Of a stretch of 28,710 nucleotides of DNA, positions 1 to 28,710 are shown in pieces. The notes below the pieces were generated by a model. The model did no database searches and was not told the origin of the DNA. It worked only from the letters and a program-made list of their open reading frames with translations. Source of the stretch: a virus. A program made the translations under genes and the position numbers. The stretch's first letter is position 1. Every line of letters begins with the position of its first letter. Location of the stretch: positions 1-28,710 of IMG/VR virus record IMGVR_UViG_3300033149_003620; one strand, written 5' to 3'.

Positions 1-305
1 TAAACCTCATCTTTCCATTGGGAATGAGCTTCCCATGTTGTGCGTGCGTGCTTGTCGTTGAACCATAGGGGTTTCACTCGCTCATCCACTTGAAGTTTCC
101 ACGGCAATTCAGGATACAGGTATGGGAAAGGTTTTTCATTGTCTGGTATGACTTCCACTCTGGCGAAGGACATCTCGGACGGGTCAGTCGTTCTATCAAG
201 AGAACGCAGTTTGAAGTGTTCTATCGACTCGTCGTGGCTATCAATCCCTGCCTTCCAATAGACCTTCCCCGACTTCATCACAATACAGCTAAATGCCTGA
301 CACAT
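1..305 (-). CDS. Hypothetical phage protein, cut by left edge
   Basis: An open frame begins with ATG at 305 and runs off the left edge, giving at least 101 codons without a stop. An AGGAGG lies six bases before the ATG, so the start is well supported. The N-terminus begins MCQAFSCIV, followed by GKVYWKAGIDSHDE and later ARVEVIPDN and VDERVKPLW. The mix of short strands and charged loops resembles a conserved phage hypothetical family whose N-terminus reads MC-AFS followed by GKVYWK; that likeness is from memory and gives no function. It is the last visible gene of the leftward operon, ten bases after the 58-codon gene. The C-terminus is missing, so full length and any downstream domain are unknown. 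Confidence 0.75.
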   Translation of the reverse strand, partial: MCQAFSCIVMKSGKVYWKAGIDSHDESIEHFKLRSLDRTTDPSEMSFARVEVIPDNEKPFPYLYPELPWKLQVDERVKPLWFNDKHARTTWEAHSQWKDEV

Positions 306-314
306 AATTGCCTC

Positions 315-491
315 CTAATTCACACTAATATTTGAGTAAACCGCCTTCGGCTGTGTTGCTGTTCTCTCATAAGCCAGATGATTCATCTCATAATGCCTCT
401 TCAGCGCATCGTGTATCCTTCTGGCGATTTCCCTATCCCTCTCAAAGAGTGTTTTTCTGGTGAATATGTATATCGGTGTCTTTATGAACAT
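315..491 (-). CDS. Small hypothetical protein, 58 aa
   Basis: The ATG immediately follows the RecT stop codon (TAG-ATG) and is preceded by CGGAGGA at good spacing, which argues for a real, translationally coupled gene despite its size. The product begins MFIKTPIYIFTRKTLFERD, then has a basic, probably helical stretch (REIARRIHDALKRHYEMNH). There is no signal peptide, membrane segment or cysteine motif. Function is unknown. Its place between the recT-like gene and the truncated left-edge gene makes it part of the early, recombination-type operon. Confidence 0.65.
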   Translation of the reverse strand: MFIKTPIYIFTRKTLFERDREIARRIHDALKRHYEMNHLAYERTATQPKAVYSNISVN

Positions 492-1472
492 CTAGGATTC
501 CTCCGAACTCACTACTTCCGCCCCTTCTTTGACGGCTTCCTGGACAAGAGAGTTTTCCTTCATCGCCACGAGTTTACCGAGGGCGTCTATCTGCTCTTCC
601 TCTGTGAGTTTCGACGGGGTCTTGCCACCGTAGGTATTGGATAGCCATTCCCTTAAGGCTTCTTTGTCGGCAAACCCAGCCTCATTTGCCTCATCAGCAA
701 ACGGCTGCTTAATCTGGTTAGAGAAGTTGCACCAGCTGCCATCGGGCATCCTGTGGCAACGCTTGCCGTATTTGTTTACGAACCACCTGTCGCCGTGTTC
801 AGGGCAGGCTTCCAGAAAAGAGGCGTAGGGATTGTTTTCATCAATCTCTGGGGTTTCAACGCTTGCTGAAACAGAGGATTCGACCGCACCTTCGTTAGTT
901 CCCTCTACCGGGGTAAACTTGCCTTCCTCTGGTTCAATACTCCGGAGCTCTTCCTCTGTATAGGCTCCGCCGATAGCATCCGGAGCCACTATCCTTGCGC
1001 CCTGACTCAATGCTCTGCTAAAGAGAAGAGCCCGGGGATACTTCGCCCAACCACCACCGGGCTTAACAAGGTTGGCTCTTCTCGCATCTTCCATAGTGAA
1101 GGTGCTGATATACACCGACTTGCCGTTTTCCAGAAACTCAATTGAGCACTTCTGGTCGGTGTGCTCAATAACCCGATAGTTGTATTTACCGCTCCTCTTA
1201 ATGAGTGCACCCATAGTCTCGGCTGCCATACCGAGTTTGCCTTCGACTATGTAAAGTCTAGAAAGTGAGTAAATAGCGCCGATACCCAATTCTTTCCCTG
1301 CTTGGATTTTCAGGATAGCTTGTGCTGCACTTCGAAGGTCACTGAAAACACCAGCTTCGTAGAACACAGTCCCCATTGATTTAACTTCCTCAAATGTCTG
1401 TGGCACTCTGGTTTCATATGGAACTATAGAACCGCTGGCATTGGGTGTTGCGTCATTTGCTGAATCTGACAT
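492..1472 (-). CDS. recT: RecT-family single-strand annealing protein
   Basis: This is probably the phage annealing recombinase that coats single-stranded DNA and pairs it with complementary strands. Residues about 25-185 carry the RecT-like core of this phage subfamily: an AQAILKIQAGKELGIG helix, an IVEGKLGMAAETMGALIKRSG segment, a TMEDARRANL segment, then KYPRALLFSRALSQGAR and GGAYTEEEL. The 326-aa product has an acidic linker (about 180-212) and a C-terminal Cys/His-bearing part (CPEHGDRWF, then C239, H240 and C248) that could be a small metal-binding or partner-binding domain. The start at 1472 is chosen because AAGGAGGT sits upstream of it; an in-frame TTG 33 bases earlier would place that site inside the gene. 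It lies downstream of a PD-(D/E)XK nuclease in the same operon, a typical exonuclease/annealase pairing. The family call is from motif memory, without a search. Confidence 0.78.
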   Translation of the reverse strand: MSDSANDATPNASGSIVPYETRVPQTFEEVKSMGTVFYEAGVFSDLRSAAQAILKIQAGKELGIGAIYSLSRLYIVEGKLGMAAETMGALIKRSGKYNYRVIEHTDQKCSIEFLENGKSVYISTFTMEDARRANLVKPGGGWAKYPRALLFSRALSQGARIVAPDAIGGAYTEEELRSIEPEEGKFTPVEGTNEGAVESSVSASVETPEIDENNPYASFLEACPEHGDRWFVNKYGKRCHRMPDGSWCNFSNQIKQPFADEANEAGFADKEALREWLSNTYGGKTPSKLTEEEQIDALGKLVAMKENSLVQEAVKEGAEVVSSEES

Positions 1473-1954
1473 TTTAATCTCTTTACCTCCTTCTTTAGTG
1501 GGCAATCTTTACAATAATTTTCTCTCGCTAAATGGCTGGCGAGAGACATGAGTTCTAAGTTATCTAAACTGTTGTCTGATTTAATACCGTTGCGATGATG
1601 AACCTGTTCAGATGGCACAAGAGGCCTCCCTATGTGCAGAGCCATCACGATTCTGTGTTCCAAAACATAGCCTTGATGGTCGGCCATACTTTCAAAGGCA
1701 GTAGGGCACTTCACTTTCACGTAGCCATTCTTTTGGCGGATTCTACCTCCAACCCAATGAGGATTTTGCTCTCCAGTTCTACTACAAACAAAGCATCTTA
1801 GGCTCTTGTTCTTTCGAAGGTTAGCTTCGGAAACCAATCTGAATTTACGGCAAACAGGGCATTCTACTTCAAAGAATTTATCCTTCCTAATTTTCCCGTC
1901 TTTGCCCAAGCGTGTCTTTATCAAACAAACAGATTGATTCCCTTCTTCACTCAT
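1424..1954 (-). CDS. HNH endonuclease with N-terminal zinc finger
   Basis: This 176-aa protein is a probable free-standing phage HNH endonuclease, a metal-dependent DNA nicking or cleaving enzyme. A zinc site (C32-x2-C35 and C54-x2-C57) precedes the core. The HNH part has YVLEHRIVMALHIGRPL, then VHHRNGIKSDNSLDNLELM (H119, H120, N122, N131 region), the usual HNH_3-type pattern. Its ATG overlaps the stop of the upstream 132-aa gene as ATGA. Its last 49 bases overlap the start of the recT-like gene and contain that gene's ribosome binding site. Such enzymes often behave as selfish homing elements; no intron is visible here, so a role in spreading or packaging remains open. Confidence 0.85.
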   Translation of the reverse strand: MSEEGNQSVCLIKTRLGKDGKIRKDKFFEVECPVCRKFRLVSEANLRKNKSLRCFVCSRTGEQNPHWVGGRIRQKNGYVKVKCPTAFESMADHQGYVLEHRIVMALHIGRPLVPSEQVHHRNGIKSDNSLDNLELMSLASHLARENYCKDCPLKKEVKRLKCQIQQMTQHPMPAVL

Positions 1955-2349
1955 TTCTTACCTCCGACCTGTATTCTTGATAACTCTTTGGCTATCGCCA
2001 CCATAGAGCAACAGTTCTTTTCCTCGTTCCACCATGCGCAATCCTCCTTCCAGCAATCTCTGAAGCTCGCAAGGGGGCAAAAGGAACGATGTGGCAACAA
2101 GAATCTCTCTGCCCCCATCTCATCCCATACTGTCGTTGCTCTTGTTGAGAAAGTCTCACCATCCATATTTATCTTCACTTCTCCCTCCATTGGAAATATA
2201 GTCTCGCCATTCCAGGGACAATCGGGACAGAAGTTCTGCGTGCAAACAGGCTTGCATTCATTGATGTACTCTACCCTTTCGTCGAGCCTAAAGACACACT
2301 CTATTTCATCGCCGTTTTTGCAGCGGAAAACAACCTTGGATTTCCTCAC
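1951..2349 (-). CDS. Cysteine-rich hypothetical protein, 132 aa
   Basis: Function unknown. The N-terminal half (MRKSKVVFRCKNGDEIECVF, then LDERVEYINECKP and FCPDCPWNGETIFP) is clearly related to the two ends of the 169-aa protein encoded at 3433-3942, so the two are paralogs. The C-terminal half has a different Cys-rich tail, DCWKEDCAWWNEEKNCCSM followed by VAIAKEL. I recall such a C-x3-CAWW/Y-xEEx-CxI tail on other phage hypothetical proteins. The ten or so cysteines suggest a zinc- or cluster-binding fold. The ATG overlaps the stop of the nuclease gene, and its own stop overlaps the HNH start, so it is co-translated with the recombination genes. Confidence 0.75.
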   Translation of the reverse strand: MRKSKVVFRCKNGDEIECVFRLDERVEYINECKPVCTQNFCPDCPWNGETIFPMEGEVKINMDGETFSTRATTVWDEMGAERFLLPHRSFCPLASFRDCWKEDCAWWNEEKNCCSMVAIAKELSRIQVGGKK

Positions 2350-2993
2350 TTCTCCCTTCTTATCTCCTTTTGCAATTCGTAGATATCCTTGCAGGCGAGA
2401 AATATCCTCCAGTGTTTGTCAAGGTTGCCCGCTACCCTTTCCTCAAACCCTTCATCTTCAGTTCTGCCAAGACGGACTATTCTTGCCCCTTTTGCCAGAT
2501 GCCCATTCTCAGCCAGCAACTCGTTATAAGCTGCTAGTTGTGCAAAGTGTTCAGCGTAAATGGACTTGCCTGTTTTGAAATCCAGCAAGTGAAATTCATC
2601 ATCTATCAGACCAAAGAAATCTATCGTTCCGCCAAACCTGTATTTCTCAGACACAAGAGGCGTTTCCACCATGACAGGCTCTATCTTATGCACCTTCTCC
2701 CAGTCCCAGAACTTAATCAGGCTGTTCTCTGCTTTCTCAAGGTCTTGCGGTGAGTATTCTGATGTGTCCGGCACTTCTCCGGAGAAGTAGCACATAATGA
2801 GGTAGTGAGCCAGCGTTCCAATGTCGGCAGCCTGGTCACGGACTGCCTTATAGTCTTCTCCCCGGAGACCGCATTGATACGCCCAATCAAGCAACGCAGG
2901 CTTGTTCAGAATACCGAGGATAGTAGTTACGCTGGGAATTCTATCCCCCGCCTCGTTCCTGTATACCGTGTGAATCTTCGTTTTGCTCGGCAT
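2346..2993 (-). CDS. PD-(D/E)XK exonuclease, RecB/Cas4-like
   Basis: This 215-aa protein has the ordered motifs of the PD-(D/E)XK exonuclease superfamily: SVTTIL near the N-terminus, IGTLAHYLI (H63), an acidic ETPLVS strand at about 110, FGGTIDFFG (D125), LLDFKTGK (D138, K140) and QLAAY (152-156). These match the active-site residues of RecB-type, Cas4-type and phage recombination exonucleases. With the RecT-type protein three genes downstream it probably makes the 5'-resecting half of a single-strand-annealing recombination pair. The start overlaps the upstream stop as TAATG. No helicase or accessory domain is present. Confidence 0.85.
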   Translation of the reverse strand: MPSKTKIHTVYRNEAGDRIPSVTTILGILNKPALLDWAYQCGLRGEDYKAVRDQAADIGTLAHYLIMCYFSGEVPDTSEYSPQDLEKAENSLIKFWDWEKVHKIEPVMVETPLVSEKYRFGGTIDFFGLIDDEFHLLDFKTGKSIYAEHFAQLAAYNELLAENGHLAKGARIVRLGRTEDEGFEERVAGNLDKHWRIFLACKDIYELQKEIRREK

Positions 2994-3151
2994 TATCTCA
3001 TCTCCCGTTCAATCAACTCTTTTACTTTGGGTGGCAAAGGCCGGCCCCCGAAGATTCCCTCAACCTTTTCTATCGCCTGCTCAAGCGTCATACCCGCAGA
3101 CATAAATCTCCGAACTGTATCAAAGATAGTCTCTTCTTCTACCTTCATCAT
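2993..3151 (-). CDS. Small hypothetical helical protein, 52 aa
   Basis: The ATG overlaps the stop of the zinc-ribbon gene (ATGA), and its TAA overlaps the nuclease ATG (TAATG), so it fits exactly in a coupled operon. The acidic N-terminus (MMKVEEETIFDTVRRFMSAG) is followed by MTLEQAIEKVEGIFGG and a basic tail. The pattern suggests two or three helices, loosely like a UBA-type or small adaptor fold, but there is no firm family. A second ATG directly follows the first. Possible roles include a partner of the adjacent nuclease; this is only inferred from position. Confidence 0.65.
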   Translation of the reverse strand: MMKVEEETIFDTVRRFMSAGMTLEQAIEKVEGIFGGRPLPPKVKELIEREMR

Positions 3152-3429
3152 TTCTTTTTCCCCCTCGGATTTGGCAGCATCCTAGCTTCACACCTGGGGC
3201 ATACATACTGGTGGGCGATATACCTGAATACATCCGTTTTCTTCCCACACATGGCACATCGCCCCTGTGCATTGAGTTCTTTCCTTCCACAGCTAAGGCA
3301 AAAATAATGCCACTTGCCCGCAACCTTCACCATCTGCCCCAGAGCATCTTCCTGCCCGCAGTGGAAGCAGACGAGCTTCTCTCTATGTAACCGCTTTTTG
3401 CCGTCTTTGCCTTCACTGAAGTAAGTCAT
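3148..3429 (-). CDS. Double zinc-ribbon protein, 93 aa
   Basis: Four CxxC knuckles are visible (C21/C24, C44/C47, C58/C61, C77/C80), enough for two zinc sites. The first two flank a segment with KWHYFCLSCG, and the last two sit around a DVFRYIAHQYVC stretch. The tail is basic (GKKK), which fits nucleic-acid binding. There is no catalytic motif. The gene begins three bases after the paralog at 3433-3942 and ends overlapping the 52-aa gene, so it belongs to the early operon. It could be a transcription or recombination accessory factor; which one cannot be told from sequence. Confidence 0.75.
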   Translation of the reverse strand: MTYFSEGKDGKKRLHREKLVCFHCGQEDALGQMVKVAGKWHYFCLSCGRKELNAQGRCAMCGKKTDVFRYIAHQYVCPRCEARMLPNPRGKKK

Positions 3430-3432
3430 TTC

Positions 3433-3942
3433 TTACCTCCCGTCCGGGAATATCGTTTTGCCATCCCAGGGGCAATTCGGACACAACTCGGAGTGCAACT
3501 TCAAAAGCGCTTTTTCGTTTTGTCTAAGGTAGGCATCCCTTGCTTTAAGACATGCATCCTCCGCCCTGGCGCATGCATATTCCGCCTTGAAGTAGGCAGA
3601 ACACGCCTTAAGGTGGGCGTGCCACGCTTTATCATGGGCTTTTCTCTTCTTGGGGTAGGCATCCTTCGCTTTTTCAAAAGAGTTTATCTCCTTCTGGAGG
3701 GCGCCATACGCTTTATCTAAGGCATTTGCTGCTTTATCATAGGCAGCAAATGCCTTAAGATATGCGTCCAATCCTTTCTTGGGTACTTTGTCATAAGGTA
3801 TCATCTTAAAAAGACGAAGCCTCAGCCCAACCTCTTCTGGTGGCTTGTATTCCTTAATGAAATCCACCCTCTCGTTGTAGTCATAGACATACTCCATCAA
3901 GATGTCGTGGTGGCAGTGGAACGCTAACCCCGATTTCCTCAT
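3433..3942 (-). CDS. Paralog of 132-aa protein with heptad-repeat insert
   Basis: Residues 1-34 (MRKSGLAFHC..., YNERVDFIKEYKP) and 153-166 (LCPNCPWDGKTIFP) match the N-terminal half of the 132-aa protein at 1951-2349, both in protein and in the matching DNA. Between the two homologous pieces lies a long insert. Its main part, residues 59-142, is twelve back-to-back seven-residue units with consensus xAYxKAx, for example DAYLKAF, AAYDKAA, NALDKAY, HAHLKAC, DACLKAR. This predicts a long alanine-rich helix or coiled coil. The Cys-rich C-terminal tail of its paralog is absent. Start ATG overlaps the HTH gene's stop (ATGA). Function unknown; the design suggests a rigid spacer or oligomerization rod placed into a small metal-binding domain. 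Confidence 0.75.
   Translation of the reverse strand: MRKSGLAFHCHHDILMEYVYDYNERVDFIKEYKPPEEVGLRLRLFKMIPYDKVPKKGLDAYLKAFAAYDKAANALDKAYGALQKEINSFEKAKDAYPKKRKAHDKAWHAHLKACSAYFKAEYACARAEDACLKARDAYLRQNEKALLKLHSELCPNCPWDGKTIFPDGR
3517..3768 (-). repeat. Twelve degenerate 21-bp tandem units (heptads)
   Basis: The 84 residues encoded here divide without gaps into twelve heptads of the form xAYxKAx. At DNA level the 21-bp units are diverged but still recognisable on the plus strand as recurring GC-TTT or GCCTT followed by A-G and GCAT. Every unit keeps frame and most keep Ala-2 and Lys-5, which implies selection on the protein rather than simple slippage. Confidence 0.75.
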
Positions 3943-4175
3943 TTCTTCCCCCTTAAGAAAGCCACTGCCTTCCTCATGAACTTGTCCAGAAGTCCGCCAT
4001 CAGGTTCAAGATCCCTCTCTCTCCTGATGATGGCTCGTATCCTCTGCGGAGTTAAGCCAAACCTCTTTACCAGTTCCGAGGTTGTCCAGCCAACATCAGA
4101 GAGTTCTTTAATCAAGATATTGCGTTGCCTCTTTCTGTAGGCTTCCTGTTGCTTTATTGACCGTTCACTGTTCAT
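3939..4175 (-). CDS. Small helix-turn-helix protein, 78 aa
   Basis: A basic N-terminal helix (SIKQQEAYRKRQRN) is followed by VGWTTSELVKRFGLTPQRIRAIIRRER at about residues 28-53, a good helix-turn-helix with a sigma-70 region 4 or MarR/LuxR-like recognition helix. The C-terminus is basic. It likely binds DNA as a phage regulator of the early operon or of late genes. ATG overlaps the upstream stop by ATGA, and its stop overlaps the start of the heptad-repeat paralog. It is the only clear transcription-factor-type protein in the window, so it is a candidate for the repeats at 4873-4983, but that link is a guess. Confidence 0.75.
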   Translation of the reverse strand: MNSERSIKQQEAYRKRQRNILIKELSDVGWTTSELVKRFGLTPQRIRAIIRRERDLEPDGGLLDKFMRKAVAFLRGKK

Positions 4176-4537
4176 ACTGAATTTAGCTCTTGAAGCAGGG
4201 GCGCAACCCTGTTTCTGTTCTCCCTCTCCTTAAGTTCCAGCTCCCACTCTAAAGCCCTAATGCGTGCCTCAAGTCCTCTCTGATTATCTTTAGTCTTAAT
4301 GATATAATTCGCCATTGCTTGAAGTAGTTGCTCACCGAGATTCGCCCCAGAAGAAGGAATATATTTAGCATTAAGACCATAATCCGGGTTATCCGTCTTG
4401 TCCTTGAGAAAACGCCTGAAGGCAAGGAGGTCTTTGATTCCCCACTTCTCCATTGCGGTGTATTGCCCGTAGAGTTCGGTATCCCGCAATATTTCTTCCG
4501 ACTGTCCATTGAATCGCTTTTTAAGTGATTGTGGCAT
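4172..4537 (-). CDS. Hypothetical helical protein, 121 aa, first gene of left operon
   Basis: The start is placed at the ATG at 4537 because GGGAGG stands nine bases upstream; an upstream frame extension to 4642 would run through that site into a terminator. The product begins MPQSLKKRFN, has DTELYGQYTAMEKWGIKDLLAFRRFLKD at about 19-46, and ends in a strongly charged coiled coil (GLEARIRALEWELELKERENRN). I recall the YGQYxAMEKWGI-DxLAFRRxL pattern in other phage hypotheticals, perhaps DNA-associated, but no function is known. It leads the early operon, roughly 100 bases after the leader-RNA terminator. Confidence 0.7.
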   Translation of the reverse strand: MPQSLKKRFNGQSEEILRDTELYGQYTAMEKWGIKDLLAFRRFLKDKTDNPDYGLNAKYIPSSGANLGEQLLQAMANYIIKTKDNQRGLEARIRALEWELELKERENRNRVAPLLQELNSV

Positions 4538-4631
4538 TTGATGTTTCCTCCCTTTGTCTTTTCCCCATGTTCTATCCCCATCATCCCCGACCTTCAAGCT
4601 ACTTTTGTCACATTTTTTCGCATTACCTTTG

Positions 4632-4670
4632 TTAAAAAACAAAAACCCGCAGACTAGATTTAGCCTGCGG
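4632..4670 (-). terminator. Rho-independent terminator or attenuator (leftward)
   Basis: Read leftward, CCGCAG and CTGCGG arms (4647-4652, 4665-4670) enclose a second 3-bp CTA/TAG stem and a short loop, and are followed by GGGTTTTTGTTTTTTAA. It sits between the promoter at 4749-4777 and the first gene of the left operon, so it must be leaky, regulated or anti-terminated if that promoter feeds the operon. Confidence 0.8.
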
Positions 4671-4742
4671 ATTATGTTAAACTGTATCTACTACCGTCAG
4701 GATAAGGATATTATTTTAAGCTACTCTAGCTAAATCCTTGTC
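4632..4742 (-). ncRNA. Candidate structured leader RNA or small RNA, ~105 nt
   Basis: The predicted transcript starts about 4742 from the promoter at 4749-4777 and ends in the terminator at 4632-4670. It contains an upstream long hairpin (4704-4739) with arms AAGGAT/ATCCTT and AGCTA/TAGCT around a 3-nt loop. No open frame of note fits. It could be an attenuator leader, an anti-termination signal of the put type, or a free small RNA. No known RNA family was recognised. Confidence 0.4.
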
Positions 4743-4748
4743 CATCCG

Positions 4749-4777
4749 ATAGTAAACCTTATGTTAAACTTTGTCAA
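4749..4777 (-). promoter_or_regulatory. Sigma-70-type promoter, leftward
   Basis: On the minus strand a perfect -35 TTGACA (4772-4777) is followed after exactly 17 bases by TACTAT (4749-4754, four of six consensus). A second TTTGACAAA copy lies 16 bases upstream (centred near 4790), giving a direct repeat that might be an operator or a relic promoter. Predicted start is near 4742. It would drive the leader RNA and the early left operon. Confidence 0.75.
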
Positions 4778-4872
4778 ATCCCCTTTTGTCAAAGAAACGC
4801 AAATGCCTTTACCATCCTCTAACACTCTATTATTATCTCTCGTTTTCTAACAGTTTCTCGTTTTTTCTGCAA

Positions 4873-4941
4873 GGGTATTTCGCCATTACAGGCTACCTTA
4901 TTATAAAGGGTATTGCGGGGTATTGCGCCTTAAATACCCTT
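4873..4941. repeat. Iteron-like GGGTATTKCGSS repeats
   Basis: Three direct copies of GGGTATT[T/G]CG[C/G][C/G] lie at 4873-4884, 4908-4919 and 4918-4929, the last two one helical turn apart. An inverted GGGTATT lies at 4933-4939, which also makes a 9-bp perfect inverted repeat (AAGGGTATT 4906-4914 with 4933-4941). No gene covers them. They look like binding sites for a regulator or replication initiator. Confidence 0.6.
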
Positions 4942-4955
4942 AGGGTGATACATAG

Positions 4956-4983
4956 TGTCGGCACTTGTTGATATGTGCCGACA
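4956..4983. repeat. Perfect 9-bp inverted repeat
   Basis: TGTCGGCAC (4956-4964) and GTGCCGACA (4975-4983) are exact reverse complements around a 10-base AT-rich spacer. No T-run follows on either strand, so it is not a typical terminator. It could be an operator or a cruciform. It stands between the iteron-like repeats and the late-operon terminators. Confidence 0.65.
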
Positions 4984-4991
4984 ATTTGGCA

Positions 4992-5042
4992 ATAAAAAAA
5001 GAGAGGCATTACCGCAGGACAGAACCTTTTGGGTAGCCTCTC
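4992..5042 (-). terminator. Rho-independent terminator of the late operon (second)
   Basis: Leftward, GAGAGGC and GCCTCTC (5036-5042, 5001-5007) pair, extended by TACC/GGTA with a 2-base bulge, around an 18-base loop, and are followed by seven T residues. It backs up the terminator at 5068-5091. Confidence 0.8.
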
Positions 5043-5067
5043 ATCGTGATTCTCTTATAAGATTACT

Positions 5068-5091
5068 GTAAAAGAAGCCCCTTTACGGGGC
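5068..5091 (-). terminator. Rho-independent terminator of the late operon (first)
   Basis: Leftward, GCCCC-GTAAA-GGGGC is followed by TTCTTTTA. It lies about 70 bases after the last late gene (zincin at 5164) and is the first of two terminators that close the structural and lysis transcript. Confidence 0.7.
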
Positions 5092-5163
5092 GTTGTGTTA
5101 AATCACTAGCCTTATATGGGTAAGATAGGCTAGATTTTGATTTGGTGCGCTCTCAGGGGCTTT

Positions 5164-5454
5164 CTAATCTCCGTCACGGTAGCCCCAAGCCCAGAGTGCA
5201 GAAGATATATCCTTCGCCAGTTTTTCCACTGTGTTTTCTGTTAGCATATGCCCGAAGCGCTGAAAGTCTGAAGCGTGTATTACTTCGTGGGTAACCGCTT
5301 CCATCTTCTCTTTACCTTTTAGGTTACAATTGATACCAATCAGGTTTTCACTAGCGTTGCAGTAACCTCCTCCGCTCAAGAATAGAACGAAGGGATGATT
5401 TTCTTCTCTTAATGTAAATTCTTTATGTGCGATTTTGGCTTTAATCTTCTTCAT
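5164..5454 (-). CDS. Small HExxH zinc metallopeptidase-like protein, 96 aa
   Basis: Residues 52-63 read EAVTHEVIHASD, a HExxH zinc-binding active site (H56, E57, H60), with acidic residues downstream (D63, E73) that could be the third ligand. The length is far below most proteases, so this is a minimal zincin core. There is no signal peptide or membrane segment. The ATG overlaps the stop of the permuted NlpC/P60-type gene. It is the last gene before the late terminators. It might act in virion maturation, host-protein cleavage or lysis; substrate unknown. A loss of activity cannot be excluded. Confidence 0.72.
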   Translation of the reverse strand: MKKIKAKIAHKEFTLREENHPFVLFLSGGGYCNASENLIGINCNLKGKEKMEAVTHEVIHASDFQRFGHMLTENTVEKLAKDISSALWAWGYRDGD

Positions 5455-5954
5455 TTCACAAAGTCCGTTATCAAAGGATACCTGTAAATCGGGGTAACAG
5501 GTTCACCCATCTCTCTCAGGAAGATAGCGCCTAGTTCCCAGCAGGTTTGCTGGCGGTCAAACTCCCTGCCGATTCTAATCTTAAAGAGTTTCCAGAGAAG
5601 CACCTGGAGAATAGTCTGGATATAAACATCCTTGTCATATTCCTCTCCGATGTGCCTCCAGAGAAACTTCTCCATCTGCGCTCTGGTGGGTTTCTTTTTT
5701 AGAAGTCTGGCTGTCCTGCACTTTGTCTTAAATTCCTGCTCGGAGAGGTAGTGAATATTTACGCCTTCCTCTCTTGCCTCAATTATCCAGCAGCCCATTG
5801 AACACACCTCTTCAATGATGGCCACATGCCAGCCCCAGCGGTCATAAGAAGGCTCAAACTTCTGGAGTAGCCAGGAGAGTATACTGGCGAGGAGGCCGTG
5901 CCTCTTGAAGATTAAAATATCCCCACGCCTTGCCCTATCGTTTGTTATCATCAT
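5451..5954 (-). CDS. Permuted NlpC/P60 (YiiX-like) papain-fold peptidase, probable cell-wall hydrolase
   Basis: Residues 10-16 read RGDILIF, then WGWHVAIIEE with H43, IIEARE with E59, and near the C-terminus RQQTCWELGAIF with C138. The order His first, Cys later is the mark of circularly permuted NlpC/P60 (LRAT/YiiX-type) thiol enzymes, which cut peptidoglycan peptides or acyl/amide bonds. At 167 aa it has only the catalytic domain, with no signal peptide or binding repeat. The start at 5954 (ATGATG) is chosen because GGAGGT lies eight bases upstream; a GTG 39 bases further up is less likely. Placed just after the holin-like gene, it is the best endolysin candidate. Confidence 0.75.
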   Translation of the reverse strand: MMITNDRARRGDILIFKRHGLLASILSWLLQKFEPSYDRWGWHVAIIEEVCSMGCWIIEAREEGVNIHYLSEQEFKTKCRTARLLKKKPTRAQMEKFLWRHIGEEYDKDVYIQTILQVLLWKLFKIRIGREFDRQQTCWELGAIFLREMGEPVTPIYRYPLITDFVK

Positions 5955-6111
5955 GGCTGTCCACCTCCAGTTGTATCTTGTCCAGTGACTCACGGAGATT
6001 GGCTATTATCTCATTGTAATCTCCTATGGCGGAGTTTATGGCTTTGTTCTGAAGGATAAGCAGTCTGCGGAGATACATATTTTCAACCACTAGTTGAGCC
6101 TTTGTCTGCAT
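5935..6111 (-). CDS. Small coiled-coil protein, 58 aa
   Basis: The ATG follows GGAGG by six bases, giving strong support to this short gene. The product (MQTKAQLVVENMYLRRLL, then IGDYNEIIANLRESLDKIQ) is almost wholly helical with leucine/isoleucine spacing of a coiled coil, and has no membrane segment or cysteine. Its last 20 bases overlap the start of the peptidase gene, carrying that gene's ribosome binding site. It lies between the holin-like and peptidase genes, so a lysis accessory role is possible, but nothing in the sequence shows it. Confidence 0.65.
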   Translation of the reverse strand: MQTKAQLVVENMYLRRLLILQNKAINSAIGDYNEIIANLRESLDKIQLEVDSHDDNKR

Positions 6112-6142
6112 TGTGCGCCTCCATATAACAAATTTGTTATAT

Positions 6143-6412
6143 TCACCAGAATCCTTTTAACTTGGTGAGTAAAGCGCTGATGAGTCCGCCTGCAATAACG
6201 GTAATTGATGCTTTGAAAACATTTATCCATGTTCTGTTTGAGCAGGCCATCTCAAGTGTTCTATCTAGTTTGCCGTTCTGGTCTCTCTGGTGGTCTCTAA
6301 TTTCTTTGATAGCACTCCAGATATTGTCTTCGCCCTCGTGGATTATCTTCCACATATTGTTGCTTCGCTCATCAAGCCTGATTAGAAGTGCGTCTCTCTC
6401 TCCTGGTTTCAT
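6143..6412 (-). CDS. XhlA-like holin/lysis protein, 89 aa
   Basis: The protein has a charged N-terminal coiled coil (LIRLDERSNNMWKIIHEGED, then IKEIRDHQRDQNGKLD) and one C-terminal membrane segment at about residues 63-83 (INVFKASITVIAGGLISALL), ending in a short basic tail. That plan is typical of XhlA/hemolysin-type phage proteins and class III-like holins found beside endolysins. The start at 6412 overlaps the upstream stop (TGATG), suggesting re-initiation; an earlier in-frame codon at 6457 would lie inside the tail gene. It would insert in the inner membrane. Single-pass topology and neighbourhood support it, but holin activity is inferred. Confidence 0.72.
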   Translation of the reverse strand: MKPGERDALLIRLDERSNNMWKIIHEGEDNIWSAIKEIRDHQRDQNGKLDRTLEMACSNRTWINVFKASITVIAGGLISALLTKLKGFW

Positions 6413-8721
6413 CAGCTTAACCCCGCTACTTCCAAGAATTGGAGTTTGTATAACCACTCAATCTCCCTGCCCTTCTCGTCTCTCTTAATAGGAACCTGAG
6501 TTGGCGGGAGTAGTTTCACCCAGACATAGTTATCATCGGAGGAATTGTAATAAGGGGGATAGAATTTGCGAGGCCAAGCAGTGGTCGGATTCACGAAGGC
6601 TGCAATTGCCGTTCTTATTGTCTCGGCCGTCTGGTCGGCATCTCTCTGTGTGCCGTCAACCAGCATTTTATCGTCTGCCACAACAGCATCGCAGGTGATA
6701 ACTTTCCTCAAAGTAGGATACCAGATAGCCCTGACATCGTAGGACAACAGCTTCGGGGTTTTGGAACTGTCGTTGGTCTTGCAGACAAACTTGAACCTGA
6801 TGTAGGTGGATTGAGGTCTAACCGAACTGCCGTCAACTGGAAGGTATGCCGATGTAGAGGGAGAGGTTTTGAAGTCTCCTATATCAGTCCAGTTTGAGTC
6901 TCCCATTTTCTGGTAGTGAGCTTCCCAGTAAATATCGGCGGTCGTATCGTCCATGTTGAGTGTAATCTTATAAAACGCTTTCTTATCAGACTTGAAGTTG
7001 GCGTGAAGCCATGGGGTTACGAGTGACCCACCTGTGTCAAAAGAGTAGGTCGTATCAGCCGTGATATTCCCGTATTGAGAGGGCAGAGGATAGTAATACA
7101 GGCTATCAGACGAACTGGTAGAACTGACATACAACCTTCTTTTGTAAACAGTAGAGGAAAAGGCTTTTTCAGCACCAGCGAGGGTGAGTTCCGCCAGGGG
7201 ATGCCAGACCCACGATGTGCTGCCGTCAATCGTCTCCCATCTCCCTGCCAGAAGTTCTACTTTGGTAGAGTTGTCCATAAAGGCGAAAAGCCACTGTGCA
7301 TCACTGGCAAGAGCCTGAACCTGACCGTCAAAATCAGATGAGTTCGTTATGTAAGATGCAGGAGATAGGGCAGTAACAGTTCCAGAGTCGTATTCAATAA
7401 GAGCCTGCTGCCCGCAGGGGATATAGAGTTTCTCCTTGTAGGAGATAGCGTTCTTCCCGGAATCAGTGTCCGTTTCTGCCTTGAGCGAAGGGATTAGCCT
7501 CTGGACATCGCCGTTTGAATCAATGTAGTAAGGCATATCCTCTTTGAAGATGTAGATTGAGCCTGCCTGCTCAACGATGCTGGTGATGTTATAACTGGTT
7601 GAGTCAACATTGGTGGCTACTGACCACGAGCCTGCATTGGTCGGGTCGGTTGCCGACTTCATCTCTCTTGGCTTGACTGCCTTCCAGAGGGTCACATTAA
7701 CGGATTGGAAAAAGTCTGCCTTGCCGTCTGATAACTCGCTCTGTGTTATAACCTCTGATGTGTCCATATAGAAGTAGAGGTTTGAACCACCGAGAGAGAT
7801 ATAGAGATTATCGTCAACAAAAGGCTCAAGGTCTGTTATTGCATCTTCAAAGCAGTGGACTATTGAGGTGCTGCCGTCTGAATCCGCCAGCTTCCAGAGA
7901 ATTTGCCCACAACCCATATAGAGGGCGCCGTTAAACTCTGCGAATGATTTGATTGCCCCTTTTACAGGACTCCCTAAATAGGCATCGTCAAAGTAGCCTG
8001 TATTTGCCGAAACATTTAGCTGGCATCTTAATCTAGTGGCACTGGCATCCAGTGTTCTGGTTACTGTTAAATATTCCCAGCTACTCCCCCCTGTGTGGTA
8101 GCTTGAGTAACTAGTACCAACGCCATCATTTATACTTACTCTAGCGCTACTGGCAGTGTCAATATAGACCCAGCAGCCAAAAGTGAAGGTTTTACTTTGC
8201 CACGACGAGTCCCATGTGGCTGCATCTTGGTAAGAATCAGTTGAAGTTAACTCCCAAGAGTAAGTTCCATTGTGCTTCTGGACATTGCTTCTACTCCCAT
8301 TAGTCCACGAAGCATCCGTTTCAAAGTCAGTATTGGTTAAGGTCGCTGCCGAAGCTATGTTTGACGGTAGTGAAATAGCGGTTGCTTTCGGCCCGCCAAT
8401 CATCATTCCTTTGAATCGGGCATCCACGCCAGCCCCGTAGTAATACCTCTTTGAGTCGGAACTATCGTAGTATTCCTGCCCGAAGCCAGAACGCCAGTCG
8501 TCTCCAATAAGGACTATCTCTTGCTCTGGAGGCATATTGGCATAATCAGGCGCACCGCTAAAGAACTGGCTGGATAGAGCGGGAATATAGCTCTCGCTAT
8601 ACTTAATCACCCCATCTTTGTTCTTATCCAGAATCAAGCCAATAAAGTTATCGGATGCGTCCAGAAAACCGCAGTGGTATTTCGCATCTGGCATCTGCCC
8701 GACTTTGAGTTTAGCTGTCAT
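6412..8721 (-). CDS. Large tail protein, beta-rich, with carbohydrate-binding-like insert
   Basis: At 769 aa this is a virion tail component, probably hub, nozzle or beta-propeller tail protein. Residues about 125-255 (NTDFETDASWTNG, SWELTSTD, FTFGCWVYID, WEYLTVTRTL, GYFDDAYLG) have the spacing of a jelly-roll carbohydrate-binding module. After that come repeated short blades such as KSFAEFNGALYMGCG, FVDDNLYISLGG, VEQAGSIYIFKED, SYKEKLYIPCGQQ, ALASDAQWLFAF and STVYKRRLYVSS, as in a beta-propeller. A strand-rich C-terminal domain follows. ATG overlaps the adaptor gene's stop (TAATG). Role: probable tail tip or nozzle with sugar binding at the host surface. The exact counterpart in model phages is not clear. 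Confidence 0.7.
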   Translation of the reverse strand: MTAKLKVGQMPDAKYHCGFLDASDNFIGLILDKNKDGVIKYSESYIPALSSQFFSGAPDYANMPPEQEIVLIGDDWRSGFGQEYYDSSDSKRYYYGAGVDARFKGMMIGGPKATAISLPSNIASAATLTNTDFETDASWTNGSRSNVQKHNGTYSWELTSTDSYQDAATWDSSWQSKTFTFGCWVYIDTASSARVSINDGVGTSYSSYHTGGSSWEYLTVTRTLDASATRLRCQLNVSANTGYFDDAYLGSPVKGAIKSFAEFNGALYMGCGQILWKLADSDGSTSIVHCFEDAITDLEPFVDDNLYISLGGSNLYFYMDTSEVITQSELSDGKADFFQSVNVTLWKAVKPREMKSATDPTNAGSWSVATNVDSTSYNITSIVEQAGSIYIFKEDMPYYIDSNGDVQRLIPSLKAETDTDSGKNAISYKEKLYIPCGQQALIEYDSGTVTALSPASYITNSSDFDGQVQALASDAQWLFAFMDNSTKVELLAGRWETIDGSTSWVWHPLAELTLAGAEKAFSSTVYKRRLYVSSTSSSDSLYYYPLPSQYGNITADTTYSFDTGGSLVTPWLHANFKSDKKAFYKITLNMDDTTADIYWEAHYQKMGDSNWTDIGDFKTSPSTSAYLPVDGSSVRPQSTYIRFKFVCKTNDSSKTPKLLSYDVRAIWYPTLRKVITCDAVVADDKMLVDGTQRDADQTAETIRTAIAAFVNPTTAWPRKFYPPYYNSSDDNYVWVKLLPPTQVPIKRDEKGREIEWLYKLQFLEVAGLS

Positions 8722-9797
8722 TACTCAAACCTCGTCTGCCATTGAGTTGTAGGCATCTTCAGGTTTTTCTTCAGGAATTGCGCTTTTGAAAACCACCTGT
8801 TAGACTCGTCATAAAGCCTCTGCCTGTCATCAGCCGAAGCAACGCCTGCCTCCATTTCATACATAACCCCTGCAGCATAGGTAATGAGAAGGTCGGTCTG
8901 CGGGTCGTCAAGAGTCATAGTATCCGTGTCAGAAGCAAGGTTATCTTCCAGAGGTGCTTGCCCGATGAGTCTTATCTTTCTTTCATTTGCCCAGTAAGGG
9001 AAGTGGAGATATTTCGTCCCTTCGCTAACTACCACTCGCCAGCCATTAACCCTCTCAAGGTTTGAATCCTGAAGGTTAATATCATCGGCTATCTCGTCTT
9101 TCCTTCCCGATGTCTGGATATAGACCTGGCTTATAGTTCCGTCCTGAAAGTCCAGTGGCAGATAATATTCATAAACAGTCCCACCGCTAACCCAGGCGTT
9201 ATCAAAGTAAACAGCACCGTCACTGGTAATAACCTTGAATCGGAACTGCACATCCACGAGGTCATCGTTTAAGGTGAAGTCGTTTATCTCAAGGATTTCA
9301 AACTCCCCTGCCCCACTGTGAGCGGAAGATGTCTCGGTCTGGGTCGTGCCGTCTGCCTGGAGGGTATAAATCTCTATGTAGGCCTGGCTTGCAGTTGAAG
9401 CCTTGACTGCACAGTGAAAGGTTATAGTCCTGTCCATCAGGTTTAAGAGCCTGGGCTGCTCGGCTACAGAGCAATACATATAGCCGTCTGTGCCGGCACG
9501 GGTAACTTTCGCCGATGAGGAACCGCCCCAGATATTGGTTGTCTCCTCGGCTGCCGTGACGCTTGATACTGCGTAACCGTCTGGATAGCTTGAGGAAGTC
9601 CAGTCCTCAAAGTGGCCGTTTTTCAGGGAACTTCCAGCCACCAGGGTATCGTTTCTAATCTCCCTGTATAGTTCGGGCCAGAGCTGGCGAGCAGAACTAT
9701 TGATAGCAGGGGTGTAATGTCCTGCATAGTTAAGCCCGTAATCTCCAGTTGTCTCTTTTAGCCTCGTTCTCAAGGTTGATAATGTTTGTGTTCCCAT
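8721..9797 (-). CDS. Head-tail adaptor-like protein with inserted carbohydrate-binding-like domain
   Basis: Residues 1-50 (LSTLRTRLKETTGDYG, INSSARQLWPELYREI) and the C-terminus (IRLIGQAPL, DDPQTDLLITYAAGVMYEM, SNRWFSKAQFLKK) resemble phage head-tail adaptor or connector proteins, which sit below the portal. Between them, residues about 55-205 hold an apparent jelly-roll: NGHFEDWTSSSYPDGY, SSAKVTRAG, ITFHCAVKAS, AYIEIYTL, VQFRFKVIT, GAVYFDNAWVSGG. This is the CBM_4_9-like pattern with a closing FDNA strand, also seen in the next gene. Ribosome site GAGGTG precedes the ATG. If correct, an adaptor with an exposed sugar-binding lobe is unusual; a tail-side virion protein is the safer wording. 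Confidence 0.6.
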   Translation of the reverse strand: MGTQTLSTLRTRLKETTGDYGLNYAGHYTPAINSSARQLWPELYREIRNDTLVAGSSLKNGHFEDWTSSSYPDGYAVSSVTAAEETTNIWGGSSSAKVTRAGTDGYMYCSVAEQPRLLNLMDRTITFHCAVKASTASQAYIEIYTLQADGTTQTETSSAHSGAGEFEILEINDFTLNDDLVDVQFRFKVITSDGAVYFDNAWVSGGTVYEYYLPLDFQDGTISQVYIQTSGRKDEIADDINLQDSNLERVNGWRVVVSEGTKYLHFPYWANERKIRLIGQAPLEDNLASDTDTMTLDDPQTDLLITYAAGVMYEMEAGVASADDRQRLYDESNRWFSKAQFLKKNLKMPTTQWQTRFE

Positions 9798-9809
9798 AAA
9801 CTCACCTCG

Positions 9810-10094
9810 TTACTTGCTCAATGTGAAGCTATCTCTACCCCTCGTAACCCGTGACCCGTCCGTGCAGATGTAAAGGATTTCGTATGTTCCCAGCTTGGCG
9901 CTTGCTCCCGGGGTGTAGTCGTAGTGGTAGTTGCCCGTGCTGTCTTTGGTCATAGCCTGTGCACTCACCACATCGCTTCCTGAAGGGTCGGTTATAGTTA
10001 TCGTGGTAGAAGTAGCAGGGTCTTGTGCAGTACCCGATGAATCCTTTACCTCGATGGAGCAGATTACAGTTTCCTGTCTTTCAAAGTCAGCCAT
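9810..10094 (-). CDS. Ig-like virion protein, 94 aa
   Basis: The sequence is a run of beta strands: ETVICSIEVKDSSGT, STTITITDPSGSDVV, DSTGNYHYDYTP, LGTYEILYICTDG. The DPSG turn and the YHYDYTP...GTYE ending are typical of a single Ig-like/fibronectin-like domain used in phage tail and capsid decorations. No signal peptide. GAGG precedes the ATG, which lies four bases after the stop of the decapeptide-repeat gene. It probably decorates the tail or fibre base; partner unknown. Confidence 0.65.
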   Translation of the reverse strand: MADFERQETVICSIEVKDSSGTAQDPATSTTITITDPSGSDVVSAQAMTKDSTGNYHYDYTPGASAKLGTYEILYICTDGSRVTRGRDSFTLSK

Positions 10095-10098
10095 ATAA

Positions 10099-10353
10099 TT
10101 ACCTCACGCTCAGTGTTGAAGTTATCGTTAAATCACTGCCAACAGATGAATCTATGGTTAAGTCACTGGAGATGGTTGACGAAATGGTCAGGTCGGAACT
10201 CAATGTTGATTCAATGGTCAGGTCGGAGGAGGATGTTGGGGTAATAGTGAGGTCGCTTGAGTTGGAAGGGTCAACCGCTAATTCTCTCTGGAGTGTGTAA
10301 GTCTCGTCATCAAATACCCAATGGTCAAAATAGGTCTCGTCAAAATAAGGCAT
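10099..10353 (-). CDS. Small decapeptide-repeat protein, 84 aa
   Basis: An aromatic, acidic N-terminus (MPYFDETYFDHWVFDDETY) is followed by five exact-length ten-residue units at 31-80 with consensus SSDLTIxSTx (NSSDLTITPT, SSSDLTIEST, LSSDLTISST, ISSDLTIDSS, VGSDLTITST). The alternation suggests a beta-solenoid or stacked strands, as in fibre shafts. ATG overlaps the upstream stop by TAATG. It lies between the tail fibre and the Ig-like gene, so a virion role such as a fibre clasp or tip is plausible. No relative was recognised. Confidence 0.65.
   Translation of the reverse strand: MPYFDETYFDHWVFDDETYTLQRELAVDPSNSSDLTITPTSSSDLTIESTLSSDLTISSTISSDLTIDSSVGSDLTITSTLSVR
10114..10263 (-). repeat. 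Five 30-bp tandem repeats
   Basis: Five 30-bp units encode the decapeptides SSDLTIxSTx. The best conserved DNA portion on the plus strand is ATGGTCAGGTCGGA, repeated at 30-base spacing. Unit length and frame are perfectly kept. Confidence 0.75.
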
Positions 10354-10652
10354 TACCTTCTAACCTTCTCCAAACTATCCAACCTTGACTTTAGCTGCTC
10401 GTAATCAGCCACTTTCGCCTCTAGTTCCTTGACCTTCAATCTCAAGTCCTCTGGTTCAGGTTCTGGCAACCTTGTAGGTATGAGTTTCCCCTTGACGAAT
10501 TTGTATTTCTTCCCTGCTGGAATATCCTTGAGTTCAATATCAAGGAAAATAAGCTCCTCGTTCCTTTTGGGTCTGAAGTTGCCGAACTGTTCTGAGTCGG
10601 CACACCAGCCCCTTACTTCGTTATTTGTTTTGTCGTAAAGAAGCTCTAACAT
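10353..10652 (-). CDS. Hypothetical tail-fibre-associated protein, 99 aa
   Basis: The first 65 residues are a small globular part (MLELLYDKTNNEVRGWCAD, IFLDIELKDIPAGKKYKF), followed by a proline/glutamate linker (RLPEPEPEDL) and a C-terminal coiled coil (LRLKVKELEAKVADYEQLK, DSLEKVRR). The layout resembles small proteins near fibre genes that act as chaperones or oligomerize with the fibre. AAGGAG lies four bases before the ATG. It begins eight bases after the fibre stop. Function is inferred only from position and shape. Confidence 0.65.
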   Translation of the reverse strand: MLELLYDKTNNEVRGWCADSEQFGNFRPKRNEELIFLDIELKDIPAGKKYKFVKGKLIPTRLPEPEPEDLRLKVKELEAKVADYEQLKSRLDSLEKVRR

Positions 10653-10660
10653 CGTTCTCC

Positions 10661-12850
10661 TTATTGATTGGCCGTGTAGGTTAGTAGCAAACCCATAACC
10701 AAAATATCGTCTTCATAGGTATCATCAGCGTGGTCAGCGTCTCTCGTAATCTCCACGCCCACATAGTCGCCTAGCGCAAGACTGGATAGAGTGAAACCTA
10801 TGTCTGTCTCGTAAATGGTTCTGGTGGCAGCTACATCTATCGTGGAGTCCGCTGGTGTGTCTTGGTGTGTGGTGTAGCCCTCATTAGCAGCAGCATAATC
10901 AGCAGTAGGACTGACCCTCCAGTCATAGCCTGCCGTAGCACTTGAGTCACCCATCCATACGAGCTTTAGAGACCCGAAGGAAACGAAGTCGCTTGGGACT
11001 CTAAAGTCAAACTGGACATACTCATCACTGGTCGGGTCAAGGGCAATAGAATCGTAATTAACAAAATGAGTACCGCCAGTGTATTTATTCCCGCAAGGAA
11101 TAAACATAGTTCTGGTTACATTGGTGTGCGCTTCACTTCCGTGTCCGTTAGCAGCCAGAGCCACATTACCAGCCGTGACTGTGAAGTCGGTTGCATCAAA
11201 GCTCGCTATACCCTTGTTGGCTGAAGTAGCATCTTCGCCAGCGATAGTAACTGTTGCGCCAGAAGCAGAAGTATCAATTCCTTCTCCGCCAGCAATCGTT
11301 ACAGCGTGAGTTGAAGGTGTGGCCGTGCCAGAGTCAGTCGGGACTGATTTGGCTACGCTATTAGCAAGGTCAATCTTGCCAGAGGCAGAATCAAAATCGT
11401 CTGCTTCAAAGGTGGCAATACCTTTCGTGCTGTCATCGGCAGCAGCGAGAGTATTGTCGTCAATCAGAGTTCTGGTAGCCGAAGCATCCCGATATTTTAT
11501 TTTGTCTGCGGTTGCGTCATACCAGAAGTGACCCTCAACCAAAGTCCCCGGGGCAGCAGAAGGATTAAGCACCATTGGTAGAGTTGCTTGGAAGTAGGGG
11601 TCGGCTGCTCCTTGCAAGCGGGCGACCTCAGCAACTGCGCTACCGTTGTCTCTAGCTCTAAATCTTAAGTAGTTATCATCTACATCGGGTGAGTCAATTG
11701 AGAGAGCATCACTCAGCGCTCTTATATCATTAGAGAAGCCGAGAGTCAGCAGTTTGATACGGCTATAAGCATCATCGGCAGCATTTCTTAACGCTGCCCA
11801 AGTAGCATCTTCCTCTTTGATGAGATGATTGGTGGTCTTGAGCTTGTTTGCCCCCATAGAAATATCGCCATTCATAGTCATGGCAGGCATTGTCAATCCT
11901 GTCGTTGTTACCGTGCCGTTTATGGCTGGCGATGTTAATGTCTTATTTGTTAGTGTGTCGGTGGTGTCTTTGCCCACGAGTGTGTCGGTAGCTGCGGGCA
12001 TTGTTAGAAGTTTGGTCTTGCCTGCGTCTTGGTATAATGAGGCTACTACAGGCGTAGTCAGTGTTTTATTAGTCAGGGTTTGAGTATCTGAAGTCCCTAC
12101 AATGTCTCCACTTGTGCCGTGAGTGGTCGTGTCTGCCATGTGGGTAGTCAGGTCGGCGGGTGTGCCAGACAGCCCCGCAAGGCTTATCTCATCCGAACCG
12201 CCATTCTCGTGGCTAGCAGCATGAGCTTGTGGTGCATTATCACCCGTAACATCTGCACCGTCAGCTACATTCAGGTCACTCCGCACCTCAGCGTAGCTCT
12301 TGCTCTCCAACCCGTTAGCGGTGAATTTGGCATACTCACCACTGGCTACACTGGCGCTGTCTATCTCAACAAGGTTATCGTCTGCTATCCCAATAGTTTG
12401 CTGGGCAAGAACATCAACCCCTATCTCAAGGTCTAAATCAGCCTTGACCTCTGCATAAGAGCGCCCTTCAATCGTGTTGGCATCGGTAAATCTGGCAAAG
12501 TCATTCGCAACTGGAGTTCCGCTTGTGTCAACAGTTGAAGCGTTTTCAAGTGTGTTGACTGCAGTATGAATATCTGAAAGATGCTGCGCTGTTATGTTTA
12601 GCTTGACCGCAGCACCCGCAGCGTGAGCGGCAGCCGAAGTTCCCTCTTGAGCTCTGGTAACTGTAAGCGCATCACCAGTTCTAGATGTGCAGGCTACTAT
12701 CTCATCTTCGCAGGTAAGGTGGAATGTTCCGCTTGCAGGGAAGTTAGAACCTTCTCCGCTGGCCACATTCCAGGTGGTCGCAGCAGCAGTAACCGCAGAT
12801 GCCAGTGTGGAAGTCGCTCTATTTTTTACTTCCAAAAAAGAAGTTGCCAT
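10661..12850 (-). CDS. Tail fibre / receptor-binding protein, 729 aa
   Basis: The N-terminus (FLEVKNRATSTLASAVTAAA, SNFPASGTFHLTCEDEIVACT, LTVTRAQEGTSAAAHAAGAAVKL) is the domain found at the start of many phage fibres and probably anchors it to the tail. Then come fibre-shaft repeats, including two SYAEVxxDL units, two DTxTLTNKTLTxP units typical of phage fibres, two D(S/A)xKGIA(T/S)F units and other Ala/Thr/Asp-rich stretches. The C-terminal ~150 residues (from about TRTMFIPCGN, with SDEYVQFDFRVPSDF and ILVMGLLLTYTAN) form a compact beta-rich head likely to bind the host surface. It should be a trimer. A hairpin at 12871-12898 lies upstream. Confidence 0.82.
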   Translation of the reverse strand: MATSFLEVKNRATSTLASAVTAAATTWNVASGEGSNFPASGTFHLTCEDEIVACTSRTGDALTVTRAQEGTSAAAHAAGAAVKLNITAQHLSDIHTAVNTLENASTVDTSGTPVANDFARFTDANTIEGRSYAEVKADLDLEIGVDVLAQQTIGIADDNLVEIDSASVASGEYAKFTANGLESKSYAEVRSDLNVADGADVTGDNAPQAHAASHENGGSDEISLAGLSGTPADLTTHMADTTTHGTSGDIVGTSDTQTLTNKTLTTPVVASLYQDAGKTKLLTMPAATDTLVGKDTTDTLTNKTLTSPAINGTVTTTGLTMPAMTMNGDISMGANKLKTTNHLIKEEDATWAALRNAADDAYSRIKLLTLGFSNDIRALSDALSIDSPDVDDNYLRFRARDNGSAVAEVARLQGAADPYFQATLPMVLNPSAAPGTLVEGHFWYDATADKIKYRDASATRTLIDDNTLAAADDSTKGIATFEADDFDSASGKIDLANSVAKSVPTDSGTATPSTHAVTIAGGEGIDTSASGATVTIAGEDATSANKGIASFDATDFTVTAGNVALAANGHGSEAHTNVTRTMFIPCGNKYTGGTHFVNYDSIALDPTSDEYVQFDFRVPSDFVSFGSLKLVWMGDSSATAGYDWRVSPTADYAAANEGYTTHQDTPADSTIDVAATRTIYETDIGFTLSSLALGDYVGVEITRDADHADDTYEDDILVMGLLLTYTANQ

Positions 12851-12870
12851 ACTTTTATCTCCAATAAGCT

Positions 12871-12898
12871 GAGGGGAGGCAATTTCTTACCTCCCCTC
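12871..12898 (-). other. 9-bp perfect hairpin before the tail fibre gene
   Basis: GAGGGGAGG (12871-12879) and CCTCCCCTC (12890-12898) pair exactly around a 10-base loop, about 20 bases upstream of the fibre ATG. No T-run follows leftward, so it is more likely an mRNA processing or stability element than a terminator. It could also hide part of the AGGAGGGG stretch. Confidence 0.55.
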
Positions 12899-12923
12899 CT
12901 GTCGAAAACATCTTTTACTGCTT

Positions 12924-13583
12924 TTATACAGTAAGTTCTACCCATCGAAGCAGACCGTAACCGGTAACATCGGCAGTAGCAGCACCAAAGTGGAGCAGGA
13001 TTGATGCCGGCCCCTGCACATAAGGCGGGCAGACATCATTGTAGATGAAACACTTTTCGTCTCCACTTGATGTAGTGATGGCATCCTCCGTGAACACCAT
13101 CCTCGCAACCTCAATTGAGCCATTGGAAGTTTTGGCACTAACAGTTATATCGGTGCCTACATAAGCAGAACACCCTGAAGCTGCTGATGAGCCAGTGTTG
13201 AGGTTTAACGGGGTAAAGGCGGTGCCCCCTGAACTATAGCGGACTTTGCCATTGTCAACCTCAAGCATAGCGTTCACCAGTGTTGCAGTCGTGAAGGTTG
13301 CGATATGGGCCTCTGCTCTTATCGGGATAGCGATATATCCGCTTGGGACATCTACCACTGCCCAAACCAGTTCATCGTCAATCGAGGTGGTGGAAGCGAT
13401 AGGGGCATCCTCAGTGCCCAGTTGAATCTGGAATACCTTGCCCTCCATGACCTTTAGCATCCTCCAGTCAATAGTGGCTAGAGTGCCATCGGTGAAGGCT
13501 CTAGCTGGAGCAGGGAAGCCACTGGCAATCTTTTGCACATTACTGTCAACAGCAACCTGCCCTCTGATATCAGTCGAACTCAT
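12924..13583 (-). CDS. Virion structural protein, 219 aa
   Basis: A beta-rich protein with VFQIQLGTEDAPIASTTS, WAVVDVPSGYIAIPIRAEAH, FTPLNLNTGSSAASGCSAYV, and a C-terminus WxxVxGPASILLHFGAATA-like (YVQGPASILLHFGAA, YGLLRWVEL). I recall the LNLNT...GPxSLLIxxxAAT...WxEL pattern in phage virion proteins encoded next to the capsid, likely decoration or tail-sheath-like surface proteins. No catalytic motif or signal peptide. AAGGAG precedes the ATG. It lies between the LamG-like protein and the fibre. Head decoration or neck protein are the main options. Confidence 0.65.
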   Translation of the reverse strand: MSSTDIRGQVAVDSNVQKIASGFPAPARAFTDGTLATIDWRMLKVMEGKVFQIQLGTEDAPIASTTSIDDELVWAVVDVPSGYIAIPIRAEAHIATFTTATLVNAMLEVDNGKVRYSSGGTAFTPLNLNTGSSAASGCSAYVGTDITVSAKTSNGSIEVARMVFTEDAITTSSGDEKCFIYNDVCPPYVQGPASILLHFGAATADVTGYGLLRWVELTV

Positions 13584-13658
13584 TTACTTTTTCTCCTTAA
13601 AGTTATTTGTTTAGGGTTTTCTTTTAACGAGGTGACCCTTCAAAACCTCTCTAACTTT

Positions 13659-14393
13659 TTACACATCCTGCCATTTCTTGAGATACTTAACCTTGACAGT
13701 GTTGGAGCCATCATTGTCCCTCGTGCCAAAGTTGAAGACAGCGCATAGGGGGACATCGGTGACTGCACTCTGGTGGACAGCCTTTAATACGCCGTCTACC
13801 CAGAAGTAAGCATCCCCATCAGTGTTTAACTGGACTCGCAGGGTCTTGGTTTGCCCATCTGTCCAGTCAATACCAGTATCGGTACCGGTTACAGAACCAC
13901 CAGTTGCAATTGACGCAGCGTAGAGGGATGAAGACCCCTTATCCGCATCGCAGACAAAGCCGGCAGCATCGGTAGCTGCGGCTGCAAGAGTGCCGTCTGC
14001 ATAGTCGATGGTGGCTGCGGGTGAGGTTTCAGTGTTGGCATCGGAGAAACCGAAGTAGAAGAAGGTGCCGGAGACATCAGTTATAGAAACCTTACATTCA
14101 ATTTCCGGTGAACTGCTAATGTCGAAAATCAGGGCGGTGCCGAGGAACGAAACCTCGTTATCCCCTGTGCCGGTAGTTAAAGTTACTCCATTCACCCCGG
14201 CTGCGGTTAGAGCAACAGCATCGTTGGTGCCATCGAGGGTTGCAGTGTAGTCATTGGTGGTATCAAGAGCAGTCTGGTCGAACCAGTCCACCGAACACAT
14301 CCGCTCTGTGGACATGTTCCCTTTGACATTGGTGGTGTGGGCTGCGCTTCCCTGAAATTTCAGGCTGCGTCCCACATATACTTGCTGTGACAT
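13659..14393 (-). CDS. LamG-like virion decoration protein, 244 aa
   Basis: After a short N-terminal anchor (MSQQVYVGRSLKFQG) the protein shows the strand order of a laminin-G/concanavalin jelly-roll: ALIFDISSSPEIECKVSITD, GTFFYFGFSDANTETSP, TKTLRVQLNTDGDAYFWVDG, PLCAVFNFGTRDN, KVKYLKKW. The DGDAYFWVDG turn and repeating hydrophobic strands are typical. It is encoded two genes downstream of the major capsid protein, so it may decorate the head and bind glycans or mucus. No signal peptide, since virion proteins assemble in the cytoplasm. AGGAG lies ten bases before the ATG. Confidence 0.68.
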   Translation of the reverse strand: MSQQVYVGRSLKFQGSAAHTTNVKGNMSTERMCSVDWFDQTALDTTNDYTATLDGTNDAVALTAAGVNGVTLTTGTGDNEVSFLGTALIFDISSSPEIECKVSITDVSGTFFYFGFSDANTETSPAATIDYADGTLAAAATDAAGFVCDADKGSSSLYAASIATGGSVTGTDTGIDWTDGQTKTLRVQLNTDGDAYFWVDGVLKAVHQSAVTDVPLCAVFNFGTRDNDGSNTVKVKYLKKWQDV

Positions 14394-14438
14394 ATTCTTT
14401 TTTCTCCTATTTTTTAGACTTGACAGCTCGAAGCGAGC

Positions 14439-14678
14439 CTAATATCGTTCACCGTGAAGCGAACCTGTGCTGAACGGAGGCGAATCAGGTGTCCAGTTTT
14501 CCATCCACTTGCGTCTTGAAGGGTACCCCTGCCCTTTTATCCTTATCAAAGCGGGGAAGGTAGGCATCTTACGCATACCCTCCCCGCAGACAGAACAAAG
14601 CGGAGGTGCGTCTCCAATTTGCTGAATGGTCTCTAGTGATTTGTTACACTTGTCGCAGTGATACCTGTAGAGTGGCAC
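14439..14678 (-). CDS. FmdB-type zinc-ribbon protein, 79 aa
   Basis: The protein begins MPLYRYHCDKCNKSLETIQQ (C8, C11) and continues PPLCSVCGEGMRKMPTFP (C28, C31), the CxxC-CxxC zinc-ribbon of the FmdB/regulatory-protein family, which is often found singly among phage structural genes. The start codon is GTG at 14678, with GGAGG five bases before it; this overlaps nothing and begins eleven bases after the capsid gene's stop. The C-terminal half is Arg/Trp/Pro-rich with no known motif. Role unknown; small zinc ribbons near capsid genes may regulate late transcription or assembly. Confidence 0.78.
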   Translation of the reverse strand: MPLYRYHCDKCNKSLETIQQIGDAPPLCSVCGEGMRKMPTFPALIRIKGQGYPSRRKWMENWTPDSPPFSTGSLHGERY

Positions 14679-14689
14679 TTAGCCTCCCA

Positions 14690-15544
14690 TTACTTCTTGC
14701 GAGTGTAGAACGCTTTACCGAAGGTATCCCGGATTTCACCAACACCCCAGGCGGCATCTACGATGACTTTGGTAATAAACTTGTAGCCCATGTCGTATAC
14801 CCTTGACCTCGGGTTTTTCTGGATAACCACACCGAGAGCGTCTCTGTGAGCCAAAACTCCATAATTGCCGGTGGTCGCTGCGGTCAGGTTATTGGTGATA
14901 TAGACACCGCAGTTGTAGAGCGTGCCAATCTTGCCCGTTGGGACTGCCTCCCTCACATAATCTGCACGGACAAACTTGTCAATCTTCAGCATGTCAGCAC
15001 GCATTGACGGGTCGCCAATCAGAGACCTGTTATCATCAGGGACATCAGCCTCATCAAGCGTTTCCACGAGGGCAAGGAAGATGTCATCGGTAAAGTCTTG
15101 CCCGTCTGACCCGTAGACTGAACTTGAACCCAGTGTGGCGAACAATGCACCTATGCTAGTGTCTATTTTCTTGGAGATTGCATAAGCGCAGCTCTCGGCT
15201 GCCCCCTTGAGGTAATCGGCATACATCTCTGTCTCAATGAGGTCAGAGATTTCAGCCGAGGATTCATACCAGTTGTCCACAGTGATTGATACTGCGGTTC
15301 CCGCCAGGTCACCAGCCGTTGGCTCGGTGCCGGGGGTTACTTCGGTAGTGCTCGCTTCAGAGAAAACGGGGATAGATACCTTGTAACCTTTCCTCAGTTG
15401 GTCTTTCCAATGAGTATTAAACAGGTTTGCACACACGAGGTTAGATTTGGTGTGCATTATGACATCCTTGCTGAATACCTCTGGGATAAATTTAGCGGTA
15501 ATTAGTTCAGCAAGGGTCGGGTCTGACCCACTATTGTAAGCCAT
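14690..15544 (-). CDS. Major capsid protein (HK97-fold type)
   Basis: The 284-aa sequence has the pattern of HK97-fold coat proteins: an N-terminal arm (FIPEVFSKDVIMHTKSNLVCANLFN), KGYKVSIPVF then a TEVTPGTEPTAGDL loop, SITVDNWYESSAEISDL (long spine region), DTSIGALFATLG, DDIFLALVETLDEADVPDDNRSLIGDPSMRADMLK, and a closing domain GVLAHRDALGVVIQKNPRSRVYDM. The DExxVPxxxRxxxxxP motif is a standard capsid signature. The gene follows the scaffold immediately, which is the usual order. No protease is seen nearby, so assembly is probably scaffold-driven. AAAGGAGA precedes the ATG. Confidence 0.85.
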   Translation of the reverse strand: MAYNSGSDPTLAELITAKFIPEVFSKDVIMHTKSNLVCANLFNTHWKDQLRKGYKVSIPVFSEASTTEVTPGTEPTAGDLAGTAVSITVDNWYESSAEISDLIETEMYADYLKGAAESCAYAISKKIDTSIGALFATLGSSSVYGSDGQDFTDDIFLALVETLDEADVPDDNRSLIGDPSMRADMLKIDKFVRADYVREAVPTGKIGTLYNCGVYITNNLTAATTGNYGVLAHRDALGVVIQKNPRSRVYDMGYKFITKVIVDAAWGVGEIRDTFGKAFYTRKK

Positions 15545-15556
15545 TAAAAGTCTCCT

Positions 15557-16333
15557 TTATTTGATTCTGCCCTCCCTCATAGCAGCATCAATAGCATCTC
15601 TGTTTTTCCTGTATTCCTCATCAGACATTGATGCTATCTGCGCTCTGGTAAAAGTTCTACTGGAACCAGAGGGCGTTGTTCCGGTAGCTTCCAGGAGACC
15701 AGCCTTTTCCATTCGTTCACGAACAAGCCTCTCAACTCGCTCGTCCTCGGTCTCCTTCTTTTCTTGGGATTCCTTCTGTTCGGGTTTCACTTTGGCTATA
15801 ACCTCCTTCGCCTTCTTCTTGGCAAGGTCATAACGCCCTACCGAAGCGAAGTATTCCGCCTCAGCAAATTCTTCGGAATTGGGGTCAAGCCCGGCATCCT
15901 CAATCACGCTTTTGACCTCATTGATTTTCTTCTGGCTCTCCTCCATTTGCTTCCTGAGCGCCTGTTGCTGAGCAACTGTGGCTACTGTACGCTTGATTCT
16001 GGCCTCAATTTCCTTCTTGGCATCAGCATCCAGTTCGCCATAATTCCCCAGACTGCCCATTAGCTCAGACTGCATAGTGAGTTCCTGGAGTTTTGCCTCA
16101 AGTTCTGCAACCCTAGCAGCTTCAGCTCTTGCAGCTTCAAGTTCTCTTTCCTTTTGGGAAACAGTCCTTTGAAGTCCCTTGTAGACCTTTGACTCTCTCG
16201 CAATCTCGGCGAGCTTCTCTTCGTCAAGGGTTTCCAAGATTTTCTTTGGGTCTAGTGCCTCCTGAGTAGAAGGTTCAGGTTCGGTTGCTTGTGGCTCCTG
16301 CTCAACCGTAGCATCCTCTTTGTTCTCAGGCAT
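15557..16333 (-). CDS. Scaffolding protein, 258 aa
   Basis: A highly charged, mostly helical protein: acidic N-terminus (MPENKEDATVEQEPQATEPEP), long coiled coil (residues about 50-90, RTVSQKERELEAARAEAARV, ELEAKLQELT, and 107-135), an Ala/Glu/Lys-rich middle, and a basic C-terminus including RTFTRAQIASMSDEEYRKNRD, the signature ending of phage capsid-assembly scaffolds. It lies just upstream of the major capsid protein, whose ATG is twelve bases away. A perfect AAGGAGGT precedes the ATG. It would be excluded or removed on maturation. No protease domain is seen. Confidence 0.85.
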   Translation of the reverse strand: MPENKEDATVEQEPQATEPEPSTQEALDPKKILETLDEEKLAEIARESKVYKGLQRTVSQKERELEAARAEAARVAELEAKLQELTMQSELMGSLGNYGELDADAKKEIEARIKRTVATVAQQQALRKQMEESQKKINEVKSVIEDAGLDPNSEEFAEAEYFASVGRYDLAKKKAKEVIAKVKPEQKESQEKKETEDERVERLVRERMEKAGLLEATGTTPSGSSRTFTRAQIASMSDEEYRKNRDAIDAAMREGRIK

Positions 16334-16371
16334 TTATGTTTTAACCTCCTTTAGATTTGCGGTTTCCATAC

Positions 16372-16401
16372 AAAAAGAGGGCTATTCCTAGCCCCCTCTT
16401 T
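16372..16401 (-). terminator. Strong hairpin/terminator inside the head operon
   Basis: Leftward, a 13-bp stem (arms at 16372-16384 and 16389-16401, with two G-T pairs) closes a GGAA tetraloop of the GNRA kind, and its distal arm ends in TTTTT. It stands between the 1133-aa gene and the scaffold, only 39 bases before the scaffold ATG. It could lower or set the ratio between early and late head genes, or protect the scaffold-capsid mRNA after processing. Confidence 0.7.
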
Positions 16402-16423
16402 GGGTAACGCCTTAAGTTAACTG

Positions 16424-19400
16424 TTACTGCTTTGCGTAGAACATCTGGTAGTATTTCTCCACCTGCGGGTCTATCCGCCTCAATCTCTTACGCAATCTTG
16501 ATACGAGCCTGTCAAACCTCATCACCTGATAAGGTGTCTTTGGCTCTCCAAGCATCTTCTCCACATCATCCCTTATCTTCCAGTAAGGGCGCAGGGTCTC
16601 TACCGCCTTGTAATATTCCTTCATTAAAGGGGGAACATTCTTTCCGAGAAGTAGCGTTTGCTGAACCTTGTTGTAGATATCCATTCCCCACTTTGATTGA
16701 AATTCCTCCCGGAACTTATTGGCAGCGTCAAAGTCATATTCGCCGGTTGAAGGATTGACAAACTTACCTCCGAACATGTTTGCAACCCACTCATTGTAGG
16801 CAGCATCAAGTTTGTTCTTGGCATCCAGCGTATCTTTCCTCTTCTCAATTCTCTCAATGACTTCCTGATATCTGGGCGATTTGTCTATTGCCTGATATGC
16901 CCCACCAAGTTCAGAGCCGAGCCTTTGAGCCTGCTTCCTGAAGTCATAGGGGGTCATTTCCCCTTTGTCCACTTTATCAGCCAGCGCCCAGAGTTTTTGT
17001 TCATAGCTCATCCTGACATCGTCTCGCCTGTCCTGCCACTCGTAGTAGAGTTGCTGTTTCTCATCTCCACGCCTTGCCGAAATCTGGTCGGCTTCTTCTG
17101 CCAGTTGGACGAGTTCCGGGTGGGTTTTCTCAAGTATTCTCTGCTCAAGCCTGTTCAGTTCTTCCCAGGGTTTCTTGAATTCAAACAGGGCATATCTGTT
17201 TCTGGCTTCGTCTCTCAGTTCATGAGACGATTTAGGAAATGTTCTCAATCCCGCAAACTCACCAGCCAGAGTCACGGGAGTCGTCTCTCCCTCCTGCCAG
17301 ACGGTCTGAAGGGCAATCGGTGTTACTTTAGAGGCAGCCCATTTAGCCCAGTCCTCATAGTTCTCTAGTGGTTCGCCAAAGAAGTTTTTGCCTTCCATAG
17401 CTTCCACTGTGAAACTGGTCAATGGAGCAGCCCTGTTATACATAAACCTGATAAAGGGATTATCTTTCCTTGAAAGGCTCACGAGGTCGGTAGCTTCTCC
17501 TTTAGCCACATCGCCAGCCACACTCCCTGCCATTCTCATCATCGCATACTGGATACCGCCAATACCGAAATGCCTGTCTCCAATCTTGACCGTCATAAAC
17601 CTGCCAGATGTAGGGTCAAGGTTTGGCTGCTGTCCTAACATTCGGCAAAGCCCAATGTAAAATGCAGTTCCACCAGCAAGCAGCCTGCCAAGACTCTCAC
17701 GAGCCAGCTTGCCCGATATTCCACCCTTGAGAATATCTGATACCAGAGCCATACCAGCCCTCGTGTATCTAGACGCAAAGAATATGGCAGCCTGTTCCAG
17801 TTGTCTCTGGGTCAGTCCAATGCCGAGAGACTTGGTTGACATTACACCAGTCATTCGGTCTATCGTTCTGGCGAGGTCAAATAGCTGTGATTCGGGGGTA
17901 ACTGGTCTCAATGCCTTCCATAGCTCGTTCCTCGCAACTTCACCAAATCCCTGAAAGGCAGCTTCCGCTCTGCCGTAGGTCTGTCTAACGGTAGCCTGTC
18001 CCATCTTTCCCACCAGAGGCACTTTCCCTATGCCCTTTTGCAGTTGCCCCATACTCTCAAAATACTCAAATCCGCCTGAATAACCGCCGTAGGCTATTCT
18101 GTCCTGTATAAAATTAGCTTCCTTTGCAAGATATTTCTGAAGCGTCTTTGGTTTGGCAAAGAACTGAAGTTGCCTCAATGCCCCTTTAGCCCAGATGCGA
18201 GGGCTTTTACCCAATACAGGTGAGCCCTGAATGAACGGCGCCGAGAAGTCAAGGGCTGCGACCAGCGTTCTGCCCATTCCCGACACACTCGCTGCATTTT
18301 TCAGCCACGCATTACCAGCATCGCCATAGGTTTTGTTGATTAGATTAGCCACATCCTGCGGGAATACTCGCCCTGCAAGAGCAGGAGCCGTTACTCTAGC
18401 TGCACCAAGCGGTGTGCCTTTCTTGACTGTTTCACCAACTGGTTTTAATGCTTTGGCAAACCTTTCATCGGCAATCAGTTTGTAAGCGCCTCTCAGGAAT
18501 GTTTGCATCACCTGGTCAGGATTGGCTTCGTATAAAATGCCGTCTTTTACGCCTTCATCCATAAACTCATAGACACGAGACTTGAGAAAGGATGGTTTAG
18601 CACCAACCTTTTCGCCTCTTCTGGCCAACTGAGGTTCTCCAAACTCAACCTTCCCTTTAACAATTCTGGGAAAGTAGTGCATGCCCTCTGCGAAATCCCT
18701 CTTTGAGACATGTATGCCTTCTTCCTCAAGGATTTTCACCATGTCATCAATTATAGTGTGAGATTCCTTTATGTAAGCCTTTTGCGCAGGGTTAAGAGTA
18801 AAAGCCTTCGGGTTTTCAAATACATCGCCAAAGGCTTTCCCGAACTGGTTTGAAACACCGTCTTTGCCAATACCGAACAAAGCCTTTGGGTTTTCAGATA
18901 TCAGTCTCAAGCTAGACATTCCCTGAGCGGTTGCACTCTGGCCGTAATCAAGCAGGGCTGCTCGTTTCACTATCTCTTTCTTGGCCAGGTTCTCTGCCGT
19001 CTCAAGTCCAGGCTTTACGGTTGCGGACATTCCGCCGACCGCTTTAACCACAGACCCCACTAATGGCTTTTCAGCCAGCCAATTACCTGCTCTCCTGAAA
19101 AGGTCAGGCTTAAAAAGAACCCTATCCAGTTCTTCTGCTTTAGGAAGAACCGAGGTGAGTCTGCTTACAGTCTTTGCCGTTTTTGCACTCACACCGAGGG
19201 CTTTGACTGCTTTACTACCCCATCCCATCCAGGGAATCCACCAGAGAGGCATAGAGAACTCGGCAGCACCCTTGACATAGGTCGGTGCCTTCCAAGCCTC
19301 GTATTCCCTCTTTTGCCTTTCAATCCAACTCTCACCCGGCTTTCCGTGTAAGGCGGGGCTGAACGGCGCCGTTATAGTTGCAGCCCAGGGTTCCTCAAGG

Positions 19401-19825
19401 TTCTTGCTTATCCACTCAAACCCCGGGGCAGCCCACTTGAGAAAATCAGGCAATACAGGGACTTTAGTTATACCTTCGCCAATAACATTCTGGACTGATT
19501 CTCCCCATTCTTTCGGCTTCTCCCACCACTGGAGTTCTGGCTTAGCCTGAACTGTGGGCTGAATTGCAGGCTGCGGTGCGGTTGAGGTCTGTGGCATAGG
19601 AGACTGAGGAACAAACTGCGGTCGCCATTTTGACACCTGTGATACTTGAGGCTGTGGCCTGGGCGTGGTGATAGGAGGTATCGTTGCGACAGGCGAAACA
19701 ACTGGCTGTGGCTCTTCCTCTGGAATAGCAGAAGTGGTATCCAGAAGAGAAGCAAGTTTCATCTGCTCCTCAAGTATCTCATCTTCTAAAGTTGTCTTTT
19801 GTGGAACCCATGCTAATTTTGTCAT
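16424..19825 (-). CDS. Large virion polyvalent/ejection-type protein, 1133 aa
   Basis: A giant protein in the head module. The N-terminal ~100 residues are Pro/Gln-rich and probably disordered. The middle is rich in helices and short apolar patches (LWWIPWMGW, LLAGGTAFYIGL), some amphipathic. Residues about 665-845 (LEQAAIFFASRYTRAG, DPTSGRFMTVKIGDRHFGIG, NPFIRFMYNRAAPLTSF, GKNFFGEPL) resemble the conserved region of phage large polyvalent proteins with LPD38-type domains; that likeness is from memory. The C-terminal 250 residues are charged and coiled-coil. Such proteins travel in the virion and are injected with DNA. Start at 19825 is chosen for the ATGA overlap; a frame extension to 19846 is less likely. 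No protease, transglycosylase or ADP-ribosyltransferase motif is evident. Confidence 0.68.
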   Translation of the reverse strand: MTKLAWVPQKTTLEDEILEEQMKLASLLDTTSAIPEEEPQPVVSPVATIPPITTPRPQPQVSQVSKWRPQFVPQSPMPQTSTAPQPAIQPTVQAKPELQWWEKPKEWGESVQNVIGEGITKVPVLPDFLKWAAPGFEWISKNLEEPWAATITAPFSPALHGKPGESWIERQKREYEAWKAPTYVKGAAEFSMPLWWIPWMGWGSKAVKALGVSAKTAKTVSRLTSVLPKAEELDRVLFKPDLFRRAGNWLAEKPLVGSVVKAVGGMSATVKPGLETAENLAKKEIVKRAALLDYGQSATAQGMSSLRLISENPKALFGIGKDGVSNQFGKAFGDVFENPKAFTLNPAQKAYIKESHTIIDDMVKILEEEGIHVSKRDFAEGMHYFPRIVKGKVEFGEPQLARRGEKVGAKPSFLKSRVYEFMDEGVKDGILYEANPDQVMQTFLRGAYKLIADERFAKALKPVGETVKKGTPLGAARVTAPALAGRVFPQDVANLINKTYGDAGNAWLKNAASVSGMGRTLVAALDFSAPFIQGSPVLGKSPRIWAKGALRQLQFFAKPKTLQKYLAKEANFIQDRIAYGGYSGGFEYFESMGQLQKGIGKVPLVGKMGQATVRQTYGRAEAAFQGFGEVARNELWKALRPVTPESQLFDLARTIDRMTGVMSTKSLGIGLTQRQLEQAAIFFASRYTRAGMALVSDILKGGISGKLARESLGRLLAGGTAFYIGLCRMLGQQPNLDPTSGRFMTVKIGDRHFGIGGIQYAMMRMAGSVAGDVAKGEATDLVSLSRKDNPFIRFMYNRAAPLTSFTVEAMEGKNFFGEPLENYEDWAKWAASKVTPIALQTVWQEGETTPVTLAGEFAGLRTFPKSSHELRDEARNRYALFEFKKPWEELNRLEQRILEKTHPELVQLAEEADQISARRGDEKQQLYYEWQDRRDDVRMSYEQKLWALADKVDKGEMTPYDFRKQAQRLGSELGGAYQAIDKSPRYQEVIERIEKRKDTLDAKNKLDAAYNEWVANMFGGKFVNPSTGEYDFDAANKFREEFQSKWGMDIYNKVQQTLLLGKNVPPLMKEYYKAVETLRPYWKIRDDVEKMLGEPKTPYQVMRFDRLVSRLRKRLRRIDPQVEKYYQMFYAKQ

Positions 19826-20058
19826 TCCTTGACTACAGTTCCCCACTTAACCTTGACTTCAATATCCTTGCATCCATCTGAATGGCGCTTAATTATGTCA
19901 TCCAGATTAAGACCGTTGTCCTCATATCTGGTTCTGAATATCTGTTTCTGGGCTTCGGTCATTCTCTTCCACAGTTGCAACGAAGGCACTTTGGGAAGCT
20001 GATGCCCTTTTACTTTCGGGCCAAACTTGGTCGTTCTCATTTCCTCAACAGTTGCCAT
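19822..20058 (-). CDS. Small hypothetical protein, 78 aa
   Basis: The product (MATVEEMRTTKFGPKVKGHQ, WKRMTEAQKQIFRTRYEDNG, then IIKRHSDGCKDIEVKVKWG) is basic with one helical MTEAQKQIFRTRYEDN stretch and a short strand-like end. No family was recognised. It sits between the 426-aa and 1133-aa genes; its stop overlaps the latter's start (ATGA), so the two are coupled and may act together, for example as a chaperone. TAGGAGA gives a good ribosome site. Confidence 0.65.
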   Translation of the reverse strand: MATVEEMRTTKFGPKVKGHQLPKVPSLQLWKRMTEAQKQIFRTRYEDNGLNLDDIIKRHSDGCKDIEVKVKWGTVVKE

Positions 20059-20067
20059 CCGTCTCTC

Positions 20068-21348
20068 CTACGCATACTGCCGTGCAGGTCGCCATCTTAA
20101 TCTACCCGCACCAGACGGTTCATTAGGTTGCATCAAAGCCATATGCTGTAATAGCTCAGCAGCAGGTCTGCCGGTATACTCTGCTAACCCCAGAGCCATC
20201 TCTCTGGTTGTCCATGGGGTTCTTGTCCACCACTGTCCACTTGGAGTTTTCACTGGCTGATTGGGTGCTTCTTCGGGGTAAGGTAAAGGCTGATTAGCCC
20301 CTATCCAGGGCATAAGCTCTGCCAGTTCCGGTGGCAGATTGGGTGGAGGAGGAGGCGGCGCCACGCCTTCATTAAGTCCCAATGCTTCTGACGCTGCCAG
20401 TTTTTCTTCGTCGGTTAAATCCAAATCTACGGGGAACGGCGCCTGCGCAGGAGTAGTGGCAGTCATCACATCGTAGTAGGGGTCAAAACTTCCAAGCCCG
20501 GATTCAGGAACATTGGGCATTGAAAGCTCACCACCAGGGTAACCTTGAGCCTGCCATCTCTGTGCAGCCGACCCCTGCGTAACGCCCAATTCTCTGGCTG
20601 TTTGAGGGTTCCCCCATCCGATACCCCATCCAGCCTTCATAGCTGCCATCTCTTCGGGGGCAATACTCTGCATCCAATCTTCAACGCCGGGGTGCTGGAC
20701 AAGATAACCTCGTTCCTGTGGAGTCATGTTCTCCCAGAGAATATCGGGGGCAACATTTTGAGGCTGCCAGGGCTTCGGCATCTTGGCAAAGTAGTAGGCT
20801 TCAATCCAGTTACGAGGATGCGCCGATAGTTGTGCCATCTGAGAGTTCCACTGGAGCATAAGATTGGCTCTATTTAGCTCATCCTGCTGCGCCATCTGCT
20901 GTTGCTGAAGGTTTAACTGCCACGCTTCGGCAGGGCTTAATCCACGCTGCGCTTGGGAGGCAACACCTAAGTCCTGCCATGTTTTCATAAAGTCATCCCA
21001 CATAAAGGCGTGCCCTGTCTGTGGGTCAACATAAATTTCAGGTGGAGTAGGTTGTCCTGCCTGCCCTGCGGGGTTATTCCAATCCACATTCATAGATACA
21101 TCAGGAGCAGGTGGCGTTTCTGAGGCAGGAGTTTGCGCAGGAGCTTGTGCCACAGGCTGTTGTGATTGCTGGTAAATATCCCAATTCTTCCTTAGAAAAC
21201 CTCTAGCATAGGCATCGTCAGTCATCGGCATCCAGAAAGGCCTCTTTGCAGCTTGCGGATTTTGCATTAACCACTGCCAGAAGCCAGGGTCAGGATAGTC
21301 TCCATAAAATCTATGGTAAAGAGCCATTACATTTGATTCATCAGGCAT
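20068..21348 (-). CDS. Pro/Gln/Trp-rich virion-associated protein, 426 aa
   Basis: Low complexity marks this protein: a Gln/Pro/Ala linker at about 60-110, a Gln-rich helix (LNLQQQQMAQQDELNRANLM) near 145, and a six-proline run near 330. Between them are Trp-rich helical blocks (DPGFWQWLMQNPQAAKR, HAFMWDDFMKTWQDLG, NWIEAYYFAKMPKPW, GVEDWMQSIAPEEM). There is no known enzymatic motif. It lies between the portal-proximal proline-rich gene and the 1133-aa protein, so it is likely an internal head or ejection component. GGGAG precedes the ATG. A short divergent spacer (21349-21409) separates it from the rightward lipoprotein gene. Confidence 0.6.
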   Translation of the reverse strand: MPDESNVMALYHRFYGDYPDPGFWQWLMQNPQAAKRPFWMPMTDDAYARGFLRKNWDIYQQSQQPVAQAPAQTPASETPPAPDVSMNVDWNNPAGQAGQPTPPEIYVDPQTGHAFMWDDFMKTWQDLGVASQAQRGLSPAEAWQLNLQQQQMAQQDELNRANLMLQWNSQMAQLSAHPRNWIEAYYFAKMPKPWQPQNVAPDILWENMTPQERGYLVQHPGVEDWMQSIAPEEMAAMKAGWGIGWGNPQTARELGVTQGSAAQRWQAQGYPGGELSMPNVPESGLGSFDPYYDVMTATTPAQAPFPVDLDLTDEEKLAASEALGLNEGVAPPPPPPNLPPELAELMPWIGANQPLPYPEEAPNQPVKTPSGQWWTRTPWTTREMALGLAEYTGRPAAELLQHMALMQPNEPSGAGRLRWRPARQYA

Positions 21349-21363
21349 TTTATTATCTCCCTA

Positions 21364-21391
21364 TTGACAAAGTCTCAAAAAGGTGTAAACT
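21364..21391 (+). promoter_or_regulatory. Sigma-70-type promoter for lipoprotein gene
   Basis: Perfect TTGACA at 21364-21369, 16-base spacer, then TAAACT at 21386-21391 (four of six). Predicted start near 21398 gives a leader of about 12 bases before the ATG at 21410. It points against the head operon. Confidence 0.65.
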
Positions 21392-21409
21392 TTAAGATAA
21401 AGTTAGGTT

Positions 21410-21922
21410 ATGATGAAGAGAATTGGGGCTCTTCTTTCAATATCAGTTTTATCATTACTGCTTTTAGCTTCGGCTTGTGGCCAGTCAGTATCTAATGTTG
21501 AGAAACGAGCAAACGAATATAACCAGCAATTACAGCGCTATCAAGAGTATCAACAATACTTGCAACAAAAGAATCAACAGAGTTCCCAACAGCAACCCAC
21601 CCCACGAGCCTACCGACCATTACCTCCTAGTAATCCCTATTCTCAACCCCAAACCAATGAGGCGCAGTTCAGACAATGGCAATTACAACAGCAGCAACAA
21701 CAATTGCAGTATCAGCAGAAACAACAAATGAGCCAGACCTATACCGCTATGGCCGAAATGTATGAAGATATGGCTAATGCTGCCGAAGCTCAAGGTAGTC
21801 GAATTGAACAGATGTATCACTTTTCTATTCAGGGCAGATTAGCTGCCGAGCCATACTACCAACAAGCCCAAGAGTATAGGCGTCAAGCCTCAAATTACCG
21901 CATGAAAGCTCTCGGTTATTAA
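21410..21922 (+). CDS. Phage-encoded Gln-rich lipoprotein, 170 aa
   Basis: A signal peptide (MMKRIGALLSISVLSLLLL) ends in the lipobox LASAC, so C23 is probably lipid-modified and the protein anchored to the membrane of the host. The rest is Gln-rich (runs of 5-7 Gln at about 90-100), with QEYQQYLQQKNQQ and later helical YTAMAEMYEDMANAAEAQG, and Tyr/Ala-rich C-terminus. No enzymatic motif. It is the only gene of its orientation between two leftward structural genes, has its own promoter, and ends one base before the convergent 156-aa gene. These traits fit a 'moron' cargo gene expressed from a lysogen or early, possibly blocking superinfection. Function is inferred. Composition is more A-rich than neighbours. 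Confidence 0.75.
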   Translation: MMKRIGALLSISVLSLLLLASACGQSVSNVEKRANEYNQQLQRYQEYQQYLQQKNQQSSQQQPTPRAYRPLPPSNPYSQPQTNEAQFRQWQLQQQQQQLQYQQKQQMSQTYTAMAEMYEDMANAAEAQGSRIEQMYHFSIQGRLAAEPYYQQAQEYRRQASNYRMKALGY

Positions 21923-21923
21923 A

Positions 21924-22394
21924 CTAAAATCTCCGCCAGTTCATCGCTGGTGTCCACGACAGTCTCGGTCTATAAGGCGTTCTGGGCATAAACATGCTAG
22001 TCCAGCCGATATAATCTTCCCATGTCATTCCGACTGAGGCCAGATAATCTTTCATAGCTTGCAGTGCATCGGGTTGCATCCTTGCTCTTAATGCGGGCGA
22101 GGTAGCGGTCATGCCTTTTCCACCCAAAGGGTGTATTCCCAGTTGTTCAAAGTAAGGCATCCAAGGTTTCCAAGAAGGCGTTTCAGGAGATGTCGGCATT
22201 GATGGAGGACTCCATTTAGGAGTAGTATTCCTCTCTCCTACGGAAGATTTATAATTCGCTCTCGGATAGGTCTCTGTCCAGTAAGGAGAGATGCCGCTTT
22301 TCGGAGATTTCGCAGGAGGAGACCCGCCGAACAACCAGCCAGGGTCAGTCTTTATTGAAGGACTCCATGTAGGATAATTCTGTTTAACCGCCAT
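21924..22394 (-). CDS. Proline-rich protein near portal, 156 aa
   Basis: The protein is rich in Pro, Ser and Trp (TWSPSIKTDPGWLFGG, TPKWSPPSMPTSPETP, SWKPWMPYFEQLGIHPLGG). From residue about 100 there is a helical patch (LRARMQPDALQAMKDYLASVG, WEDYIGW) and a basic end. No family recognised. Its ATG overlaps the end of the 87-aa gene by 11 bases, with GAGG upstream. As a neighbour of the portal and of other Pro-rich genes, it could be an internal head protein. It meets the rightward lipoprotein gene tail to tail with a one-base gap. Confidence 0.6.
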   Translation of the reverse strand: MAVKQNYPTWSPSIKTDPGWLFGGSPPAKSPKSGISPYWTETYPRANYKSSVGERNTTPKWSPPSMPTSPETPSWKPWMPYFEQLGIHPLGGKGMTATSPALRARMQPDALQAMKDYLASVGMTWEDYIGWTSMFMPRTPYRPRLSWTPAMNWRRF

Positions 22395-22647
22395 TGTAGT
22401 TTCCTCGCAGTTTCATTTTGTGTATCTTATAGACCATTCTATTGACATTATCAAAGCCAAACTCTTCTATCAGGGGTTGCCAGTCTTGAAGGCCAAGATT
22501 GTCCAGCGCCCAGATTAAATCCTCTGGAGGAATTGGTTTTGACGCAAAGGGTTTATCACCTTTAGTCTGCTTGACTATCTCCTTAACTCCGAGAGAGTTG
22601 AGCCTTTTCATTTCGTTCAGGATTAAATCGTTGATTCCTGTTCTCAC
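22384..22647 (-). CDS. Small hypothetical protein following portal, 87 aa
   Basis: Start is GTG, overlapping the portal's stop as GTGA, which suggests translational coupling. The product is helical and charged (LILNEMKRLNSLGVKEIVKQ, EDLIWALDNLGLQDWQPLIE, NVNRMVYKIHKMKLRGNY). No membrane segment or Cys motif. Function unknown; candidates include a portal-associated or DNA-packaging accessory protein, based on position only. Confidence 0.65.
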   Translation of the reverse strand: MRTGINDLILNEMKRLNSLGVKEIVKQTKGDKPFASKPIPPEDLIWALDNLGLQDWQPLIEEFGFDNVNRMVYKIHKMKLRGNYNGG

Positions 22648-24320
22648 TGTGGAACCTCGGCTGGTTTTCTAGTAGCAGGATATTCTCCTTCAAGCGCCTG
22701 CCTCAGGGTATCACGAGCCACAGGATTAGTCGCTTCGGAAGGGCGCTTGGCCTGAACAGGATTTTTGCTCAAGTCCTCCTGCATCTGCGCCTGCATCTGG
22801 GTATCTTGCTGTATATCCTTGAGATACTTCTGCATGCCCATCTGCTCTATCGCTTCTCTTGTTCTGATTGCTCTCATAGCGGGGTCGGAGATAACCGCTT
22901 GCTCCGCAAGGGCTTCCGCAATAATCTGGTCTGCATCTTCCTGCGTCTGGTTCATGTAGTCAATCAGGAACCGCCTCCAGCTAATTCTCCCTTCGTTGAC
23001 AAGAATCCTACCGAGCATAACTTTTCTATCCTGCTCAATGGCCTCATCAGGGTTGAGCCTAACATCAACATCGTAGTAGCCGTTCAAGTCGTCTCTAGTC
23101 AGGGTGTTTATCTTTCTTACCCTCTCCCCATCTTCCATCTCTTCGCCGTAAACAGTTATCGGCAAAGCCTTCGGTGTCTTATCCAGAATTTCAAGGCAAA
23201 TACTCATCAGTTTACTCAAGGCAATCTCAAAGTTCTTGATGAGTTTGGCATATTTCTTGGAGACATGTTCAAAGGCTACATCCTGGCTTCTCCCGCCCTC
23301 CGTAAGACCAAGACCCTGCATCACGGCAGGCAGGTCGGCCAGTAACTGTCCCTCTACATAGGCAAGGTATTGATACATTTCTTGCCCAGGGACATTACCT
23401 TTCAGAATTTCTCTCTTAAAGCCGAAGGGGGTGAGTAGCGTATAGCCAGGAGCAAAGACTTCGTTCTTCATCGCCTCAAGGTCAACTGAGGCTGCGTTCT
23501 GGTCAACTTGCTCAATGTGCATTACCGGGTTGGCATAGAGATGAATAATACTGGCAATACTGCTTCTGATTTCGCACTGGTCTTTTAGCGTCCCCCTGTG
23601 CTTTCTCAGCCTTCCTACTGAAAGCGACTCAGGATTGCCATCGGGAGACCTTTTCCCGAAGCCTGAGAAGCAGTGAACGAAAGGCATGAAGCCAAGATAG
23701 TTTTTCCTGTTAATGAGAGTTACCTCGTCTGCCTCCACATAGTTCTGCGTGGCACTCCAGTATTCCAGATACTTGACCTTTTCGGCATCAGGATGTTGTG
23801 GCTCAAACTTGGGGTACTTGGCCTTGAGGCTCTTTAAGTTAACCTCGTAGCTCATTATTACTTCTTTGGGAACCAACGCCTCGTGAGGAACACAAAAGAC
23901 ATTGAGCGGGTCAGGCACTTCAATAATAGGGATGGCGCTGTTATCCTTGTTATACCATGCCCACATTACCGCCTCACCCCTGTGCACGCTATTCTTGACT
24001 GCCTCATCAATCTCTGCAATCAGCTCGTTTAGCCACCAGTTCACCAGCTTTGATACTTTGAGAGACCCCTGCCTGTCCTTTTCCGTTTGCTCTCTGGGGT
24101 CTCTGGATGCCTGAGGGTTGGCAGTCTCAATGTGCTCAACTATCAGGTCAACCATCTTAGCACCGCTACCAGTCCTCACCACATGGTAGGGTTTTTTTAT
24201 GTCCACCGGGAAGGTATCATAGTAATACTGGTCATCTGTCTGTTGCTCAATAAGTCGCTGGGCGTGAGTTCTCTCCCGAAGTTGTTTTTCAAGGTTTCTA
24301 ATATACTCTATGTCAGCCAT
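22644..24320 (-). CDS. Portal protein, 558 aa
   Basis: The head vertex portal through which DNA enters and leaves. The 558-aa length and features fit phage portals: an N-terminal charged helix (RNLEKQLRERTHAQRL), clip/stem elements (NWWLNELIAEIDEAVKNSVHRGEAVMW, IPIIEVPDPLNVF), then HRGTLKDQCEIRSSIASIIHLY and an EILDKTPKALPITV region, and a C-terminal barrel-like helix rich in Gln (MGMQKYLKDIQQDTQMQAQMQ). It lies directly downstream of terminase large subunit, with which its start overlaps (TAATG), the standard order. No MuF domain is fused. The likely ring is a dodecamer. Confidence 0.88.
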   Translation of the reverse strand: MADIEYIRNLEKQLRERTHAQRLIEQQTDDQYYYDTFPVDIKKPYHVVRTGSGAKMVDLIVEHIETANPQASRDPREQTEKDRQGSLKVSKLVNWWLNELIAEIDEAVKNSVHRGEAVMWAWYNKDNSAIPIIEVPDPLNVFCVPHEALVPKEVIMSYEVNLKSLKAKYPKFEPQHPDAEKVKYLEYWSATQNYVEADEVTLINRKNYLGFMPFVHCFSGFGKRSPDGNPESLSVGRLRKHRGTLKDQCEIRSSIASIIHLYANPVMHIEQVDQNAASVDLEAMKNEVFAPGYTLLTPFGFKREILKGNVPGQEMYQYLAYVEGQLLADLPAVMQGLGLTEGGRSQDVAFEHVSKKYAKLIKNFEIALSKLMSICLEILDKTPKALPITVYGEEMEDGERVRKINTLTRDDLNGYYDVDVRLNPDEAIEQDRKVMLGRILVNEGRISWRRFLIDYMNQTQEDADQIIAEALAEQAVISDPAMRAIRTREAIEQMGMQKYLKDIQQDTQMQAQMQEDLSKNPVQAKRPSEATNPVARDTLRQALEGEYPATRKPAEVPQ

Positions 24321-25699
24321 TAGCCAAACGCTCCTACAAAGGGTCGGTCAATAAAGTTGTCGTAAATCGTTCCCCTTCTTGGGATACTCATAAAACCGAT
24401 AGATTTCCTCGGCTTGTTCTTCCTCAACTGGTGTGTTATCGCCCTTGCCATAATCATGTCGTCTCTGTGCCTTGAAAGAGCCTCAAACCTTCCCTGCCCG
24501 TTCCGGACAAAGGTCATCATCTCGTCAATAGCTTTTTCGTTTCTGATAATCGTGTCGCCTTTTCTAACCGCTTCCTCGTACTCAAGAAGCATGTTGAAAC
24601 GGTCAACCTCTGGAGGGTAGGCAACAGCTTTCGTGTACCAGCCCGGTCTCCCCTTCTTGTCGTGATAAAGATTGGGGTAGTCAAGCATCTCCAGTTTTTC
24701 GCAGACTACACCGCCAGCCGAGCCATTCCTTTCGGGAGCGAGTAAGGCATTGTTGTATTCAGAGCAGACATCGTAGCAAATCTGTGCAAACCTGTCGGCA
24801 GGCATATCTCCGTAGATTTCCGCTACTTCCTCGCCGGTATTGCGCCTCACGATGACGCAATCGTTTACACCGCCACCGCCTTCATCGGAGCAGTCGGCAC
24901 CGGCAACATAAGACTCGCCCACAATGGGGTCTCGCCAGATGATGACATAGCCCTTCTTATTGCCGGGTAAGCAGTTGTTCCTTTGCCTCTCAAGCACTTC
25001 ATCGGAGAAGAGGCACTCACCGGCCAGACTTACAAACTTTCCCTCTATTTCCTGCTGGTAGACCTTTGATTCAGGGTCTAACCCCTGCTCCTCAATATAC
25101 TTCTCAATGTTGGGGAAGTAGATATTTTCTCTCGTTGAACAGGTAATAACCTTGTAGTCATCCTGGGGGTGAACGATAAACTCATCATAGAGCCAGTTAA
25201 GTTGCTTTGGAGTGGTAGTCGCCCAGAATTGAGGCGGATAGCGCTTGCCAGATTTGTCTCTTTGCCTGACTCTCTCTCTCAAGTTCTGGTAGGCAATCTC
25301 CGGGGAGCGGGAAGCCTCATCCATGTGGACGGCGGCGCACTCAAAGCCTATAAAAGCCTCCGGCCTTTCAGTTGACCAGAAGGATATACGGCAGTCGTTA
25401 AATACCCTCCACTCATTGTGCGGTCTCTGGATTTGTTTTACAATCAGGTTATCAGGGAAGACATTCCTGTAAGTCAAGATAGTAGCCTTCTCTAAAATCC
25501 TCACCTGTGGAGCCGTAACGACAATGTGAGCTCCAGGATGCTTAAGGCAATAGTCCAGAGATTTTAATGCCCCGGCGTATGTTTTCCCACTGTTAACACC
25601 AGCCACGAAAAGAGTGGCATAGGCTTCACTCCTGATAAACTCCATTTGCTTGGGATGACCCTCTATCTTTATCGTCATCCCTTCTGTCTTTAGTTGCAT
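24320..25699 (-). CDS. terL: Terminase large subunit
   Basis: ATP-driven DNA packaging motor with nuclease. ATPase: Walker A at residues about 33-40 (AGVNSGKT), Walker B VHMDE at about 124-128, coupling motif ATTTP at about 160-164. Nuclease domain: ADCSDEGGGG (Asp near 269) then NDCVIV, with RNGSAGGVV, and a C-terminal SRHRDDMIMA acidic motif. ATG at 25699 is preferred, since AAAGG lies six bases before it; a TTG two codons earlier is weaker. It overlaps the small-subunit gene by about 74 bases, suggesting coupling. It is followed by the portal. Packaging strategy (cos or pac) cannot be told from this sequence. Confidence 0.93.
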   Translation of the reverse strand: MQLKTEGMTIKIEGHPKQMEFIRSEAYATLFVAGVNSGKTYAGALKSLDYCLKHPGAHIVVTAPQVRILEKATILTYRNVFPDNLIVKQIQRPHNEWRVFNDCRISFWSTERPEAFIGFECAAVHMDEASRSPEIAYQNLRERVRQRDKSGKRYPPQFWATTTPKQLNWLYDEFIVHPQDDYKVITCSTRENIYFPNIEKYIEEQGLDPESKVYQQEIEGKFVSLAGECLFSDEVLERQRNNCLPGNKKGYVIIWRDPIVGESYVAGADCSDEGGGGVNDCVIVRRNTGEEVAEIYGDMPADRFAQICYDVCSEYNNALLAPERNGSAGGVVCEKLEMLDYPNLYHDKKGRPGWYTKAVAYPPEVDRFNMLLEYEEAVRKGDTIIRNEKAIDEMMTFVRNGQGRFEALSRHRDDMIMARAITHQLRKNKPRKSIGFMSIPRRGTIYDNFIDRPFVGAFG

Positions 25700-26036
25700 A
25701 TTCAACCTTTATAACCGGCGGTAATTCTGTTTTCTTCTCCTGTGCCAATTGCCCCTGCCATTTGAGGTATAACTCAATGGCCTTCACCTTACCCTGCTTT
25801 GACTCCTCAATAAGAGCCTGAGTAATTGCATACATCTCATTACCGCCAAGTATCCTGATGGCGTTTTGAGCAAGCGCTTTCACATCCGGGTCTTTCTTCC
25901 AGTTGGACAGAGTTACGGTTGTTACCCCCAGCTTCTCTGCCAGGTCAGCTTCCGTCTTTGGGTGCCTGTGCTCTGGAGGCATCCCCAACCAGATGGCGAA
26001 TTGCTCTCTTTCAGATTCCCTTCGTTTATTGCTCAT
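25626..26036 (-). CDS. terS: Terminase small subunit, 136 aa
   Basis: A DNA-recognition helix-turn-helix is visible at about residues 28-50 (TEADLAEKLGVTTVTLSNWKKD), followed by a helical oligomerization part (VKALAQNAIRILGGNEM, ITQALIEESKQGKVKAIELYLKWQGQ) typical of phage terminase small subunits that bind the packaging site. The C-terminus is charged and flexible. It directly precedes and overlaps the large subunit gene. The ATG overlaps the upstream 46-aa gene's stop (TAATG). Confidence 0.85.
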   Translation of the reverse strand: MSNKRRESEREQFAIWLGMPPEHRHPKTEADLAEKLGVTTVTLSNWKKDPDVKALAQNAIRILGGNEMYAITQALIEESKQGKVKAIELYLKWQGQLAQEKKTELPPVIKVEYATKDRRDDDKDRGSSQANGVYQE

Positions 26037-26176
26037 TACTTCTTCTTAGTTTTGACCTCTCCAGCGTGGGACTTCCCCTTCTTGTCGTAGCAGACACGCA
26101 TATATTTCATCTTGCCTACTTTTACGGTTCTAACTCGCCCACCTTCCTTTACACACTTAATGAAATCTGCTGGCAT
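26036..26176 (-). CDS. Small basic protein before terminase, 46 aa
   Basis: The ORF (MPADFIKCVKEGGRVRTVKV, then YMRVCYDKKGKSHAGEVKTK) is short, Lys-rich, with a beta-hairpin-like pattern. GAGGAG lies close before its ATG, and its stop overlaps the terminase small subunit's start. I recall similar small proteins of the form MPADFxxCVxxGGxVRT upstream of terminases in several phages, but their role is unknown. It may bind DNA or RNA near the packaging genes. Confidence 0.7.
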   Translation of the reverse strand: MPADFIKCVKEGGRVRTVKVGKMKYMRVCYDKKGKSHAGEVKTKKK

Positions 26177-26185
26177 GTTCTCCTC

Positions 26186-26214
26186 TTGACAATATCCTTA
26201 ATCAGTGGTATGAA
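26186..26214 (+). promoter_or_regulatory. Sigma-70-type promoter, possible leaderless start
   Basis: Perfect TTGACA (26186-26191), 17-base spacer, TATGAA (26209-26214, four of six). The expected start at about 26221 falls on the A of the lipoprotein ATG, and no Shine-Dalgarno-like sequence lies before it. Confidence 0.6.
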
Positions 26215-26220
26215 TAGAGC

Positions 26221-26442
26221 ATGAAGTATCTGCTTCTGGCAGTATTACTCGCAGTCATAGCAGGTATAACAGGCTGTAGCGGGCAACAAGACGGTATGGG
26301 GGAAAGGCCTGAAGGAAACAGGAGCACATATCCAGTCTTTACCTATCCCCTTCACCCATCGGAGTATAATTCAGGGTTCAGGTATGCGGTACCGGGTGCT
26401 GTCTATGTGACAAACCCGCCTCAGTATGAGGTCACCGAATAA
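26221..26442 (+). CDS. Small phage-encoded lipoprotein, 73 aa
   Basis: A short signal peptide (MKYLLLAVLLAVIAG) with the perfect lipobox ITGC predicts lipidation at C19. The mature part, about 55 residues, is Gly/Pro/Tyr-rich (VFTYPLHPSEYNSGFRYAVPG, VTNPPQYEVTE) with no enzymatic motif, probably an extended anchored peptide. It lies alone, rightward, between the leftward terminase operon (45 bases away) and the next leftward terminator. Its promoter abuts the ATG, implying a leaderless message. It parallels the lipoprotein at 21410, so both may be lysogenic-conversion or superinfection-exclusion proteins; that is inference. Confidence 0.75.
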   Translation: MKYLLLAVLLAVIAGITGCSGQQDGMGERPEGNRSTYPVFTYPLHPSEYNSGFRYAVPGAVYVTNPPQYEVTE

Positions 26443-26487
26443 AGCGGATTACCTGTCGTCCTTATGACATCTCTCTTTCCACCAGCG

Positions 26488-26512
26488 AAAAACCCGCCTT
26501 CTAACAGGCGGG
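26488..26512 (-). terminator. Rho-independent terminator (leftward)
   Basis: Leftward, CCCGCCT and AGGCGGG (26506-26512, 26493-26499) pair perfectly around a six-base loop and are followed by TTTTT. It closes the small operon at 26562-27220 and shields the terminase operon and the rightward lipoprotein gene. Confidence 0.82.
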
Positions 26513-26561
26513 ATTAAAAGCAACAGTAACAATAACCACAGCGGACACGGACAGGGACACA

Positions 26562-26756
26562 TTACTTAAACACCTCATCGCAATCATCCTTCCCGCAGGT
26601 CGGCTTGGCAACATCCTTTGATTCCTTCCCCACCAGAAAACTGCACCCGCACACCTTGCAGTATTTCAGCAAGTATCCGCCATGCTCAAACAATTCCTTA
26701 TCTTCATTCAGTTCAGGGTGTGTCTCCCTCCAGGACTGAGGAATACTCGTTATCAT
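26562..26756 (-). CDS. Small zinc-finger-like protein, 64 aa
   Basis: Two cysteine pairs (YCKVCGCSFLV and TCGKDDC) about 17 residues apart could bind one zinc ion. The remainder is acidic (HPELNEDKELFEHGG). No wider family recognised. AAGGAG lies eight bases before the ATG, which supports it. It overlaps the end of the upstream 54-aa gene by 44 bases. It is the last gene before the terminator at 26488. Likely an accessory or regulatory protein; no function can be claimed. Confidence 0.65.
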   Translation of the reverse strand: MITSIPQSWRETHPELNEDKELFEHGGYLLKYCKVCGCSFLVGKESKDVAKPTCGKDDCDEVFK

Positions 26757-26877
26757 CCCGAATCTCCTTTATCCCCCCAAGCGCCTTCTCAAGATGCTCA
26801 ATACACTCGTCAAGATACCCTATGCAATCGTTCCAGTAAGCCTGCGATAACTCCCAGTTCAATTCTTCAAAGGACAT
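26713..26877 (-). CDS. Small acidic helical protein, 54 aa
   Basis: Starts at ATG 26877, after GGAG six bases upstream; an in-frame extension to 26940 has no site. The product (MSFEELNWELSQAYWNDCIG, CIEHLEKALGGIKEIRDDNE) is acidic with Trp/Leu helices and two Cys. It overlaps the start of the zinc-finger gene by 44 bases in a different frame. No relative recognised. Function unknown. Confidence 0.55.
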   Translation of the reverse strand: MSFEELNWELSQAYWNDCIGYLDECIEHLEKALGGIKEIRDDNEYSSVLEGDTP

Positions 26878-27007
26878 CCTTTTCTCCAAAGCTAACTTTC
26901 CCCACCTCGGAAAACTTCTACAACCGCCTCCAGAAGCCATGTAATCAATTTCTAGCCCCTTTTACCCCGTAACAGGTAAATTACCACCAAACAGGCATTT
27001 TATAACC

Positions 27008-27220
27008 CTATTTTTTTGAGTTCTTCTTGAGAGAAGGGAACTTCCTGTATACCGCAGACCTTACCGCTTTCTTCTCCTGCGGTGTCCCAAAAGCCGATAC
27101 CCTCGCTAAAGCATTCCTCGCATGAGATTTGTCCGTTATCGGATACTTCCTCTTCTTCCCGTCTACCGCAAATGCACTGTCAGGCAACCTCTTCCTCTGC
27201 TTGTAACTTAACTTCGCCAT
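27008..27220 (-). CDS. Small DUF6582-like protein, 70 aa
   Basis: The sequence (MAKLSYKQRKRLPDSAFAVD, KYPITDKSHARNALARVSAF, GTPQEKKAVRSAVYRKFP) matches a small phage and bacterial domain of unknown function: LPDSAFA, then KYPIxDxxHARNALARV, then a KxxVRxAVxRKxP tail. The label DUF6582 is from memory. In some phages this unit is attached to a prohead protease or polyvalent protein; here it stands alone. GGTGGAG precedes the ATG; an earlier in-frame GTG at 27301 lies inside the leader RNA and is unlikely. It leads a three-gene leftward operon. Confidence 0.7.
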   Translation of the reverse strand: MAKLSYKQRKRLPDSAFAVDGKKRKYPITDKSHARNALARVSAFGTPQEKKAVRSAVYRKFPSLKKNSKK

Positions 27221-27232
27221 CTCTCCACCAAT

Positions 27233-27258
27233 AAAAAAACCCGCCATCTCTAGCGGGT
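27233..27258 (-). terminator. Rho-independent terminator or attenuator (leftward)
   Basis: Leftward, CCCGC and GCGGG (27253-27257, 27240-27244) enclose an 8-base loop, followed by seven T residues. It ends only 12 bases before the first gene's ATG (27220), so it must act as an attenuator or leaky terminator if the promoter at 27344 feeds that gene. Confidence 0.72.
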
Positions 27259-27337
27259 GTATCTCCCTGCGGTGAGTCGTTCTGAGGATTACCCATCTCA
27301 CCGCATCAAGGGCTATTCATTTAGTGCGCCCCTCCAC
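27233..27337 (-). ncRNA. Candidate structured leader RNA or small RNA, ~105 nt
   Basis: Predicted from the extended -10 promoter to the terminator. It contains a perfect 8-bp stem (GCGGTGAG 27269-27276 with CTCACCGC 27297-27304) extended by 4 bp with a 4-base asymmetric bulge. The 20-base loop could form a smaller helix. No open frame of note is present. It may sense a ligand, bind a protein, modify the polymerase as put-type RNA, or be a free RNA. No known family was recognised. Confidence 0.4.
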
Positions 27338-27343
27338 AATTAC

Positions 27344-27352
27344 ATTATACCA
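27344..27352 (-). promoter_or_regulatory. Extended -10 promoter, leftward
   Basis: On the minus strand TGGTATAAT is a perfect TGnTATAAT extended -10 element. No good -35 stands 17 bases upstream; TTGACA is present but only seven bases before. Expected start is near 27337. Confidence 0.6.
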
Positions 27353-27524
27353 TTATTGTCAAGCCCCCTTCCCATGCTTTTATTTCTTTTCTTTCTCCAA
27401 GAGTATTTTCTTTCCTTTGAGGGTTTTTCACCCCATGTTGCACGGTTAAATCATATAGTCTATAGGCGGTTTCGGTACCAGGAAACCTTCGTATCTGTGC
27501 CTGTTATACCTACGGAAGTTTAAT

Positions 27525-27550
27525 AAAAAAGCACATAATGCCAATTGTGC
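27525..27550 (-). terminator. Weak leftward terminator candidate
   Basis: Leftward, GCACA and TGTGC (27546-27550, 27531-27535) pair around a 10-base loop and are followed by TTTTTT. The stem is short. If real, it marks a further, unmapped leftward transcript from the divergent region. Confidence 0.3.
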
Positions 27551-27737
27551 GCCCCTATTCTAGCTTTGGAAAGGCTATTCTACCGGGAACTGGCCACCGG
27601 GGGATGTCTGCCAGTTCGTGGCGACATCAAATTTACAACCGTCCCTCTCATACCGCACATCTTTAAACCATCACCGTACTACCATCACCCTGATGATACC
27701 AGAAAACACAGAGGTGAAAGAAAACATACTGCTACAA

Positions 27738-27927
27738 TCTTACCGTCACTAAAACAGAGCGTTAGTTATTATATATATTATATATATATTATTATATATA
27801 CTCTTACCGTAATAAGAGAAGTTATCTTATAAGAGAAGTTATCTTAATGGTATCGTTATAGAGAACTAATATATTACTCTTTACTTAAATCCTTATTTTA
27901 GAGCCGGCAGACTGGTTATTATCCACC
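27738..27927. other. AT-rich repeat region, replication-origin candidate
   Basis: A ~35-base run of alternating A/T (27766-27800) is bracketed by direct 9-mers TCTTACCGT at 27738-27746 and 27802-27810. Next come a 17-bp tandem repeat (27812-27845) and a single DnaA-box-like TTATCCACC at 27919-27927 (eight of nine to the common box). The region has no genes and lies between divergent operons. An origin is plausible, but a promoter-dense control region is equally so. The rest of 27360-27737 holds only short hairpins, such as AACTGGC/GCCAGTT at 27588-27616. Confidence 0.4.
27812..27845. repeat. Perfect 17-bp tandem duplicate
   Basis: ATAAGAGAAGTTATCTT occurs twice in direct succession (27812-27828 and 27829-27845). 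Each copy is itself a weak inverted repeat (ATAAGA with TCTTAT), which fits a dimeric protein's operator sites. Confidence 0.75.
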
Positions 27928-27971
27928 GGGAGCTCATAACATTTTATTTACCATTTATTTACTTTTCTCTA

Positions 27972-28000
27972 TTGGCAAGTGTGGTATTGTATGGTATTGT
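27972..28000 (+). promoter_or_regulatory. Sigma-70-type promoter, rightward
   Basis: TTGGCA (27972-27977, five of six), exactly 17 bases, then TATTGT (27995-28000). It overlaps a 9-base direct repeat (TGGTATTGT twice) that could be an operator. It would drive the genes at 28031 and 28512. Confidence 0.5.
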
Positions 28001-28030
28001 GGTAGTATCAAAGTATAAGGAGGATAGGGA

Positions 28031-28474
28031 ATGAATAAATATGAAACAATAGCAAAACAAGTTTTGAGAGATACCGAGCAACAACTAGAGCATAATGTTA
28101 TTATTAAACATTGGAAGTCTAACCGCCCATTTTCTGGTAGGGCATGGAGTAAGACTTATACAATACAAGTGCCCGAACCTAAAAGCGATATATCACTCAA
28201 TACTTATTTGCACGAATTAGGGCATCTAATCTACCAAGTTAAACCTTCCTGCTTAAATGAGTATCTGGCTTGTAAATTTGCACTTGATACCATGAGGCAA
28301 TACGGATTATCTATTAGCCGAAAGGTAAAAAGACACCATAACTGGTATATCGCTTATTGTTTAGCTCAAGCACTAAATAGAAAACTCAAAAAAATACCGG
28401 TAGAACTAAAACCCTTTAGGAAATATCTATCGTGGAAAAACAACCGGTATTACGCAGATATTAGAAAGTGCTAG
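28031..28474 (+). CDS. HExxH zincin-like metallopeptidase, 147 aa
   Basis: Residues 57-67 read NTYLHELGHLI, a canonical HExxH site (H61, E62, H65), and NEYLACKFA with E77 is a good third ligand of the gluzincin kind seen in ImmA/IrrE-like and related phage peptidases. The N-terminus is charged and helical; the C-terminus is basic with HHNWYIAYCLAQALNRKLKK. There is no signal peptide. AAGGAGG lies eight bases before the ATG. It is the first visible gene of the rightward operon, so an early function such as cleaving a host or phage regulator is a fair guess. It is not related to the 96-aa zincin at 5164. Confidence 0.72.
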   Translation: MNKYETIAKQVLRDTEQQLEHNVIIKHWKSNRPFSGRAWSKTYTIQVPEPKSDISLNTYLHELGHLIYQVKPSCLNEYLACKFALDTMRQYGLSISRKVKRHHNWYIAYCLAQALNRKLKKIPVELKPFRKYLSWKNNRYYADIRKC

Positions 28475-28511
28475 AAGGATTAACCGGAATAAAGTATAGG
28501 AGGATAGAATA

Positions 28512-28688
28512 ATGCAGACAAAACAAGCCGTTGAAAATTATTTTAAGGGTGGAGTGCTATGGTGCACAAAATGTCATCGTCCTTTAACACCAGAAACCAC
28601 CTGGCTACCTGATGATACTCACGATGGCCGCATATTCTGTTATGATTGTGCGCCAGATGACGCTATTCGTGCTAAAGATATTAGTTAA
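28512..28688 (+). CDS. Small zinc-finger protein, 58 aa
   Basis: Two CxxC pairs (WCTKCHRPLT and FCYDCAPDD), about 27 residues apart, make one zinc site, as in many phage and bacterial zinc-ribbon or zf-type minimal proteins. The rest (MQTKQAVENYFKGGVLW, then ETTWLPDDTHDGR) fits a compact finger. GGAGG precedes the ATG, within a sequence nearly copied from the 5' leader of the upstream zincin gene. It ends 22 bases before the window's right edge. Function unknown. Confidence 0.7.
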   Translation: MQTKQAVENYFKGGVLWCTKCHRPLTPETTWLPDDTHDGRIFCYDCAPDDAIRAKDIS

Positions 28689-28710
28689 TCCCCTGCCTAT
28701 GGCTTCAAGC

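Follow-up and report, generated by a model that had tools for sequence, protein, structure and literature searches.

Lambdoid phages routinely carry terminators ahead of their early genes, and either N, acting at nut sites, or put RNA allows polymerase to pass them (PMC9378689). Lambda late genes are under the control of Q, whose loading relies on a DNA element together with promoter-proximal pausing (PMC7171158). In Gifsy-1, one promoter gives rise to IsrK, a terminated small RNA, and to a read-through mRNA (PMC4825925). The window analyzed here is a viral record of 28,710 bases, a linear fragment without end repeats, in which nearly all genes are carried on the minus strand. The capsid protein shares only approximately 27% identity with cyanophage relatives. 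In this study, we describe the sequence anatomy of a promoter, leader, and terminator unit at the head of a small operon, a non-random pairing of promoter and terminator at this and one other unit, and a DNA element common to the two promoters. The arrangement is read most economically as anti-termination at operon heads.

Anatomy of the unit and the operon downstream

Consensus-grade promoters were defined as an exact TGNTATAAT or TTGACA-16..18-TANNNT, and terminators were scored using a d'Aubenton-Carafa-type formula. The promoter and terminator rules assumed sigma-70/E. coli-like signals, which may not be those of the host. The features are listed in Table 1. Starting from 27370 on the minus strand, the order is AAGGGGGCTTGACAA, TGGTATAAT, the leader, the 6-bp helix, the 9-bp stem, the terminator, GGTGGAGAG, and the ATG at 27220.

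Table 1. Features of the two promoter-terminator units and the adjoining operon
Feature	Position	Strand	Remark
Element AAGGGGNNTTGACAA, copy 1, just upstream of the -10	27356..27370	-	exact match
Extended -10 promoter TGGTATAAT	27344..27352	-	sole minus-strand TGNTATAAT of the window
Predicted leader RNA, ~105 nt	27233..27337	-	putative start 7 nt past the -10; end at the terminator T-run
5' helix, 6 bp, 14-nt loop	27308..27333	-	MFE and centroid folds
9-bp stem TGCGGTGAG/CTCACCGCA, 20-nt loop	27268..27305	-	6/2000 shuffles
Intrinsic terminator, 8-bp hairpin ACCCGCUAGAGAUGGCGGGU and seven T	27233..27258	-	dG -12.8
Operon gene 1, DUF6582-like / phrog_16160, 70 aa	27008..27220	-	phrog E 1.4e-16
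Strong terminator closing the small operon, ahead of the terminase block	26488..26513	-	
Element AAGGGGNNTTGACAA, copy 2; the -35 hexamer of that unit lies inside it	4771..4785	-	exact match
Promoter of the other unit, TTGACA-17-TACTAT	4749..4777	-	
Terminator of the other unit	4643..4674	-	

The initial annotation had placed an extended -10 promoter here, and the match at 27352-27344 is perfect. Exact TGNTATAAT has three matches in the window, and this is the only one on the minus strand. No -35 was found at 16-18 nt spacing. A TTGACA lies 7 nt upstream of the -10, too close to serve as a -35. The leader of about 105 nt that had been proposed agrees with the predicted span from 27337 to 27233. 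The MFE z of the whole leader unit is -2.7, and the leader body alone is marginal by folding energy (23/500 shuffles). The 8+4-bp stem described previously holds in its main part, but the main stem actually has 9 bp (27305-27297 paired with 27276-27268), and the 4-bp inner helix is one among several near-equal suboptimal folds. The 9-bp stem is significant: of 2000 dinucleotide-shuffled leaders, 6 formed a perfect stem this long or longer.

The terminator at 27258-27233 scores high, and its position just ahead of the small operon is as annotated. The end of its T-run and the ATG at 27220 are 12 nt apart. This gap leaves no room for a promoter; hence, the downstream gene or operon should depend on read-through. 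The first gene of the operon has the ribosome site GGTGGAGAG at 27229-27221. The Pfam match of its DUF6582-like product falls under the Pfam cut-off; 520 relatives were found, so the family is real. A GTG-extended N-terminus (27301) running through the terminator was rejected, because the relatives start at the ATG. Two more small genes follow, and then the strong terminator and the terminase genes.

No 9-of-12 promoter is present on the minus strand from this terminator (from 26493) to the terminase genes. A strong intrinsic terminator of the minus strand also lies at 16375-16398, in a gap within the late gene block. The missing promoter before the terminase genes, together with this second terminator, fits a terminator-resistant polymerase.

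Several other features of the window were recorded. A 46-aa ORF with a ribosome site (26036-26176, MPADFIKCVKEGG...) runs into the beginning of the terminase small-subunit gene through a TAATG overlap and has no family match. The plus-strand genes 21410-21922 and 26221-26442, opposite to the late genes, encode lipoprotein-type signal sequences and are possible morons; a TTGACA promoter at 21364 precedes one of the two. At 27812-27845, in the divergent region and next to an AT tract (27765-27800), the near-palindromic 17-bp sequence ATAAGAGAAGTTATCTT is present in two exact tandem copies, an operator- or origin-like arrangement. Gene 3433-3942, whose product is a repetitive protein rich in K, A, and Y, contains at 3718-3757 an inverted repeat whose 15 bp pair perfectly around a 10-nt loop.

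A second unit and a common promoter element

In plan and length, the units at 4785-4644 and 27352-27233 are the same. This likeness had been pointed out in the initial annotation and is borne out by a distance of 102-104 nt from promoter to terminator in both. Only two consensus-grade promoters occur on the minus strand in 28.7 kb, ending at 27344 and 4749, and each has its strong terminator at this distance downstream. The plus strand has five consensus-grade promoters, none with such a terminator. Other loci totaling 1.66 Mb (both strands) held 34 such promoters and 40 such terminators with no pair at 60-170 nt; these loci are often GC-rich and come from other hosts, and are therefore an imperfect control for the pairing. 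Judged from the terminator density of the other loci, the chance of both promoters coinciding with terminators is approximately 1e-5. The match between the two units is not coincidence, and this arrangement weighs more heavily against chance than the folding and terminator scores do.

The leader RNAs themselves differ, as had been stated: they have no sequence in common beyond that of shuffles. Unrestricted local similarity of the two regions (125/300) and pairing between the two leaders (60/200) were at chance level. The common CCCGC stems noted previously are present but constitute weak evidence, since their 10-mer AAAAACCCGC (plus strand) recurs in a third terminator, at 26488-26497.

The element AAGGGGNNTTGACAA, absent from the initial annotation, is a new observation. 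Besides its copies at the two promoters, the window contains no further copy, even with 1 or 2 mismatches, and it was not found in the other loci. When only the 66 nt up to and including the -10 were compared, 1 of 500 shuffles was as good; of the two-region similarity tests, only this promoter-restricted one was significant, and AAGGGGNNTTGACAA was a post hoc finding. The TTGACA of the element is a normal -35 (17-nt spacer) in the 4785 unit. In the 27370 unit, where a -35 role is impossible, simple promoter function does not account for it.

Around the 4785-4644 unit, the minus-strand 12-mer AGTTTAACATAA has its only two copies of the window, one in the promoter spacer (4759-4770) and one just before the terminator (4672-4683). 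In the gap preceding the unit lies a 14-nt inverted repeat (4951-4988; CATAGTGTCGGCAC/GTGCCGACAATTTG) that forms 9 perfect pairs. A small HTH protein encoded behind the unit (3939-4175) weakly matches phrog_532, a family of late transcriptional activators (E 2.9e-5), and counts as no more than a candidate regulator. A candidate cis anti-terminator in this unit, GAUUUAGC/GCUAAAUC, appeared promising as a duplex (12/500) and was rejected after the whole-leader fold gave no gain (449/500).

Proposed control of the downstream operon

The best reading of the sequence is that the unit belongs to the general kind of lambda PR'/N/Q/put and would be opened by a putative anti-termination factor or by leaky read-through. 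RNA polymerase would start at the extended -10 promoter, make the structured leader, and mostly halt at the terminator before gene 1. The small operon would be expressed upon read-through, and perhaps also the terminase and structural genes past 26513-26488. We consider it an even call that the unit is a terminator-gated operon head that would most likely be opened by a phage factor loading onto polymerase at the promoter or close to it. Such a factor would make the polymerase terminator-resistant, and the same factor would act on the 4785-4644 unit. By analogy, the two units suggest that both operons may be switched on by a polymerase that ignores the stop signal, much like in phage lambda. 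Processive anti-termination from 27337 would account for the lack of a 9-of-12 promoter before the terminase block and for the terminator inside it; a late promoter that is weak or off consensus would do so too.

Phage-wide control by anti-termination had been raised as a possibility together with a search for a trans-acting anti-terminator. The two-unit plan behind this idea is real and beyond chance; no factor, no nut, put, or Q-binding site, and no conditional structure was found in this fragment, and phage-wide control stays putative. Among the window proteins scanned, which come from a fragment, no N, Q, or put homolog or other anti-termination protein was recognized. The Q families PF06530, PF03589, and PF06323 were likewise absent among the proteins scanned from this fragment, part of them via Pfam.

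DNA searches of phages and plasmids and an exact leader pattern in viral contigs, with a coverage that may exclude records very near the window, returned no relatives of the leader. The terminase, portal, and RecT peptide patterns gave no relatives in viral contigs, the portal gave none in 50 whole viral records, and the capsid alignment was too divergent to serve as a search query. A leader alignment was therefore not possible. A single viral-contig match to the pattern of the other unit was a chance match, in a contig without matching genes. Co-travelling of the leader with the DUF6582 gene was rejected: of 120 relatives, 4 had a terminator-like site within 150 nt, where the background rate is 2.2%. 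In contig L094, whose DUF6582 gene is followed by a distant portal relative, there is no such site.

A possible, if rather unlikely, explanation is leaky constitutive attenuation, in which the terminator would set a low, fixed read-through for a gene needed sparingly, free of any factor. This explanation is simple, looks identical to the factor model by sequence, and agrees with the failure to find a factor, a common RNA site, or a switchable fold. However, the agreement of both units in length and plan, together with their common promoter element, suggests shared control, and the terminator scores strong. It is unlikely that the units represent a new type of phage-wide anti-termination, in which a factor unlike N, Q, or put would load at AAGGGGNNTTGACAA beside each promoter and the leader RNAs would be alike only in length and plan.

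The terminated RNA of ~105 nt may itself be a regulatory small RNA, as in Gifsy-1 IsrK (PMC4825925), with the read-through mRNA secondary. A predicted stable, structured RNA with its own terminator would suit this dual function, which we nevertheless regard as quite unlikely. Against the remainder of the window, the leader reaches at most 11 nt of complementarity, which shuffles reach as well, and its pairing with the other leader is that expected by chance. The leader has no relatives and no Rfam match.

A cis-acting switch, in which a ligand, a protein, or a ribosome would refold the leader and block the terminator, is very unlikely. The leader does contain GGAGGGG, which resembles a ribosome site, followed by a short ORF for a putative leader peptide, MNSP (27320-27306, behind GGAGG), whose stop codon abuts the 9-bp stem. 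However, this 4-codon ORF has no regulatory codons, pairing of the leader with the 5' half of the terminator gave an energy gain not above that of shuffles (333/500), and no cis anti-terminator above chance was found in either leader by folding against shuffles. None of the Rfam covariance models, including those of known riboswitches and cis-regulatory RNAs, matched the leader above its gathering score. Since no terminator-capturing fold above chance and no known riboswitch were found and the leader is not kept before the gene elsewhere, polymerase-directed control or leakiness is favored over a ligand- or peptide-sensing leader.

A mere co-occurrence of promoter-like and terminator-like sequences in a non-coding region, without joint function, would be compatible with plain consensus matches, a missing -35, and the lack of relatives to show conservation, and is highly improbable given the stem, pairing, and AAGGGGNNTTGACAA statistics and a coincidence that would have to occur twice in one genome.

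Comparison with known systems

In plan, the predicted unit resembles the terminator-gated general kind. Like the lambdoid PR'/tR'/Q arrangement, it combines, as read from sequence, a strong promoter, a short leader ending at an intrinsic terminator before an operon, and predicted read-through expression. Q is recruited through a promoter DNA element (PMC7171158), and the common element found here, AAGGGGNNTTGACAA, has at most a putative role of this kind. Unlike the lambdoid system, no Q family protein was recognized here, and two such units occur in one phage. The lambda PR' leader, at 194 nt, is longer than the leader of ~105 nt. As with HK022 put (PMC9378689), an RNA with two stem-loops, here a predicted one, heads an early operon, and each phage has two such units. 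Both put RNAs of HK022 are approximately 70 nt long and have a common sequence, whereas the leaders described here share none and are directly followed by a terminator. The likeness to lambda N/nut lies in terminators before early genes that are overcome by a phage factor, here putative; in contrast, no RNA site is common to both leaders and no N-like protein was recognized. Gifsy-1 IsrK is similar in that a single promoter yields both a short RNA that ends at a terminator and an mRNA made by read-through, as is predicted here. It differs in its genes and in the absence of detected complementarity here, and the Rfam score of the leader against isrK (RF01394; 10.8 bits, cut-off 50) is at chance level.

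If the gate is real, AAGGGGNNTTGACAA would be a short DNA handle for finding the missing factor. Such control would then operate in a phage without recognizable N, Q, or put, and terminator-gated operon control, best known from lambdoid phages, would extend to one that is uncultured and whose capsid relatives are no more than distant.
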